Position numbers and translations under genes: made by a program
The notes under the pieces: model-generated
What the model saw: the letters and a program-made list of their open reading frames with translations, nothing else
Database searches by the model: none
What the model was told of the DNA's origin: nothing
Shown: positions 1 through 64,000 of the stretch, in pieces
Numbering within the stretch: the first letter of the stretch is position 1
Layout of the letters: the number at the start of each line of letters is the position of its first letter
Assembly: GCA_902535255.1 (NCBI GenBank)
Contig: CACASQ010000001.1
Coordinates: 186,001 to 250,000 of the forward strand
DNA from: an uncultured Pelagibacteraceae bacterium
GTDB taxonomy: Bacteria; Pseudomonadota; Alphaproteobacteria; Pelagibacterales; Pelagibacteraceae
Direction of reading: 5' to 3'
Length of the DNA: 64,000 nt

Positions 1-144
1 AGTGAATTTAGCTCCATATATATCTAAAAAAAATATGATTAGGGCTAAAAAAATTAAAGAGAGAACTGAAAATTTCTGAGCTCCTCCTCTTTTAAGAAGA
101 GCAGAACGGAAAGCTATACTAAAATCATCTCTACTAACTGACAT
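1..144 (-). CDS. mreC: Rod shape-determining protein MreC (N-terminus only, cut by window edge)
   Basis: The ATG at 144 opens a frame that runs off the left edge, giving 48 residues beginning MSVSRDDFSIAFRSALLKRG. A cytoplasmic leader of about 25 residues is followed by a hydrophobic segment (about residues 27-43), as in MreC, a bitopic inner-membrane protein that links MreB filaments to the elongation peptidoglycan machinery. The periplasmic coiled-coil and beta domains lie outside the window. It starts 17 bp downstream of the mreB stop on the same strand, the usual mreBC order. The identity rests mainly on this position and the membrane-anchor shape, because the conserved part is not visible. 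Confidence 0.8.
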   Translation of the reverse strand, partial: MSVSRDDFSIAFRSALLKRGGAQKFSVLSLIFLALIIFFLDIYGAKFT

Positions 145-161
145 TTATTCATTTAGACAAA

Positions 162-2769
<2,608 letters not shown>

Positions 2770-2872
2770 AGCTAAATAATTTTTAAAAATTAAAAGTATC
2801 TCATATTACAATCAAAGCTAGAATTTGCAAATAATTATGTGGTTCAACTTGGTAATTTGGACTCAGATTGGG

Positions 2873-3901
<1,029 letters not shown>

Positions 3902-3905
3902 TTAA

Positions 3906-4454
3906 TTAATTAAATATTTTTGCTCCCTTAGTCATTGCAACGGCACCAGTTCTAGAAGTGCTTATAAGGCCTAATCCTCTTAAATCAAGTGTTAATTTAT
4001 CAATCTCAGCTCTTAAAGCTGTTACTTGTATAACAAAAGATTTTTGTGACTTATCTAAAACTACTGGATTGAATTTTTTACAAATTTTTTTAATTTTTTC
4101 CTGTTTTTTGGAATTAGCCAAAATTTTAAATAGAGCTAACTCTCTAAATAAAATATCTTTATCGGTACGTTTGAAATCAGCTACTTTGTGAACTGGTACA
4201 AGTTTTTTAAGTTGTAAGTTAATTTGTTCAATTACCTGTGGTGTACCTTCGGTAACTATTGTAATTCTAGAAATATGTTTTTTTTTATCTACTTCGGCAA
4301 CCGCCAAGGACTCAATATTATATCCTCTTCCAGAAAAAAGTCCTGCAATCCTTGCAAGTACACCAGCTTCATTATCAACCCAAACTACAATTATATGTCG
4401 TTCAATTTTTCCTATTTTACCAGGTACACTGTAAGCTGATTTTGACTTTATCAT
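3906..4454 (-). CDS. ilvH: Acetolactate synthase small (regulatory) subunit
   Basis: This is the regulatory subunit of acetohydroxyacid synthase, which confers valine feedback and stimulates the catalytic subunit. The 182 residues begin with a basic leader and then an ACT domain (HIIVVWVDNEAGVLARIAGL, from about residue 20). A C-terminal ALS_ss domain of about 80 residues follows. Its ATG overlaps the stop of the catalytic-subunit gene by one base (TAATG), indicating translational coupling and matched subunit production. Confidence 0.95.
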   Translation of the reverse strand: MIKSKSAYSVPGKIGKIERHIIVVWVDNEAGVLARIAGLFSGRGYNIESLAVAEVDKKKHISRITIVTEGTPQVIEQINLQLKKLVPVHKVADFKRTDKDILFRELALFKILANSKKQEKIKKICKKFNPVVLDKSQKSFVIQVTALRAEIDKLTLDLRGLGLISTSRTGAVAMTKGAKIFN

Positions 4455-6220
4455 TAAACTAAAACTTTCCCTTCATCAGAAATTTCTTCCTCTTCTTCAG
4501 GGCCTAAAATCATTTGATTATGTGGCTTACCTGAAGGTATCATTGGAAAACAGTTTTCAGCTTTATCAACAACACAGTCAAAAATTACTGGTCTATCAAT
4601 ATTAATCATTTCTTTGATTTTTTCATCCAGCTCGTTTGGAGTTTTTGCTCTAATGCCTACACAACCATATGACTCAGCAAGTTTTACAAAATCAGGCAGT
4701 GCTGCTGTATAGCTTTCAGAATAATTTTTTTCGTGTAAAAGTTCTTGCCATTGTCTGACCATACCCATGTATTCATTATTCAATATGAATATTTTTATAG
4801 GTAATCTATATTGTACTGCTGTAGACATTTCCTGCATTGTCATTAAAACGGAAGCTTCACCAGCAATGTCGACAACTAATTTACCAGGGTTTGCAATTTG
4901 AACGCCAATAGCAGCTGGAAGTCCATATCCCATTGTCCCTAAACCTCCAGATGTCATCCATCTATTGGGTTTATTAAATTTATAATGTTGTGCAGCCCAC
5001 ATTTGATGTTGGCCTACCTCAGTGGTAATAAAAGTATCTTGATTTTTTGTTAACTCATACAATCTTTGCACTGCATACTGAGGTTTTATAATTTTATCAC
5101 TGTTAATAAAATTTAAAGATTTTTTTTCTCGCCATTTTCCAATTTGCTCCCACCATTTTGATGTTTTCTGTTTATTAGAATTAACAAAATTTTTATTTTT
5201 TTCTTTAAATCTTTTTATTAAAGATTTCAAAAGTTCTTTAACGTCACTTACAATGGCTAAATCAACTTTAATATTTTTTCCAATAGAAGATGGATCGATA
5301 TCAACGTGAATTTTTTTTGAGCCAGGAGAAAATTCATCTACTTTTCCTGTTATTCTATCATCAAACCTTGCACCAATATTTATCATTAAATCACAATCGT
5401 GCATCGCATTATTCGCTTCATAAGTTCCATGCATACCTAGCATTCCTAAAAATTGAGGGTCCTCTCCAGGATAAGCACCCAGTCCTTGTAACGTTGAAGT
5501 TATAGGAAATCCAGTTAATGAAACTAATTCCCTTAAATGCTTACTAGCATCAGGACCTGAGTTGATTACTCCTCCTCCTGTATAGAAAATAGGCTTAGAG
5601 GATTTTTTAATCAGGTCAATAAACTTATCTAATTCTGAATTTGAAATTTTACGAGTTGTTTTGCCATTAAGTTTTTTTTTAAGTGTGTTCTTAAAAAATT
5701 TATATTTACCTTTTTTAAATTGTATATCTTTTGGAATATCAACTAGCACAGGTCCAGGTCTTCCTGTGGTTGCTACCTCGAAAGCTAAATGCAAAACTCT
5801 TGAGAGATCATTTACATCTTTTACTAGCCAATTATGTTTTGTACAAGGCCGCGTAATTCCTGTTGTATCGCATTCTTGAAACGCATCTGTCCCAATTAAA
5901 TGTGTTGGTACTTGCCCAGAGATACAGACAAGCGGAACTGAGTCCATGTAAGCATCTGTTAAAGCTGTAACAGCGTTTGTTGCTCCTGGTCCAGATGTGA
6001 CTAGTAAAACTCCTGGTTTACCGCTTGATCTCGCATACCCTTCGGCTGAGTGACCTGCTCCTTGCTCATGTCTTGCCAAAATATGCTTAATTGATTTATG
6101 ATTTTTTAACTCATCATATATTGGAAGCACGGCACCTCCAGGATAACCAAAAATATATTCTACTTTTTGGTCTTCAAGTGCTTTAAATACAATTTCTGCT
6201 CCACTTAATAATTTAGGCAT
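4454..6220 (-). CDS. ilvI: Acetolactate synthase large (catalytic) subunit
   Basis: This ThDP- and FAD-dependent enzyme makes acetolactate from two pyruvates, or acetohydroxybutyrate with 2-oxobutyrate. The 588 residues show the N-terminal pyrimidine-binding region (YIFGYPGGAVLPIYDEL), the catalytic HEQGAGHSAEGYAR, a central FAD-binding domain and the C-terminal ThDP region. The ThDP motif reads DIAGEASVLMTMQEMSTA followed by ILNNEYMGMVRQW. The canonical GDG is GEA here, while the downstream NN is kept. The gene lies 37 bp after miaA and overlaps ilvH by one base. The symbol could equally be ilvB. Confidence 0.95.
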   Translation of the reverse strand: MPKLLSGAEIVFKALEDQKVEYIFGYPGGAVLPIYDELKNHKSIKHILARHEQGAGHSAEGYARSSGKPGVLLVTSGPGATNAVTALTDAYMDSVPLVCISGQVPTHLIGTDAFQECDTTGITRPCTKHNWLVKDVNDLSRVLHLAFEVATTGRPGPVLVDIPKDIQFKKGKYKFFKNTLKKKLNGKTTRKISNSELDKFIDLIKKSSKPIFYTGGGVINSGPDASKHLRELVSLTGFPITSTLQGLGAYPGEDPQFLGMLGMHGTYEANNAMHDCDLMINIGARFDDRITGKVDEFSPGSKKIHVDIDPSSIGKNIKVDLAIVSDVKELLKSLIKRFKEKNKNFVNSNKQKTSKWWEQIGKWREKKSLNFINSDKIIKPQYAVQRLYELTKNQDTFITTEVGQHQMWAAQHYKFNKPNRWMTSGGLGTMGYGLPAAIGVQIANPGKLVVDIAGEASVLMTMQEMSTAVQYRLPIKIFILNNEYMGMVRQWQELLHEKNYSESYTAALPDFVKLAESYGCVGIRAKTPNELDEKIKEMINIDRPVIFDCVVDKAENCFPMIPSGKPHNQMILGPEEEEEISDEGKVLV

Positions 6221-6257
6221 TCATACAATCTAGCGTAGAAATACTTTGCGTCAAGTT

Positions 6258-7175
6258 TTAGCTTACTACTTTTGATGTTTTTTTTAAAAGATTAGAGAAA
6301 TTTTTGGAATAAAGCTTGTTCCAATTCTTCATATGACCACGGGCCCAAGTATTTTGTCTTTTAGCATATTGCCTGGTCTTTATAAAAATGCTGTCCTTAC
6401 AATCCTTAAGATTGATAGAACCCTTCAAATATTTACTTATCTCATTTACCCCAATCAGTTTATTAGCGGATAGGCTTTTATTAATTTTCAAACTATTAAA
6501 TTTTTTTACTTCCTGGATACAATTTTCTTGAAACATATGGTCTATTCTTTTTGATATTTTTTTTAGTAATTCCTCTCTTGGAATATCAACAAATATTTTT
6601 ATAAGATTAAAGTCTAAGAAATCTGATTGCGTATTTTCGATCCAATCAAAAAGAGATTTTTTTGTTTTTATTTTAACTTCATAAGCTCTTTGACATCGTT
6701 GAGAGTCTGTAGCAATAATCTTGTTTTTTACTTTTGGATCTATTGTTAATAATTTATTGTAAAATTTTTTATATCCAAGCTTTTGGAAAAGATTTCTAAC
6801 TTTTTTCCTTGTTTTATTATCAATGTCAGGGATCTTACTTATTCCTTTGGTAATAGTACTAAAGTATAAGCCTGTTCCCCCTACTATAATTGGAATTTTA
6901 TTATCTTTTATACATAGGTTAACCTTTTTTTTTACCTCTTTAAGCCAGTCTCCTGCGGAAAAATATTTTTTTACAGAGACAAAACCATATAGATGATGTT
7001 TAATTTTTTTCATCTCATTTAATTTTGGTCTTGATGATAAAATAGAAAATTCTTTATAAACCTGCATACTGTCAGCGTTTATTATTTCCCCATTTATTTT
7101 TTTCGCTAAGCTGATTGCTAGTTTTGATTTACCACAAGCAGTGGGACCTGCTAAAAGAAGAATTTTTTTTGACAA
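6258..7175 (-). CDS. miaA: tRNA dimethylallyltransferase MiaA
   Basis: MiaA adds a dimethylallyl group to A37 of tRNAs reading UNN codons. The 305 residues begin with a P-loop (LLLAGPTACGKSKLA), then the substrate-binding DSMQVYKE and the conserved GGTGLYF segment. The DSQRCQRAYEV and QYAKRQNTW stretches match the family C-terminal half. The start appears to be TTG at 7175: an in-frame TAA lies nine bases upstream, and no ATG occurs between it and the P-loop. The upstream protease gene ends only 1 bp away, so translation is probably coupled. Confidence 0.94.
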   Translation of the reverse strand: MSKKILLLAGPTACGKSKLAISLAKKINGEIINADSMQVYKEFSILSSRPKLNEMKKIKHHLYGFVSVKKYFSAGDWLKEVKKKVNLCIKDNKIPIIVGGTGLYFSTITKGISKIPDIDNKTRKKVRNLFQKLGYKKFYNKLLTIDPKVKNKIIATDSQRCQRAYEVKIKTKKSLFDWIENTQSDFLDFNLIKIFVDIPREELLKKISKRIDHMFQENCIQEVKKFNSLKINKSLSANKLIGVNEISKYLKGSINLKDCKDSIFIKTRQYAKRQNTWARGHMKNWNKLYSKNFSNLLKKTSKVVS

Positions 7176-7176
7176 T

Positions 7177-8580
7177 TTAATTTATTTTAACGCCTAAATA
7201 ACGTCTCTGATTATTTTTATTAATAATAGTTAAAAGTAAAGTTTTTTCTCCTTTTTTAAAAATGTTTTCTACATTTTTCTCAAGATCAGAGATAGATTTT
7301 ATCTTTGTTTTTTGTACTTCAATTATTATATCATTTATACTCAACTGATTGACAAGTGGGCTTCGACTCGAAATATTTGTAATTACTACACCAGTTATTT
7401 TTTTATCTAAATTTCTAGAAGACATATCTTTATCATTTATTTCTCTTACAGTTATCTTTAGGCTTTCAATCTCTTCCTCTTTTTTAACAACTTTTGATTT
7501 TCTTTCCTTAAATTCTACAGAGGACTCTAACCTTCCGAGTATCAATCTTTTTGAAATTAATTTTTTGTTTCTCCAAATTTTTAATTCTACACTTTTACCT
7601 ACCTCTGTGCTCGCAACAATCTTTGGTAGAGTTCTCATAGTGTCTATTTTTTTTCCATCGAAATTTAAAATTATATCACCTGCTTTAATGCCTGCTTTTT
7701 CTGCCGGGCTATTTTCACCTACACTTGCAACTAATGCTCCAGCAGGTTTTTTTAATTTTTCAACTTCTGCTATTTCTTTTGTGACTTCTTGAATTCTAAC
7801 ACCAAGCCATCCTCTTTTTGTTTCACCAAATTTTATTAGTTGATCTATTACATTAGATGCAGCATTAGATGGAATTGCAAATCCAATTCCAATGGATCCT
7901 GACTGACCTGGAGCAATGATAGCTGTGTTAATTCCAATCACTTCACCTTTCAAATTAAATAAAGGACCACCAGAATTTCCTTGGTTAATTGATGCATCGG
8001 TTTGTATAAAATCATCATACCTCGTTAAATTAATATCTCTGTTTCTTGCAGAAATAATACCTGCAGTCACAGTCCCTCCTAAGCCGAATGGATTCCCAAT
8101 TGCTACTGCCCAATCGCCCACTCGAGCTTTATCAGAGTCTCCAAATCTTACTGGTTTGAATTTTTCTTTAGTTTGTATTTGTAAAACTGCTATATCCATA
8201 TATGGATCGGCTCCAATAACTTTTGCTTTAAATTCTTTTTCTCCAACTCTTACTAAAATATCATCGGCTCCAGATATAACATGATTGTTCGTGACTACTA
8301 TTCCGCTACCTTTAATAATAAATCCAGATCCTAAAGATGATGCTTTTCTTTCTGTAGGCCTTTCAAAATCTTTAAACATTTCACCAAATGGAGATCCTGG
8401 AGGAAATTGAAAGGGAAATTGATTATTTGTAGTTCTTACAGTTTGTGTTGTTGAAATATTGACGACACTAGGCATTAATTCATCAGCTAAATCAGCAAAA
8501 GATTCAGGCACGGGTTTGGCTAAGGCCGTTGAAAATTTTAAGAAAATTAAAATTAAAAATATTTTACCTAGATGTCTCAT
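7177..8580 (-). CDS. degP: Periplasmic serine protease of the DegP/HtrA family
   Basis: HtrA proteins degrade or refold misfolded periplasmic proteins. The signal peptide is MRHLGKIFLILIFLKFSTALA. The trypsin-like domain shows the catalytic triad in VVTNNHV (His), DPYMDIAVLQI (Asp) and NQGNSGGPLF (Ser). Two PDZ regions follow: a clear one (RGWLGVRIQEV onward) and a weaker C-terminal one (VVITNISSRSPLV onward). An upstream in-frame start at 8598 exists. The ATG at 8580 is preferred because it overlaps the stop of the DUF2065 gene as TGATG and gives a clean signal peptide. It follows hflK-hflC-DUF2065, a common protease-control grouping. Confidence 0.95.
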   Translation of the reverse strand: MRHLGKIFLILIFLKFSTALAKPVPESFADLADELMPSVVNISTTQTVRTTNNQFPFQFPPGSPFGEMFKDFERPTERKASSLGSGFIIKGSGIVVTNNHVISGADDILVRVGEKEFKAKVIGADPYMDIAVLQIQTKEKFKPVRFGDSDKARVGDWAVAIGNPFGLGGTVTAGIISARNRDINLTRYDDFIQTDASINQGNSGGPLFNLKGEVIGINTAIIAPGQSGSIGIGFAIPSNAASNVIDQLIKFGETKRGWLGVRIQEVTKEIAEVEKLKKPAGALVASVGENSPAEKAGIKAGDIILNFDGKKIDTMRTLPKIVASTEVGKSVELKIWRNKKLISKRLILGRLESSVEFKERKSKVVKKEEEIESLKITVREINDKDMSSRNLDKKITGVVITNISSRSPLVNQLSINDIIIEVQKTKIKSISDLEKNVENIFKKGEKTLLLTIINKNNQRRYLGVKIN

Positions 8581-8765
8581 CAATTTTTTATATACCAAAT
8601 AATTAAAAATCCTATAACCAAAAAAATTACACCAAATAATCTCAATTTGTTTTCTGGCGTATTTTTAATAAGATCTAATATACTTTTGATTCTTGACGGG
8701 AAAATGGCTAAAAATAACCCTTCTATAAAAAATATCAGCCCAATTGCAATTATAATCTCTTTCAC
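8580..8765 (-). CDS. Small inner-membrane protein of the DUF2065 (YjeT) family
   Basis: This 61-residue protein has two hydrophobic segments (about residues 4-20 and 41-58) separated by a polar loop containing FPSRIKSILDLIKNTPENKLR. This two-helix pattern and length match DUF2065/YjeT proteins, whose function is unknown. In other proteobacteria they also follow hflC. It starts 13 bp after the hflC stop and its TGA overlaps the protease ATG by one base, so it is embedded in the hfl-degP operon. A role linked to the HflKC membrane complex is an inference from position only. Confidence 0.88.
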   Translation of the reverse strand: MKEIIIAIGLIFFIEGLFLAIFPSRIKSILDLIKNTPENKLRLFGVIFLVIGFLIIWYIKN

Positions 8766-8778
8766 AATTAATTTAATA

Positions 8779-9654
8779 TTATTTTTTGAGAGATGTCTTT
8801 ATTGATTTTCCAAAAAACTTAAAGAATTCGCTATCTGGTGATAACACGAGTGAAGTTTCTCCACCTATTAAAGCTTTTTCATATGCTTGCATTGCTCTGT
8901 AAAAAGCAAAAAATTGTGGGTCACGTCCAAAGGCATTTGCAAAAATTTTATTTCTTTCACCGTCACCTTCACCTTTCATTATCTCAGACTTTTTATTTGC
9001 TTGCGCTAAAATTACTGTAACGTCTTTATCTGCAGTCGATCTTATTTTTTGAGCAATCTCTGCCCCTTGAGCTCTAAATTCTTTCGCTTCTCTCTCCCTT
9101 TCAGTTTGCATTCTTTTGTAGATTGCTTCACTATTTGCAGGAGGTAAATCTGCTCTTTTAATTCTTACATCTACTATCGTTATACCAAAATTTTGTGCCT
9201 CTTCATTAACTTGAGATTGAATAATTTGCATTTGCCTTGCTCTATCCGTTGATAATAAAGTTGCTAGTTCTTGAGTTCCTAAAACACCTCTTATTCTTGA
9301 GTTGATAATTGTTGATAGTCTTGATCTTGCAACTCTCTCATTTCCAACTGATATGTAAAATTTTAATGGATCTACAATTTTGAATCTCGCAAAGGCATCT
9401 ACAATCAATCTTTTTTGGTCAGCTGCAATTACCTCTTCAGGATCGTTGTCCAAATTTAATATTCTTTTATCAAGGTAGACTACGTTTTGAATAAAAGGTA
9501 ATTTAAAATTTAATCCAGCCTTTGTAACAATTTTTTTAGGATCACCAAACTGAAGAACGATTGCTTGACTAATCTCTTGCACTATAAATAGTGATTGAAA
9601 AACTACTACACCTATTAAAATAATTGCTGGAACTATTAACTTAATTCCTCTCAT
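8779..9654 (-). CDS. hflC: HflC, SPFH-domain regulator of FtsH protease
   Basis: HflC forms with HflK a large periplasmic cage around FtsH that modulates membrane-protein turnover. The 291 residues have one N-terminal membrane helix (KLIVPAIILIGVVVFQSLFI) and then the SPFH/prohibitin domain (QAIVLQFGDPKKIVTKAGLNFKLP). A long helical region rich in Glu, Arg and Gln follows from about residue 165 to 225. The RADLPP motif near residue 166 is typical. The ATG overlaps the hflK stop by one base (TAATG). Confidence 0.95.
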   Translation of the reverse strand: MRGIKLIVPAIILIGVVVFQSLFIVQEISQAIVLQFGDPKKIVTKAGLNFKLPFIQNVVYLDKRILNLDNDPEEVIAADQKRLIVDAFARFKIVDPLKFYISVGNERVARSRLSTIINSRIRGVLGTQELATLLSTDRARQMQIIQSQVNEEAQNFGITIVDVRIKRADLPPANSEAIYKRMQTEREREAKEFRAQGAEIAQKIRSTADKDVTVILAQANKKSEIMKGEGDGERNKIFANAFGRDPQFFAFYRAMQAYEKALIGGETSLVLSPDSEFFKFFGKSIKTSLKK

Positions 9655-10769
9655 TAGTTATTGCTCCCCTTTTTAAGCTCAGGTAAAGGTAAATAAGGAA
9701 CTACCCCTGAACCTGATTCTTTGTCTATAATCACTTTATCAATATCTGCTAAAACTTTTTCCATTGTTTCAAGATACATTCTTTCTTGAGTAACTTGTTT
9801 AGCGTTTTTGTACTCGTTGTAAATTGCCAAAAATCTACTAGCTTCACCCTCTGCTTTTGCCACAACTTCTTTCTGATAAGCTTCAGCTTGTTGTAAGACC
9901 TGTTCTGCTTCACCACGCGCTCTTGGTATAACGTCGTTAGCATAAGCCTCGGCTTCATTTTTAGATCTTTCTCTATCTGCTCTTGCAGCTTGCACATCCC
10001 TAAACGCATCAATTACTTGTTCAGGTGGGTCCGCTTGTTGAGTTTGAACTTGTGTAATTTGTATTCCTGAACCATATTCATCCAAAATCAGTTGTGCAAT
10101 CTCTTGTACCTCGACCTCTATATTAGATCTTCCCTCTGTTAAAATATTTTGAATTCTATTTTTTGCGATTACTTCTCTCATTGCCGTCTCCGATGCTGCC
10201 TTGACTGTTTCTACAGGACTTTGAATATTAAAAAGAAATTTTTGAGCATCCTTTATTACCCAAAATACAGAATAGTTTATATCTACAATATTTTCATCGC
10301 CGGTTAACATTAAACTTTCTTCTGGAACATTTCCCACACCAGAAGATCTACCAGTATCACTTGCAGGTCTAAAACCAACATCAACTCTGTTAACCTTCGT
10401 TACTTTTGGGGTTAGCACCCTTTCGAAAGGAGTTGGAAAATGGTAGTGCAATCCTGGTTGAGTTGTATTAACGTATTTACCAAACCTTAAAACAACACCT
10501 TGTTCATCTGGCAAAACTCTATAAAGACCACTTGCTACGTACAATAAGGCAATTATTATCAACCCAATGATGATTGGTCGAGAGCCTCCAGATTTGCCTC
10601 CAGAAAATTTGTTTACTGTTCTTTGGATATTTCTTATTACATCGTCAAGACTAGGTGGGTCTTGCCTGGAACCAGATCCATTTCCGCCAGGAGATCCCCG
10701 GCCTCCATCTCCACCTGGTGGTGTTCCCCAAGGGGATTGATTGTTTAAAATTTTGTCTTTAAAACTCAT
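9654..10769 (-). CDS. hflK: HflK, SPFH-domain regulator of FtsH protease
   Basis: This is the partner of HflC. The 371 residues start with a glycine-rich cytoplasmic segment (PWGTPPGGDGGRGSPGGNG), then a membrane helix at about 66-84 (IIIGLIIIALLYVASGLY). The SPFH domain begins LPDEQGVVLRFGKYVNTTQPG, and a helical tail ends in VVPYLPLPEL. The Gly-rich N-terminus and the YLPL tail are HflK hallmarks. It is the first gene of the minus-strand run. A possible promoter lies so close to the ATG (about 7 bases from the -10 box) that the mRNA may be nearly leaderless. Confidence 0.95.
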   Translation of the reverse strand: MSFKDKILNNQSPWGTPPGGDGGRGSPGGNGSGSRQDPPSLDDVIRNIQRTVNKFSGGKSGGSRPIIIGLIIIALLYVASGLYRVLPDEQGVVLRFGKYVNTTQPGLHYHFPTPFERVLTPKVTKVNRVDVGFRPASDTGRSSGVGNVPEESLMLTGDENIVDINYSVFWVIKDAQKFLFNIQSPVETVKAASETAMREVIAKNRIQNILTEGRSNIEVEVQEIAQLILDEYGSGIQITQVQTQQADPPEQVIDAFRDVQAARADRERSKNEAEAYANDVIPRARGEAEQVLQQAEAYQKEVVAKAEGEASRFLAIYNEYKNAKQVTQERMYLETMEKVLADIDKVIIDKESGSGVVPYLPLPELKKGSNN

Positions 10770-10776
10770 GACACTT

Positions 10777-10804
10777 TATATAGTGACTTTTATCTCAAAA
10801 ACAA
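10777..10804 (-). promoter_or_regulatory. Possible sigma-70 promoter for the hflK run
   Basis: Read on the minus strand, TTGTTT (10804-10799) is followed by 16 bases and then TATATA (10782-10777). The hflK ATG is at 10769-10767, seven bases beyond the -10 box. Spacing and boxes are good, but in an AT-rich genome such matches occur by chance. Confidence 0.4.
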
Positions 10805-10845
10805 GTTAAGTAAGAGCGTTATTATGACCATTAACTTATAGATTT

Positions 10846-11640
10846 ATGAGCCAAAAACCCCCTCCAAAGCAATTTGTTAAGACACCAATACATGGGACCA
10901 AATTTACTTTGCTTGTTTCAAGTGCTAAAGGTGGTGTTGGAAAATCAACTGTTGCAATTAATCTTGCTTTTGCATTACAAAATCTTGATCTAAAAATAGG
11001 AGTTTTAGATGCTGATGTTTACGGTCCTTCTTTGCCAAAATTAATGAATTTAAAAGAAAAACCAAAAAGTGAGGATGGCAAAGCAATGGTGCCAGTTACG
11101 AAATATGATGTTCAATGCATGTCAATGGGTTTATTGGTTGACGAACAAACTCCCATGATTTGGAGGGGACCGATGGTAATAAGTGCTATTAAAACGATGA
11201 CTCAAAAAGTTTTATGGAAAGATAGAGATGTAATCGTAATTGATATGCCCCCTGGTACAGGCGATACACAGTTAACTTTTGCTCAAGAAGTAAAAATCGA
11301 CGGGGCAATTATAGTTTCAACTCCACAGGATCTAGCTTTATTAGATGTAAAAAGAGGAATTCAAATGTTTGATAAAACAGGAGTAAAGATAATAGGTTTA
11401 ATCGATAATATGAGTTACTTTAAGGGAGAAGACGGTAAAGAATACAAAATCTTTGGGGAGAGTGGAGTAGAAAAAACTGCAAAGGAATTTAATAAAGAAT
11501 TTTTGGGACATTTACCTATTCATCAAGATTTAAGAAACTCGGCAGATATTGGTGAACCCCTAACTCATTCACACCCCGATCATGAAGTTTCTAAATTATT
11601 TGCAAGTATAGCTGAAAAAATTAAACAATCTTTTCATTAA
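10846..11640 (+). CDS. mrp: Mrp/ApbC-family P-loop ATPase (Fe-S cluster carrier type)
   Basis: Mrp proteins are deviant-Walker ATPases thought to carry iron-sulfur clusters. The 264 residues show the deviant P-loop [15 protein letters not shown] (about 28-42), [12 protein letters not shown] and the Walker B region [17 protein letters not shown]. The common N-terminal MIP18/DUF59 domain is absent, with only about 20 residues before the ATPase core. The usual C-terminal CxxC is missing: [17 protein letters not shown] stands in its place. The Mrp identity is firm, but cluster binding cannot be assumed. It converges on thyX with a 20-bp overlap of the 3' ends. Confidence 0.92.
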
Positions 11641-12568
11641 ATCCAAAAGACATCATTAATTCATTCCACTCTCTTTTAGATAGACCTGAGTTATCATGAG
11701 AAACTTTTTCCCCTTTAGCCATTTGTTGAATTATTTTTTTACCCTTAGCTGAAACATGTACTGCGCCAACTCTATAATCTAAAAATGCTGCATGAGTGAT
11801 AGGCACCCATTTTTTAACAGTATTAAGCATTGTATCTGCGTAGACTCTTATTTCATATTGAGCATGACTATCTGCTCTTAAAAATAAAAAATTTAGAAGA
11901 TTCAGCAAATCAGTTTTCCAATACCACTGAGTATATGAATTTAACGTAAGATTCATTCTTGCAAGTTCTCTCGCTAAACCAGCTTTACTTTCATCTATAG
12001 TAGTTCCATCGTATCTTTCATTTAACATCTTTTCGTAGTTGTCGTAAGTTCTTGTAGCATCGTCTTTTAAGATTTTTAATACTTCATCAGCTTGCTCGCC
12101 GGTAATTAATTCTCCTCTACCTTGACGGTTTGAGGTTGACTGAGCAGATAATTGATCTTTTGAAGGAATATAAAATTCCTTATCTAAAATTGAATATCTT
12201 GCTGAATATTCATTAACATTTGCTGTTCTATGTCTAATCCATTGACGAGCAATAAAAATTGGAAGTTTAACATGATATTTAATCTCGCACATCTCAAACG
12301 GAGTTGAATGCCAATGTCTCATTAAATATTTAATTAATCCTTCATCGGTAGAAACTTTTTTTGTCCCTTTACCATATGAAACTCTGGCTGATTGAACAAT
12401 AGAACTGTCATCTCCCATATAATCTACGACCCTTACAAAACCATGATCTAAGACTGGTAAAGCTTCATAGAGAATTTTTTCTAATTCTGGAGAAGTAACT
12501 CTTTTTGTTTGGTTTTTTTGAGCCTGCTGGTCTGCAATTTCTTGCTTTTGTTCTTTTGTTAGTTTCAT
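11621..12568 (-). CDS. thyX: FAD-dependent thymidylate synthase ThyX
   Basis: ThyX makes dTMP from dUMP using FAD, NADPH and methylene-tetrahydrofolate. The 315 residues contain the ThyX signature [14 protein letters not shown] (about residues 112-125). Also visible are the preceding [19 protein letters not shown] and the C-terminal [12 protein letters not shown]. Length is slightly above the usual 220-300, with an extra N-terminal stretch of about 30 residues and a C-terminal extension. No thyA is visible in the window. The gene is transcribed away from the tmRNA gene. Confidence 0.95.
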
Positions 12569-12581
12569 TTTGAATTAATTA

Positions 12582-12609
12582 TTGAATCTCTTTTAAAGAG
12601 TTTTATATT
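12582..12609 (+). promoter_or_regulatory. Probable promoter of the tmRNA gene
   Basis: TTGAAT (12582-12587), a 16-base spacer and TATATT (12604-12609) lie immediately upstream of the first hairpin of the tmRNA precursor (12616-12629). Spacing and position fit a sigma-70 promoter, with a start near 12615. Confidence 0.55.
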
Positions 12610-12613
12610 AATA

Positions 12614-12876
12614 GTGTTGGTTTTCCAACTATGACGATAAACGAATTTCGTAATAAACATCACGGACGTGGGGGCAGTACCCACCACCTCCACCATTTAC
12701 AACTTACGGGGGTGAATCAGGATCGACGGGTGTCTAAAGGCTGTTCTTTCGTACGAGATGGTTCCGACGTAACGGGCCAATTTATAAATGCAAATCAAAA
12801 ATTTGCACTTGCAGCTTAATTAACTTAGTTAATTAAGTTACGGGGTTTGGGGCACCTGGCAACAGAACGCCCCTTA
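12614..12876 (+). ncRNA. ssrA: Circularly permuted (two-piece) tmRNA
   Basis: tmRNA rescues stalled ribosomes and tags the nascent chain. The 3' half comes first: a GTTGG-TTTT-CCAAC hairpin, the T stem GTGGG/CCCAC (12668-12672 with 12680-12684), the acceptor strand CACCTCC (12685-12691), A, and encoded CCA (12693-12695). After a 12-base spacer the 5' half starts with GGGGGTG (12708-12714). This pairs perfectly with CACCTCC and gives the G3-U70 alanine identity pair. The tag frame is 12790-12819, giving ANQKFALAA and stop. A 10-bp hairpin (12815-12837) spans the stop, and a GGGGC...GCCCC hairpin with a GCAA loop (12849-12873) closes the coding piece. This is the permuted alphaproteobacterial layout, and both exact termini are estimates. 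Confidence 0.93.
12849..12875 (+). repeat. 27-bp direct repeat, copy 1 (tmRNA 3' element)
   Basis: This is the 3'-terminal hairpin of the tmRNA coding piece: GGGGC, a CTG-GCAA-CAG inner hairpin, then GCCCC and TT. Exactly the same 27 bases recur at 14109-14135 in the same orientation. Further shared bases lie upstream (GTTAC seven bases before both copies). Confidence 0.9.
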
Positions 12877-12988
12877 CAACTTTACAATTTTCTTGATTAA
12901 TATTGCTAATTCAAATGACACAACCTGGCTTGCCGATGCCGTGACGAAATCTTATGAAAACTTTCGTTTCAATTTTTTTTATATGTCT

Positions 12989-13996
12989 TTAACAGGCATC
13001 TCCAGCATGAGATCGACATGCATCCATCGCCTCGGCGTCCGTTCCACCTGCCGCGTAAACTGCTAGCATTGCTTCAATTGCTGCCGCAGCTGCTGCTGCA
13101 CTCACCCCGGCCGCTACGGCTTCTGCAATAGCTGCGTCTACAGCACTACTAAACTCTTCTTCCATGCCTTCCATAATAATACTATCAAATTCTGCAGCCA
13201 TCTCTTCACCGATTGTTAAACTTAATGCAGCATCCAATTTCTGTTCCATAACTAAATTTACTTCTTCACCAATTATTTTTTGTAACTCTTTATTTTTTTT
13301 TAATTTTTGTTTTTTTAAAATGTAATCAATTTGTTCCAAAGTCATACTATACTTTGAAGCAAGTCTGACTTTTGCTTTAGCGACAGCTTTATCAATTTTT
13401 TTATCAAATTTTTTTATATTTAGAGCTACTGATTTTCCATCCTTAAGAGTAATATAATAATGGAAAGGTTCATTAGTGGTTGTTGTTACTTGAAAAAAAT
13501 TTGCCTGGTGTTTTGCTACGTATTTTCCTGTCCATTTTAACAATTCAATGCTTTTAAATTTAAGAATTATTTCTAATTCCTCTAAGTCTATTTCTAAGTT
13601 AAAAATTTTATCGCCACCATTATAGTATTTATCATTGAATTTATCTGAGATTACTACTAATTGTTTATTATTCGATATGTCTCTAATTTTGATTCCACCT
13701 GGTCTGTGCGTGTAAATTCTATATTTGCCGAAAATAACCTCATTTTTTTCATACTTTTCTTTACTATCTTTATAAGTTTTCACTCTTAAAACTTTATTTT
13801 GATCTCCTATTTCCTCACTTTGTTCGTCTTGATTTTCCATTTTATAAAGAATTTCTTTGGCATCACTATATTGTTTTTTTGAAATTTTTCCTGATTCTAA
13901 TAGTTTTTCTAGCTTATCTAGATTTTTTTCAATATCAGCAAAATTGTTCCCACTTAAAAACAAACCCAGTATCACAATCGCTAAAAATTTTTTCAT
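12989..13996 (-). CDS. Secreted protein of unknown function with SHOCT-like N-terminus and Ala-rich C-terminal tail
   Basis: I do not recognise this gene. From the ATG at 13996 it encodes 335 residues. A longer in-frame start at 14014 would put six residues before a clean signal peptide (MKKFLAIVILGLFLSGNNFA), so the shorter start is preferred. A short helical pair follows (LDKLEKLLESGKISKKQYSDA), resembling a SHOCT motif. The middle (about 75-190) is charged and probably beta-rich. The last 80 residues switch to acidic and then strongly alanine-rich helix (AAIAEAVAAGVSAAAAAAAI) and end with two cysteines (DACRSHAGDAC). The DNA for the tail (about 13010-13160) is far richer in GC than anything near it. 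It lies alone between two copies of the tmRNA 3' element. Confidence 0.75.
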   Translation of the reverse strand: MKKFLAIVILGLFLSGNNFADIEKNLDKLEKLLESGKISKKQYSDAKEILYKMENQDEQSEEIGDQNKVLRVKTYKDSKEKYEKNEVIFGKYRIYTHRPGGIKIRDISNNKQLVVISDKFNDKYYNGGDKIFNLEIDLEELEIILKFKSIELLKWTGKYVAKHQANFFQVTTTTNEPFHYYITLKDGKSVALNIKKFDKKIDKAVAKAKVRLASKYSMTLEQIDYILKKQKLKKNKELQKIIGEEVNLVMEQKLDAALSLTIGEEMAAEFDSIIMEGMEEEFSSAVDAAIAEAVAAGVSAAAAAAAIEAMLAVYAAGGTDAEAMDACRSHAGDAC

Positions 13997-14108
13997 ATTA
14001 CACGATGTTAGCATAATACTTGCCGAAGCTCTGCCGAAATTTCTTTTAAAGTTTTAGATTTTTAACAATTGCGAATGGCATATAATAAGGAATAATGTTA
14101 CAAAGTCC

Positions 14109-14135
14109 GGGGCACCTGGCAACAGAACGCCCCTT
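14109..14135 (+). repeat. 27-bp direct repeat, copy 2 (displaced tmRNA 3' element?)
   Basis: This is an exact copy of the tmRNA 3' hairpin at 12849-12875, 1260 bp downstream in the same orientation. GTTAC seven bases upstream and two further bases between also match, so about 39 positions align with five differences. No tag frame, T arm or acceptor stem accompanies it, so it is not a second complete tmRNA. It resembles the att-like remnant left when an element inserts at the 3' end of tmRNA. The surrounding 13997-14150 holds no gene that I can support. Confidence 0.8.
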
Positions 14136-14150
14136 TGAAAGAGTGAATAT

Positions 14151-14870
14151 ATGGAAAATCTTTATACAACTGGTAAATATACTAAACAGAATCCTAGCTA
14201 TCATGTCGAGGATAGTGAATTTAAAAGCAATAATTTTATAAAAATTCTCAAAAAAAATAATTTTAATTTTCATCAAATTTCTAATGTCATAGATGTGGGA
14301 TGCGGAGCAGGAAAAATACTTAAAATTTTTCAAAATAGTAATTTATTTAATAACCAAACCAATTTCAAAGGTTTTGATATTAATAGTGAAATCATAAATT
14401 TTGCTAATAAAGAAAAAAACAAAAACTTAAACTTTTATTGTGATGATTTTTTTAAATCAAATTCTTACGGTGAGTCTGATTTAATTATTTGTGCAGATGT
14501 ATATGAACACATTGAAGATTACATAGGATTTTTGAAAAAACTTTTACCCAGTGGAAAGTTTTTTTTATTCAATATACCTTTAGATATTTCTGTACGAACT
14601 TTATTAATAAATAAAGTTATTAATGAAAACTTTAAAAAGGTTGGCCATTTACACTTTTTTAATAAGAATATTGCAAGATTATTACTAGAATATTGTAATT
14701 ATGATATTATTGACACTTTATATGCAAAAAACTTTTTAGCGCTTAAGAAAAAAACGTTTAAACAAAAACTGTTAAGTATCCCAGTTAAAATTTTTGATAA
14801 AATAAGTGAAGACTTGAGTGCATCAATATTTGGTGGTTACTCTTTGGTGGTACTTGCAAAAAGAAGATAG
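14151..14870 (+). CDS. Class I SAM-dependent methyltransferase
   Basis: The 239-residue protein has the SAM-binding motif I VIDVGCGAGKILKIF (about residues 46-60), an acidic motif II loop (FKGFDINSEII) and ICADVYEHIEDY in the motif IV region. This pattern matches the UbiE/Methyltransf_11-12 superfamily. The substrate cannot be told from sequence. A purine-rich GAAAGAG lies seven bases upstream of the ATG, and the gene begins 15 bp after the second copy of the tmRNA 3' repeat. It is very AT-rich (many Asn and Lys), unlike the secreted protein's tail on the other side of the repeat. It could be island cargo or the original neighbour of tmRNA. Confidence 0.85.
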   Translation: MENLYTTGKYTKQNPSYHVEDSEFKSNNFIKILKKNNFNFHQISNVIDVGCGAGKILKIFQNSNLFNNQTNFKGFDINSEIINFANKEKNKNLNFYCDDFFKSNSYGESDLIICADVYEHIEDYIGFLKKLLPSGKFFLFNIPLDISVRTLLINKVINENFKKVGHLHFFNKNIARLLLEYCNYDIIDTLYAKNFLALKKKTFKQKLLSIPVKIFDKISEDLSASIFGGYSLVVLAKRR

Positions 14871-14893
14871 AATACTTAAAAAATTTATTATTC

Positions 14894-14974
14894 TCAAAAA
14901 ATATACTTATCAGCAATGTATAATAAAATTCCTATTCCAATACCCAAAAGTGCCCAATGAAAATTATTTTTCAT
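14894..14974 (-). CDS. 26-residue membrane microprotein coupled to the upstream pyrophosphohydrolase
   Basis: A very short frame starts at ATG 14974-14972, which overlaps the TGA of the upstream gene as ATGA, and ends at TGA 14896-14894. The peptide begins MKNNFHWALLGIGIGILLYI and ends with a short polar/aromatic tail. It is therefore a single predicted transmembrane helix with a basic N-terminus (probably N-in) and a GxGxG-like small-residue face. The overlap and the membrane-like composition argue that it is translated. Function unknown. Confidence 0.55.
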   Translation of the reverse strand: MKNNFHWALLGIGIGILLYIADKYIF

Positions 14975-15342
14975 ACTACAAATTTTTTTAAATTTGGTTC
15001 AAAATAGTTTGGTCCTTTCATAACTTTGCCTTGCTTATTATAAATAGGTCTGCCATCAGAACCAAGCTTACTCATATTTGACTTTTGCACTTCTAAAAAG
15101 CATTGATCTAGATTAATACCAAATGCATGTCCAGCTCCATAGGTGACATACAATATATCTGTAAGTGCATCAGCTACCTCTTTAATATCGTTTTTTTTTA
15201 TCGCATTTTTCAATTCTAACAGCTCTTCTTTTATAAGATCGTATCTTAAAGATGTAATTTTCTCGTTTGGAAAATCTGCTTTTTCTTTAATTTCTTGCCC
15301 AAAAGTTTTCATAAACTCTCTAACACATTCAAAGTTAGTCAT
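14971..15342 (-). CDS. MazG-like / PRA-PH-type nucleoside triphosphate pyrophosphohydrolase
   Basis: This is a 123-residue all-alpha NTP pyrophosphatase-like protein. The Mg-binding pattern of the superfamily is visible as KEELLELKNAI (EExxE type, about residues 38-48) and EVADALTDILYVTYG (ExxD type, about 55-69). The C-terminal GSDGRPIYNKQGKVMKGPNYFEPN segment is typical of the phage/bacterial subgroup annotated as phosphoribosyl-ATP pyrophosphohydrolase-like. Such enzymes hydrolyse (d)NTPs to monophosphates, often for nucleotide-pool cleaning. HisE proper is less likely, since no his genes are nearby. Its stop overlaps the 26-codon frame downstream. Confidence 0.85.
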   Translation of the reverse strand: MTNFECVREFMKTFGQEIKEKADFPNEKITSLRYDLIKEELLELKNAIKKNDIKEVADALTDILYVTYGAGHAFGINLDQCFLEVQKSNMSKLGSDGRPIYNKQGKVMKGPNYFEPNLKKFVV

Positions 15343-15403
15343 TTTTGTCCTTCTTTATATTTATAATTAACTAATATAAGTGTATTATATCAAAGAATCA
15401 CCA

Positions 15404-16795
15404 ATGAAATATAGAACTGAATTCGATAGTATTGGAAAAATAAAAGTTCCTGGTGATAAGTATTGGGGCGCTTCTACTGAGAGATCAAATAAGTTTTTTA
15501 ATATTGGAGATTTTTTAGTTAGACCTTTAGTTATTCACTCAATTGCTATCATTAAAAAAGCCGCCGCTATTGTTAATACAAAAAATAAAGACTTAAACCC
15601 TAAAATAAGTAAATTTATTGTAAAAGCAGCAGATGAAGTTATCAAAGGGAAACTCGATAATCATTTTCCTTTAAAAGTTTGGCAAACCGGCTCGGGCACT
15701 CAAACTAATATGAATGTTAACGAAGTGATAGCTAACAGAGCAATTCAAATGATGAAGGGTAAAATGGGGACTAAAAAACCTATACATCCAAATGATCATG
15801 TAAATAAATCTCAATCAACCAACGATGTTTTTCCTACTGCAATGCATATTTCAATTGCTGTCAAAGCTCGAGAAAAACTTTTGCCATCCTTAAAACTTTT
15901 AGAAAAAGAACTCGCAAAAAAGTCTAAAGAATTTAAAAAATTAGTAAAGGTTGGTAGAACACATCTACAAGATGCAACACCAATAACTTTAGGTCAAGAA
16001 TTTTCCGGTTACTATACTCAACTTAAAAAATGTATAATAAGAATTGAATCTGCTCTAAAAGAAATTTACTTTTTAGCTCAAGGCGGCACAGCAGTTGGAA
16101 CAGGATTAAATACTAGAAAAAATTTTGATAAAAAGATTGTAAGAGAAATAAGCAAAATTACAAAAATTCCATTTAAACCGTCAAAAAATAAATTTGCAGC
16201 TTTAGCAGCTCATGATGAAATAGTTAACTTCTCTGGAACCTTAAATACTACTGCAGTTTGTTTAATGAAAATAGCAAATGATATCAGATTTTTAGGATCA
16301 GGACCAAGAGCTGGATACGGAGAGTTAATTCTTCCAACAAATGAACCTGGGTCATCAATTATGCCAGGTAAAGTTAATCCAACTCAGTCAGAAGCAGTCA
16401 CAATGGTTTGTGTTAAAGTTATTGGAAATCATAATGGAATTACTATGGCAGGTTCTCATGGTCATTTTGAACTGAATGTTTTTAAACCACTGATCATTCA
16501 CAATATTTTACAATCTATTGAAATAATGAGCGATTCAGCAAAAACTTTTGCTTTATATTGCGTGAAAGGTGTTAAAGCAGATAAAAAAAGAATTAAGCAT
16601 CTTTTAGATAATTCATTAATGTTAGTCACGGCATTAGCTCCTAAAATAGGTTACGACAAGGCTGCTAAAATTGCAAAGTTAGCCTACAAAAATGGTACGA
16701 CACTTAAACAAGAGGTCATTAAAGCTGGATTAATTAAGGAGAAAGAGTACGAAAAAATTATGAGCCCATTGAAAATGACTCGACCAAATAACTAA
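15404..16795 (+). CDS. fumC: Fumarate hydratase class II
   Basis: It hydrates fumarate to malate in the TCA cycle. From the ATG at 15404 the protein is 463 residues, the usual class II length. A GTG eight codons upstream is possible but adds nothing conserved. Diagnostic segments are TGSGTQTNMNVNEVIANRA (about residue 99), VGRTHLQDATP (catalytic His) and the superfamily signature GSSIMPGKVNPTQ (about residue 318). Its last four bases overlap the 3' end of the convergent AsmA-like gene. Confidence 0.97.
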   Translation: MKYRTEFDSIGKIKVPGDKYWGASTERSNKFFNIGDFLVRPLVIHSIAIIKKAAAIVNTKNKDLNPKISKFIVKAADEVIKGKLDNHFPLKVWQTGSGTQTNMNVNEVIANRAIQMMKGKMGTKKPIHPNDHVNKSQSTNDVFPTAMHISIAVKAREKLLPSLKLLEKELAKKSKEFKKLVKVGRTHLQDATPITLGQEFSGYYTQLKKCIIRIESALKEIYFLAQGGTAVGTGLNTRKNFDKKIVREISKITKIPFKPSKNKFAALAAHDEIVNFSGTLNTTAVCLMKIANDIRFLGSGPRAGYGELILPTNEPGSSIMPGKVNPTQSEAVTMVCVKVIGNHNGITMAGSHGHFELNVFKPLIIHNILQSIEIMSDSAKTFALYCVKGVKADKKRIKHLLDNSLMLVTALAPKIGYDKAAKIAKLAYKNGTTLKQEVIKAGLIKEKEYEKIMSPLKMTRPNN

Positions 16796-18195
16796 AGAAT
16801 TTCTAAAATAAACCTTTTAATTTTCGACAATTCAAAAATATTTAAAAAAGTCTTATTAGATAATATATTCTCAAATGTAGATTTGAAATACTTAATATCC
16901 TCTTTAGAGGCTTTATAACCACTATCTGACTCTATTTTATCAAAGTTAATTTTATTGCTTAAAATATTTAAATTTCCGTTAATTATCAAATTAATCTTTT
17001 CATTTTTTATTTTATAATCAATTTTAAATTTTTTAAGTAATTCTTTTTTGTCTGGTGAATTTATTAAACATTTAAAATTTAAAATTGGATACGCTTCCAT
17101 TAAATTAATATTTCCTGCACAATTAAAAGTAGATTTTAAAATTTTGATATTTTTTGAGAAATTTAATCGACCGTAAGCTATTGAAGTTTTAATATCTAAA
17201 TCATTAATCAATTTCCTACTGAATTTTTTTGACTTAAATAATATATCTATTTCACTGTTTAACTTCATGATTAAATCTTTCAATGAAAGTAAATGTTCTA
17301 AATCTAAATTTTTTAATACTTCAGCATTAATATTGTTTACTTTGGAACTAAAATAAAGTTTAAAAAAAGGTTTTAATTTTAAATTGCCTTTGCCATCAAT
17401 TGAAAAATGTTTATCTCTTAAAAATAAGTTACTTATTTCAATGTTATTTTTTTTCGGGCTAAAATCTATTCTGATATTTGAATTTAATATCCTCCCTTTT
17501 AATCTTCCATTTAAATATGGCTCACTTAAATTATCCAAAAAATTTAATTGAAAATATATTCCAGCATTTAAAAGTTTAAAATTAATATTTTTAAGATTCT
17601 CTTTAAAATTAATCTTGAATTTTTGATTGAATATTTCTCCCGAAATAATGTTCTTTTTATATCCATAATTCTTAAAGTTAATTTTTTCTAGATTTAAAAC
17701 ATTCTCATTTTTTTCTTCAACAATTATTATCAAATTTTGAAATAGGAGCTTATTTTTTAAATTTAAAACTTCTTTAGTAAAAAGAATTAGATTATTAAAA
17801 TTTGTTTTAACTTTATTTTTTAATAACTTTATTTTTCTTAATTGAAAATTATTAAAGTTATAAATGCTGAATAATTTAGGGTATATAAGTAACTTATTGG
17901 TTTTAAGATCTATTTCATCCGAGTGAAAATTCATATCTAATTCATTGATTATCAAATGTGGGTAAGGTAAAGATTTGTAGTTTATACTTTTCAGTTTTTT
18001 AATTTCTAAATTATAATTTTGTAACAAATATAATTTGATAATATTTTCCCTCTTTTTATAATCAAAAAAGTGTGGAACAGATATAAAAATCACTGAAGCA
18101 ATAAAAAAAATTATAAAAATATATCTAATAAAAAAAATAAATTTGAAAAATCTAGAAAATTTGTTGTTAATATTTTTGTAAATTTTATTTATCAT
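16792..18195 (-). CDS. AsmA-like membrane-anchored protein, function unknown
   Basis: The 467-residue protein has a basic N-terminus, one membrane helix (about residues 19-43, FIRYIFIIFFIASVIFISVP), and then a long Asn/Lys/Ile-rich region of alternating hydrophobic residues. This suggests repeated beta strands facing the periplasm. The segments INELDMNF, YPKLFSIYNF and DGKGNLKLKPF resemble AsmA/TamB-type repeats, proteins implicated in lipid transport or outer-membrane biogenesis. The resemblance is of pattern rather than of a sharp motif. It is divergent from the helicase gene across 44 bp. Confidence 0.6.
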   Translation of the reverse strand: MINKIYKNINNKFSRFFKFIFFIRYIFIIFFIASVIFISVPHFFDYKKRENIIKLYLLQNYNLEIKKLKSINYKSLPYPHLIINELDMNFHSDEIDLKTNKLLIYPKLFSIYNFNNFQLRKIKLLKNKVKTNFNNLILFTKEVLNLKNKLLFQNLIIIVEEKNENVLNLEKINFKNYGYKKNIISGEIFNQKFKINFKENLKNINFKLLNAGIYFQLNFLDNLSEPYLNGRLKGRILNSNIRIDFSPKKNNIEISNLFLRDKHFSIDGKGNLKLKPFFKLYFSSKVNNINAEVLKNLDLEHLLSLKDLIMKLNSEIDILFKSKKFSRKLINDLDIKTSIAYGRLNFSKNIKILKSTFNCAGNINLMEAYPILNFKCLINSPDKKELLKKFKIDYKIKNEKINLIINGNLNILSNKINFDKIESDSGYKASKEDIKYFKSTFENILSNKTFLNIFELSKIKRFILEIL

Positions 18196-18239
18196 TTTTT
18201 TTATTTTTATATCTAGTATATAAATGAAATTTCTAAAGT

Positions 18240-20272
18240 ATGAATAACATAGATAATTTAATTAAAAACCTAAACAAGGAACAAAAGGATGCGGTACTTA
18301 GCACGGAGGGACCAAATCTTGTTGTGGCCGGAGCAGGTTCTGGAAAAACAAAAGTTTTGACAACTAGGCTTATTCATATAATCAATCAGAAAAAAGCTTT
18401 TCCTAATCAAATATTGTGCGTAACATTTACAAATAAGGCTGCAAAAGAAATGCAGAACAGAGTAATGCAGCATATCAAAGGTAGCTCAAATTCAATTCCA
18501 TGGTTGGGAACTTTCCATTCGATAAGTGTGAAATTTTTGAGAAGACATGCTGAAGCTTTAGGATATAAAAGCAATTTTACAATTTTAGATACTGATGATC
18601 AAAAAAAACTAATTAGAAATATTGTTAAAGGTGAAGATTTAGATGCAAAGAAATTTTCCCCACAATTAATAATGTACCATATTGATCAGTGGAAAAATAA
18701 AGGTTTATTACCGAAAGATGTAAAAATTGAAAAATCAGGTTTAATACTTAAATCAATATTAAAGGTTTACAAAATATACCAAAACAAAACAAAAGATTTG
18801 AATGCATTTGATTTTGGTGATCTGATTTTGTTCTGTGTTAACCTTTTCGAAGAACATAAAGATATTAGAGAAATTTATCAGAAAAATTTTAGATACATTT
18901 TAGTTGATGAGTTCCAGGACACAAATTTTATTCAGAATAAATGGTTAAATCTTCTGGTAAATAAAAATGAAAATATTTGCTGTGTTGGCGATGACGATCA
19001 GTCAATTTATAGTTGGAGAGGTGCAGAAATAAAAAACTTTCTTACTTTTGATCAAATTTACAAAAATTGTAAAGTTTTCAAACTAGAGCAAAACTACAGA
19101 TCTACAAAAAATATTTTGGACACTGCATCAAATTTGATTTCAAATAACTTAAACAGAGTTGGTAAAAAATTGTGGTCTTCAGCTAATCAAGGTGAGCTTG
19201 TCAAATTAAATTGTTACCGAACTGGTAAAGATGAAGCGCAAGGGGTAAGTGATATAATCGAGCAAAAACTTAAAAAAAAATATTCTTTAAATGATGTTTC
19301 AATTTTAGTTAGAGCTATATATCAAACACGAGAATTTGAGGAAAGATTTCTTCAAGTTGGAATTGGGTATCGTGTCTTAGGTGGAATAAAATTTTATGAG
19401 AGATCTGAAATTAAAGACGCTGTATCTTATTTAAGAATTATTAATCAAAAATTTGACGACTTGGCTTTAGAAAGAGTTATCGGTGTACCTAAAAAAGGAG
19501 TTGGAGAAAGCACTTTGAATCAGATTTATACTTTCGGTAAATCAAATAAATTATGCCTTGAGGACTCAATTATAAAATTGATAGAAAATGGTAATTTCAA
19601 GCCTAAGATAAAAACTGCTCTTAGCCAATTAATAAATATTATTAATAAATGGCGAAAAGACTCATTAAAAATGAAACATTTTGATTTATTAAAACTAGTG
19701 CTAGATGAGTCGGGTTATTCCTCAATGTTAAAAGATAAAAAAGATTTAGAAAATGAAAATAGGTTAGAAAACTTAAAAGAATTACTTAGAGCAATGCAAG
19801 ATTATGAAAACTTACAGAGTTTTTTAGAACATGTAGCTTTAGCTACATCAGTTGATCAGGAATGGGAGGGAGCAAAAATAAATTTAATGACAATGCATGC
19901 TGCCAAAGGTTTAGAATTTGATGTTGTATTTTTACCGGGATGGGAAGAGGGTTTATTTCCTCATCAAAAATCTCTCGAGGAAAAAGGAGATTTTGCCTTA
20001 GAAGAAGAAAGACGACTTGCTTACGTTGGTATTACTAGAGCTAAAAAAGAAGCCTATTTATCATTCGCAATGAAAAGAGCTTATCACGGTGATTGGATGG
20101 ACGCATTACCATCAAGATTTATAAATGAAATACCTGACGGAAGTGTGGAAAAAAATGAAATAGTTTTAAACAATAGTGATGACTTTGAGTTCAACCAAGA
20201 TAATTCAGTTGAGTTTGATGAGGAATATAGAAGTCCTGGATGGGATCGTTATAAAAAAAATAAAATGCTTAA

Positions 20273-20285
<13 letters not shown>
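18240..20285 (+). CDS. uvrD: UvrD/PcrA-type superfamily 1 DNA helicase
   Basis: This is a 3'-5' DNA helicase used in excision and mismatch repair. The 681 residues show the Q-motif (LNKEQKDAVLSTEGPNLVVA), Walker A AGAGSGKTKVLTTR (about 31-44), motif Ia TFTNKAAKEM, Walker B YILVDEFQDTN and motif III GDDDQSIYSWRGA. Motif IV (LEQNYRS), motif V (NLMTMHAAKGLEFD) and motif VI (EEERRLAYVGITRAKK) follow. The C-terminus is short and diverged compared with E. coli UvrD. It overlaps the next gene by 13 bp. Confidence 0.95.
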
Positions 20286-24025
<3,740 letters not shown>

Positions 24026-24841
24026 CTATTTTATTTTTTTAATAATTTTTTTAATAAAGCTGTCCTCTTTATTCGGTTCTTTTTTTACAATTATTTTATA
24101 ATCTTTGTTTAAAATCTTATAAGACTGTTGATACCACTCACTAGAATTATAGTTGTAGCCAAGAATATTTGCATATTTTTCCGCCTCTTTCTCAAGTCCT
24201 ATAAAATAATTTATTTCAACTAATCTGTGTAAAGCCTCTTCAATGAAGACCGTTTGATCATAATCTTTTACAATTATTTTTAATCTATTTATGGCTGGTA
24301 TCCATTTTTGAACAGAAATATAATACTTTGCTATAAAAAGTTCTTTTGCTGCTAACTGATTTATAATCAAATCTTTTTTAAATTTTAAATCAATAGAATA
24401 TTCACTTTCAGGAAACGCATTTATAAAAAAATCAATTTTAGCTTTTGTTTTTAATAGAGGTTCTATATCTTTTTTTTCATCACTAATTTGTTCAAAAAAT
24501 ATTATTGCGGTTAAATAATGAGCATAAATTACATTTTTATTTGCTGGATATTTTTTTAAATATCTATTTAAATTTTCAAGAGCCTCGTCATAAAAATTTA
24601 TACTGTAAAGTGAGTAACTTGCCATAATTGAAGCTTTGGCTGCTCTCTCAACATTTTCAAAATTGAGCTCTGACTCTAAAAATTTTTTCTGGGCGAAAAA
24701 ATAGTCTCCATTTTCAAAAGCTATGTAACCTTCCTCGTAAGTTTTATAAGGATCTGCTTTAGGTTTTGGTTGATACACAACTTCATTCTTGGAACAAGAA
24801 ATTAAAACTAAAGTTAAAAATATTAATATTAATCTGAGCAT
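24026..24841 (-). CDS. bamD: Outer-membrane assembly lipoprotein BamD
   Basis: BamD is the essential TPR lipoprotein of the BAM complex that inserts beta-barrel proteins. The 271 residues begin with a lipoprotein signal (LILIFLTLVLISC, lipid-accepting Cys at about 16). TPR repeats follow, such as YEEGYIAFENGDYFFAQKKFLESE and YDEALENLNRYLKKYPANKNVIYA. It sits between lpxC and ligA at the end of the cell-envelope cluster, so outer-membrane assembly and lipid A synthesis are adjacent. Confidence 0.92.
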   Translation of the reverse strand: MLRLILIFLTLVLISCSKNEVVYQPKPKADPYKTYEEGYIAFENGDYFFAQKKFLESELNFENVERAAKASIMASYSLYSINFYDEALENLNRYLKKYPANKNVIYAHYLTAIIFFEQISDEKKDIEPLLKTKAKIDFFINAFPESEYSIDLKFKKDLIINQLAAKELFIAKYYISVQKWIPAINRLKIIVKDYDQTVFIEEALHRLVEINYFIGLEKEAEKYANILGYNYNSSEWYQQSYKILNKDYKIIVKKEPNKEDSFIKKIIKKIK

Positions 24842-24889
24842 TGTTAGATTAATAGCAAATTTATAATGAATGGTAAATTTTAATGATAT

Positions 24890-25816
24890 CTATGCGTTTA
24901 CTGCTAATCCAGAGGTATAGCTTCTATGAGATAAAGCTTTAGACTTGAAGTCCTGAACCGTTAAGATTTCAAATTTATTTTTATTTCTATTCATCAATTC
25001 GTGTAAAAATAAATTAGACAGCTCATGACCTCCTCTATAACAAGTAACTTTGCCCAGTATACCAAATCCCACTAAACTAAAGTCACCAACTAAATCTAAA
25101 ATTTTGTGATTAACAAATTCTTTTTCATTTCTTAGACCGCCTTGATTCAAAATTTTATCATTTTCCACTACTATCGCATTCTCTAGAGAACCACCTTTAG
25201 CTAAACCTATCTTTTTAATTTTTTCAATATCATCAAATAAACAAAAAGTTCTTGATTGTGTTACTTTTTCTAAATTATCTTTAAAGAAATTAACTTTATT
25301 TCTTTGTAGTCCTATAACGTTATTTTCGTAATTCAATTGAAAGTCTACTTCAAAGTTGTCGCTTGGTTCTATTGAAATCTTTCTGTCTTTATCTTCAAAC
25401 TCAACTTTTTCTAAAATTTTTATATATTTCTTTCTTGTATTTAGATTGATAATATTTGCAGACTCAATAAGATTTATAAATTCTTGTGATGATCCGTCAA
25501 GGATTGGCATTTCTTCGCTATCAATTTCTACTATAAGATTGTCTATACCTTTTATATAAAGTGCTGCTAAAAGATGCTCAACTGTAGATACTTTAACTCC
25601 GTGATTGTTCTTCAAAGATGTGCATAAAGTTGCTGATGAGACATTGTTAAACTTTGCCTCAATAAGATTATTATTTTCTAAATCAACTCTTTTAAAAACT
25701 ATTCCTTGGTTATCATGAGCAGGAATAAATTTTACGTTTGAATTTTTACCAGAGTGCAAGCCAACACCATTAAAGGTGATTTTGTGCTTTATAGTTTTTT
25801 GATAAATTGAAAACAT
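24890..25816 (-). CDS. lpxC: UDP-3-O-acyl-N-acetylglucosamine deacetylase LpxC
   Basis: LpxC is the zinc enzyme for the committed step of lipid A synthesis, so the cell is expected to make LPS. The 308 residues contain the start motif KHKITFNGVGLHSGK, zinc ligand His in VEHLLAALYIKGIDN, the EMPILDGSS segment, and HKILDLVGDFSLVG with the second His and Asp ligands. Near the C-terminus GGHELSN provides the catalytic His. It follows ftsA with a 66-bp gap. In many proteobacteria ftsZ stands between these two, but here it is absent from that place. Confidence 0.96.
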   Translation of the reverse strand: MFSIYQKTIKHKITFNGVGLHSGKNSNVKFIPAHDNQGIVFKRVDLENNNLIEAKFNNVSSATLCTSLKNNHGVKVSTVEHLLAALYIKGIDNLIVEIDSEEMPILDGSSQEFINLIESANIINLNTRKKYIKILEKVEFEDKDRKISIEPSDNFEVDFQLNYENNVIGLQRNKVNFFKDNLEKVTQSRTFCLFDDIEKIKKIGLAKGGSLENAIVVENDKILNQGGLRNEKEFVNHKILDLVGDFSLVGFGILGKVTCYRGGHELSNLFLHELMNRNKNKFEILTVQDFKSKALSHRSYTSGLAVNA

Positions 25817-25882
25817 TGTGACTTTATACTCAAATTGGTCGTTTAGATTAAAACAACTAATGTTTCTTAAAATTACAATATT

Positions 25883-27079
25883 TTAACCAAATATTAGATC
25901 AAAGAATCTAGCAATTACTGACCTTTTTTCTTGTGTTATGGGTATAGCTTCTTTGCTCCACCCATAATGAACTATATTGTTTGTGGTCTCAAAAATATCT
26001 TCAAATAATAAATTTGTTGTAATTGAAACCTCATAACTCTTTAATGCTGAAAAAGATCTTTTATATGTTGAGTCAAGACTTCTTCCAGCCTCTTCGTCTA
26101 TTAAACATAAAAAAATTTTTGTATCTTTTTTTAATAAATGTTTTAAATTGATATTTTTTTTTAAAATAATTTCTGAAAATTCCTCAATTCTAGCAGCAGC
26201 AATTTCGAAAACTAAACTTTTCTTTATTTTTCTAAAATTTATATTTTTAAAGAATTTTTCTTCAATATTTTCCTCAAAATTTACATTTTTCTTTAATTTA
26301 AGGTCTTGTAAAAGATTTTTTACAATATCAAAATCTAGTCCAGTTATTTTAGATATATCTTTTAAAAGTAAATCAGAACCAAATTGAAAGTTTTGTGTAA
26401 ATTTTAAAGATAAATTTTCAAAAAATAATATTCTTGAAAAATTTTTATTTATTTCGATTTTAAAAAAAGTCTGTAAATTTTGGTGATTATTTATTAAATT
26501 AACTCCTTCAATAAAACTTTTTGAAATAATCCTTTTTATTCTTAAATTACATTTATTAAATATGTTAAGTAAATTTTTGTAATCGTTTTTATTCCATAAT
26601 AAAAAAGATAGTTCATGTGAGTAAAAATTACCGAATAAACCAATAGGTAAATTGTCAATCTCCTTTTCATCTAGGAAATATTTTGAATTAAAAATATGCA
26701 GGATAGTTTTGAGTGGTTCATTTTCACTAATTTTAAGTTTTAATGAGTTAATAATATAAGAAATATTTTCTTTTGATAATTGTGAACCGTTTAGTTTTTT
26801 AAAACCACTTACTGATGTGGTGTAGTATTCAAAAGTATCTAGTATAATAACAACATCTTTTAAAGTGCAGTTAAGTTTTTGCTCAATTAAAAAAATATTT
26901 TCTTTTATAATGGATAAAAGTATTTCAAGATCGCTAATTTTATTATTTATTATGCCTTTAAGAGGAACATTTATTTTTTGAAGTAATTCACACGTATTAT
27001 CGTTCTTATAATTTCCTACAGCGAATATATATTCAAATTTGTTTATTTCTACAAACAAAGTGGAGCGTATATTTTCCAT
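25883..27079 (-). CDS. ftsA: Cell-division protein FtsA (divergent)
   Basis: FtsA is the actin-like protein that tethers FtsZ to the membrane. The 398-residue product lies in the expected place between ftsQ and lpxC, but its N-terminus (STLFVEINKFEYIFAVGNYK) barely resembles the usual GLDIGTSK phosphate motif. A repeated hydrophobic/charged pattern, TTSVSGFKKLNGSQLSKENISYII and the C-terminal RSVIARFFDLIFG are the main similarities. The latter ends in a short amphipathic helix as in FtsA membrane anchors. The call depends largely on context. ATP binding is not certain from the motifs. Confidence 0.75.
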   Translation of the reverse strand: MENIRSTLFVEINKFEYIFAVGNYKNDNTCELLQKINVPLKGIINNKISDLEILLSIIKENIFLIEQKLNCTLKDVVIILDTFEYYTTSVSGFKKLNGSQLSKENISYIINSLKLKISENEPLKTILHIFNSKYFLDEKEIDNLPIGLFGNFYSHELSFLLWNKNDYKNLLNIFNKCNLRIKRIISKSFIEGVNLINNHQNLQTFFKIEINKNFSRILFFENLSLKFTQNFQFGSDLLLKDISKITGLDFDIVKNLLQDLKLKKNVNFEENIEEKFFKNINFRKIKKSLVFEIAAARIEEFSEIILKKNINLKHLLKKDTKIFLCLIDEEAGRSLDSTYKRSFSALKSYEVSITTNLLFEDIFETTNNIVHYGWSKEAIPITQEKRSVIARFFDLIFG

Positions 27080-27082
27080 ATT

Positions 27083-27742
27083 TTACTTTAAAATAAGTTG
27101 ATTATTTATTCTATAATCAAATATTTTATATTTTTCAAAACTAGCTTTATTTCTAATATCTAAAAAATTTTTTAAACTTTCATGATATTCACTAATTGGT
27201 AACTTAATTGTTTTATTGTTTTTGGTAAGTAAATCCCATCTTTTAGACTCAAAAAAATATAATTTTTTTAACTCGTCTAATGGAAAATTAAGTGCAGTCA
27301 AATCTTTTAAAAAAAACTTAAAATTTTCTTTGTTTGCAAATACTAAAGGTAAATTTTCAAATTCATCGTGTTGAAAAAAATTAATGATATCGTCGTTATC
27401 GGTATAGTATTTTTTATCTTGTTTATTTTGTAAAATTGCTAAAGGTTTTTTTTCAAATATCTTTAGTATTATTTTGTTAGGGTAAATTTTTTTTAATTCA
27501 AAACTTTCGATTAAGTCTATCTCAACCAACTTAGATTCAATCTCATTCGTTCTCAAAAAAAAGAGATTGGTTTCGAGCAAAAAAGATAATTTTTCTTTTA
27601 ATTCCTTTTTTTTTATAATCGAATTATTTTCTATGATAATTTTTTCAACAGAAAATTTTGAGTCTATTGTAAAGTTATTTTGAATATTGTATGTGCTTAA
27701 TAGTAATAATAATGATAAAGCAATTATAAATCTTTTATTCAT
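27083..27742 (-). CDS. ftsQ: Cell-division protein FtsQ
   Basis: FtsQ is a bitopic divisome protein that recruits FtsB/FtsL. The 219 residues have an N-terminal membrane helix (about 3-20), a POTRA domain beginning FSVEKIIIENNSIIKKKELKE, and a beta domain with YPNKIILKIFEKKPLAILQ and YYTDNDDIINFF. The protein is shorter than typical FtsQ because the cytoplasmic segment is almost absent. It overlaps ddl by 4 bp and ends 3 bp before ftsA. Confidence 0.88.
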   Translation of the reverse strand: MNKRFIIALSLLLLLSTYNIQNNFTIDSKFSVEKIIIENNSIIKKKELKEKLSFLLETNLFFLRTNEIESKLVEIDLIESFELKKIYPNKIILKIFEKKPLAILQNKQDKKYYTDNDDIINFFQHDEFENLPLVFANKENFKFFLKDLTALNFPLDELKKLYFFESKRWDLLTKNNKTIKLPISEYHESLKNFLDIRNKASFEKYKIFDYRINNQLILK

Positions 27743-28674
27743 CTATTAATGCTAGCGTCTTGTAATATTTGATCAATTAAAACTGGAAACTTTATACCGC
27801 AGAAATTAGCTATTTCTGGAACTAAAGATAGGTTTGTCATACCAGGTTGTGTATTTATTTCTAAAATATAAAACTTATTTCTATAAAATTTAAAATCTGT
27901 TCTTGTCACTCCTTTACATCCTAAAGCTTTATGAGCTTGATATGCTAAACTTAAAACTTTTTGATAATTTTTTTTACTTAATCTCGCTGGCATAATATGT
28001 CTGGTTTTTGCAGCTTTTGTATATTTTGCTTTATAGTCATAAAATGATCTTTTTGGTACGAGCTCAATTGCTCCTAAAGGTATGTTGTTTATCACCGCTG
28101 CTTGTATTTCTTGGCCTCCGATAAATTGTTCAAAAATTAATTGGTTATAAGTTTTAAATAACTTTTTTGAAGATTGATCAAGATCTTTTAAATTTTTTGT
28201 AATTTTTACACCTAAGCTTGATCCTTCGTTTACTGGTTTAATTACAATTGGAAAAACCATCCTTTTTTTTTTTATTAGTTTATGAAAAATATTTTTTTTA
28301 GTTTCATTCTTAAAAAGACTAAAAAACTTTGGTGTTAAAATTTTTTTTTTCTTAAATATATTTTTAGATATAATTTTATTCATACAATTATATGAACTCA
28401 CAACACCTGAATGAGTATAAGGTATCTTTAAATACTCAAAATAACTTTGCGCAATTCCATCTTCACCCTCTTTACCATGTAGAGCATTAAAAATTACATC
28501 TGTTGTTTTGCTAATTAAATTAAAATTTTTAAATTTTGGATCAAACAAAGAAACTTTGTATTTTTTTCTTTTAAGTGCTTTTGCGCATGCTTTTCCAGTA
28601 TCTATGCTGACAGCTCTTTCCCCAGAATTGCCTCCTAACACAACCAAAACTTTTTTAAATTTTTTCTTTTTCAC
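27739..28674 (-). CDS. ddl: D-alanine--D-alanine ligase
   Basis: Ddl makes the D-Ala-D-Ala dipeptide used by MurF. The 311 residues show the N-terminal VLVVLGGNSGERAVSIDTGKA and NALHGKEGEDG. The ATP-grasp segments are FPIVIKPVNEGSSLGV, IFEQFIGGQEIQAAV, GVTRTDFKFY and ILEINTQPGMTNLSLVP, the last carrying the metal ligands. It overlaps both murB (20 bp) and ftsQ (4 bp). Confidence 0.96.
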   Translation of the reverse strand: MKKKKFKKVLVVLGGNSGERAVSIDTGKACAKALKRKKYKVSLFDPKFKNFNLISKTTDVIFNALHGKEGEDGIAQSYFEYLKIPYTHSGVVSSYNCMNKIISKNIFKKKKILTPKFFSLFKNETKKNIFHKLIKKKRMVFPIVIKPVNEGSSLGVKITKNLKDLDQSSKKLFKTYNQLIFEQFIGGQEIQAAVINNIPLGAIELVPKRSFYDYKAKYTKAAKTRHIMPARLSKKNYQKVLSLAYQAHKALGCKGVTRTDFKFYRNKFYILEINTQPGMTNLSLVPEIANFCGIKFPVLIDQILQDASINR

Positions 28675-29572
28675 CTATAATTTTAATCTCTAATTCAAGA
28701 TTAACCCCAGTTTTTTCACTAACAGTTTGCTGTACTTTATTAATAAGTGATTCAATATCAGATGAATTTGCATTCCCATTGTTGACAAAAAAGTTACAAT
28801 GTTTTTTTGAGATTATAGCATCTCCTACTTTAAAATTATCACAACCAGTTTCCTTTATTAATTCCCAAGCCTTTTTTTTATTAATAATATTCTTAAATGT
28901 ACTTCCACAAGTTTTTATTTGGCTTGGTTGAGACAATTTTTTTTTTTCAATGTACCTTTTCTGCTTCTCCTCTATATCTTTTTTTAATTGAATCTCTCCC
29001 TTAAGTTTTACTGAAGTGATAACTAGTTCATCTGATAAACTTGTTCCTCTATAAAAAAATTTAATTTCACTGTGCTTTATCTCCTTTTTTTTACAACTAT
29101 TTTTTTCAATTACTGTTATAGATTGTAGAATTTTTGATATGTCATCTCCATAACATCCGCTATTCATCACAACTGCTCCCCCTACCGATCCAGGGATACA
29201 TGATAGAAATTCAAAATTACCTATGCTGTTTTCTTTAGCAAAATTTGAAACTTTACGATCTAATGCGGCTGCCCCAACCTCAATAGTATCTTTATTAATT
29301 AATTTGATTTCAGAAAATTTTGGTCCTAATTTAATCACAACACCTTTAATTCCTTTATCTCTTATTAAGGTATTTGAACCAGCTCCTATAACAGTAATTT
29401 TTAGCTTCTCATTTTTGTTTTCTTTAAAAAATTCAATTAATTGACTCTCATTTTCAGGTTTAAATAAATATTCTGCAGGCCCTCCCAAATTAAACCAACT
29501 AAATTTTGAAAGATTAACATTATTGTAAATATTTTTTTCAAATCTTTTTAGAAAATTCTGATCTGAGCTCAT
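28655..29572 (-). CDS. murB: UDP-N-acetylenolpyruvoylglucosamine reductase MurB
   Basis: This FAD enzyme reduces enolpyruvyl-UDP-GlcNAc to UDP-MurNAc. The 305 residues contain the FAD-binding VIGAGSNTLIRDKGIKGVVI, LSCIPGSVGGAVVMNSGCYG, the catalytic segment FYRGTSLSDELVI and SCGSTFKNI-like CGSTFKNIINKKKAWELI. The C-terminal NFFVNNGNANSSDIESLI fits type I MurB. It overlaps murC by 4 bp and ddl by 20 bp. Confidence 0.96.
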   Translation of the reverse strand: MSSDQNFLKRFEKNIYNNVNLSKFSWFNLGGPAEYLFKPENESQLIEFFKENKNEKLKITVIGAGSNTLIRDKGIKGVVIKLGPKFSEIKLINKDTIEVGAAALDRKVSNFAKENSIGNFEFLSCIPGSVGGAVVMNSGCYGDDISKILQSITVIEKNSCKKKEIKHSEIKFFYRGTSLSDELVITSVKLKGEIQLKKDIEEKQKRYIEKKKLSQPSQIKTCGSTFKNIINKKKAWELIKETGCDNFKVGDAIISKKHCNFFVNNGNANSSDIESLINKVQQTVSEKTGVNLELEIKIIGEKEKI

Positions 29573-30966
29573 AAAATAACTTTTAGTTCTCTTATATATT
29601 TTGATATCAGCCCAGCTCCCATACCAATAACAATCTCATTACTAATTAAATTTTTACTTAGACATTTTCCAAGATCTTCAAAATTTTTTATAACAACTAC
29701 TTTTGTTCTTGAAAACTTAGAAATTAATTTTGCAAATTTGATCTGATTGAAGTGTGTATTTTTCTTTTCACCAGCAGCATAAAGTGGGCATAGGAGAACT
29801 AAATTCGATTTATAGAATGATTTTGCAAATTCCTCTTTTAAAGATAATACTCTTGAGTATCTGTGTGGTTCAAAAACTGAAAGTATTTTTCTATCTTTGT
29901 AAGCATTTTTTACTCCCTCTAAGATAGACTTTATTTCAGTTGGGTGATGAGCATAATCATCATAAAAATCATTATGATTTTTTGAGAATATTTTTGTCAT
30001 TCTTCTTTGAACTCCGGTAAATTTTCTTAAGGATTTTTTAATTACTTGATGACTTACTCCTAAATTTAAACAAACAGCGGAGGCTGCTGCTGCATTTAAC
30101 ACATTATGTTTACCTAAGAGTTTCAAGTAAATATTTTTAATTTTTTTTTTATCTTTTTTAATACTTTTATAGCTTAAATCAAAAATTGAGTAATCAGTTT
30201 TATACCTTATGTTGGAAACGCAATAGTTTGCAGATTTAGTTTCACCATACGTCAGGATATTCTTATTCTTTATTTTGTTAAATATTTTTTTGATGTTCTT
30301 GTTGTCTATACACACTATCGCTTTTCCTGTTGGAGGAGTTTTCTCTAAAAATTTTTTAAATGATTTTTCTAAATTTTTAAAGTTTTTATAATAATCAATA
30401 TGTTCATGATCAATATTAGTTACAATTGAGTAATTAATTGGTAATTTTAAAAAACTACCATCAGACTCGTCTGCTTCTAATATTGCCCAATCTCCTCGAC
30501 CTAATTTTGCGTTACTTTGAAAAGAATTAATCACACCACCATTGATAATTGTTGGATCTAATTTTTGGTCTAACAAAATTTTAGAAACTAAAGAGGTAGT
30601 AGTTGTTTTTCCATGAGAGCCTGTAATGATTATATTCTTTTTTAAAGAAACAACATCTGCAAGAATTTCTGCCCTAGAATATATTGGTAATTTTTTTTCA
30701 GAGGCAAATTTAATTTCGCTGTTATTATTTTTAATAGCAGATGATTTTACAATTAAGGTAGAATTACGCAGATTTTTTTTTGAGTGGCCAATAAAAATTT
30801 TTATACCAGCTTTTTGACAGGTGGTAATGTTTTTATTTTTACTTTGATCGCTGCCCTGAATTTTAAAACCCATATTTTTCATGATCAAAGCTAAACCGCT
30901 CATACCAATACCACCAATACCAATAAAGTGGATAATATCTTTTTGACCAAGGTTAATTTTTTTCAT
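29569..30966 (-). CDS. murC: UDP-N-acetylmuramate--L-alanine ligase MurC
   Basis: MurC adds the first L-alanine to UDP-MurNAc. The 465 residues start with the nucleotide-binding FIGIGGIGMSGLALIM (about 14-29). The Mur ligase P-loop ITGSHGKTTTTSLVSKIL is near residue 115, then ILEADESDGSFLKL, TNIDHEHIDYY and DDYAHHPTEIKSILEG. The C-terminal EPHRYSRVLSL completes the family pattern. It overlaps murG by 14 bp and murB by 4 bp. Confidence 0.97.
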   Translation of the reverse strand: MKKINLGQKDIIHFIGIGGIGMSGLALIMKNMGFKIQGSDQSKNKNITTCQKAGIKIFIGHSKKNLRNSTLIVKSSAIKNNNSEIKFASEKKLPIYSRAEILADVVSLKKNIIITGSHGKTTTTSLVSKILLDQKLDPTIINGGVINSFQSNAKLGRGDWAILEADESDGSFLKLPINYSIVTNIDHEHIDYYKNFKNLEKSFKKFLEKTPPTGKAIVCIDNKNIKKIFNKIKNKNILTYGETKSANYCVSNIRYKTDYSIFDLSYKSIKKDKKKIKNIYLKLLGKHNVLNAAAASAVCLNLGVSHQVIKKSLRKFTGVQRRMTKIFSKNHNDFYDDYAHHPTEIKSILEGVKNAYKDRKILSVFEPHRYSRVLSLKEEFAKSFYKSNLVLLCPLYAAGEKKNTHFNQIKFAKLISKFSRTKVVVIKNFEDLGKCLSKNLISNEIVIGMGAGLISKYIRELKVIL

Positions 30967-32053
30967 TAATTATTTTCTTTAGCACGTCATCAATATTGTT
31001 GTAGACATTTTTGTCAGAAAATTGTCTTTGATTGTCTCTAATTGTATCCAATAGATATAAATTATTGTGGATAGATTGTATTAAAGATAAAAGCTTGTGT
31101 TTTAAATCTTTTTCTTCCAATAAAAAAGAAGAAGTTTTATTTTGATAATGCAAAGCGTTTTTAAATTGATGATTATCAGCTGAGGTTGGGAGAGGTACTG
31201 CAATAAACGGAATTCTAGCATTAGTGAGTTCAGCTAACATTGAAGATCCGGATCTGGTAATTGCTAAATTTACTTTTGAGAGATAAATAGTTAAATCGTT
31301 TTCAAAATTAAAAACTTCATAATCTATTTTTTCAGTTTGATAAAAAGACTTTAGTCTCTCATTTTGCTCAATTAAACATTGTTGGTAAATTTTTAATCTT
31401 ATACCATTATCTTTGCACTGTTTAAAAATATTTGGCAGAGTTTCAGCAAATATTTTAGCTGCTTGACTTCCTCCAAGGATAAGAATGTTAAAATATTTAG
31501 ATTTGTTATCATCATCTTTCTTATTAATTTGAAAATTTATTATTTCCTCCTTGATTATATTTCCAATTAAAAAAACCTTATTTTTATATTTATCTGAAAT
31601 TCCTTCGGTCTCGTTAAAAGAAACTAAAATTTTTTCACAATATGGAAGCAAATATTTATTTGCTTTTCCTACAATTAGATTATTTTCATATATTATTAAT
31701 TTAATTTTTAGAATTTTTGCAGCAATACAAATTGGAAAAGAAGAGTATCCTCCCATTCCAAATACTATTTTGGGTTTATGAGAATACAAAAAAATTAATG
31801 CTCTTAAAACCGAATACGTAATTAAAAAAAAAGAAAAGAAAACAGTTAAAATATTTCTTCGCACTATTTGAGATGACGAAAGAATGAAAATGTTTAAACT
31901 TTTAAAGCTATCAAAAAATTTGTATCCTCTTTTATCTGTAGTAAGGATTACCTCGAATTTTTTTTTCAATAAATGTTTAGCTAAGTTGCAACCTGGAAAT
32001 ACGTGTCCGCCAGTACCTCCAGTAGCTATTAAAATTTTTGTATTATTATTCAT
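30953..32053 (-). CDS. murG: Lipid II synthase glycosyltransferase MurG
   Basis: MurG transfers GlcNAc to lipid I on the inner face of the membrane. The 366 residues show the acceptor-site G-loop ILIATGGTGGHVFPG (about 7-21), GMGGYSSFP, the G-loop ILGGSQAAKIF and ITRSGSSMLAELTNARIPFIAVPLPTS, where the donor binds; this is seen as ITRSGSSMLAEL and FIAVPLPTSADNHQ. It overlaps ftsW by 8 bp. Confidence 0.96.
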   Translation of the reverse strand: MNNNTKILIATGGTGGHVFPGCNLAKHLLKKKFEVILTTDKRGYKFFDSFKSLNIFILSSSQIVRRNILTVFFSFFLITYSVLRALIFLYSHKPKIVFGMGGYSSFPICIAAKILKIKLIIYENNLIVGKANKYLLPYCEKILVSFNETEGISDKYKNKVFLIGNIIKEEIINFQINKKDDDNKSKYFNILILGGSQAAKIFAETLPNIFKQCKDNGIRLKIYQQCLIEQNERLKSFYQTEKIDYEVFNFENDLTIYLSKVNLAITRSGSSMLAELTNARIPFIAVPLPTSADNHQFKNALHYQNKTSSFLLEEKDLKHKLLSLIQSIHNNLYLLDTIRDNQRQFSDKNVYNNIDDVLKKIINEKN

Positions 32054-33173
32054 ATAGATAAGTTTTATTTTTAGTATAATTTAAAGTTATTCCAGCAAGT
32101 ATTGCACTTCCTATAAGAGATGACCCTCCGTAACTTAAAAAAGGCAAAGTCATACCTGTAGTTGGAATAAGACTTGTATTAACTCCAACATGTATAAATG
32201 TTTGAAATATCAATAGTGTTGCAAGACCACAAAGTGATACTTTAATCAATTTATCATCTTGCATCAAAGAATTTTTTATAATTCTGAAAGAAATATATAA
32301 AAATATAAATACTATAAAAATTGATATGATTGATCCGTACTCCTCAGAAATAATTGCGATTATATAGTCTGTGTGCGCTTCTGGAACACTCTCTTTTAAA
32401 ATCCCTTCTCCCATACCTTGACCTTTTAATCCGCCTAGTTTGATTGCATCAAGGGCGGATGATGATTGAAATTTATCCCCTTGTTCAGGATCCACAAATG
32501 AAATTAGTCGATTTATTATATAACCAAACTTTTCGGGCATTAAAAATAACAAAGAACTAATTGAAATTAAGAAAAATAAAAAAAAACTAATTATATAAAT
32601 CATATTCACGCCTGAAATAAATACTGTTGAAATCCATGTTCCTACAATAAGTATTGATTGTCCTAAATCAGGTTGATCTATTAAAAGTATTATTACTGAA
32701 GTTAATAATAAAAAGCTCAAAATATATTTGAATTGTAAAGTTTGAATTTTTTCTAAAGTTAAAATTCTAACAGTTGTTAAAATGAAGAGAGGTTTTAGTA
32801 GTTCTACAGGTTGTAATCTGAAAAAATAAAAATCTAACCATCTTTTTGCTCCTTTCACTTCCACACCTATTAATGGAACTAAGGCTAAAAAAATAAACGA
32901 AATTGCAAATAAAGGTATTATGATTTTTTTTAAAAATGATGTTTCAATAATTGAAATTAAAATCATAATTATTAATGATAAAAACGTAAAAATTAAATGC
33001 TTCGAGAAAAAAAAATAATAATCTTTATTCAACCTTTCGCCCGCTAAAGAAGAGGTAGATGAAAATGAAAAAAATAAGCCAAGAAAAAAAAGAACAAGAA
33101 AACCTAAAAAAATTTTTTTATCGATGGTTCTCCAATAGTTTATAAATTTTAATTTAAGTGTATTTTTTAGCAT
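32046..33173 (-). CDS. ftsW: Septal peptidoglycan polymerase FtsW (SEDS family)
   Basis: FtsW polymerises lipid II at the septum with its partner FtsI. It is predicted to have about 10 membrane helices. The SEDS hallmarks include VKGAKRWLDFYFFRLQPVELLKP (given here as KGAKRW and QPVELLKP), IDQPDLGQS, the QSSSALDAIKLGGLKGQGMG region, PEAHTDYIIAIISEEYG and TGMTLPFLSYGGSSL. The ATG at 33173 gives 375 residues and a 20-bp overlap with murD. An earlier TTG at 33215 would overlap by 62 bp and seems less likely. Confidence 0.94.
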   Translation of the reverse strand: MLKNTLKLKFINYWRTIDKKIFLGFLVLFFLGLFFSFSSTSSLAGERLNKDYYFFFSKHLIFTFLSLIIMILISIIETSFLKKIIIPLFAISFIFLALVPLIGVEVKGAKRWLDFYFFRLQPVELLKPLFILTTVRILTLEKIQTLQFKYILSFLLLTSVIILLIDQPDLGQSILIVGTWISTVFISGVNMIYIISFFLFFLISISSLLFLMPEKFGYIINRLISFVDPEQGDKFQSSSALDAIKLGGLKGQGMGEGILKESVPEAHTDYIIAIISEEYGSIISIFIVFIFLYISFRIIKNSLMQDDKLIKVSLCGLATLLIFQTFIHVGVNTSLIPTTGMTLPFLSYGGSSLIGSAILAGITLNYTKNKTYLYE

Positions 33174-34434
33174 ACTGTTTACATAGTTTTTTAAATTCTT
33201 CTCCTCTTTGTTCAAAGTTTAAAAATTGGTCAAAAGATGCTGAAGCAGGGCTTAAAAGAACTGTATTATTTTTCCTTTTATTTATTTTTAAATCCTTAAA
33301 AATTTGTATAATTGAATTCCTTAAATTTTTAGAAACACAATAATTTAATTGATTATGTAGTTGTTTTTTAAAAAAATTAATATTTTTTCCAATTATATAC
33401 GTTTTAATTATATTTTTTTTCAAATGTCTTAAATCTATTTTATCATTTTTCTTAGGTAAACCGCCAACTATCCAATAAATATCTTTAGAATTTTGGAGTG
33501 CGAATTTCGTTGCTTGAAAAGATGTAGCTTTGGAGTCATTGATAAAAGTGCATTTTCTTTTTTTTAAGAATATTTCATATCTATGTGGAAGACCAACAAA
33601 AGTGTTCAAGGAATTAATTAGTGATTTGTTACTTATTTTTAAAAGTTTAGTTAGTTCCAAAATACTAGAAATATTTTCGCTATTAATACCTGACTTTATG
33701 TAGGGATTTTTTATTTTAGTTTTAATTTTTGTGTAATTTTTTATATTGGGTGTAATTAATTTTCCAGCAAGTTTTCTTTTTTTAAATTCATTCTTCATTT
33801 TTTTGTTGATAATAGAAAATTGGTTTTTTTTTTGATTTTTAAATATCTTCATTTTTGAATTTAAGTAGTTTTTGAAACTGCCGTGCCAGTCTAAATGATC
33901 ATTTGTTATATTTAATAGGAGTGCGTAATCAGGACATATAAATTTGGAGTAAGCCAATTGGAAAGAAGATGCTTCGATTATTAAAAAACTATTTCGTTTT
34001 ATCCTTAGATTAAGAATTGGGGTTCCAATATTTCCCCCCAAATATGTTTTGAAGCCTTTTTTTTTTAAAATGTGTGATATAATTTTACAAGTGGTCGATT
34101 TTCCGTTTGTACCTGTTACCAAAATACTTTTAAATTTTTTTTTTAATAAAAAAATAATATCAATATCCGTAATTAACTTATTTTTATATTTTTTTAATTG
34201 TTTATTTTTTGATTTTAATAAACTAATTCCTGGGCTTATAACTATATAGTTTACCTTTTTTAAAGTTTTGTTTAAATCTGAAGGTCTTTTTGTTTTGAAT
34301 GATAGATTATCGTAATCATCCCAAACTTTGTAACTTTTTATATTATTTTTATTGAAAAAATTTATTACAGATTTACCCGTTATACCTAAACCATAAACTA
34401 AAAAGGATAGATTTTTAAATTCTTCTGATAACAT
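33154..34434 (-). CDS. murD: UDP-N-acetylmuramoylalanine--D-glutamate ligase MurD
   Basis: MurD adds D-glutamate to the growing peptide stem. The 426 residues show an N-terminal Rossmann-like region (FLVYGLGITGKSVINFF), the P-loop ILVTGTNGKSTTCKIISHIL (about 105), IIEASSFQLAYSK, NITNDHLDWHGS and HRYEIFLKKRKCTFINDSKATS, here recognisable as NDSKATS. The C-terminal LSPASASFDQFLNFEQRGEEF is diagnostic. It lies 3 bp after mraY and overlaps the ftsW start. Confidence 0.96.
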   Translation of the reverse strand: MLSEEFKNLSFLVYGLGITGKSVINFFNKNNIKSYKVWDDYDNLSFKTKRPSDLNKTLKKVNYIVISPGISLLKSKNKQLKKYKNKLITDIDIIFLLKKKFKSILVTGTNGKSTTCKIISHILKKKGFKTYLGGNIGTPILNLRIKRNSFLIIEASSFQLAYSKFICPDYALLLNITNDHLDWHGSFKNYLNSKMKIFKNQKKNQFSIINKKMKNEFKKRKLAGKLITPNIKNYTKIKTKIKNPYIKSGINSENISSILELTKLLKISNKSLINSLNTFVGLPHRYEIFLKKRKCTFINDSKATSFQATKFALQNSKDIYWIVGGLPKKNDKIDLRHLKKNIIKTYIIGKNINFFKKQLHNQLNYCVSKNLRNSIIQIFKDLKINKRKNNTVLLSPASASFDQFLNFEQRGEEFKKLCKQYAKKYT

Positions 34435-34437
34435 TTG

Positions 34438-35523
34438 CTACCTTAATTTTAGTGTCGCTAATCCTACCAATGCTAAAATTATTGCTATTATCCAAAATCT
34501 AATAACTATTGTTGACTCTGCCCAACCTTTCTTTTCAAAATGATGGTGGATAGGCGCCATTTTAAAAATTCGTCTTCCTGTGAATTTAAAAGAAATCACT
34601 TGAATTATTACTGAGACAGTCTCTAATACGAACAAACCGCCAATTATCGCTAAAACTATTTCATGTTTTACAATAATTGCTATAGCGGCTAATGAGCCAC
34701 CCAGCGATAGCGAGCCGGTGTCCCCCATGAAAATTTTTGCAGGTGGTGCGTTGTACCAAAGGAATCCAAGACAAGATCCAACTATTGAACCACAGAAAAT
34801 AGAGAGTTCTCCAACATCTGGTATATATTGAATCTTTAAATATTCAGAAAAAATTGTATTACCCACTACATAGGATATGAGCGTAAATGACAAAGCTACC
34901 AACATGACAGGAACTGTTGCTAAACCGTCAAGCCCATCAGTTAGATTCACTGCATTGGATGCTCCAATAATTACGAACAAGGCGAATGGAATAAAAAAAA
35001 GACCCATTTGCCAAATCAGATTTTTAAAAAAAGGAAAATATAGATTAAATAAATATTCATGATTAGAGTAATTAATTAAAATAAATAAAGCTATCGCTGC
35101 TATTAATAATTGACCAGAAAATTTATATCTTGATTTTAATCCACTTGAATTTTTATGTTTTATTTTAAGAATATCATCTAAAAGGCCTAAGCAACCTAAG
35201 CTCAGAGAGACAAAAATTAATAGCCAAACATAGATGTTTGTTAAATCTGCCCAAAGTAATGTGCTTGAGATAATTCCTATAATAATTATTACTCCTCCCA
35301 TAGTTGGTGTACCTGACTTTTTTACAATGTGATCAATCGGGCCATCTTGCCTTATGGGACCTGTGATCATATTCTCAGAAAAAATCTTAATAAGAGGACC
35401 TCCAATTATGAAAACCAAAATCAGTGAAGTCATCACTGATAATCCAGTTCTAAATGTTAAATATTTAAAAACATTTAAAAACGAATACTGATCAACTAAA
35501 GAAGTAAAAAAATGAAATAACAT
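34438..35523 (-). CDS. mraY: Phospho-N-acetylmuramoyl-pentapeptide transferase MraY
   Basis: MraY links the Mur pentapeptide precursor to undecaprenyl phosphate, forming lipid I. The 361-residue polytopic protein contains KSGTPTMGGVIIIIGI, the catalytic-site DDILKIKHKNSSGL, NLTDGLDGLATVP, FMGDTGSLSLGG and the C-terminal MAPIHHHFEKKGWAE. All of these are conserved MraY loops. It follows the murEF fusion directly (adjacent bases) and precedes murD by 3 bp. Confidence 0.97.
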   Translation of the reverse strand: MLFHFFTSLVDQYSFLNVFKYLTFRTGLSVMTSLILVFIIGGPLIKIFSENMITGPIRQDGPIDHIVKKSGTPTMGGVIIIIGIISSTLLWADLTNIYVWLLIFVSLSLGCLGLLDDILKIKHKNSSGLKSRYKFSGQLLIAAIALFILINYSNHEYLFNLYFPFFKNLIWQMGLFFIPFALFVIIGASNAVNLTDGLDGLATVPVMLVALSFTLISYVVGNTIFSEYLKIQYIPDVGELSIFCGSIVGSCLGFLWYNAPPAKIFMGDTGSLSLGGSLAAIAIIVKHEIVLAIIGGLFVLETVSVIIQVISFKFTGRRIFKMAPIHHHFEKKGWAESTIVIRFWIIAIILALVGLATLKLR

Positions 35524-38286
35524 CTATAAACCTTTAATTATCTTTTTAGTAAAATTGTTTAATCCTGTGGCATTCGAACCTTTAATCATTAAATAATCAT
35601 TATTAGCTATAATGTTATTTAAAGTAAAATCTAGATCTTCTCCTTGTTGAAAAATATTACCTCTCTTATTTTTATCAATATTTTTATAGGTGATTAGTGT
35701 TTTAGTACCTTTTATAAATACTTTATCTATATCTGATCTGTTAATAACTTTTGAAATGTCCTTATGCAGGTAATCAGATTTTTTGCCTAATTCAAGCATA
35801 TCTCCCAAAAGTAAATATTTTTTAAAATTTACTTTTTTAATAGATTTAAAATTTTTGATTGCATTCTTTACTGATAGCGGATTAGCGTTGTAACTTTCAT
35901 CAATTAGTTTGAAACTTTTTTTGTATCTTTTTACATTATGAATTTTACCACGCCCGTCTGATGGTTGAAATTTTTTATAATATTTTACTGCTTTTCTTAA
36001 ATTCAGCCCTAATTCCTCCATTAAAGCTAAAGATGAAAGGACGTTATAGATGTTAATATTTTTGATTTCAAAATCTAAAATGTATTTTGATGTTCTCACC
36101 TTAAGTTTTATTTTTTTATCATTTTTTTTAACATTAACCGGGTAGATATTTGCTTTTTTACTGAATCCGAATGTCCGTATTTTTAAATTCTTTTTTTTTG
36201 CCTTTTTTTGGAAATATTTAAAATATTTATCATCTCTATTTAAAATCATGGTCCCGCCATTTTCAACGTTGTTGATAATCTCTCCTTTAGCTTCAGCTAT
36301 ACCTTTAAGATTCTTAAAGTTCTCTATGTGAGCCTCTCCAATATTCGTAATTATACCAATATGCGGCCTTATGAGTTTGGTAAGTAAGTTAATTTCACCT
36401 GCCTTGCTCATGCCTACCTCCAAAATGCAGTACTTATAATGAGTTTTTAAGTTTGAGAGACTAAGAGGAACTCCGAAGTGATTATTGTATGACTTAGGAG
36501 AGCAAAAAGTTTCTTGAAAATTTTGTAATAGCTCTTTTGATAAATTCTTTAATGACGTTTTGCCTGCACTACCAGTAATAGCAATTATCTTAGCAGTAGA
36601 AAGGTTTCTTTTTTTTAATGCAAAATCCTTTAAGAATTTTGTCTCATTACCTACTCTAATTGTTCTGCTTTTAAACTTTTTTATTTTTTTTGAAGATATA
36701 ATGTATTTTGCGCCTTTTTTTATAGCTTCAGGAACAAACTTTATTCCATCATTATTTTTTCCTTTTAGTGTCAGAAATAAATTATTTTTTTTTATAACTC
36801 TTGAGTCTATTGCCAGACCATGAAAATTAGATACTTTTTTAAATTTAGTAATTGCTGATAAAATTTTTTTATTTTGAATAAAAGTAAGATTTTGATGAGA
36901 ATGTTTTTTCTGTAGAACTTTCAATTTATTAATTATTTCCTTATCTGAAATATTAATAATTCTTTTATTATAAATTTGTCCAGTTTCATGACCTTTGCCT
37001 GCTACTAAAATAGTTTCGTTACTATCTGCATTTAAAATTGCGGTTCTTATCGCTTTAACCCTATTACCAATATTGAAACAATTCTTATTATCAATATTAT
37101 TAATTATTTCTTTTCTAATTTTCTCAGGTTTTTCATTTCTTGGATTGTCATCTGTAACGTAAATTCTTTTACATTTTGAGCTTGCAATTTTACCCATTAA
37201 TGCTCTTTTCTTTTTATCTCTATCTCCCCCACATCCGAAAACTAATGAAATATTTTTATCATTGGATAGACTCATTGAGTCTAAAGTCTTTGAAAGTGCA
37301 TCCGGTGTATGCGCAAAATCTACAAATACTCTTACATTATTCTGAAAAGTTTTAACTAATTCTAGTCTGCCATTAACATCTTTAATCTTATTAAGAGACT
37401 GGTAAATTTTTGTTGATTTAAGTTTAGATACTTTAGCTGCAGCTATCGCCATTGATAAATTCTTATACTGTAGCTTATTTAAATTGAGATTAATTTTCTT
37501 TTTTAAATTAATTCTAATTTGATTTGAGTCTATCAAGTTTAACCCTCTTTTTTTTGAAATCTTTTTCAAAATTGAAAATTCTTTAATAGAACTGTCACTT
37601 ATTAGAAATTTATTTCTTGGTAAAATATTTTTAAAAAGATGTAATTTAGCATTTAAATAATGTCTCATATTTTTATGGTAATCTAGATGATCCTGACTAA
37701 AATTTGTAAAAATTCCTGCGTTTAAATTTAAATGTTCTATCCGATTTTGATGTAAACCATGACTAGAAGCCTCAATAATAACATTGTCAATTTTTTTTTT
37801 TTTAATTTTTTCCAATAATTGATGAAGTAATATTGTATCGGGAGAAGTAAGATTGGATTTTAAAATTTTATTTTTATATTTAACTCCTAAAGTTCCAATA
37901 GAGGCAACAGGGATTTTGTTTGAACTTAAAATTTGATAAAATAAATCAGCTACGGAAGTTTTTCCGTTAGTTCCGGTTATAGCTATTATATTTTTAGGTT
38001 TAAAACGATAAAATTTAGAACAAAACTCACTTAGTAAATACCTAACATTTGATGTTTTAATAATTGGAGTTTTTATACTTTTGAAATTACAAGTTTTCGA
38101 ACAAACTATAGCTATTGAACCTTTTTTTAGAGCTTCGCTAATATATTTTTCACCGTTAAATTTTTTTCCTTTTATCGCAAAAAAAATGAAACCTTGCTTG
38201 ATTTTTTTACTATCTATAGAGAGCCCTCTTACCCTAATTTTTTTTGTTTCTTCTGGAAGGTTTTTAATTAGATCTTTTAGCAACAT
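35524..38286 (-). CDS. murEF: MurE-MurF fusion: meso-DAP-adding and D-Ala-D-Ala-adding ligases in one chain
   Basis: The 920-residue protein contains two complete Mur ligases. The MurE half (about 1-455) has GLSIDSKKIKQGFIFFAIKG, P-loop AITGTNGKTSVADLF, EASSHGLHQNRIEHL, FGCGGDRDKKKRALMG, the DAP-recognition motif DNPR (in TDDNPRNE) and VAGKGHETGQI. The MurF half (about 470-920) has GLAIDSRVIKKNNLFLTLKG, P-loop AITGSAGKTSLKNLS, NNHFGVPLSL, TNIGEAHIENF and DESYNANPLSV. No stop or frameshift separates the halves. The product would add meso-DAP and then D-Ala-D-Ala to UDP-MurNAc-dipeptide. Confidence 0.95.
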   Translation of the reverse strand: MLLKDLIKNLPEETKKIRVRGLSIDSKKIKQGFIFFAIKGKKFNGEKYISEALKKGSIAIVCSKTCNFKSIKTPIIKTSNVRYLLSEFCSKFYRFKPKNIIAITGTNGKTSVADLFYQILSSNKIPVASIGTLGVKYKNKILKSNLTSPDTILLHQLLEKIKKKKIDNVIIEASSHGLHQNRIEHLNLNAGIFTNFSQDHLDYHKNMRHYLNAKLHLFKNILPRNKFLISDSSIKEFSILKKISKKRGLNLIDSNQIRINLKKKINLNLNKLQYKNLSMAIAAAKVSKLKSTKIYQSLNKIKDVNGRLELVKTFQNNVRVFVDFAHTPDALSKTLDSMSLSNDKNISLVFGCGGDRDKKKRALMGKIASSKCKRIYVTDDNPRNEKPEKIRKEIINNIDNKNCFNIGNRVKAIRTAILNADSNETILVAGKGHETGQIYNKRIINISDKEIINKLKVLQKKHSHQNLTFIQNKKILSAITKFKKVSNFHGLAIDSRVIKKNNLFLTLKGKNNDGIKFVPEAIKKGAKYIISSKKIKKFKSRTIRVGNETKFLKDFALKKRNLSTAKIIAITGSAGKTSLKNLSKELLQNFQETFCSPKSYNNHFGVPLSLSNLKTHYKYCILEVGMSKAGEINLLTKLIRPHIGIITNIGEAHIENFKNLKGIAEAKGEIINNVENGGTMILNRDDKYFKYFQKKAKKKNLKIRTFGFSKKANIYPVNVKKNDKKIKLKVRTSKYILDFEIKNINIYNVLSSLALMEELGLNLRKAVKYYKKFQPSDGRGKIHNVKRYKKSFKLIDESYNANPLSVKNAIKNFKSIKKVNFKKYLLLGDMLELGKKSDYLHKDISKVINRSDIDKVFIKGTKTLITYKNIDKNKRGNIFQQGEDLDFTLNNIIANNDYLMIKGSNATGLNNFTKKIIKGL

Positions 38287-39985
38287 ATTGATTGTTAAAA
38301 TCTTGATTCTTTATGGCTAAAATTGGTCCAATTTTTTTTATTATTTTGCCTGCAACATAAACAGAATTCCAACCTGCCTCGTTCCTGAAAGCTTTTACTT
38401 TATAACCCTTATAGTCATAAATCAAATTCTTAGCGACCTTTGGATTCTCAAGCATTATCAGTAAAGCATATTTTGGCGCTTGCGATGGAAATATAGAAAT
38501 GAATGTATTCAAATTATTGTTTTTGTCTCTATAATTTTGAGAAGTTCCAGTTTTACCCCCGACATTATAACCAAAAACATCAGCAAGTTTTGCAGTCCCC
38601 TCATCGTCAGTAACTACTTTTCTTAACATGTTATTAATTTTTTTACTTGTGGTTTCTGAAATTAAGTTTCCATAACTTTTATTTTCTGATTTAACTAAAT
38701 TGGGTTTAATAATTTTTCCACCATTTGATAATGCAGCATAAACTGCGGTTGCTTGTAAAGGTGTAGTGGTGATTCCGTGTCCATAGGAAACTGTTTCTAA
38801 TTTACATTTGTTCCAGTCAAACTTAATAGGATTACCAACTTCTTCTAATTGAATATCAGGACTCCTTAATAATCGTGCATCTTCAATAAATTTTTTATAC
38901 TTTTTCTCCCCTATTTTCCTTGCAAGGAGTAATGTTCCAATGTTTGAAGAGCGAACTAAAATCTCTTGAACAGATAAATTCTTCGGAAATTTCTTTAAAT
39001 CTGAAATTTCATGTTTGGAGCATTTTATAGATCTAGGTATATTTTTAATTACTGTGTCAGGCTTTACAATGTTATTGTCAATGGCTAGAGCAATAGTAAA
39101 AGTTTTAAAAATTGAGCCAAGCTCATATACTCCTTTAGTAATTTTATTAAGATATTTTTTTTCTTTAACACTAACTCTTTTATTAATGTCAAAATCCGGT
39201 AAAGAAACTAAAGATAAAATTTCTCCATTTTCAACATTTATCAATAATGCTGCTCCTCCTGTCGCATCAAAAGTTTTTAAGGACTTATTAAGCTCTTTGC
39301 TTATTAAATGTTGAATATTAATATCTAAAGTAAGTTCAAAAGGTTGGCTTAAAAGACTTTTATCCTTTAACTCTTTGTCAAAATATTTTTCTATTCCAGA
39401 AATACCGTAATTATCATAATCGACTTGACCTACTATATGACTAAATAAATTTGCATGAGTATAAATTCTCGATTGGAAAGGTTCAAATACTATTCCTTTT
39501 TCTCCTAAGCTCCAAAATTTTTCTTTGTCATTTTGATTTATCCTTTTTTTTAAATAAAAATATTTTCCATTTTTTATTTTCTTTTCTATTTTTTGTGTTG
39601 GAAGCTCAGGAAAGTTTAACCTTAATTTTAACAAAAAATTTTCTTTATTATTAATAAGTTTTGGATTTACTGCAGCATGAAACGAATTAATATTTCTTGA
39701 AATTAAAGTTCCATTTCTATCAACAATGTCTCTTCTTATTGGTAAAATTTTACCAATCACATTTTCTTTGTCAAATACTTCAATTTTATTTAAAGAGACA
39801 TGAATAATTCTTATGCTAAAAATTAAAATTAATGAAAAGAACAAAAAAAACAATAAATATATCCTATCTTGAATTAAGCTATTTTTTTTTGAAATCTTAT
39901 TTTTTCTACTCGTTTCTAGAAAATCTTCAAAATAAAAACTTGTTTGATTAGAATTTAAATTTCTATTTTTTCTTTTTTTTATCAT
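38264..39985 (-). CDS. ftsI: Peptidoglycan transpeptidase FtsI (PBP3)
   Basis: FtsI cross-links septal peptidoglycan. From the ATG at 39985 (AAGG eight or nine bases upstream) it has 573 residues; an upstream TTG at 40024 is in frame but unlikely. A membrane helix lies at about 37-55, followed by a dimerisation domain (RRDIVDRNGTLISRNI) and the transpeptidase domain. The transpeptidase motifs are SxxK in YELGSIFKTFTIALAID, SSN in VRSSNIGTLLLAR and KTG in VGGKTGTSQNYRD. It overlaps ftsL by 23 bp and murEF by 23 bp. Confidence 0.95.
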   Translation of the reverse strand: MIKKRKNRNLNSNQTSFYFEDFLETSRKNKISKKNSLIQDRIYLLFFLFFSLILIFSIRIIHVSLNKIEVFDKENVIGKILPIRRDIVDRNGTLISRNINSFHAAVNPKLINNKENFLLKLRLNFPELPTQKIEKKIKNGKYFYLKKRINQNDKEKFWSLGEKGIVFEPFQSRIYTHANLFSHIVGQVDYDNYGISGIEKYFDKELKDKSLLSQPFELTLDINIQHLISKELNKSLKTFDATGGAALLINVENGEILSLVSLPDFDINKRVSVKEKKYLNKITKGVYELGSIFKTFTIALAIDNNIVKPDTVIKNIPRSIKCSKHEISDLKKFPKNLSVQEILVRSSNIGTLLLARKIGEKKYKKFIEDARLLRSPDIQLEEVGNPIKFDWNKCKLETVSYGHGITTTPLQATAVYAALSNGGKIIKPNLVKSENKSYGNLISETTSKKINNMLRKVVTDDEGTAKLADVFGYNVGGKTGTSQNYRDKNNNLNTFISIFPSQAPKYALLIMLENPKVAKNLIYDYKGYKVKAFRNEAGWNSVYVAGKIIKKIGPILAIKNQDFNNQYVAKRSN

Positions 39986-40298
39986 TTTGACTACCTTGGA
40001 TTGCAACTTTATTTTGAAGTTCAATAAAATTAGAAATACTTAAAAATATTTTTGAATATTCCATTGGCACATACTGACCTCTATCTAAATGCTCTATCTT
40101 TTTCTCAATTATAGATGGTGAACTTAAATAAAAAAAATCTAATTGGGACTCGTTAAAATCTGTTTCTTTCGAATTGATAATCTTACTAATATTGAAAATT
40201 TTTTTTTCAGTTATTCTTGTTTGATTCTTAATAAATGATGTTAAGATTAGTAATAATGAAAATACTAAGACTGAAATCAAAATATTAATTCTAAACAT
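39963..40298 (-). CDS. ftsL: Small bitopic division protein, FtsL-like
   Basis: This 111-residue protein has an N-terminal membrane helix (INILISVLVFSLLLILTSFI) followed by a hydrophilic region that could form a coiled coil, and a lysine tail. Sequence similarity to FtsL is weak, as is usual for the family. The position between rsmH and ftsI is the standard ftsL position, and the size and topology fit. FtsL joins FtsB and FtsQ in the divisome to activate FtsWI. It overlaps rsmH by 8 bp. Confidence 0.7.
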   Translation of the reverse strand: MFRINILISVLVFSLLLILTSFIKNQTRITEKKIFNISKIINSKETDFNESQLDFFYLSSPSIIEKKIEHLDRGQYVPMEYSKIFLSISNFIELQNKVAIQGSQNDKKKKK

Positions 40299-41301
40299 TT
40301 ATAGCCTCAATTTCTAAATACTTTTTGAATTTTTGTACTAAGCTAGAGGGATAAACAAATTTATTCTCACTTCTTGTTGCGTATCTTAACTTAGCAGAAC
40401 GAGATGGTTTATTAGTATTGACCTCGTCTATTGAAGGTTTGACAACTTTATTTGTGTATTTCTCAAATAAAGCAAGATTTTCATTTTTTTCTTCAGGAAA
40501 ATACCTGGACGGTTTTGATTTATTTTTTGAATAATTTTTAAAAAAATATTTAATTATTTTATCTTCTATTGAATGAAAGCTTACTATTATTATTTTACCA
40601 CCAGGCTTAAGAAGTTTTGTGGCATTAATAATTCCTGTTACTAGTTCTGAAATTTCTTTGTTAACAAATATTCTTAAAGCTTGAAATGTTTTTGTGCTAG
40701 GATTTATTTTTTTCGATAAATTTTTTCTTTTACTTTTTTCAATAATTTTTACTAATTCATCAACCCTAGTAATTTTTTTTTCAGATCTAGCTTTAATAAT
40801 ATTTTTGGAAATAATTGAAGCTTCGTTCTCTTCTCCGAGAATTTTGATAATTAACTTTAATTGTTCTTGGCTTAGGTTGTTTATAGCATCCTTTAATGAA
40901 AAATCAGAGAGGCCCATTCTCATATCTAATTTATCTTTTGATTTAAAAGAAAAGCCTCTCTTCAAATTATTCAATTGAATTGATGAAAGTCCAAGATCAA
41001 ATATTATTGTATCGATGTCATTTTTTAAAATTTTATCTATTTGGCTAAATCTTGATTGATAAAATTGAAACCTGTTTTTAAATTTTTTTTCTAATTCTTT
41101 TGCGGTTGAAACAACATTATTATCTCTATCTAACGCAATTACCTTGGTGTTAGGAAAGCTAAGTAGAGCTTCAGAATATCCCCCGCCGCCAAAAGTACAG
41201 TCTACAAAAGTTCCGCCTTTTAAAGGTAGGGAGGCTTCAATTACTTCGCTCAACATCACCGGAAAATGAGAAATTTCCGAAGATATTGTTTTTTTGTTCA
41301 T
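40291..41301 (-). CDS. rsmH: 16S rRNA (cytosine-1402-N4)-methyltransferase RsmH
   Basis: RsmH methylates C1402 in the ribosomal decoding centre. The 336 residues contain HFPVMLSEVIEASLP, the SAM motif FVDCTFGGGGYSEALLS (about 33-49), IIFDLGLSSIQL, FSFKSKDKLDMRMG, ALRIFVNKEISEL and SFHSIEDKIIKYFF. All are RsmH/MraW hallmarks. It normally follows mraZ directly, but here ftsZ lies between them and ends 18 bp upstream. Confidence 0.96.
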   Translation of the reverse strand: MNKKTISSEISHFPVMLSEVIEASLPLKGGTFVDCTFGGGGYSEALLSFPNTKVIALDRDNNVVSTAKELEKKFKNRFQFYQSRFSQIDKILKNDIDTIIFDLGLSSIQLNNLKRGFSFKSKDKLDMRMGLSDFSLKDAINNLSQEQLKLIIKILGEENEASIISKNIIKARSEKKITRVDELVKIIEKSKRKNLSKKINPSTKTFQALRIFVNKEISELVTGIINATKLLKPGGKIIIVSFHSIEDKIIKYFFKNYSKNKSKPSRYFPEEKNENLALFEKYTNKVVKPSIDEVNTNKPSRSAKLRYATRSENKFVYPSSLVQKFKKYLEIEAINV

Positions 41302-41319
41302 TTGTTTTTAATAAAATCA

Positions 41320-42822
41320 TTAAAATTTTTGTCTTCTAAGAAAAGCAGGAATTTCAAAATCTTCATCCTCATTTTCTTGGTCAAATAACTTTTCCTCTAT
41401 GACATCCTCTTTTGAGCCATCACTAGAATCTTCGTCAAGACTCTGTTCTTCAGTGAAAAGTTTTGGCGTATACTCTTTTTCTAGATTGCTCACAGAACTT
41501 TTGTTTTCATAAGGGTTTATGTTATTCATTTCATTATCCACATTTTTTTCAATGTAAGATGCACTTTCAATTGAGACCCCAGCAGGAACATCCTCGGTTA
41601 CGCTATTATATGTTTCAGGTTCTTCCGCCAATCTTTTTTCTTCATTGCTCTCAAAGCTGTCGATTAAAGCATTTTGCTCCTCTGTATTTTTAATTTCATA
41701 ACTTTCATCTAGCTTTAAAGCTGTAGCTCCATCAATTGAATTAACAACATTTTGCTCTATGTTGCTTTTTGCAAATAAATTTTCATTTAATAAATTGCCT
41801 CTTGTGCTTGAGCCATTTACTATATTTAATATTGGTTTTACTTCTGGAGAAATAGAAGAGCCTTTTAAAGAAGTAGCTACAATAGAAACTCTTATTTTTC
41901 CATTCATGCTTTCATCTTTTATAGCACCAAATATTAGTTCTGCTTCAGGATCGACTTCAGCTCTTATTTTGTTTACTACAGCATCAACCTCAAAAAGTTT
42001 TATATCGCTTCCTCCTGTAATATTTACAAGTAATCCTTTTGCGCCTTGTAAAGTATATTCATCAATTAAAGGATTATTTAAAGCTAATTCAGTAGCAGCC
42101 ATTGCTCTATTTTCTCCTTCTGCCTCTCCTGTCCCCATCATAGCTTTTCCACTTGAACTCATTACAGTCTCAACATCAGCAAAATCTAAGTTGATCATTC
42201 CTGGGCGCACCATCAAATCAGTAATACTCTGAACACCGTGTTTGAGTACGTCGTTTGATAAACTAAAAGACTCCTCAAATCCTGTGGTCTCATTAGCAAT
42301 TTTAAAAAGATTTTGGTTCGGCACGACAATTGTGGTATCAAGATGTTTCTTTAATTCATCTAAACCAGCAATTGCTCTCCTCATTCTTTTAGGGCCTTCG
42401 TAAGCGAAAGGAAGAGTTGTTACCCCCACCGTTAAAATATTCATTTCTCTAGCAGCTTTAGCAATTACATGTGAGGCGCCTGTACCTGTTCCTCCTCCCA
42501 TTCCTGAAGCAATAAAAACCATATTACTTCCTTGAATATAATTTATGATTTCGTTTAGAGACTCATCTGCAGCAGCTTGACCAATGTCATTTTTCGCTCC
42601 CGCTCCAAGCCCTTTTGTTAAATTCATTCCAATTTGAATTTTTGCATCTGCTTTGCTCATCTTTAGATCTTGTGCATCAGTGTTCACTGCCACAAATTCA
42701 ACCCCTTCCATTCCAGCTTTAATCATGGCATTTATCGCGTTTCCTCCTGCTCCACCTACTCCGATTACCAAAATCCTAGGTTTCAGTTCTCTTAATTCTC
42801 CTCCCCCAACATTTATACTCAT
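41320..42822 (-). CDS. ftsZ: Cell-division GTPase FtsZ
   Basis: FtsZ is the tubulin-like protein that forms the division ring. The 500 residues show VIGVGGAGGNAINAMI, the tubulin signature GGGTGTGASHV (about 108-118), VTTLPFAYEGPKRMR and the synergy region NGKIRVSIVATSL. A long acidic linker (about 325-485) then leads to the C-terminal EDEDFEIPAFLRRQKF. The IPAFLRR peptide is the FtsA-binding tail. The gene starts inside the mraZ stop (ATGA) with GGAG 11 bases upstream. It is separated from ftsA by about 14 kb, an unusual arrangement. Confidence 0.97.
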   Translation of the reverse strand: MSINVGGGELRELKPRILVIGVGGAGGNAINAMIKAGMEGVEFVAVNTDAQDLKMSKADAKIQIGMNLTKGLGAGAKNDIGQAAADESLNEIINYIQGSNMVFIASGMGGGTGTGASHVIAKAAREMNILTVGVTTLPFAYEGPKRMRRAIAGLDELKKHLDTTIVVPNQNLFKIANETTGFEESFSLSNDVLKHGVQSITDLMVRPGMINLDFADVETVMSSSGKAMMGTGEAEGENRAMAATELALNNPLIDEYTLQGAKGLLVNITGGSDIKLFEVDAVVNKIRAEVDPEAELIFGAIKDESMNGKIRVSIVATSLKGSSISPEVKPILNIVNGSSTRGNLLNENLFAKSNIEQNVVNSIDGATALKLDESYEIKNTEEQNALIDSFESNEEKRLAEEPETYNSVTEDVPAGVSIESASYIEKNVDNEMNNINPYENKSSVSNLEKEYTPKLFTEEQSLDEDSSDGSKEDVIEEKLFDQENEDEDFEIPAFLRRQKF

Positions 42823-43283
42823 GACTTATCTCCTTTCAGTTGATTATCCCATTTCAAGTTAGATCGATTTTGAAAAGCTTTTTTTCTTGCCATAACCTTA
42901 AATTTCTCAAAGATATTTGGTTCCCAAATTTGAAATGTTTTACCAAGCCCTACAAATAAAATATTACTTTTAATTTTTGCATGGATTAATAATTTTTTTG
43001 ATATTGAAACTCTGCCTTCAGTGTCAAATTGTAAGTTTTCACTTTCAGATAGCACTGAAGTTGCGAAATAATCTCTTTTTTCTTCAAATGGATTAAGAGA
43101 GTCAATTGTATTAGATAGTTTTTCAATTCTTTCTTGAGAACAAGCCTCAAGTGACGAGTGATTAAAAGAAGGATAAGCGATGAAGCCATTATATCCCATT
43201 GAATTCAAGTGAGATCTAAAAGTAGCTGGCACTGAAACCCGACCTTTCTTGTCTATTTTGTTTTCGTAACTTGATAAAAACAT
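42819..43283 (-). CDS. mraZ: Transcriptional regulator MraZ
   Basis: MraZ is a double AbrB-like DNA-binding protein that represses its own division/cell-wall operon. The 154 residues show the two repeats: YENKIDKKGRVSVPATFRSHL (about 6-26, the DxxGRV motif in DKKGRVSVP) and LQFDTEGRVSISKKLL (about 82-97). It is the first gene of the 21-kb cluster. Three TGGG repeats spaced by 10 bp overlap the promoter upstream, which fits autoregulation. Confidence 0.95.
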   Translation of the reverse strand: MFLSSYENKIDKKGRVSVPATFRSHLNSMGYNGFIAYPSFNHSSLEACSQERIEKLSNTIDSLNPFEEKRDYFATSVLSESENLQFDTEGRVSISKKLLIHAKIKSNILFVGLGKTFQIWEPNIFEKFKVMARKKAFQNRSNLKWDNQLKGDKS

Positions 43284-43334
43284 TCTTATTTTTAAACCTA
43301 GTTTTTTTTAATTTTTTCAAATCACCCTCCATTA

Positions 43335-43359
43335 TGGGATTATTTGGGATAGTATGGGT
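43335..43359 (+). promoter_or_regulatory. Probable MraZ operator: three TGGG repeats at 10-bp period
   Basis: TGGG occurs at 43335, 43345 and 43355, each followed by A or T, with exact one-turn spacing. This matches the known MraZ-box architecture of short G-rich direct repeats with about 5-6 intervening bases. The repeats cover the -10 region and the start site of the mraZ promoter, so bound MraZ would block transcription. Confidence 0.75.
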
Positions 43360-43376
43360 TTTTTACAATTAGTCAA
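43349..43376 (-). promoter_or_regulatory. Probable promoter of the mraZ division cluster
   Basis: On the minus strand TTGACT (43376-43371) is followed by 16 bases and TACTAT (43354-43349). The -35 box is nearly consensus, and the -10 box lies within the TGGG repeat array. The leader to the mraZ ATG is about 60 bases. Confidence 0.65.
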
Positions 43377-43423
43377 TGGTATTTTGAAATAATCAAAAGC
43401 ACAAAAGTAGAACAGCAAAAGGA

Positions 43424-43782
43424 TTTTGCCAGATAATCTGTAAGCCGGGTTCTGTCATTGAAGATGTCATTTATCTAGGCTTAAATTTACATCTAAGCTC
43501 AAGCGGTTAACCCAGAAGACTAACTAAAGACTGTTTTTAGCGATTTTCGCAATGTCTTCTCTATTTAACCTTGCTCCCAGTGGGGTTTGCCGTGCGTTTT
43601 TTGTTACCAAAAAACCGGTGAGCTCTTACCTCGCCGTTTCACCCTTGCCTCGATCAGGCGGTTTATTTTCTGTGGCACTATCCCTGAAGTCACCTTCGCC
43701 AGTCATTAACTGGCACTGTGTCTTTACGGAGCCCGGACTTTCCTCTGTTTAATAAACAGCGACTATCCAACTATCTGGCAAT
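43424..43782 (-). ncRNA. rnpB: RNase P RNA
   Basis: This is the catalytic RNA that matures tRNA 5' ends. The ends pair to form P1 (5' GCCAGAT with 3' ATCTGGC). The conserved 5' block GAGGAAAGTCCGGGCTCC, the AAGGGTGAAACGGCGAGGTA block and the 3' ACAGAACCCGGCTTACAG are all present in the right order, as expected for type A bacterial RNase P. It lies 40 bp downstream of the amidase gene on the same strand. Exact ends are estimates from P1. Confidence 0.95.
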
Positions 43783-43822
43783 ATCCTTTTAATTAAATAA
43801 CTAAGAATAAGCAAGAATTATT

Positions 43823-44548
43823 CTATTTTTTTGCTAAAAAACGGCTTATTTGTAGGATTTTGAAGTTAATTAAACCATCTACTTTTCGCGGAGTAAATCT
43901 TTGTTGGAAGGCTTTAATTATAATTTTGTCTTTAGGAGTTTTTTTTCTAATATCAAAGTATCTATAGCCAATTTTGTGGAGGTTTTTAAAAAAGTTCATA
44001 CGGGAATTTTTTTTTGTGAATTCGTGGTTTTCTTTTTTTTTTTTGAAAATACGGCTATTATACCAGACTCCTAGACTAAACTTACTTAACTTTTTCCAAG
44101 GAAACTTCTGTCCTGGATCTACTTTTCTAAGGGGTGCAATATCTGAATGTCCTAAAAAGTTTTGACTTTTAATTTTATATTTTTTTTTTAAATTTCTACA
44201 TAACTTTATTAAATTTTTGATTTGAGTGTTGGTAAAATTCTGATACCCCCATTTATGACCCTTGTTGACTAGTTCTATTCCAATAGAATTTGAATTCAAG
44301 TTGTTAAAATGTTTCCATTTTGACTTTCCAGCATGCCAGGCAATTCGATCGTCTTTCACCATTTGTTTTATTTGGCCTTTCCTATTTATTAGATAATGGC
44401 AACTTACCTCGGATTTTGGATTTTTAAGTCTTTTAAGAGATTCAATTTCTGATTGCATCCCAGTATAATGAATAACAATAAACTTTATGTCTCTTTTGTT
44501 TCTCGGGTTTTTAGAAAAATTTGGCGATAAATTAAATTCTTTTTTCAT
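43823..44548 (-). CDS. N-acetylmuramoyl-L-alanine amidase (Amidase_2) with C-terminal peptidoglycan-binding-like domain
   Basis: The 241-residue protein has the zinc amidase fold of AmpD/AmiD: FIVIHYTGM (first His), VSCHYLINRKGQIKQMV, IAWHAGKSKW (second His), SIGIELVNKG and FLGHSDIAPLRKVDPGQKFPW (third His and catalytic region). The C-terminal AFQQRFTPRKVDGLINFKIL resembles a PG_binding_1 repeat, so the architecture is closer to AmiD than to AmpD. No clear signal peptide or lipobox is visible, so whether it is cytoplasmic (recycling) or exported is open. Confidence 0.88.
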   Translation of the reverse strand: MKKEFNLSPNFSKNPRNKRDIKFIVIHYTGMQSEIESLKRLKNPKSEVSCHYLINRKGQIKQMVKDDRIAWHAGKSKWKHFNNLNSNSIGIELVNKGHKWGYQNFTNTQIKNLIKLCRNLKKKYKIKSQNFLGHSDIAPLRKVDPGQKFPWKKLSKFSLGVWYNSRIFKKKKENHEFTKKNSRMNFFKNLHKIGYRYFDIRKKTPKDKIIIKAFQQRFTPRKVDGLINFKILQISRFLAKK

Positions 44549-44646
44549 AATTTAGTCGTTTTTTTGCTGAAACATAACAATATCCTAATATTTTATTTAA
44601 TTATTTATATAGCATAAATGGTATATTTATATATATAGCTTAATTA

Positions 44647-45387
44647 ATGACTTTAAATAAATTCAAAATTTTTATTAGTTCAATCATTATACTTACTTTT
44701 GTGTCTACAGCGGCCAAATCTACAGAGGAATGTTTTGAAAATGTAAGCAGATCTGTTTTTAAGTTTAACATGGTTGTCGATGAATTAATTTTGGAGCCTA
44801 TAGCCAAAGGTTATAACAAACTTCCAAAGCCCTTAAAGCAAGGTACTGGCAATTTTACATCAAATATTTCTACACTTCTTTCAATTCCGAATTCATTGCT
44901 TCAAGGGGACTTAAAACAATTTGGTCATTCTACTGGAAGTGTACTAGTAAATTCAACTTTAGGTGTATTAGGATTTTTTAATCCTGCAGAAAAAATGGGA
45001 TTAAAAGCTAATAAAGAAGACCTAGGACAAACTTTGGGAACCTATGGTGTCGGACCAGGATGTTATTTAGTTTTGCCAGTTTTAGGTCCTTCAACAGCAA
45101 GAGATAGTTTCGGGCTTATTGCTGATACTTTCATTGATCCTTTTGCTCATATAACTATAAGGGAAAATAAATTGTTTGGAATATCGGGAAATGACCTGGA
45201 CTACTATTCGGTAAAAGGAACAACTGCAGTAGATTTTAGATCAAAAAATATTAAAAATTTCGAAAGTCTAGAGCAAAACTCTATTGACTTATACTCTTCT
45301 TTAAAAAGCATATATTTACAGGATAGAGAAAATAAAATCCAAAACTCAAAGAGCGACCAGGACGACTGGGGGAATTTAGATAATTAA
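44647..45387 (+). CDS. mlaA: MlaA/VacJ-family outer-membrane lipid-asymmetry protein
   Basis: MlaA extracts mislocalised phospholipids from the outer leaflet and passes them to MlaC. The 246 residues include a signal peptide (about 1-24). The family core reads FNMVVDELILEPIAKGYNKLP, STLLSIPNSLLQGDLKQF, VNSTLGVLGFFNPAEKMGL and EDLGQTLGTYGVGPGCYLVLP. The family is usually a lipoprotein, but the signal region FVSTAAKSTEECF lacks a convincing lipobox, so the mature protein may not be lipidated. It is followed by mlaC after 7 bp. Confidence 0.92.
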   Translation: MTLNKFKIFISSIIILTFVSTAAKSTEECFENVSRSVFKFNMVVDELILEPIAKGYNKLPKPLKQGTGNFTSNISTLLSIPNSLLQGDLKQFGHSTGSVLVNSTLGVLGFFNPAEKMGLKANKEDLGQTLGTYGVGPGCYLVLPVLGPSTARDSFGLIADTFIDPFAHITIRENKLFGISGNDLDYYSVKGTTAVDFRSKNIKNFESLEQNSIDLYSSLKSIYLQDRENKIQNSKSDQDDWGNLDN

Positions 45388-45394
45388 AGCTTAA

Positions 45395-46000
45395 ATGAAA
45401 AAATTAAGCATATTTTTAATTACTTTTGTATTTTTTCTTTTTTCTAATCTTTATGCTTTCAGCTCTGATCCAAAAGAGTTTGTTACGGAATTGGTTGGAG
45501 AAGCAATAAATAAATTATCTGATAAAAACCTTACTGAAGATGAGAAGGCAAAATTTATAGAAATTATAGCTTTAGAAAATGTTGATATAAAAGCTTTGGG
45601 TATGTATACGCTCGGAGAATTAAGAAAATCTGCTGAAAAAAAAGAAATTGAAAAATATCAAATAGCCTTCGAAAAATATTTTTTAAAAAGTTTAACTTCT
45701 AGGCTTAGTGACTATTCATCTAGTAAGTTTGAAGTTATAGAAAGTGATAAAAAAAGCGCTAAATACACTATTATAAAGTCGAAAATAATTCCCGCTGATG
45801 GAGGACCCGAAATTAAAATTGATTGGAGAATATACACTAAAGATCCTGAAAAACCTTTAATTAGAGATTTAATTGTGGAAGGCCTAAGTCTTGCAAGAAC
45901 TCAAAAGGAAGAATTCTCATCTATATTAAACTCAAACAACAATGACATTAATTTGCTGATAAAAAAATTGGATGAATTTGTGAAAAAATCTAATAATTAA
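45395..46000 (+). CDS. mlaC: MlaC-family periplasmic phospholipid carrier
   Basis: The 201-residue protein begins with a signal peptide (KKLSIFLITFVFFLFSNLYA, about 2-21). The MlaC/Ttg2D domain follows, with the conserved KYQIAFEKYFLKSLTSRLSDY and the later KIDWRIYTKDPEKPLIRDLIVEGLSLART-type segment, seen as DWRIY and RDLIVEGLSLA. It would shuttle phospholipids between MlaA and the inner-membrane ABC transporter, whose genes are not in this window. It is probably co-transcribed with mlaA. Confidence 0.9.
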   Translation: MKKLSIFLITFVFFLFSNLYAFSSDPKEFVTELVGEAINKLSDKNLTEDEKAKFIEIIALENVDIKALGMYTLGELRKSAEKKEIEKYQIAFEKYFLKSLTSRLSDYSSSKFEVIESDKKSAKYTIIKSKIIPADGGPEIKIDWRIYTKDPEKPLIRDLIVEGLSLARTQKEEFSSILNSNNNDINLLIKKLDEFVKKSNN

Positions 46001-46003
46001 AAT

Positions 46004-46080
46004 TGGTGGGCCCGCCAGGACTCGAACCTGGGACCAATACATTATGAGTGTACTGCTCTAACCAACTGAGCTACAGGCCC
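46004..46080 (-). tRNA. tRNA with CAU anticodon (tRNA-Met class; likely tRNA-Ile2)
   Basis: The 77-nt cloverleaf reads GGGCCTG (acceptor), D arm GCTC/GAGC, anticodon stem GTACA/TGTAT with loop CTCATAA, T arm CCAGG-TTCGAGT-CCTGG, CGGGCCC and an encoded CCA. The anticodon is CAU. It is not initiator-like because position 1 pairs with 72. The GGGCC...GGCCC acceptor stem is more like alphaproteobacterial tRNA-Ile2 (lysidine-modified CAU) than elongator tRNA-Met, though sequence alone does not settle this. Confidence 0.9.
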
Positions 46081-46109
46081 AATAATAACATTACTTATAT
46101 CACAATAAA

Positions 46110-47990
46110 TTATTTTTCTAAGAAACTTTTTAATTGTTTTGATCTACTTGGGTGTTTCAGTTTTCTTAAAGCTTTTGCTTCTATTTGTCTTATTCTCTCC
46201 CTTGTAACTGAAAATTGTAAACCGACCTCTTCTAAAGTGTGGTCTGTGTTCATCCCTATTCCAAATCTCATACGTAATACTCTTTCCTCTCGAGGTGTAA
46301 GTGAGGCTAAAATTTTTGTTGTTGACTCACTTAAATTTGATTGAATGGCAGTATCAAGAGGTTGTAAAGCATTTTTATCTTCAATAAAATCTCCTAGGCT
46401 ACTATCTTCTTCATCTCCTACAGGGGTTTCCAGAGATACAGGCTCTTTAGCTATTTTTAAAACTTTTCTCACTTTTTCAAGTGGCATAGCAAGTTTTTTT
46501 GCTAACTCCTCTGGAGTTGGTTCTCTTCCGAATTCGCTCATAATTTGTCTTTGAGTTCTTACTATTTTATTAATCGTTTCTATCATGTGCACAGGAATTC
46601 TAATTGTTCTAGCTTGATCCGCGATAGATCTAGTTATTGCTTGCCTTATCCACCAAGTAGCATAAGTCGAAAACTTATAGCCTCTTCTATATTCAAACTT
46701 ATCTACGGCTTTCATTAATCCTATATTACCTTCTTGGATAAGATCTAGGAACTGGAGTCCTCTATTTGTGTATTTCTTTGCTATTGAAATTACTAATCTT
46801 AAATTTGCTTCAACCATTTCTTTTTTTGCAATTCTAGATTCTCTCTCACCTTTTTGAATTCTACTAACTAATTTTTTAAATTCTCCTACCGATAAGCCAA
46901 TTTTTTTACTGAATTCAACTAATCTGTCTCTTATTTCTGAAAAATCTTTTTTATATTTTTTAAAGAATGTTTTCCAGGTTTGATTTTCTTTTAAAAATAT
47001 CTCAAATTTTGGATTAATTTCATTTCCTATATAGTATTTTAAAAATTCTTCTCTTGAGATTTTATTATCAATCGCTAGTCTGAGAAGGACTCCCTCTAAA
47101 GACACAATCTTTTTATTTTCTTTATAGTGCGACTGAACTAGCTCTTCTACAACATGCGGAGCAAGCTGCAAATTTTTAAAATTATCTACTAAAATTTCTT
47201 GAATTTTTTTAAAGTTTTTGTTTTTAGAGACAGATAATTCTTTTGAATTTAATAAACATTCTAATTTTTCAGTTTGATATTTTTTAAGTTTCGAGTAGTT
47301 CTTATTTAATGAATCTAAAATATTAATTATTTTTGGCTTAATCTCCTCCTCCATTTTGGCAAGGGAAACATTGAATTCATCATCATCATTTGAAGAATTA
47401 TCTTCATCTTTTTTTGTTTCCTGATTATCTTTATCTTTATCTTTATCTTTAATTTTTTTATCTTTAGCTTTCTTTTCGATTTTTAAATCATCTTCATCTT
47501 CCGAGGCTTCAAAATCTTCATAAGTTGAGTCGATGTCTATGATATCTCGCACCAAAAGTTGTTGATTCTCAATTAGTTCTTTCCATTCGAATATTTTTTT
47601 TCCAACTATAGGACTTTGCGTGAGAGCATTGATCATTACATCTTTTCCTGCCTCTATTCTTTTTGCAATTGCAATTTCACCCTCTCTAGATAAAAGTTCA
47701 ACACCGCCCATTTCTCTAAGGTACATTCTGATCGGATCATCACTTTTGTCGGAACTTTTTTCCTCAGATACATTTGCTTGATCTTTCTTTTTGTTTGATT
47801 GAAATTGTGATTTTTTTTCTACTAAAGTGACTTTTTCATCAGCAAGAATAATGAAAGCCTTTTCTAAATTTTCGTTAGTGCTGTTTCTTTTACCTAAAGA
47901 TTTTCCTAACTCTTCATAGGTTATGAAACCTCTGTGCTTTCCTTTGTCAAAAAGCCTTTCAAATGATTTTGTAATTAATTTCTCAACCAT
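46110..47990 (-). CDS. rpoD: RNA polymerase primary sigma factor RpoD
   Basis: This is the housekeeping sigma-70. The 626 residues contain region 1.2 ([21 protein letters not shown]) and a long non-conserved acidic insertion with a KDKDKDKD run near residue 185. Region 2 ([59 protein letters not shown]) is visible as [27 protein letters not shown] and [10 protein letters not shown]. Region 3 has [15 protein letters not shown], and region 4 has [16 protein letters not shown] and [17 protein letters not shown]. It lies 53 bp downstream of dnaG in the macromolecular-synthesis order. Confidence 0.97.
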
Positions 47991-48043
47991 AAATGAAGTG
48001 TAGAATATATATAATCACTAAGTGGAAAAAATCTATACTTTAT

Positions 48044-49831
48044 TTAATCCCTATTTAATTGGCTTTTAAGCTTAATCAGTTCTGAATACGAGGTTTCATC
48101 TAAGTTGTTGATTAATTTTTGCTCTAAGGATTCTATTTTTTTAAGATTACACTGATCTCTATGATCTTTAATCAGTTCATCGAGTAGACTAAAAATATCT
48201 TGATCAGTTTTATTTTTAGAAATTATTTGAATATTTGAATTTTCTTGAATATCTACTAGTATTTTTTCATGCAAATCATGCACTTTTGATTTAATGGTAT
48301 TAGTATCGCCAGGCTCTGTGAATGATTTAATAAGTAAATTTTTAAAATCTTCGTTTTTTTTATCGATAAACTCAATCTCTGAAAGTTCATCTACTTTTTT
48401 TAATGAAATTTCAAAAAAATTCCATAATAAATATAAAATAGAAAATTCTATTATTTGAATTTTAGAAAATTTCTCTCTCTTTTGATGTAAAATTTTTGTT
48501 TCCTTTAAAATTCTAAAATCTTTTTTTTTCTTGAACGGAAGGTAACTGTAATTTTGTTTTGATGCCTGCATTGGAGTAAGGTTTCTTAGTCTTTCAAGAA
48601 AATCTTCCAATACATATTTTTTCAAAGTTTCGTCCTGTATAGAATAAGTCAATTTTTTTATTTCCTTCTCAAACTTAGAAACTTCATATGGATTATTTTG
48701 ATTAATCTTTTGTAAGTGGTATTGCCAAATAAAAGATTGTATAATTTCTTTTTTCTTTAAAAGACTTATCAAACCATTTTTACCGTTTTCCTTTATATAA
48801 TCATCAGGATCTTTACCATCAGGCATTATAGAAAAATAAATTCTGTTATTTTCATTTATCAAAGGGAACAACCTCTCTGCTATTCTGAAGGCAGCTCTTT
48901 GACCACTCTCATCTCCATCTAAACAAATTATAGGACTTGAAAAAAACTTCCAAATTAAGCTTATCTGCCTACCTGTAAGAGCGGTACCTGAATTAGAAAT
49001 TACATTTTTAATACCCGATGAATAAACGCTTAAAACATCCATGTAGCCCTCAACTATTAAAACTTCCTCTGTTTCTGACCTAAGATTTTTTGCCTTATCT
49101 AAATTGAAAATCATACTACCTTTTTTGTAAAATTCTGTTTCAGGGGAATTTATATATTTTGCAAATTTTCCATCTCGAATTATTCTTCCACCAAAAGCAA
49201 TTGTATCTCCAGATATATTTTTTACGGGAAAAATAATTCTTGAATTAAAACGATCAATATATTTTCCTGTCTTATCGCTTTTATAATAAAGGCCCGTAGA
49301 GTTTATTTCTTCTTCAGAATATTTTTTCGAAAGTTTTTCATAAAAACTATTTTTCCAAGGAACAAAACCTAATTGAAAATAATCAATAATATCTTTCTTA
49401 AGTCTCCTGTTATATAAATAACTTATGGCCTCTTGATTTTCCGGTAAAAATAACTGTTTATTGAAATGTTCCGAATAGTCATTAAAAATATTTTTATAGA
49501 TCTGAAATCTTTTATCTTTTTTTTGATCAAAATTTGAAAATCTATAGGGCTGCATTCCAGCTTCTGCAGCTAATATTTTTACTGCTTCACCAAAACCCAA
49601 GGATTTTGTTTTCATCAAAAAATCGAAAATATTCCCGTGCTCACCCGTGCTAAAACAATGATAAAATTCTTTTTCATCATTTACAGTAAAAGAGGGTGTT
49701 TTTTCATTTTTGAATGGTGACAATCCTATAAATTCTTTACCTCTTTTTTTTAATTGTACAATTTTTCCAACAACTTGAGATACTTTCAATCTCATCTTAA
49801 TTTCTTCTAAATATTCTTTAGGATATTTCAT
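48044..49831 (-). CDS. dnaG: DNA primase DnaG
   Basis: DnaG makes RNA primers for replication. The 595 residues begin with the zinc-binding domain, whose usual CHC2 pattern is reduced: GLSPFKNEKTPSFTVNDEKEFYHCFSTGEHGN shows phenylalanine (PFKNE) where the first Cys/His usually stands, and CFSTGEHGN for the later ligands. The TOPRIM domain has EVLIVEGYMDVLSVY and ICLDGDESGQRAA. A C-terminal helicase-binding region follows. It overlaps yqeY by 4 bp and precedes rpoD. Confidence 0.95.
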   Translation of the reverse strand: MKYPKEYLEEIKMRLKVSQVVGKIVQLKKRGKEFIGLSPFKNEKTPSFTVNDEKEFYHCFSTGEHGNIFDFLMKTKSLGFGEAVKILAAEAGMQPYRFSNFDQKKDKRFQIYKNIFNDYSEHFNKQLFLPENQEAISYLYNRRLKKDIIDYFQLGFVPWKNSFYEKLSKKYSEEEINSTGLYYKSDKTGKYIDRFNSRIIFPVKNISGDTIAFGGRIIRDGKFAKYINSPETEFYKKGSMIFNLDKAKNLRSETEEVLIVEGYMDVLSVYSSGIKNVISNSGTALTGRQISLIWKFFSSPIICLDGDESGQRAAFRIAERLFPLINENNRIYFSIMPDGKDPDDYIKENGKNGLISLLKKKEIIQSFIWQYHLQKINQNNPYEVSKFEKEIKKLTYSIQDETLKKYVLEDFLERLRNLTPMQASKQNYSYLPFKKKKDFRILKETKILHQKREKFSKIQIIEFSILYLLWNFFEISLKKVDELSEIEFIDKKNEDFKNLLIKSFTEPGDTNTIKSKVHDLHEKILVDIQENSNIQIISKNKTDQDIFSLLDELIKDHRDQCNLKKIESLEQKLINNLDETSYSELIKLKSQLNRD

Positions 49832-50286
49832 TTATTCAACAGTCCTTTAAGAATCACACTCACTTTAGAAAAATCCAAACTATCTGCATGTTTTGATTTT
49901 AAGGCTCCCATTATCTTACCCATATCTTTCATTGATGAGGAGCCCAGAGATTTAATTGTTTCTTCGCATATTTTTTGAGTTTCCTCTTCGCTAAGTTGTT
50001 TGGGTAAAAACTCCCCTATTACCTCTATTTCTCTTTTTTCACTATTTAGAAGCTCGTCTCGTCCAGCTTTTTTATACACTTCACAAGACTCATTTCTTTG
50101 TTTTATCATTTTTTTAAGCAGTGAAATAACGTCGCTATCCTTAATTTCGGACTGACCTTTAGATCGTCCTGCTATTTCAGCATCTTTTATTGCTGAAACA
50201 ATTAACCTTAAGGTTGGGTAGGTATTTTTATCTTTTGCTTTTAAGGACTCATTAAGTCTATCATTTATTTTTTTTTTTAAAGACAT
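49828..50286 (-). CDS. yqeY: GatB/YqeY-domain protein
   Basis: The protein has 152 residues from ATG 50286; an upstream in-frame TTG at 50298 is less likely. It matches the YqeY family: LKKKINDRLNESLKAKDK, RLIVSAIKDAEIAGR, ISLLKKMIKQRNESCEVYKKAGRDEL and the C-terminal SSMKDMGKIMGALKSKH. The domain is shared with the tRNA-binding tail of GatB, but the cellular role of the free form is not settled. It is the first gene of yqeY-dnaG-rpoD, overlapping dnaG by 4 bp. Confidence 0.93.
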   Translation of the reverse strand: MSLKKKINDRLNESLKAKDKNTYPTLRLIVSAIKDAEIAGRSKGQSEIKDSDVISLLKKMIKQRNESCEVYKKAGRDELLNSEKREIEVIGEFLPKQLSEEETQKICEETIKSLGSSSMKDMGKIMGALKSKHADSLDFSKVSVILKGLLNK

Positions 50287-50337
50287 AGTAAGTCGCAAAT
50301 TTAATCACAATTCTTGTTCAAAATAAAAAGAACTTTC

Positions 50338-50366
50338 TTGACGATTTTAATTCTATTTCATATGTT
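50338..50366 (+). promoter_or_regulatory. Probable carAB promoter
   Basis: TTGACG (50338-50343), a 17-base spacer and TATGTT (50361-50366) form a near-consensus sigma-70 promoter in the divergent yqeY/carA gap. The predicted start near 50373 leaves a leader of about 35 bases before carA. Confidence 0.65.
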
Positions 50367-50408
50367 GCGCAAAATCATGTTTATAAGTTTTTTACTTTAA
50401 CTCATGAG

Positions 50409-51617
50409 TTGTATTTGAAGAATATTAGTCAAAATATAAACTCTAAAAAAAATCTTAAAAAGATCAACTCCACTGCTATTTTAGTTCTTCAAAACGGTAA
50501 ATTTTTTAAGGGCTTAGGATTAGGTTACAAAGGAACCGCAACAGGAGAAGTATGTTTCAATACCTCAATTACCGGTTATCAAGAAATTATTTCGGATCCC
50601 TCTTATGCTGATCAAATCATTAACTTTACTTTTCCTCATGTTGGAAATGTAGGAACAAATAAAGAGGATCATGAATCTGATAAAATATGGACCAAAGGAG
50701 TAATAATCAATACAGAAATAACTAACCCATCAAATTACAGATCTTTAAAGCATTTAGATCAATGGTTAAAAAAGAATAAGATAGTTGGGATAACCGGAAT
50801 AGATACTAGAAGTTTAACAAATTTTATTAGAGAAAGGGGTGCTCCTAAGGGTACAATTTCATTTTTCAATAAAAATAAATTAAATATAAAAAAACTTATT
50901 AATATAACTAATAAATGGAGTGGTCTTAAAAACTTAGATTTGGCGAAACAGGTAACTACTAAGAAAAATTATTTGTGGCAAGACTATAAAACTTGGAAAA
51001 AAGAAAATGGATATTTAAAAAATAAAAAAAAAATATTGCATGTGGTTGCTATTGATTACGGGATTAAGAAGAATATTTTAAGATATTTTTCAGATTTTAA
51101 TTGTAAAATTACAATCGTGCCCTGTGAGACAAGTGCAAATGATATCCTAAAATTAAACCCTAATGGAATATTTTTATCAAATGGTCCTGGAGATCCTGCG
51201 GCAACTGGAAAATACGCTATACCAACAATACAAGAGTTAATTAAAAAAAAGTTACCATTATTTGGAATTTGTTTAGGTCATCAAATACTAGCTTTAGCAC
51301 TTGGTGCTAAGACAGAAAAAATGAAATTAGGTCATAGAGGAGCTAACCATCCTGTTAAAAATTTAATTGAGGGCAATGTTGAAATCACAAGTCAGAATCA
51401 CGGATTTGAAGTAGTAAAAAAAAATTTACCTAAAAATATAAGAGTTACTCATCAGTCTTTGTTCGACAACAGTATTGAGGGGATCGAGTTAAAAAATAAA
51501 CCTGTTTTTTCGGTTCAATATCATCCAGAGTCAAACCCTGGTCCTCAAGATAGCGTTTATTTATTTGATAAATTTGTGAAGTGTATGAAAAAAAATGCCA
51601 AAAAGAAAAGATATTAA
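50409..51617 (+). CDS. carA: Carbamoyl-phosphate synthase small (glutaminase) subunit
   Basis: CarA hydrolyses glutamine and channels ammonia to CarB for arginine and pyrimidine synthesis. The 402 residues show [50 protein letters not shown] and the class I glutaminase triad: [14 protein letters not shown] (Cys) and [11 protein letters not shown] (His, Glu). No ATG is available before the conserved region. TTG at 50409 or 50415 is the likely start. An out-of-frame ATG at 50404 ends after four codons. It overlaps carB by 23 bp. Confidence 0.95.
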
Positions 51618-54600
51618 AAAAATTTTAGTTGTAGGTGCGGGGCCAATTATTATTGGGCAAGCTTGTGAATTTGATTATTCAGGAACCCAAGCCTGTAAAG
51701 CTTTAAAAGATGAAGGTTTCAAAGTAATTCTCATAAATTCTAATCCAGCAACAATTATGACGGATCCAAACGTGGCTGATAAAACTTATATAGAGCCTAT
51801 TACAATAGAAGTTCTTGAAAAAATTCTTATCAAAGAAAAACCTGATGCGATCTTGCCAACCATGGGTGGTCAAACCGCTTTAAATTTAGCAATGGAAGCA
51901 GAAAAAAAAGGAATACTTAAAAAATACAAAATTGAACTTATAGGCGCTAACTCAAAAGCTATATCCAATGCAGAAGACAGAAAAAAGTTCAGAAAAAATA
52001 TGATAGAGATTGGTTTGGATCTTCCAAAATCAAAAATAGTAAATAATTTTAAACAATCTTCAAAGGTATTAAAACAAATTGGATTACCAGCAATTATAAG
52101 ACCAGCTTTCACTTTAGGTGGTTTGGGAGGTGGTATCGCAAAAAATAAAAAAGATTTTTATAAGATAATAAAAAATGGGCTTCACGAGTCACCTGCTAAT
52201 CAAGTCTTAGTTGAAGAGTGTTTGGAGGGTTGGAAAGAATTTGAGATGGAAGTTGTCAGAGATAAAAATGACAATTGCATTATCATTTGCTCAATAGAAA
52301 ATTTAGATCCCATGGGTATTCATACAGGGGACTCAGTAACTATTGCTCCTGCACTTACTTTGACCGACAAAGAGTATCAAGTTATGAGAAATGCCTCTAT
52401 AGCTTGTTTAAGAAAAATTGGTGTAGAAACAGGGGGATCCAATGTGCAATTTGCGATAAATCCAAAAAACGGAAGAATGGTAATAATTGAGATGAACCCT
52501 AGGGTTTCAAGATCATCGGCGCTAGCTTCCAAAGCCACAGGGTTTCCAATAGCAAAAGTAGCAGCAAAGTTAGCTGTTGGCTATACTTTAGACGAATTAA
52601 AAAATGAAATTACGAAAGTTACACCTGCATCTTTTGAGCCAACAATAGACTATGTGGTCACTAAAATCCCAAGATTTACTTTTGAAAAATTCTCGTCTTC
52701 TGCTGCAGTTTTAGGAACATCAATGAAATCGGTAGGAGAAGCAATGGCAATCGGAAGAAATTTTAAAGAGTCTCTTCAAAAAGCCTTGGTTTCTTTAGAA
52801 ACAGGTTTCTCAGGATTAGACCAAATATTTAACTTAAATACGAAACAAATAAGAAAAAAACTTAAAGAAAATGTTCCAAATAAAATTTTACTTGTTGGAG
52901 AGGCTATAAGAAAAAAAATAAATTTGAAGGATATAAATAACCTTTCAAAAATTGATCCTTGGTTTTTAAATCAAATAAAAGAAATCATAGAGAATGAAAT
53001 TAAAATAAAGAAAAAAGGTCTTCCAAAAAATTTCAATGAATTTAATTATATTAAATCAATAGGGTTTTCTGACAAAAAATTATCTGAACTTACTAATATT
53101 TCAGAGTCATTAATTAGAAAGAAAAGAACTGCTTTAAAAGTTTTACCAGTTTATAAAAAAGTCGATACTTGTGCTGCAGAATTTAAATCTTTTACTCCAT
53201 ATATGTATTCTACTTATCAAAGAAATTTCTCATCTAATTCAGAATGTGAGGCTGACCCTTCTAATAAGAATAAGATTATAATACTTGGAGGGGGTCCTAA
53301 TAGAATTGGTCAGGGCATAGAGTTTGATTATTGCTGTTGCCAAGCTAGTTTTGCTCTTAAGGAAGCTAAATATGAAACTATTATGGTGAATTGTAATCCA
53401 GAAACTGTGTCAACAGATTATGATACAAGTGACAGATTATATTTTGAACCTTTAATAGATGAATATGTTTTCAATATTATCAAAAGAGAGAAATCAAAAG
53501 GCAATGTAAAAGGTGTCATTACTCAATTTGGAGGCCAAACTCCTATTAAACTCGCGAAATTTTTATATGAAAATAAACTTCCAATTTTAGGAACACAGTA
53601 TACTTCAATTGATCTAGCAGAGGACAGAGATAGATTTAGAGATCTTTTAAATAAACTTAATTTAAATCAAGCTGAAAGTGGTATAGCTAGAACTTTTCCT
53701 CAAGCAATAAAAATTGCAGATAAGATTGGTTTACCTTTAATGGTAAGACCATCTTACGTATTAGGTGGAAGAGCAATGGAGATTGTTCATGAAAAAAGCC
53801 AACTCAAAGACTTTGTAAAAGAAGCATTTAAAGTTGCCGAAAAAAATCCAATCTTAATTGATAAGTTTATTGATAACGCAATAGAGGTTGATGTCGACGC
53901 AATATCAGATGGTAAAAATGTTTTTGTAGCTGGTATTATGCAGCACATTGAAGAAGCTGGAATACACTCTGGTGATTCAGCGTGTAGTTTGCCTCCGGTT
54001 TCAATAAAACCTTTTTTGATTAAAGAAATTGAAAATCAAACAAAAAAATTGGCTTTAGCTTTAAAAGTAAGAGGTTTCATGAATGTTCAATATGCAATAA
54101 AAAAAGATCAGATTTATGTAATAGAGGTTAATCCTAGAGCAAGTAGAACTGTCCCATTTGTTTCAAAAGCGAAAAATTTACCTCTTGCTAAGATAGCTTC
54201 AAGAGTGATGGCTGGAGAAAAATTAACTAAGTTTAATTTAAAAAGTAAAACAAAAGAAATGTTTGCGGTTAAAGAGGCGGTATTTCCATTCAATAAATTC
54301 CCGAATAGTGATCTTTTACTTGGTCCAGAAATGAAGTCCACAGGTGAAGTTATGGGTTTTGATAAAAATTTTGGAATGGCTTTTGCTAAAAGTCAAATTG
54401 CAGCATCAAACTCTCTTCCTATAAAGGGCTTAGCTTTTATTTCTTTAAAAAATAGTCATAAAGAAGAAGGTGTTCAACTAGCAAAACAATTAGTTAAGTT
54501 AAATTTTAAACTTTGTGGGACTGGAGGTACTGCTGATTATATTAGCAAACATGGGATTAAGTGTAAAAAAATTAATAAAGTAAATCAGGGATCTCCTCAT

Positions 54601-54819
54601 ATTGTTGACATTCTAAATACTAAAAAAATAGCATTAGTTATTAATACAGGTGGCGGAAATAGTGAGGCTCAGTTGAGCGATGCGGTAGCTTTAAGAAGGG
54701 CAACTTTAGCTAACAAAGTTCCATATTGTACGAATATGTCGACAGCCAAGGTTTGTTTGGAAGGTATTAAATCTCTTAAATTGAAAGATATCAGCGTAAC
54801 TTCTTTACAAGATCTTTAA
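51595..54819 (+). CDS. carB: Carbamoyl-phosphate synthase large subunit
   Basis: CarB makes carbamoyl phosphate from bicarbonate, ammonia and two ATP. The 1074 residues contain the two homologous ATP-grasp halves. The first has [19 protein letters not shown] and [15 protein letters not shown], and the second, from about residue 560, has [19 protein letters not shown] and [16 protein letters not shown]. Metal-binding [18 protein letters not shown] and [16 protein letters not shown] occur once per half. The C-terminal allosteric domain (about 935-1074) has GLAFISL and [10 protein letters not shown]. Its last 4 bases overlap the next, convergent gene. Confidence 0.97.
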
Positions 54820-55481
54820 CTTTTAACTTTCCAATCAGTTTCGAATGTAACATAATTTATTTGAATACACCTTCTCTCTTTTTTAATCTCTTTTTTTTCC
54901 ATTCCATGCCAAGTGTTTGGTCCACTAGTAAAGAAGTATCCATAATTATGTTTATAAGGAACTGTTTTAACTTTGTTTAATTTTGCATCATAAAAATCAG
55001 TTCCTAAATTCTCCGACTCGTTATGTAAATTAACAAAAACTATTGATGACATTAATTTTTCCTCAATATCACAATGAGGCTTTAACCAAAAACCTTCTCT
55101 GTCACAAATTACTTCTAGTCTCACGTAAGAACTACTCAAATCTTTTCCAATTAATGATCCAATCTTTTTGTATACTTCAGTTGATCTTAATTCTTCAATA
55201 AATTTTGTTAAGTTTGGAAATTGATTAGAATTTTCTTTGGTAACATAACATCTTAGTTTTTTAGCTTTTCCTCCATCTTTAATTCCAGCTCGAAAGGTTC
55301 CTTCTCCTCCATCAAGAGCTCTTGTTCCATCATAATTTAAATTTTGTTTTCTAGGATCAGCTATCTCTGCACTACAAATTTCATCAATAGCATTTTGAGT
55401 CAGCGGCTGGTTGATTTCAAAATGTTTAAAAGGATCGCTAAATAGTTTAGTTCTTTTTTCTAATGATTTAAATAATTCCAT
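54816..55481 (-). CDS. 2-oxoglutarate/Fe(II)-dependent oxygenase-like protein
   Basis: The 221-residue protein shows the pattern of the 2OG-Fe(II) oxygenase fold: [11 protein letters not shown] (HxD metal ligands at about residues 136-138), a later [11 protein letters not shown] (distal His at about 197) and [10 protein letters not shown] supplying the 2OG-binding Arg. Some bacterial members of this group hydroxylate small molecules or proteins, and the substrate here is unknown. It overlaps the ELM1-like gene by 14 bp, so the two are translated together and may share a pathway. Confidence 0.7.
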
Positions 55482-56421
55482 GTTTTTTCATTTTTGCTTT
55501 TACAATTGGAGCAATTCTGTTTACCTCATTTAAACTATTGTAACTCCAACTTTCAACCCTATCTTCTAATTCTCTTGTTATACCTAAATCTTTCAATTGT
55601 GAATAAAATTTTTTAAATCTTCCCGTTGGCTTAAAAGACTTCATCATGGCAATATAAACAGGTTTTCCAGTCATGGCAGCCTCTGAAATCATTGACGTGG
55701 AGTCGCACGTAACAACTATATAATTTGAGATTGCAAGGGCAGAAAGATAAGCTTTTTTATCAATATTTTTTACGACATGATGATTAATGCTAAAGGTATT
55801 AAATGCCATTTTTAAAATATTTTCAGGTGTTCTGTAAGAAGGAATTACAATAATTTTAAATTTATCTGGAGTAAATAATGTCTTAACTTTGTTGAAAAGT
55901 TCATGAATTTGTTTTTCTGAATAATTATAATATTTGTTTGGCCCTCCGATGATAAATGCTACTAATTCTTTTCTTTTATCTTTTTCAATTCCTAGATACT
56001 TTGAATTATCATTAATCTCTTTTTTTGTTAGATAATGGATAGCACCCGTTGTATTAATTATATTTTCACCTTTTAAACGATCATGCTCAGGGCTCACTAT
56101 AAGGTCAAAGTGATCAAAAGAAACTTTAGGATCTTGTATGTGAATATTGAAAATTTGATTACCTAGTCTCTTTTTTAAAGCTATTGATGGTATTACACTT
56201 TTTCTCCCACAAGATATAATGATTTTGCAATCACACACGAATTTATTTTTTACCAAATTTTCTGATATCGGGCTTATTTTAGGAGGAATTAAATTCCAAA
56301 AAGATTTTAATTCAATTTTTTGGTGTTTATAACTTAGGCCCAAAGCTTTAGCTAATCCCTCTACTTGACTAACCATACCATGCATACCTTGCGTTAAAAG
56401 AAGTGCTTTTAATTCTAACAT
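55468..56421 (-). CDS. ELM1/GtrOC1-family (DUF1022) protein, putative nucleotide-sugar-type transferase
   Basis: The 317 residues match the family named after plant mitochondrial fission protein ELM1, which is widespread in alphaproteobacteria. N-terminal LLLTQGMHGMVSQVEGLAKALG, IISCGRKSVIPSIALKK, IHIQDPKVSFDHFDLIVSPEHD and the C-terminal VVTCDSTSMISEAAMTGKPVYI fit it. The fold resembles GT-B glycosyltransferases, so a sugar-transfer role is possible but unproven. The Ser/Thr-rich CDSTSM motif occupies the place where GT-B enzymes bind the donor. It is divergent from trxB. Confidence 0.82.
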   Translation of the reverse strand: MLELKALLLTQGMHGMVSQVEGLAKALGLSYKHQKIELKSFWNLIPPKISPISENLVKNKFVCDCKIIISCGRKSVIPSIALKKRLGNQIFNIHIQDPKVSFDHFDLIVSPEHDRLKGENIINTTGAIHYLTKKEINDNSKYLGIEKDKRKELVAFIIGGPNKYYNYSEKQIHELFNKVKTLFTPDKFKIIVIPSYRTPENILKMAFNTFSINHHVVKNIDKKAYLSALAISNYIVVTCDSTSMISEAAMTGKPVYIAMMKSFKPTGRFKKFYSQLKDLGITRELEDRVESWSYNSLNEVNRIAPIVKAKMKKHGII

Positions 56422-56444
56422 TAGTTACTATATACCTTTACATA

Positions 56445-57395
56445 ATGAATAATAAATCAACAAAACATACAAAAGTGTTAATTCTTGGATCAGGCCCTGC
56501 TGGCTATACAGCGGCTATTTATGCGGCCAGAGCTATGCTTAAACCAATACTTGTTCATGGTTCTCAACCCGGCGGTCAATTAACTACTACCACAGATGTT
56601 GAAAATTATCCTGGATACTCAAAAGTGATTCAGGGACCATGGCTAATGGACGAAATGAAAGGCCAAGCAGAAGCTGTAGGCACAGAAATGATACAGGATC
56701 ATATAAGTAAAGTTGACTTAACAAAAAAACCTTTTATAGCAACAGGTGATAGTGGTCAGGTTTACACTGCAGATAGTTTTATAATTTCAACAGGAGCACA
56801 AGCAAGATGGTTGAATCTAAAATCTGAACAAGAGTTTAGAGGATTTGGTGTTTCGGCATGCGCTACTTGTGACGGATTTTTCTTTAAAGAAAAAGAAGTA
56901 GCTGTAGTTGGCGGAGGAAATGCCGCTGTTGAAGAAGCAATGTTCCTAACTAAATTTGCTTCAAAAGTTTATTTAATACATAGAAGAAACGAACTTAGGG
57001 CAGAAAAAATGCTTCAAGCAAAATTAAAAACTAATAAGAAAATAGAAATTATTTGGGATACAGTAGTTGAGGATGTTATTGGCACTAAAGTACCAAAAAC
57101 TGTAAATGCATTAAAAATTAAAAATGTAAAAGATAATAAAGTGAAGGATCTTAAAGTTGATGGTTTATTTATTGCCATTGGTCATGATCCAGCTACATCT
57201 TTATTTAAAGATCAACTTAAAATGGACAAAGAAGGGTATTTAATTACAAAGCCTGACTCTACTGAAACGAATATTCCAGGAGTTTTTGCTGCAGGCGATG
57301 TAAAAGATAAAATATTTAGACAAGCTGTTACTGCTGCTGGAATGGGTTGTATGTCAGCACTTGAAGCTGAAAAATATCTATCCGAGTCTAATTAA
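56445..57395 (+). CDS. trxB: Thioredoxin-disulfide reductase
   Basis: TrxB reduces thioredoxin with NADPH. From the ATG at 56445 it has 316 residues; a longer upstream frame adds a non-homologous hydrophobic stretch. It contains FAD-binding LILGSGPAGYTAAIYAARA, the redox-active CATCDGFFF (Cys about 138 and 141), NADPH-binding VAVVGGGNAAVEEAMFL and the C-terminal GVFAAGDVKDKIFRQAVTA. It converges on the aminotransferase gene with an 8-bp overlap. Confidence 0.96.
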   Translation: MNNKSTKHTKVLILGSGPAGYTAAIYAARAMLKPILVHGSQPGGQLTTTTDVENYPGYSKVIQGPWLMDEMKGQAEAVGTEMIQDHISKVDLTKKPFIATGDSGQVYTADSFIISTGAQARWLNLKSEQEFRGFGVSACATCDGFFFKEKEVAVVGGGNAAVEEAMFLTKFASKVYLIHRRNELRAEKMLQAKLKTNKKIEIIWDTVVEDVIGTKVPKTVNALKIKNVKDNKVKDLKVDGLFIAIGHDPATSLFKDQLKMDKEGYLITKPDSTETNIPGVFAAGDVKDKIFRQAVTAAGMGCMSALEAEKYLSESN

Positions 57396-58575
57396 GGCTA
57401 TCGCAAAAAGTTTTAATTCTTTGCATTGCTTTTTTCAAATTTTCCATTGAAGTAGCGTAAGATATTCTAAAGTAACCGTCTAAACCAAAGGCAGAGCCTT
57501 GAACCACAGCTACCTCAGCTTTTTCTAACAATTTTTCTACAAAATCTTTATCAGTTTTAAATTTTGTTTTCTTGTTTAGTAATTTTTTACAGTTTGGAAA
57601 AACATAAAAAGCTCCTTCAGGACTTAAACAGCTTATACCTTTTATATTATTTAAACTATCAACAACAAAATTTCTTCTCTCTTTAAAAGAATTTGATCTT
57701 TCTGAAATAAATTCTTGTGTTCCGTTTAAAGCCTCAACTGCAGCTGCTTGACTTATGGATGTGGGATTACTAGTTGATTGAGATTGAATTTTAGCCATCG
57801 CTTTAATAATTTCTTTTGGACCTGCAGCATAACCAATTCTCCAGCCAGTCATCGAGTAAGATTTACTCACCCCATTCATGGTTAAAGTTCTACTTTTTAA
57901 TTTTTCAATTTGCGCAATTGTAAAAAATTTAAAACCATCATAAGTGATATGCTCGTAAATATCATCACTTAAAATATACAAATTTTTATATTTTATTAAA
58001 ATCTTCGATAAAGCTATTATCTCATCTTTGGTATAACCAGATCCTGTAGGGTTTGACGGTGAGTTTATAATTATCCACTTTGTTTTCTTTGAAACTGCTT
58101 TTATTAATTTTTCTGGTGTTAATTTAAAATTATTTTTTTCATCACACTTTATTATTTTGGGTTTACCCCCGGCTAACAATACAATGTCGGGGTAAGAAAC
58201 CCAATAAGGGGCTGGAATAATTACCTCATCACCTTTATTTATGGTTGCCATAAAAGCATTATATAAAACTTGCTTTCCACCAGTTCCAACTGAAATTTGG
58301 TCAAGGTCGTATGATAAATTATTTTCCCTAGAAAATTTTGCTTGAATAGCTTTTTTTAGAGCTGGGGTTCCATCCACTGCAGTATATTTTGTGTCCCCTT
58401 TTCTAATCGCTTCTATTGCTGCTTCTTTAATATTGTCTGGAGTATCAAAATCAGGCTCTCCAGCTCCTAAACCGATAACATCCTTTCCAGCAGCTCTCAT
58501 TTCCCTAGCTTTTGAGGTAGCTGCTATTGTAGGCGACGGTTTTATACGTTTTAAACTATTGGAAACTATGCTCAT
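57388..58575 (-). CDS. aatA: Class I pyridoxal-phosphate aminotransferase, aspartate aminotransferase type
   Basis: The 395 residues follow the alphaproteobacterial AatA pattern: SLKRIKPSPTIAATSKAREM, VIGLGAGEPDFDTPDNI, IINSPSNPTGSGYTKDEI, LSDDIYEHITYDG and the PLP-lysine region NGVSKSYSMTGWRIGYAAGP. The C-terminal GYFRISYATSMENLKKAM carries the substrate-binding Arg. The likely reaction is aspartate/oxoglutarate transamination, but class I members are promiscuous and prephenate transamination is possible. Confidence 0.92.
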   Translation of the reverse strand: MSIVSNSLKRIKPSPTIAATSKAREMRAAGKDVIGLGAGEPDFDTPDNIKEAAIEAIRKGDTKYTAVDGTPALKKAIQAKFSRENNLSYDLDQISVGTGGKQVLYNAFMATINKGDEVIIPAPYWVSYPDIVLLAGGKPKIIKCDEKNNFKLTPEKLIKAVSKKTKWIIINSPSNPTGSGYTKDEIIALSKILIKYKNLYILSDDIYEHITYDGFKFFTIAQIEKLKSRTLTMNGVSKSYSMTGWRIGYAAGPKEIIKAMAKIQSQSTSNPTSISQAAAVEALNGTQEFISERSNSFKERRNFVVDSLNNIKGISCLSPEGAFYVFPNCKKLLNKKTKFKTDKDFVEKLLEKAEVAVVQGSAFGLDGYFRISYATSMENLKKAMQRIKTFCDSLN

Positions 58576-58613
58576 TGAAATTTATAATATAATTATTTTA
58601 TTATTAACACAAA

Positions 58614-60785
58614 ATGCAAAATACTTATCAAGAAAAATTAGCTGGTCTAGAAGTTAATAACTCAAAAAAAATTAAGAAGTTAGAAGGAGGTATTAACTTT
58701 AAAATCAAAAGTGCTTTTCAACCTAGCGGTGACCAACCAGAGGCCATTAAGCAAATATTAAAAAACTTAAAAGATAACAAACAAGAACAAGTGCTTTTAG
58801 GGGTTACGGGATCGGGAAAAACGTTTACAATGGCAAAAGTTATCGAAAAAGCTAATAGGCCGGCTCTAATTCTAGCACCAAACAAAACTTTAGCAGCTCA
58901 ATTGTACGGAGAGTTTAAAAGTTTTTTTCCAGATAATGCTGTAGAATATTTTGTATCTTATTACGATTATTATACTCCAGAAGCATACGTTCCTAGATCT
59001 GATACATATATAGAAAAAGAGGCTTCAATAAATGAGCAAATTGACCGTATGAGACACTCCGCAACAAGATCGTTGTTGGAAAGAGATGATGTGATAATTG
59101 TTGCAAGTGTGTCATGTATTTACGGTTTGGGTTCTGTAGAGGCTTACTCAAAAATGACTATTACTTTAAAGAAAAATTATGAATATGAACGAGATGATTT
59201 AATTAGAGCATTTATAAACTTGCAGTACAAAAGAAATGATCAAAATTTTTTTAGGGGAACCTTTAGGGTAAGAGGAGAAAATTTAGAGATCTTTCCATCA
59301 CACTTAGAAGATAGAGCATGGAGAATAAGTTTTAATTTAAATAAATTGGAAAAAATTGAAGAGTTTGATCCACTTACTGGAGATAAGACAAATGATTACT
59401 CAATCATAAAAATTTATGCTAATAGTCATTACATTACTCCTAAGCCCACTATCGAGCAAGCAATCAAACAAATAAAATCTGAATTAGCTGAGACTTTAAA
59501 AAAACATAGAGAAAATAATAAACTTTTGGAGGAACAGAGATTGAGAGAACGAACTAAGTTTGATCTAGAAATGATTGAGGCTACTGGAACTTGCGCGGGG
59601 ATAGAGAATTATTCAAGATTTTTATCAGGAAGAAAAGCTGGTGAACCACCGCCTACTCTTTTTGAGTATTTTCCAGATAATGCAATTATATTTGTAGACG
59701 AAAGTCACGTAACTGTACCACAATTAAATGGAATGTATAAAGGTGATCGGACGAGAAAAAGTACTTTAGCCGAATATGGGTTTAGACTCCCGTCATGTAT
59801 GGACAATAGACCTTTGAAATTTGAAGAGTGGGATTTAATGAGAACTCAAACTGTTTTTGTCTCTGCAACCCCAGGACCTTGGGAGCTAAAACAAACAAGT
59901 AATAAACATATTGATCAAATCATTAGGCCAACAGGTTTAATAGACCCGCCAGTTGAAATAAGGCCAGCCAAAACTCAAGTTGATGATCTTATGCACGAGG
60001 CAAAAGAGATTGTAAAAAAAGGATATAGAGTCCTTGCTACAACGCTGACAAAAAAAATGGCTGAGGATCTTACAGAATATCTTCACGAAAATGGTCTTAA
60101 AGTAAGATACATGCACTCTGACATTGATACTCTTGAAAGAATTGAAATCATAAGAGATTTGAGAATGGGGGTGTTTGATATTCTTGTAGGAATTAATTTG
60201 TTAAGAGAGGGATTAGATATTCCCGAATGTGCTTTAGTAGCAATTTTAGATGCTGATAAAGAGGGATTTTTAAGATCTGAAACTTCCTTAATTCAAACAA
60301 TTGGAAGAGCGGCGCGAAATGTGGATGGTAAAGTAATTTTATATGCTGATAAAGTCACGAAGAGTATTGAAAAAGCAATCAAGGAAACAGACAGAAGGAG
60401 AAACAAACAATTAGAGTATAATAAGAAAAATGGAATAACCGCTGAATCAGTAAAAAAAGAGATAAGTGATATTTTAGAGTCTGTTTATGAAAAAGATTAT
60501 GTTAAAATAAGTGAGGGATCAAACGTAGGCGGAAACCTAAAAAAACATCTTAAAGCTTTAAACAGAAAAATGAAGGAAGCTGCATCTAATTTAGAATTTG
60601 AAGAAGCTGCTAAACTAAGAGATGAAATGAGAAAACTAGAAGCTAGTGAACTTGAGATAACTTTAAATCCTAAAATTTCTCAATATAATTTGAAAAGTAA
60701 GGTTTATCCAAAGGGAAGATCGACTATGGGTATGCCTGGCACAAAACCAAGAAAAGCGATAAAAAAATGGAAGCCAAAAAAATAA
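58614..60785 (+). CDS. uvrB: Excinuclease ABC subunit B
   Basis: UvrB is the damage-verifying helicase-like subunit of nucleotide-excision repair. The 723 residues include Walker [17 protein letters not shown] (about 60-75) and the beta-hairpin [20 protein letters not shown] that probes [29 protein letters not shown] and [20 protein letters not shown] follow, with [12 protein letters not shown]-terminal UVR motif ([20 protein letters not shown]) recruits UvrC. The 3' end overlaps the SDR gene by 19 bp. uvrC is only 1.1 kb further on. Confidence 0.97.
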
Positions 60786-61522
60786 TCATCACTGGTGGAG
60801 CAACTAGAATAGGATCTGCAATAGCTAAAAGTTTAGTTAGCTTTGAAACAAAAATAGGTATCCACTTTAATAAATCTAAAAGTAGTGCTTTAAAATTAAA
60901 AAAAGAATTAGAGGGACTTGGGGCTGAAGCATACTTATTTAAAGCTGATTTAAATAGTTTAAAACAAACCGAAAATTTAATAAAAAAAGCTTATAAAACT
61001 CTTAAAGGTTTAGATTGTTTAGTAAATAATGCATCTATTTTTGAAAACGATAGTCTTGAAAATTTTTCCGAAAAATCCTTTACAAAACATATGAATATTA
61101 ACTTAAAAGCACCAGCAATCTTAGCGCAAAATTTTAAAAGATTAATTAAAAATAAAGAGGGATGTATAATTAATATTATTGATCAGAGAGTTGAAAAATT
61201 AACTCCTTTTTTTTTCTCTTACACTTTAAGTAAGTCTTCATTGGCCACTTTTACAAAAACATCAGCCATGAAATTAGCGCCTTACATAAGAGTGAATGGC
61301 ATCTCACCCGGTCCAACTTTAAAAAATAAAAGACAATCCGAGACTCATTTCAAAAAACAATGGAAATCTACGCTCTTAAGGAAAAAAGTAGACTTAGATA
61401 ACATATGTAATGGAGTAAAGTTTCTTATTGAAAATAAAAATATAACAGGAGAAATAATAAATATCGATAGTGGACAAAGACTTGCATGGCAAACACCAGA
61501 TATTGTTAATACAAAAGAATGA
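60767..61522 (+). CDS. Short-chain dehydrogenase/reductase, probably a pteridine reductase (FolM-like)
   Basis: The 251-residue SDR has the coenzyme motif [13 protein letters not shown] (TGxxxRIG, about 8-20), [11 protein letters not shown], the catalytic Tyr/Lys in [13 protein letters not shown] (about 146-158) and VNGISPGPT. The TGGATRIG variant, with Arg after the glycine-rich loop, and NNAS are typical of pteridine reductases such as FolM/PTR1. The gene overlaps folB by 4 bp, which supports a role in reducing dihydropterin or dihydrofolate. The exact substrate is an inference. Confidence 0.82.
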
Positions 61523-61914
61523 AAATAATCAAATTTAAGAAAAAGGAAAAATTTAAATACAAAAGAAAAGTAATTATAAAAGATTTAATTCTAAATATTT
61601 CTATAGGAATACACAATTTCGAAAAAAAAGAGAGACAAAGGGTAAAATTTAATATTGAAATTTTAACAAATCCATATGTTATTCCGAATAACAAAGATTT
61701 GAATTCCATACTTAATTATGAAGAAATTGTAAGTATGATTGAAAAAATTACTTATCAAAAGCATCACGAGTTACTTGAAGACTTGGCAGAAAAAATTTTT
61801 AATATGATATTTAAAAATAAACTTGTTAAAAAGATTAATCTTAAAATAGAAAAGTTAGATATCTTAAAGAAAACCAAAACTGTTGGTATTGAGGTATCAA
61901 AGTCAAAAATATGA
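61519..61914 (+). CDS. folB: Dihydroneopterin aldolase-type protein FolB
   Basis: FolB cleaves dihydroneopterin in folate synthesis. The 131 residues begin with a lysine-rich leader of about 18 residues. The FolB/FolX tunnel fold then reads [28 protein letters not shown], here seen as [42 protein letters not shown] and [11 protein letters not shown]. The conserved Glu/Tyr (NYEEIV) and late Lys are present. It overlaps the SDR gene by 4 bp and uvrC by 4 bp, forming a tightly coupled group. Confidence 0.87.
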
Positions 61915-63749
61915 TTAGTAGTTTAGAGTTAGGAAAAAAAGTAATAAAAGAAAAAATACCGCTAATATCAAAAAACCCCGGTGTTTATAAAATGATTAGT
62001 TCCACTGGTGAAATTCTATATATTGGTAAAGCTAAAAATATACCAAATAGACTCAAAAGTTATGTCACTGAGTCTAATCTTCCTATTAGAACTGAAAGGA
62101 TGCTTTCACTTACGCATAATCTTGAGACTACTACAACAAGCAATGAGAGTGAGGCTCTACTTTTGGAAGCAAATTTAATAAAAAAACATAAGCCTCGTTA
62201 CAACATACTTTTGCGAGATGACAAATCTTTTCCTTATATTTACATTGGTAATAAAGACAAATGGCCACAACTTACGAAGTTAAGAGGAAAAAAATCAAAA
62301 ACAGGATACTATTTCGGTCCATTTGCATCAATAGGTTCTGCAAATTGGACAATAAAAATTTTACAAAAAATTTTTCTTTTGAGAGTATGTGATGATACTG
62401 TTTTTAAAAATAGAGAGAGACCATGCATCTTATACCAAATTAAAAGATGCTCTGCTCCATGTGTTGGACATATAAACGAAAAAGAATACGAATCTACAGT
62501 TGCGGACGCTATTGATTTTATTTCAGGTAAATCTAGAAGAATTCAGCAAAACTTGTCCAAAGAAATGGAAAAAGCTAGCAAAGAATTGGATTATGAGAAA
62601 GCAGCTATAGCAAGAGATAGAATAAAAGCATTAACTCAAATACAAACCTCTCAAAAAATAAATCAAACAAATTTAACAGAGGCTGATGTAATTAGCATTT
62701 ATAAAGAGACAGGAAAAACATGTGTGCAAGTGTTTTTTTTTAGGTCTAAACAAAACTGGGGTAATCAGGCTTTCTACCCAAAACATGATCCAGATGACAA
62801 TGTAGAAGATATAATAAGTTCTTTTATATCCCAGTTTTATGAAAACAAAACTATTCCGAGGCTGATATTAACTAACTGTGAAGTCAAAGATAAAAAACTT
62901 ATTGAAAAAACATTCTCCGAGAAGGATAAAAAAGATATTATAATTAAGCTAGCAAAAAGTAAAAATGAGATAAATATTTCTAGTCTTGCAGAGAAGAATG
63001 CAAAACAATCTTTAAAACAAAAACTCGTTCAATCCGATACTAACAATAATCTTATCGAAGAATTAGCATCTAAATTTAATATTAATAATAATATAGAATT
63101 GATAGAAGTTTACGATAATAGCCACATTCAAGGAACTGACTCAATTGGATCGTTAATTTGTTTTAGCAATGAAGGTTTTGTCAAAAAAAGATACAGGAAA
63201 TTTAATATTAAAGATGAAAAAGTAAAGAATGATGACTATGGAATGATGAAAGAGGTTTTATTTAGAAGATTTTCAAAAGCTATAAAGGAAAAATCTGGTT
63301 CTCTGTCATTACCAGATTTAATAATGGTAGACGGTGGAAAAGGACAATACACTGTATCTAGAGAAGTTCTTAATGAGCTAGGATTACATGATTTGCCGAT
63401 TTTAGCTGTAGCCAAGGGTAAAAGAAGAAACGCTGGAGAAGAAAAAATCTACTATAAAAATAAGGAGTATGTTTTAGAAAAGAATGATCCATTGTTATTT
63501 TTTGTACAAAGACTAAGGGATGAGGCGCATAGATTTGCGATAAGCACTCATAGAGCTAAAAGAAAGAAAAACCTTAGTAAATCTTTACTTGATCAAATTC
63601 AAGGTATCGGAAAACAAAGAAAAAGAGCTTTGTTAAATCATTTTGGATCTGCAAGGGCAGTTGAGTCTGCAAGCTTTGATGATTTAAAATCAGTGGAAGG
63701 AATAGAGGACAATATTGCAAAAAAAATATATGATTATTTTCACGAATAA
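61911..63749 (+). CDS. uvrC: Excinuclease ABC subunit C
   Basis: UvrC makes the two incisions flanking DNA damage. The 612 residues hold the GIY-YIG nuclease domain ([20 protein letters not shown], about 22-41), the Cys cluster region ([26 protein letters not shown], seen as [13 protein letters not shown]), a UVR motif ([16 protein letters not shown]) and the RNase H-like domain ([20 protein letters not shown]). Tandem helix-hairpin-helix motifs at the end ([34 protein letters not shown]) complete it. It abuts the pgsA start, a common alphaproteobacterial order. Confidence 0.97.
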
Positions 63750-64000
63750 ATGAAATTAAAAATTCCTAATATTCTTACAATTGGAAGAATAATAATCGTT
63801 CCAATTTTTGTTTTTACTTTTTTTATACCTGGATTCTTTGGAGATTTAATACCTTTCTTTCTATTTGTATTTGCCAGTTTCACAGATTACCTTGACGGAT
63901 TATTGGCTAGATTATTCAAAGAGGAATCCAAATTAGGTGAGTTATTAGATCCAATAGCAGATAAAATTTTAGTTTCTGCTGCACTTATTCTGCTTGTTAT
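63750..64000 (+). CDS. pgsA: CDP-diacylglycerol--glycerol-3-phosphate 3-phosphatidyltransferase (N-terminus, cut by window edge)
   Basis: PgsA makes phosphatidylglycerol phosphate. The 83 visible codons begin MKLKIPNILTIGRIIIVPIF. They contain the CDP-alcohol phosphotransferase signature as DYLDGLLARLFKEESKLGEL followed by LDPIADK, giving DGxxAR, G and the two later Asp residues. Two membrane helices surround it. The ATG directly follows the uvrC TAA. The remaining roughly 100 residues lie beyond the window. Confidence 0.93.
   Translation, partial: MKLKIPNILTIGRIIIVPIFVFTFFIPGFFGDLIPFFLFVFASFTDYLDGLLARLFKEESKLGELLDPIADKILVSAALILLV

Follow-up and report, generated by a model that had tools for sequence, protein, structure and literature searches.

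A SAR11 gene for an alanine-rich protein lies in a probable integrase-free cassette at the tmRNA 3' end

The gene at 12989-13996 of the window (the whole stretch of 64,000 nucleotides analysed here, from an uncultured Pelagibacteraceae bacterium) is the sole large ORF between two identical 23-bp cores spaced 1,260 bp, the first of which is the end of the tmRNA gene. We consider it likely that this gene is carried as cargo by a minimal integrative cassette which is non-autonomous, has its insertion point at the tmRNA 3' end and is moved in trans. Duplication of the attachment core at both ends of the unit is as expected of an integrative element of the lambda/Tn916 type, and a tmRNA 3'-end repeat at the far boundary together with tandem units is as expected of an ssrA island of the Dehalococcoides type. 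A preliminary description of this DNA had hinted at a tmRNA-linked island, and that hint is the part of it that proved important. The features of the locus are as follows.

12578..12876 (+): permuted alphaproteobacterial tmRNA gene with tag ANQKFALAA (Rfam RF01849, 217 bits, E 1.5e-61; ARAGORN)
12851..12873 (+): core copy 1, GGCACCTGGCAACAGAACGCCCC, inside the tmRNA 3' end (repeat comparison)
12874..14110 (no strand): unit of 1,237 bp with one large ORF and identical cores either side
12874..12913 (+): first 40 nt of the unit, an S-type end arm of cluster S3 (8 units)
12931..12948 (-): S-side arm-type repeats TTCGTCA and ATCGGCA (minus-strand reading), 11 bp apart, imperfect
12989..13996 (-): cargo gene for a plausibly exported 335-aa protein with a SHOCT-like pair, a beta core and, as tail, Ala-rich helices that include two Cys
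12992..13162 (-): coding region for the final 57 aa, the conserved Ala-rich tail (family alignment, tail profile)
14010..14015 (-): TATGCT, by eye a candidate for the -10 element in the promoter of the cargo gene
14021..14038 (-): E-side arm-type direct repeats, TTCGGCA twice, 11 bp apart
14081..14110 (+): final 30 nt of the unit, an E-type end arm; 74 of 118 units fall in its single-linkage cluster, E1
14111..14133 (+): core copy 2, the same 23 bp as copy 1
14151..14870 (+): methyltransferase-like ORF (named by eye), starting 17 bp past core 2
14971..15342 (-): MazG-like gene (named by eye), the far host boundary of the locus

The tmRNA-end 25-mer (up to 2 mismatches) is present in 251 of 297 SAR11-family genomes, and at least two core copies anywhere in the genome were found in 113 of the 296 genomes counted, a figure that rests on 296 of the 297 rows and 250 of the 251 matching genomes. 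Prevalence is taken only from this genome-wide copy count, because the regions surveyed in detail were picked by copy number: 40 regions, mostly chosen for many copies, which with the window and L016 make 42. When cores with up to 5 mismatches were accepted as unit borders, 38 regions yielded 118 units of 75-7,496 bp (median 804.5 bp), the longest rows having up to eight core copies. Degenerate cores occur, and certain unit lengths recur exactly (386, 401, 327, 824 and 210 bp). Twenty further regions formed a second set for checking. Among the host markers of the 42 regions, ThyX was found in 32, MazG in 25, FumC in 23 and ThyX together with MazG in 21; the six regions without host markers are L062 and L016, in which the tmRNA is present, and L080, L084, L092 and L097, which have no tmRNA either. 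In these last four (genomes G083, G174, G128 and G188) cores and units lie at chromosomal sites without a tmRNA; the first core of L080 and L084 is preceded by a frame ending in AANL* (by eye), and L097 has eight cores. In the single-copy genomes G004 and G070 the core stands about 320-330 bp from MazG. Fragmented single-cell assembly does not by itself account for the arrays, as genome G003, a single contig that is 99% complete, has a unit of 2.3 kb in the interval from tmRNA to MazG. Two of 26 genomes of the sister family f2 have a second core within the DNA examined, one of them weak. A rare array-like case in that family is G418 (L157/L166), with a second tmRNA 3'-end fragment 326 bp past the first.

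One could suppose that the repeated tmRNA end is a mere terminator or small-RNA element that travels with genes and is no attachment site. The core is able to fold a short GGGC/GCCC hairpin and is placed between genes (by eye), but no terminator-like site was found in 12800-14200 of the window, the loop is conserved as well as the stem, and distal copies often lose the first pair of the stem (A or C for G). Moreover, the genome's own tmRNA variant is seen in both copies of G059 and in the first two of the three copies of G122. We regard this explanation as very improbable.

Of the ORFs within units, 132 of 166 (40 regions) are antisense to the tmRNA. Pfam families listed for 127 of the 166 proteins include type I restriction subunits, Mrr, MrcB and HNH, and ResIII with a methylase, the last being a type III system by PADLOC; superoxide dismutase, DUF805, trypsin-like and cupredoxin families are found as well. 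There is also a second class of units, in which one sense ORF follows soon after the core and fills much of the unit, with no clear arms (L061 unit 0, L069 units 3-4, L070 unit 0, L090 unit 0, and 14151-14870 of the window). The methyltransferase-like ORF at 14151-14870 is perhaps the remnant of such a sense-orientated unit, and a gene of this class that adjoins the tmRNA could use the tmRNA promoter.

The ends of many units carry direct repeats. Those near the E end lie ahead of the start of the cargo gene and are spaced 11-12 bp: spacings of 11 and 12 bp, counted over 104 units, occur 28 and 20 times at E ends, 32 and 3 times at S ends, and 2 and 4 times in middles. The arm-repeat test was passed by 41 E ends, 37 S ends and no middle among the 93 units of at least 600 bp. 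The repeat sequence varies by unit (TTCGGCA, TACGACC, TCCGCCC, TGCGTC, TGAGTCC, GGACGAGT and others), and yet the E motif is found again in the unit's own S end, in the same orientation, in 19 of 35 units and in the opposite orientation in one; the 35 are those that pass a strict E-end filter out of the 104 units of at least 350 bp. Permutation of this E/S motif sharing gave a mean of 2.6 and a maximum of 8, with 0 of 2000 permutations reaching 19, and in the second set, where 10 of 19 units pass the filter, sharing is seen in 9 of the 10 (0 of 5000 permutations reach it); since units that are nearly identical were each counted, these figures are not exact probabilities. Arms are absent from many of the short units. 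The window unit has arm-type direct repeats inside both ends (TTCGGCA twice at E, TCGGCA at S, where the pair is imperfect), and the 6-mer TCGGCA is common to the two sides.

Seven SAR11 integrase loci with a tRNA served as a control. Where the integrase reads away from the tRNA, three of four loci (L169, L171, L178) have a 7-8 bp repeat with 11-bp spacing, 47-56 bp from the tRNA end, and the fourth, L173, has 5-mers only (by eye). The repeats lie directly before the integrase ATG in L169 and L171, and in L178 only if the start is a later ATG than the one called. Two of the remaining three loci have a 12-bp-spaced repeat and one has none; as background, a repeat of at least 7 bp is contained in 14% of random 300-bp windows. 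The control integrases have about 65-80 residues before the Int_N match (above cut-off in L169, just below it in L171 and L178, none in L173), which we take to be the place of the arm-binding domain, as in the lambda and Tn916 integrases. The cargo gene of the cassettes takes the position held by the integrase gene in integrase-encoding SAR11 elements.

Read together, these features suggest how a unit such as that of the window may come and go. It would enter by site-specific recombination at the tmRNA 3' end, which would duplicate the 23-bp core, and it would retain what an integrase of the lambda/Tn916 type needs, namely the core and unit-specific repeats with 11-bp spacing at both ends. A heterobivalent integrase of another element (phage, satellite or other), acting in trans, would then excise and insert the unit, and newcomers would probably land at the tmRNA core and displace older units outwards. 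The candidate promoter of the cargo gene overlaps the repeats, at the position where integrase-encoding elements have the start of their integrase gene, so that an integrase bound at them, as predicted, could also silence the cargo. Similarly placed candidate -10 elements are found in related units; the promoter scan did not list TATGCT at 14010..14015. A wider reading, which is quite possible and which we put forward tentatively, is that SAR11 maintains an economy of integrase-free cassettes: units, mostly of one or two genes, with lambda-type arms, for which the tmRNA 3' end would be a shared landing platform, outside integrases the machinery, and the arm repeat the address of the helper. 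The array would therefore serve as a varied stock of genes for secreted proteins, defence and stress, open to exchange.

Units bordered by core copies at this recurrent host locus are shared between genomes and between genera. Recurrent units, several of them complete, occupy different array positions in different genomes. A Mrr-type unit of G283 and G081, which belong to two genera (g1-g2), is 91.9% identical over 80% of the shorter unit, against 75% in the host flank; units L093_4 and L097_6 (g2-g4) are 93.8% identical, with no host-flank value. A usable host-flank value exists for 35 of the 65 cross-genome unit pairs; the identity of the unit exceeds that of the flank in 25 of these and does not in the other 10. 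None of five single-copy loci proved to be a clean empty site. Among them G128 alone had a flank that matched those of last copies at a similar offset: the flank of its single core resembles the one that follows the final core in G205 (82% over 228 bp) and in G231 (82% over 222 bp). The same flank resembles those of internal cores in G203, G110 and G227 (71-76%), and so it may itself be a unit. No excised circle was seen.

These data bear on whether the units are mobile at all. They might be decayed remnants of phages or islands that have lost their integrases, are immobile, and spread by homologous replacement of the whole tmRNA-MazG interval. The absence of a recombinase from the arrays (among the families listed), the degenerate cores and the failure to find a clean empty site all agree with this, as does the accretion of islands at tmRNA that is already known from the portion of PMC3146451 used here. 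The empty-site result makes the cassette reading, and likewise the wider reading of a cassette economy, slightly less secure and the remnants slightly more credible. Against immobile remnants, three findings point to selection for mobility: unit lengths recur exactly, the same unit is met at differing array positions and across genera at 92-94% identity, and the motifs match in an end-specific manner. On balance we find it unlikely that the units are remnants of this kind.

If the window unit is moved, it is not by an enzyme of its own: a tyrosine integrase is absent from it, the cargo gene being its sole large ORF. No PF00589 match was obtained inside arrays in the 36 genomes searched, of which 2 are single-copy and 34 have arrays or additional cores, and neither a recombinase of any kind nor a serine recombinase module is among the Pfam families listed for the 127 of 166 unit proteins, one list holding the best 25 of 28. 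Outside the arrays, 29 of the 36 do have a PF00589 match; in most cases it is one lone Xer-like recombinase, some 304-325 aa long, encoded on a different contig or at a distance. This enzyme is family-wide: it was found in 109 of 147 SAR11-family genomes, in 47 of the 53 that are of high quality, and in 13 of 14 genera. An example is L118:4846-5757(+) (G000:C3), which has orthologues with recurring neighbours, among them sugar-type genes (by eye); G000, which is 84.6% complete, has no further PF00589 match.

Such a resident recombinase could act on the tmRNA core, and the arrays might then be an integron-like host system. Its wide distribution and constant neighbours fit this idea. So do scores far under the XerC/XerD cut-offs, the report, in the portion of PMC2731167 used here, of P. 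ubique without dif/Xer, and the state of the sister family, where second cores are few and most genomes examined have two recombinases of higher score (the one scanned being XerD-like). However, the enzyme consists of SAM-like and catalytic domains only, with no extra N-terminal stretch, and so the unit-specific repeats are left unexplained; it also occurs in genera with few or no second cores, and it is unlinked to the arrays. We judge a host system built on this enzyme to be improbable; transport in trans by the integrase of another element is the preferred reading. Among the best-scoring PF00589 matches of 397 genomes, 12 loci (about 1.5 kb each side) contain no core that would mark a tmRNA-specific helper, and they sit by tRNAs or away from any core.

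Viral sequences were considered as a source of a phage attP that carries the core. The exact 23-mer occurs in 8 viral stretches, all of which have the whole tmRNA (ARAGORN), and this candidate was rejected. In a looser viral search an 18-mer added only L167, and one arm pattern gave 0 matches; L167:11187-11204 is an 18-bp match to the tmRNA 3' end in a phage-like stretch of 63% GC with no tmRNA by ARAGORN. The eight phage-like stretches (L100-L107) have a whole permuted tmRNA with the exact SAR11 3' core and, in 7 of 8, the tag ADENLALAA. Since the phage tmRNA has this core, cassettes could land there as well.

Integron gene cassettes form rows of small units with a short repeated recombination site between them, and the SAR11 arrays are likewise rows of small units split by a short repeated site. 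They differ from integrons in lacking an integron integrase (three orphan recombinases score 22-33 bits for the IntI type versus a cut-off of 265), in using part of the tmRNA as the repeated site, and in that many units come with a leader of their own and many ends with arm repeats. The nearest precedent is provided by the ssrA islands of Dehalococcoides which, in the portions of PMC2764846 and PMC3146451 used here, lie in tandem downstream of the tmRNA gene with repeats of about 20 bp of the tmRNA 3' end, 11 of them in strain VS; 16 islands have a serine-recombinase module (DsiB/DsiA), 15 are without it, and accretion was proposed. Site, tandem layout and the existence of islands without an integration module are alike. 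In contrast to what these portions describe, the SAR11 units are far smaller (median about 0.8 kb) and often hold one or two genes, no recombinase was seen in their arrays (among the families listed), and many ends have unit-specific arm repeats that resemble those of tyrosine integrases. Nearest in lifestyle, as far as the portion of PMC10872708 used here goes, is the additive flexible island fGI-2 of Ca. Methylopumilus, which belongs to another lineage and uses a tRNA-Lys where the SAR11 units use the tmRNA; that portion speaks neither of arm repeats nor of single-gene units. Tycheposons, according to the same portion, are elements of 4-200 kbp of streamlined marine bacteria with a tyrosine recombinase that integrate at small RNA genes; the SAR11 units share the small-RNA-gene target but are mostly below 2 kb and have no tyrosine recombinase. 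What sets the arrays apart from the known systems is the size of the units, the lack of a recombinase in the arrays (among the families listed), and the unit-specific arm repeats. We recognised no description of a SAR11 tmRNA array in the literature searched, which excluded bioRxiv preprints and most subscription articles, and the main text of PMC7318151 contains 0 occurrences of tmRNA.

The cargo itself is less of an orphan than first described. Its reading frame, 12989-13996 (-), is uninterrupted and gives 335 aa when counted from the ATG at 13996, while an alternative in-frame ATG at 14014 would lengthen the product to 341 aa. The architecture given in the preliminary description is all present: a signal peptide (assigned by eye), a helical pair, a charged middle and the terminus DACRSHAGDAC. 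Its orphan status was not borne out, as a profile search found relatives at E <= 1e-90 in 10 of 397 SAR11-family genomes; GTDB species genomes hold 8 family loci, 5 of which (L017, L018, L020, L021, L022) are from genomes already among the finds of the profile search. An alignment of 13 members has a conserved core (YRIYTHRPGG ... GKYVxKH ... PFHYY ... ALN) and a conserved tail (GxSxAAxxAxxxA ... AxGG ... AC ... GxxC) with nine invariant columns. Each of the 13 members has exactly two Cys outside the signal peptide (by eye), both within the last ten residues, in an alignment from which the N-termini of L019 and L020 are missing. The preliminary description had proposed a possible surface, pore-like or cell-contact module; the constant pair hints no further than at Ala-rich C-terminal helices probably closed by a disulfide.

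The abrupt change in composition had raised the suspicion that the tail has a separate origin or is under unusual codon selection. The DNA is indeed GC-rich (0.570 at 13010-13160 versus a window mean of 0.296), and the highest GC among 6385 sampled 151-bp windows, 0.589, is found in the neighbourhood of the tail. This GC is high mostly because of an alanine-rich composition, Ala making up 33% of the last 75 codons and 5% of the preceding ones. The increase is greatest at codon positions 1 and 2, and GC3 is modestly up too (0.32 versus 0.19); with tail GC3 of 0.14-0.22 in relatives (L002, L004) and 0.38 at the end of L003, unusual codon selection is weak at most. With alanine codons as the main source of the GC, a foreign origin is not required, and we reject one in view of the conservation of the tail together with the body in all 13 members and of a tail profile that matches family members only: at E <= 0.01 it found one ORF apiece in 7 of 197 SAR11-family genomes, every one a family member, and no ORF outside the family in the 197. 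The preliminary description had looked to a known core SAR11 family, with the same tail at non-island loci, as evidence against its reading; what was found largely comes to this, in a family that is accessory and not core. Two of the 13 members are at a tmRNA, that of the window and that of L016, where the gene lies just past the second core, and the other 11 have no tmRNA in the DNA examined around them. A tRNA is near the family gene in L018 (tRNA-Arg) and L032 (tRNA-Leu). Three members (L021-L023) sit between a TPR-like gene and a large exported protein, which in L021 is caspase-like by eye.

It is plausible that the 335-aa protein is exported and has a SHOCT-like pair. SHOCT (PF09851) is matched by 4 of 13 members at E <= 0.1 (best 4.9e-8), so the proposed likeness holds for a helical pair near the N-terminus in several relatives, but the window protein is unmatched, and the beta core and tail of the cargo family are explained by no family. 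An AlphaFold2 model of moderate confidence (mean pLDDT 68) has helices at 22-34 and 40-58, strands between 72 and 192, and C-terminal helices at 194-215, 220-243, 254-295, 300-315 and 320-334. Used as a query, the predicted structure gave no convincing hit in Foldseek (best E 0.036) and a best Z of 6.1 in VIA-align (64 residues, 2.2 A), a range that the tool deems common, so no fold is claimed. The best E of a sequence-profile search of the PDB was 0.33, PADLOC left the window protein unmatched, and no viral relatives of it were found. A gliding-motility family of NCBIfam was matched by 2 of 13 members at 1.7e-4, with nothing common to more members. A head-morphogenesis family of PHROGs was matched by 6 of 13, not including the window protein (best 8.7e-5); we gave it no weight, the family proteins being helix-rich.

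These arrays bear on how genes are gained and swapped in streamlined SAR11 cells. The odd Ala-rich exported protein gains a context as cargo of a mobile-looking unit, and not as a patchwork of foreign DNA. The tmRNA arrays would be one place of entry for restriction and other phage-defence genes. Helper integrases are predicted, and they can be searched for via the arm repeats. With a short, searchable signature, the tmRNA-end core with 11-bp-spaced repeats, one could count gene flow in data from single cells and long reads. If the proposed reading is true, one of the most abundant bacteria would hold a reservoir of cassettes at the end of its tmRNA gene.
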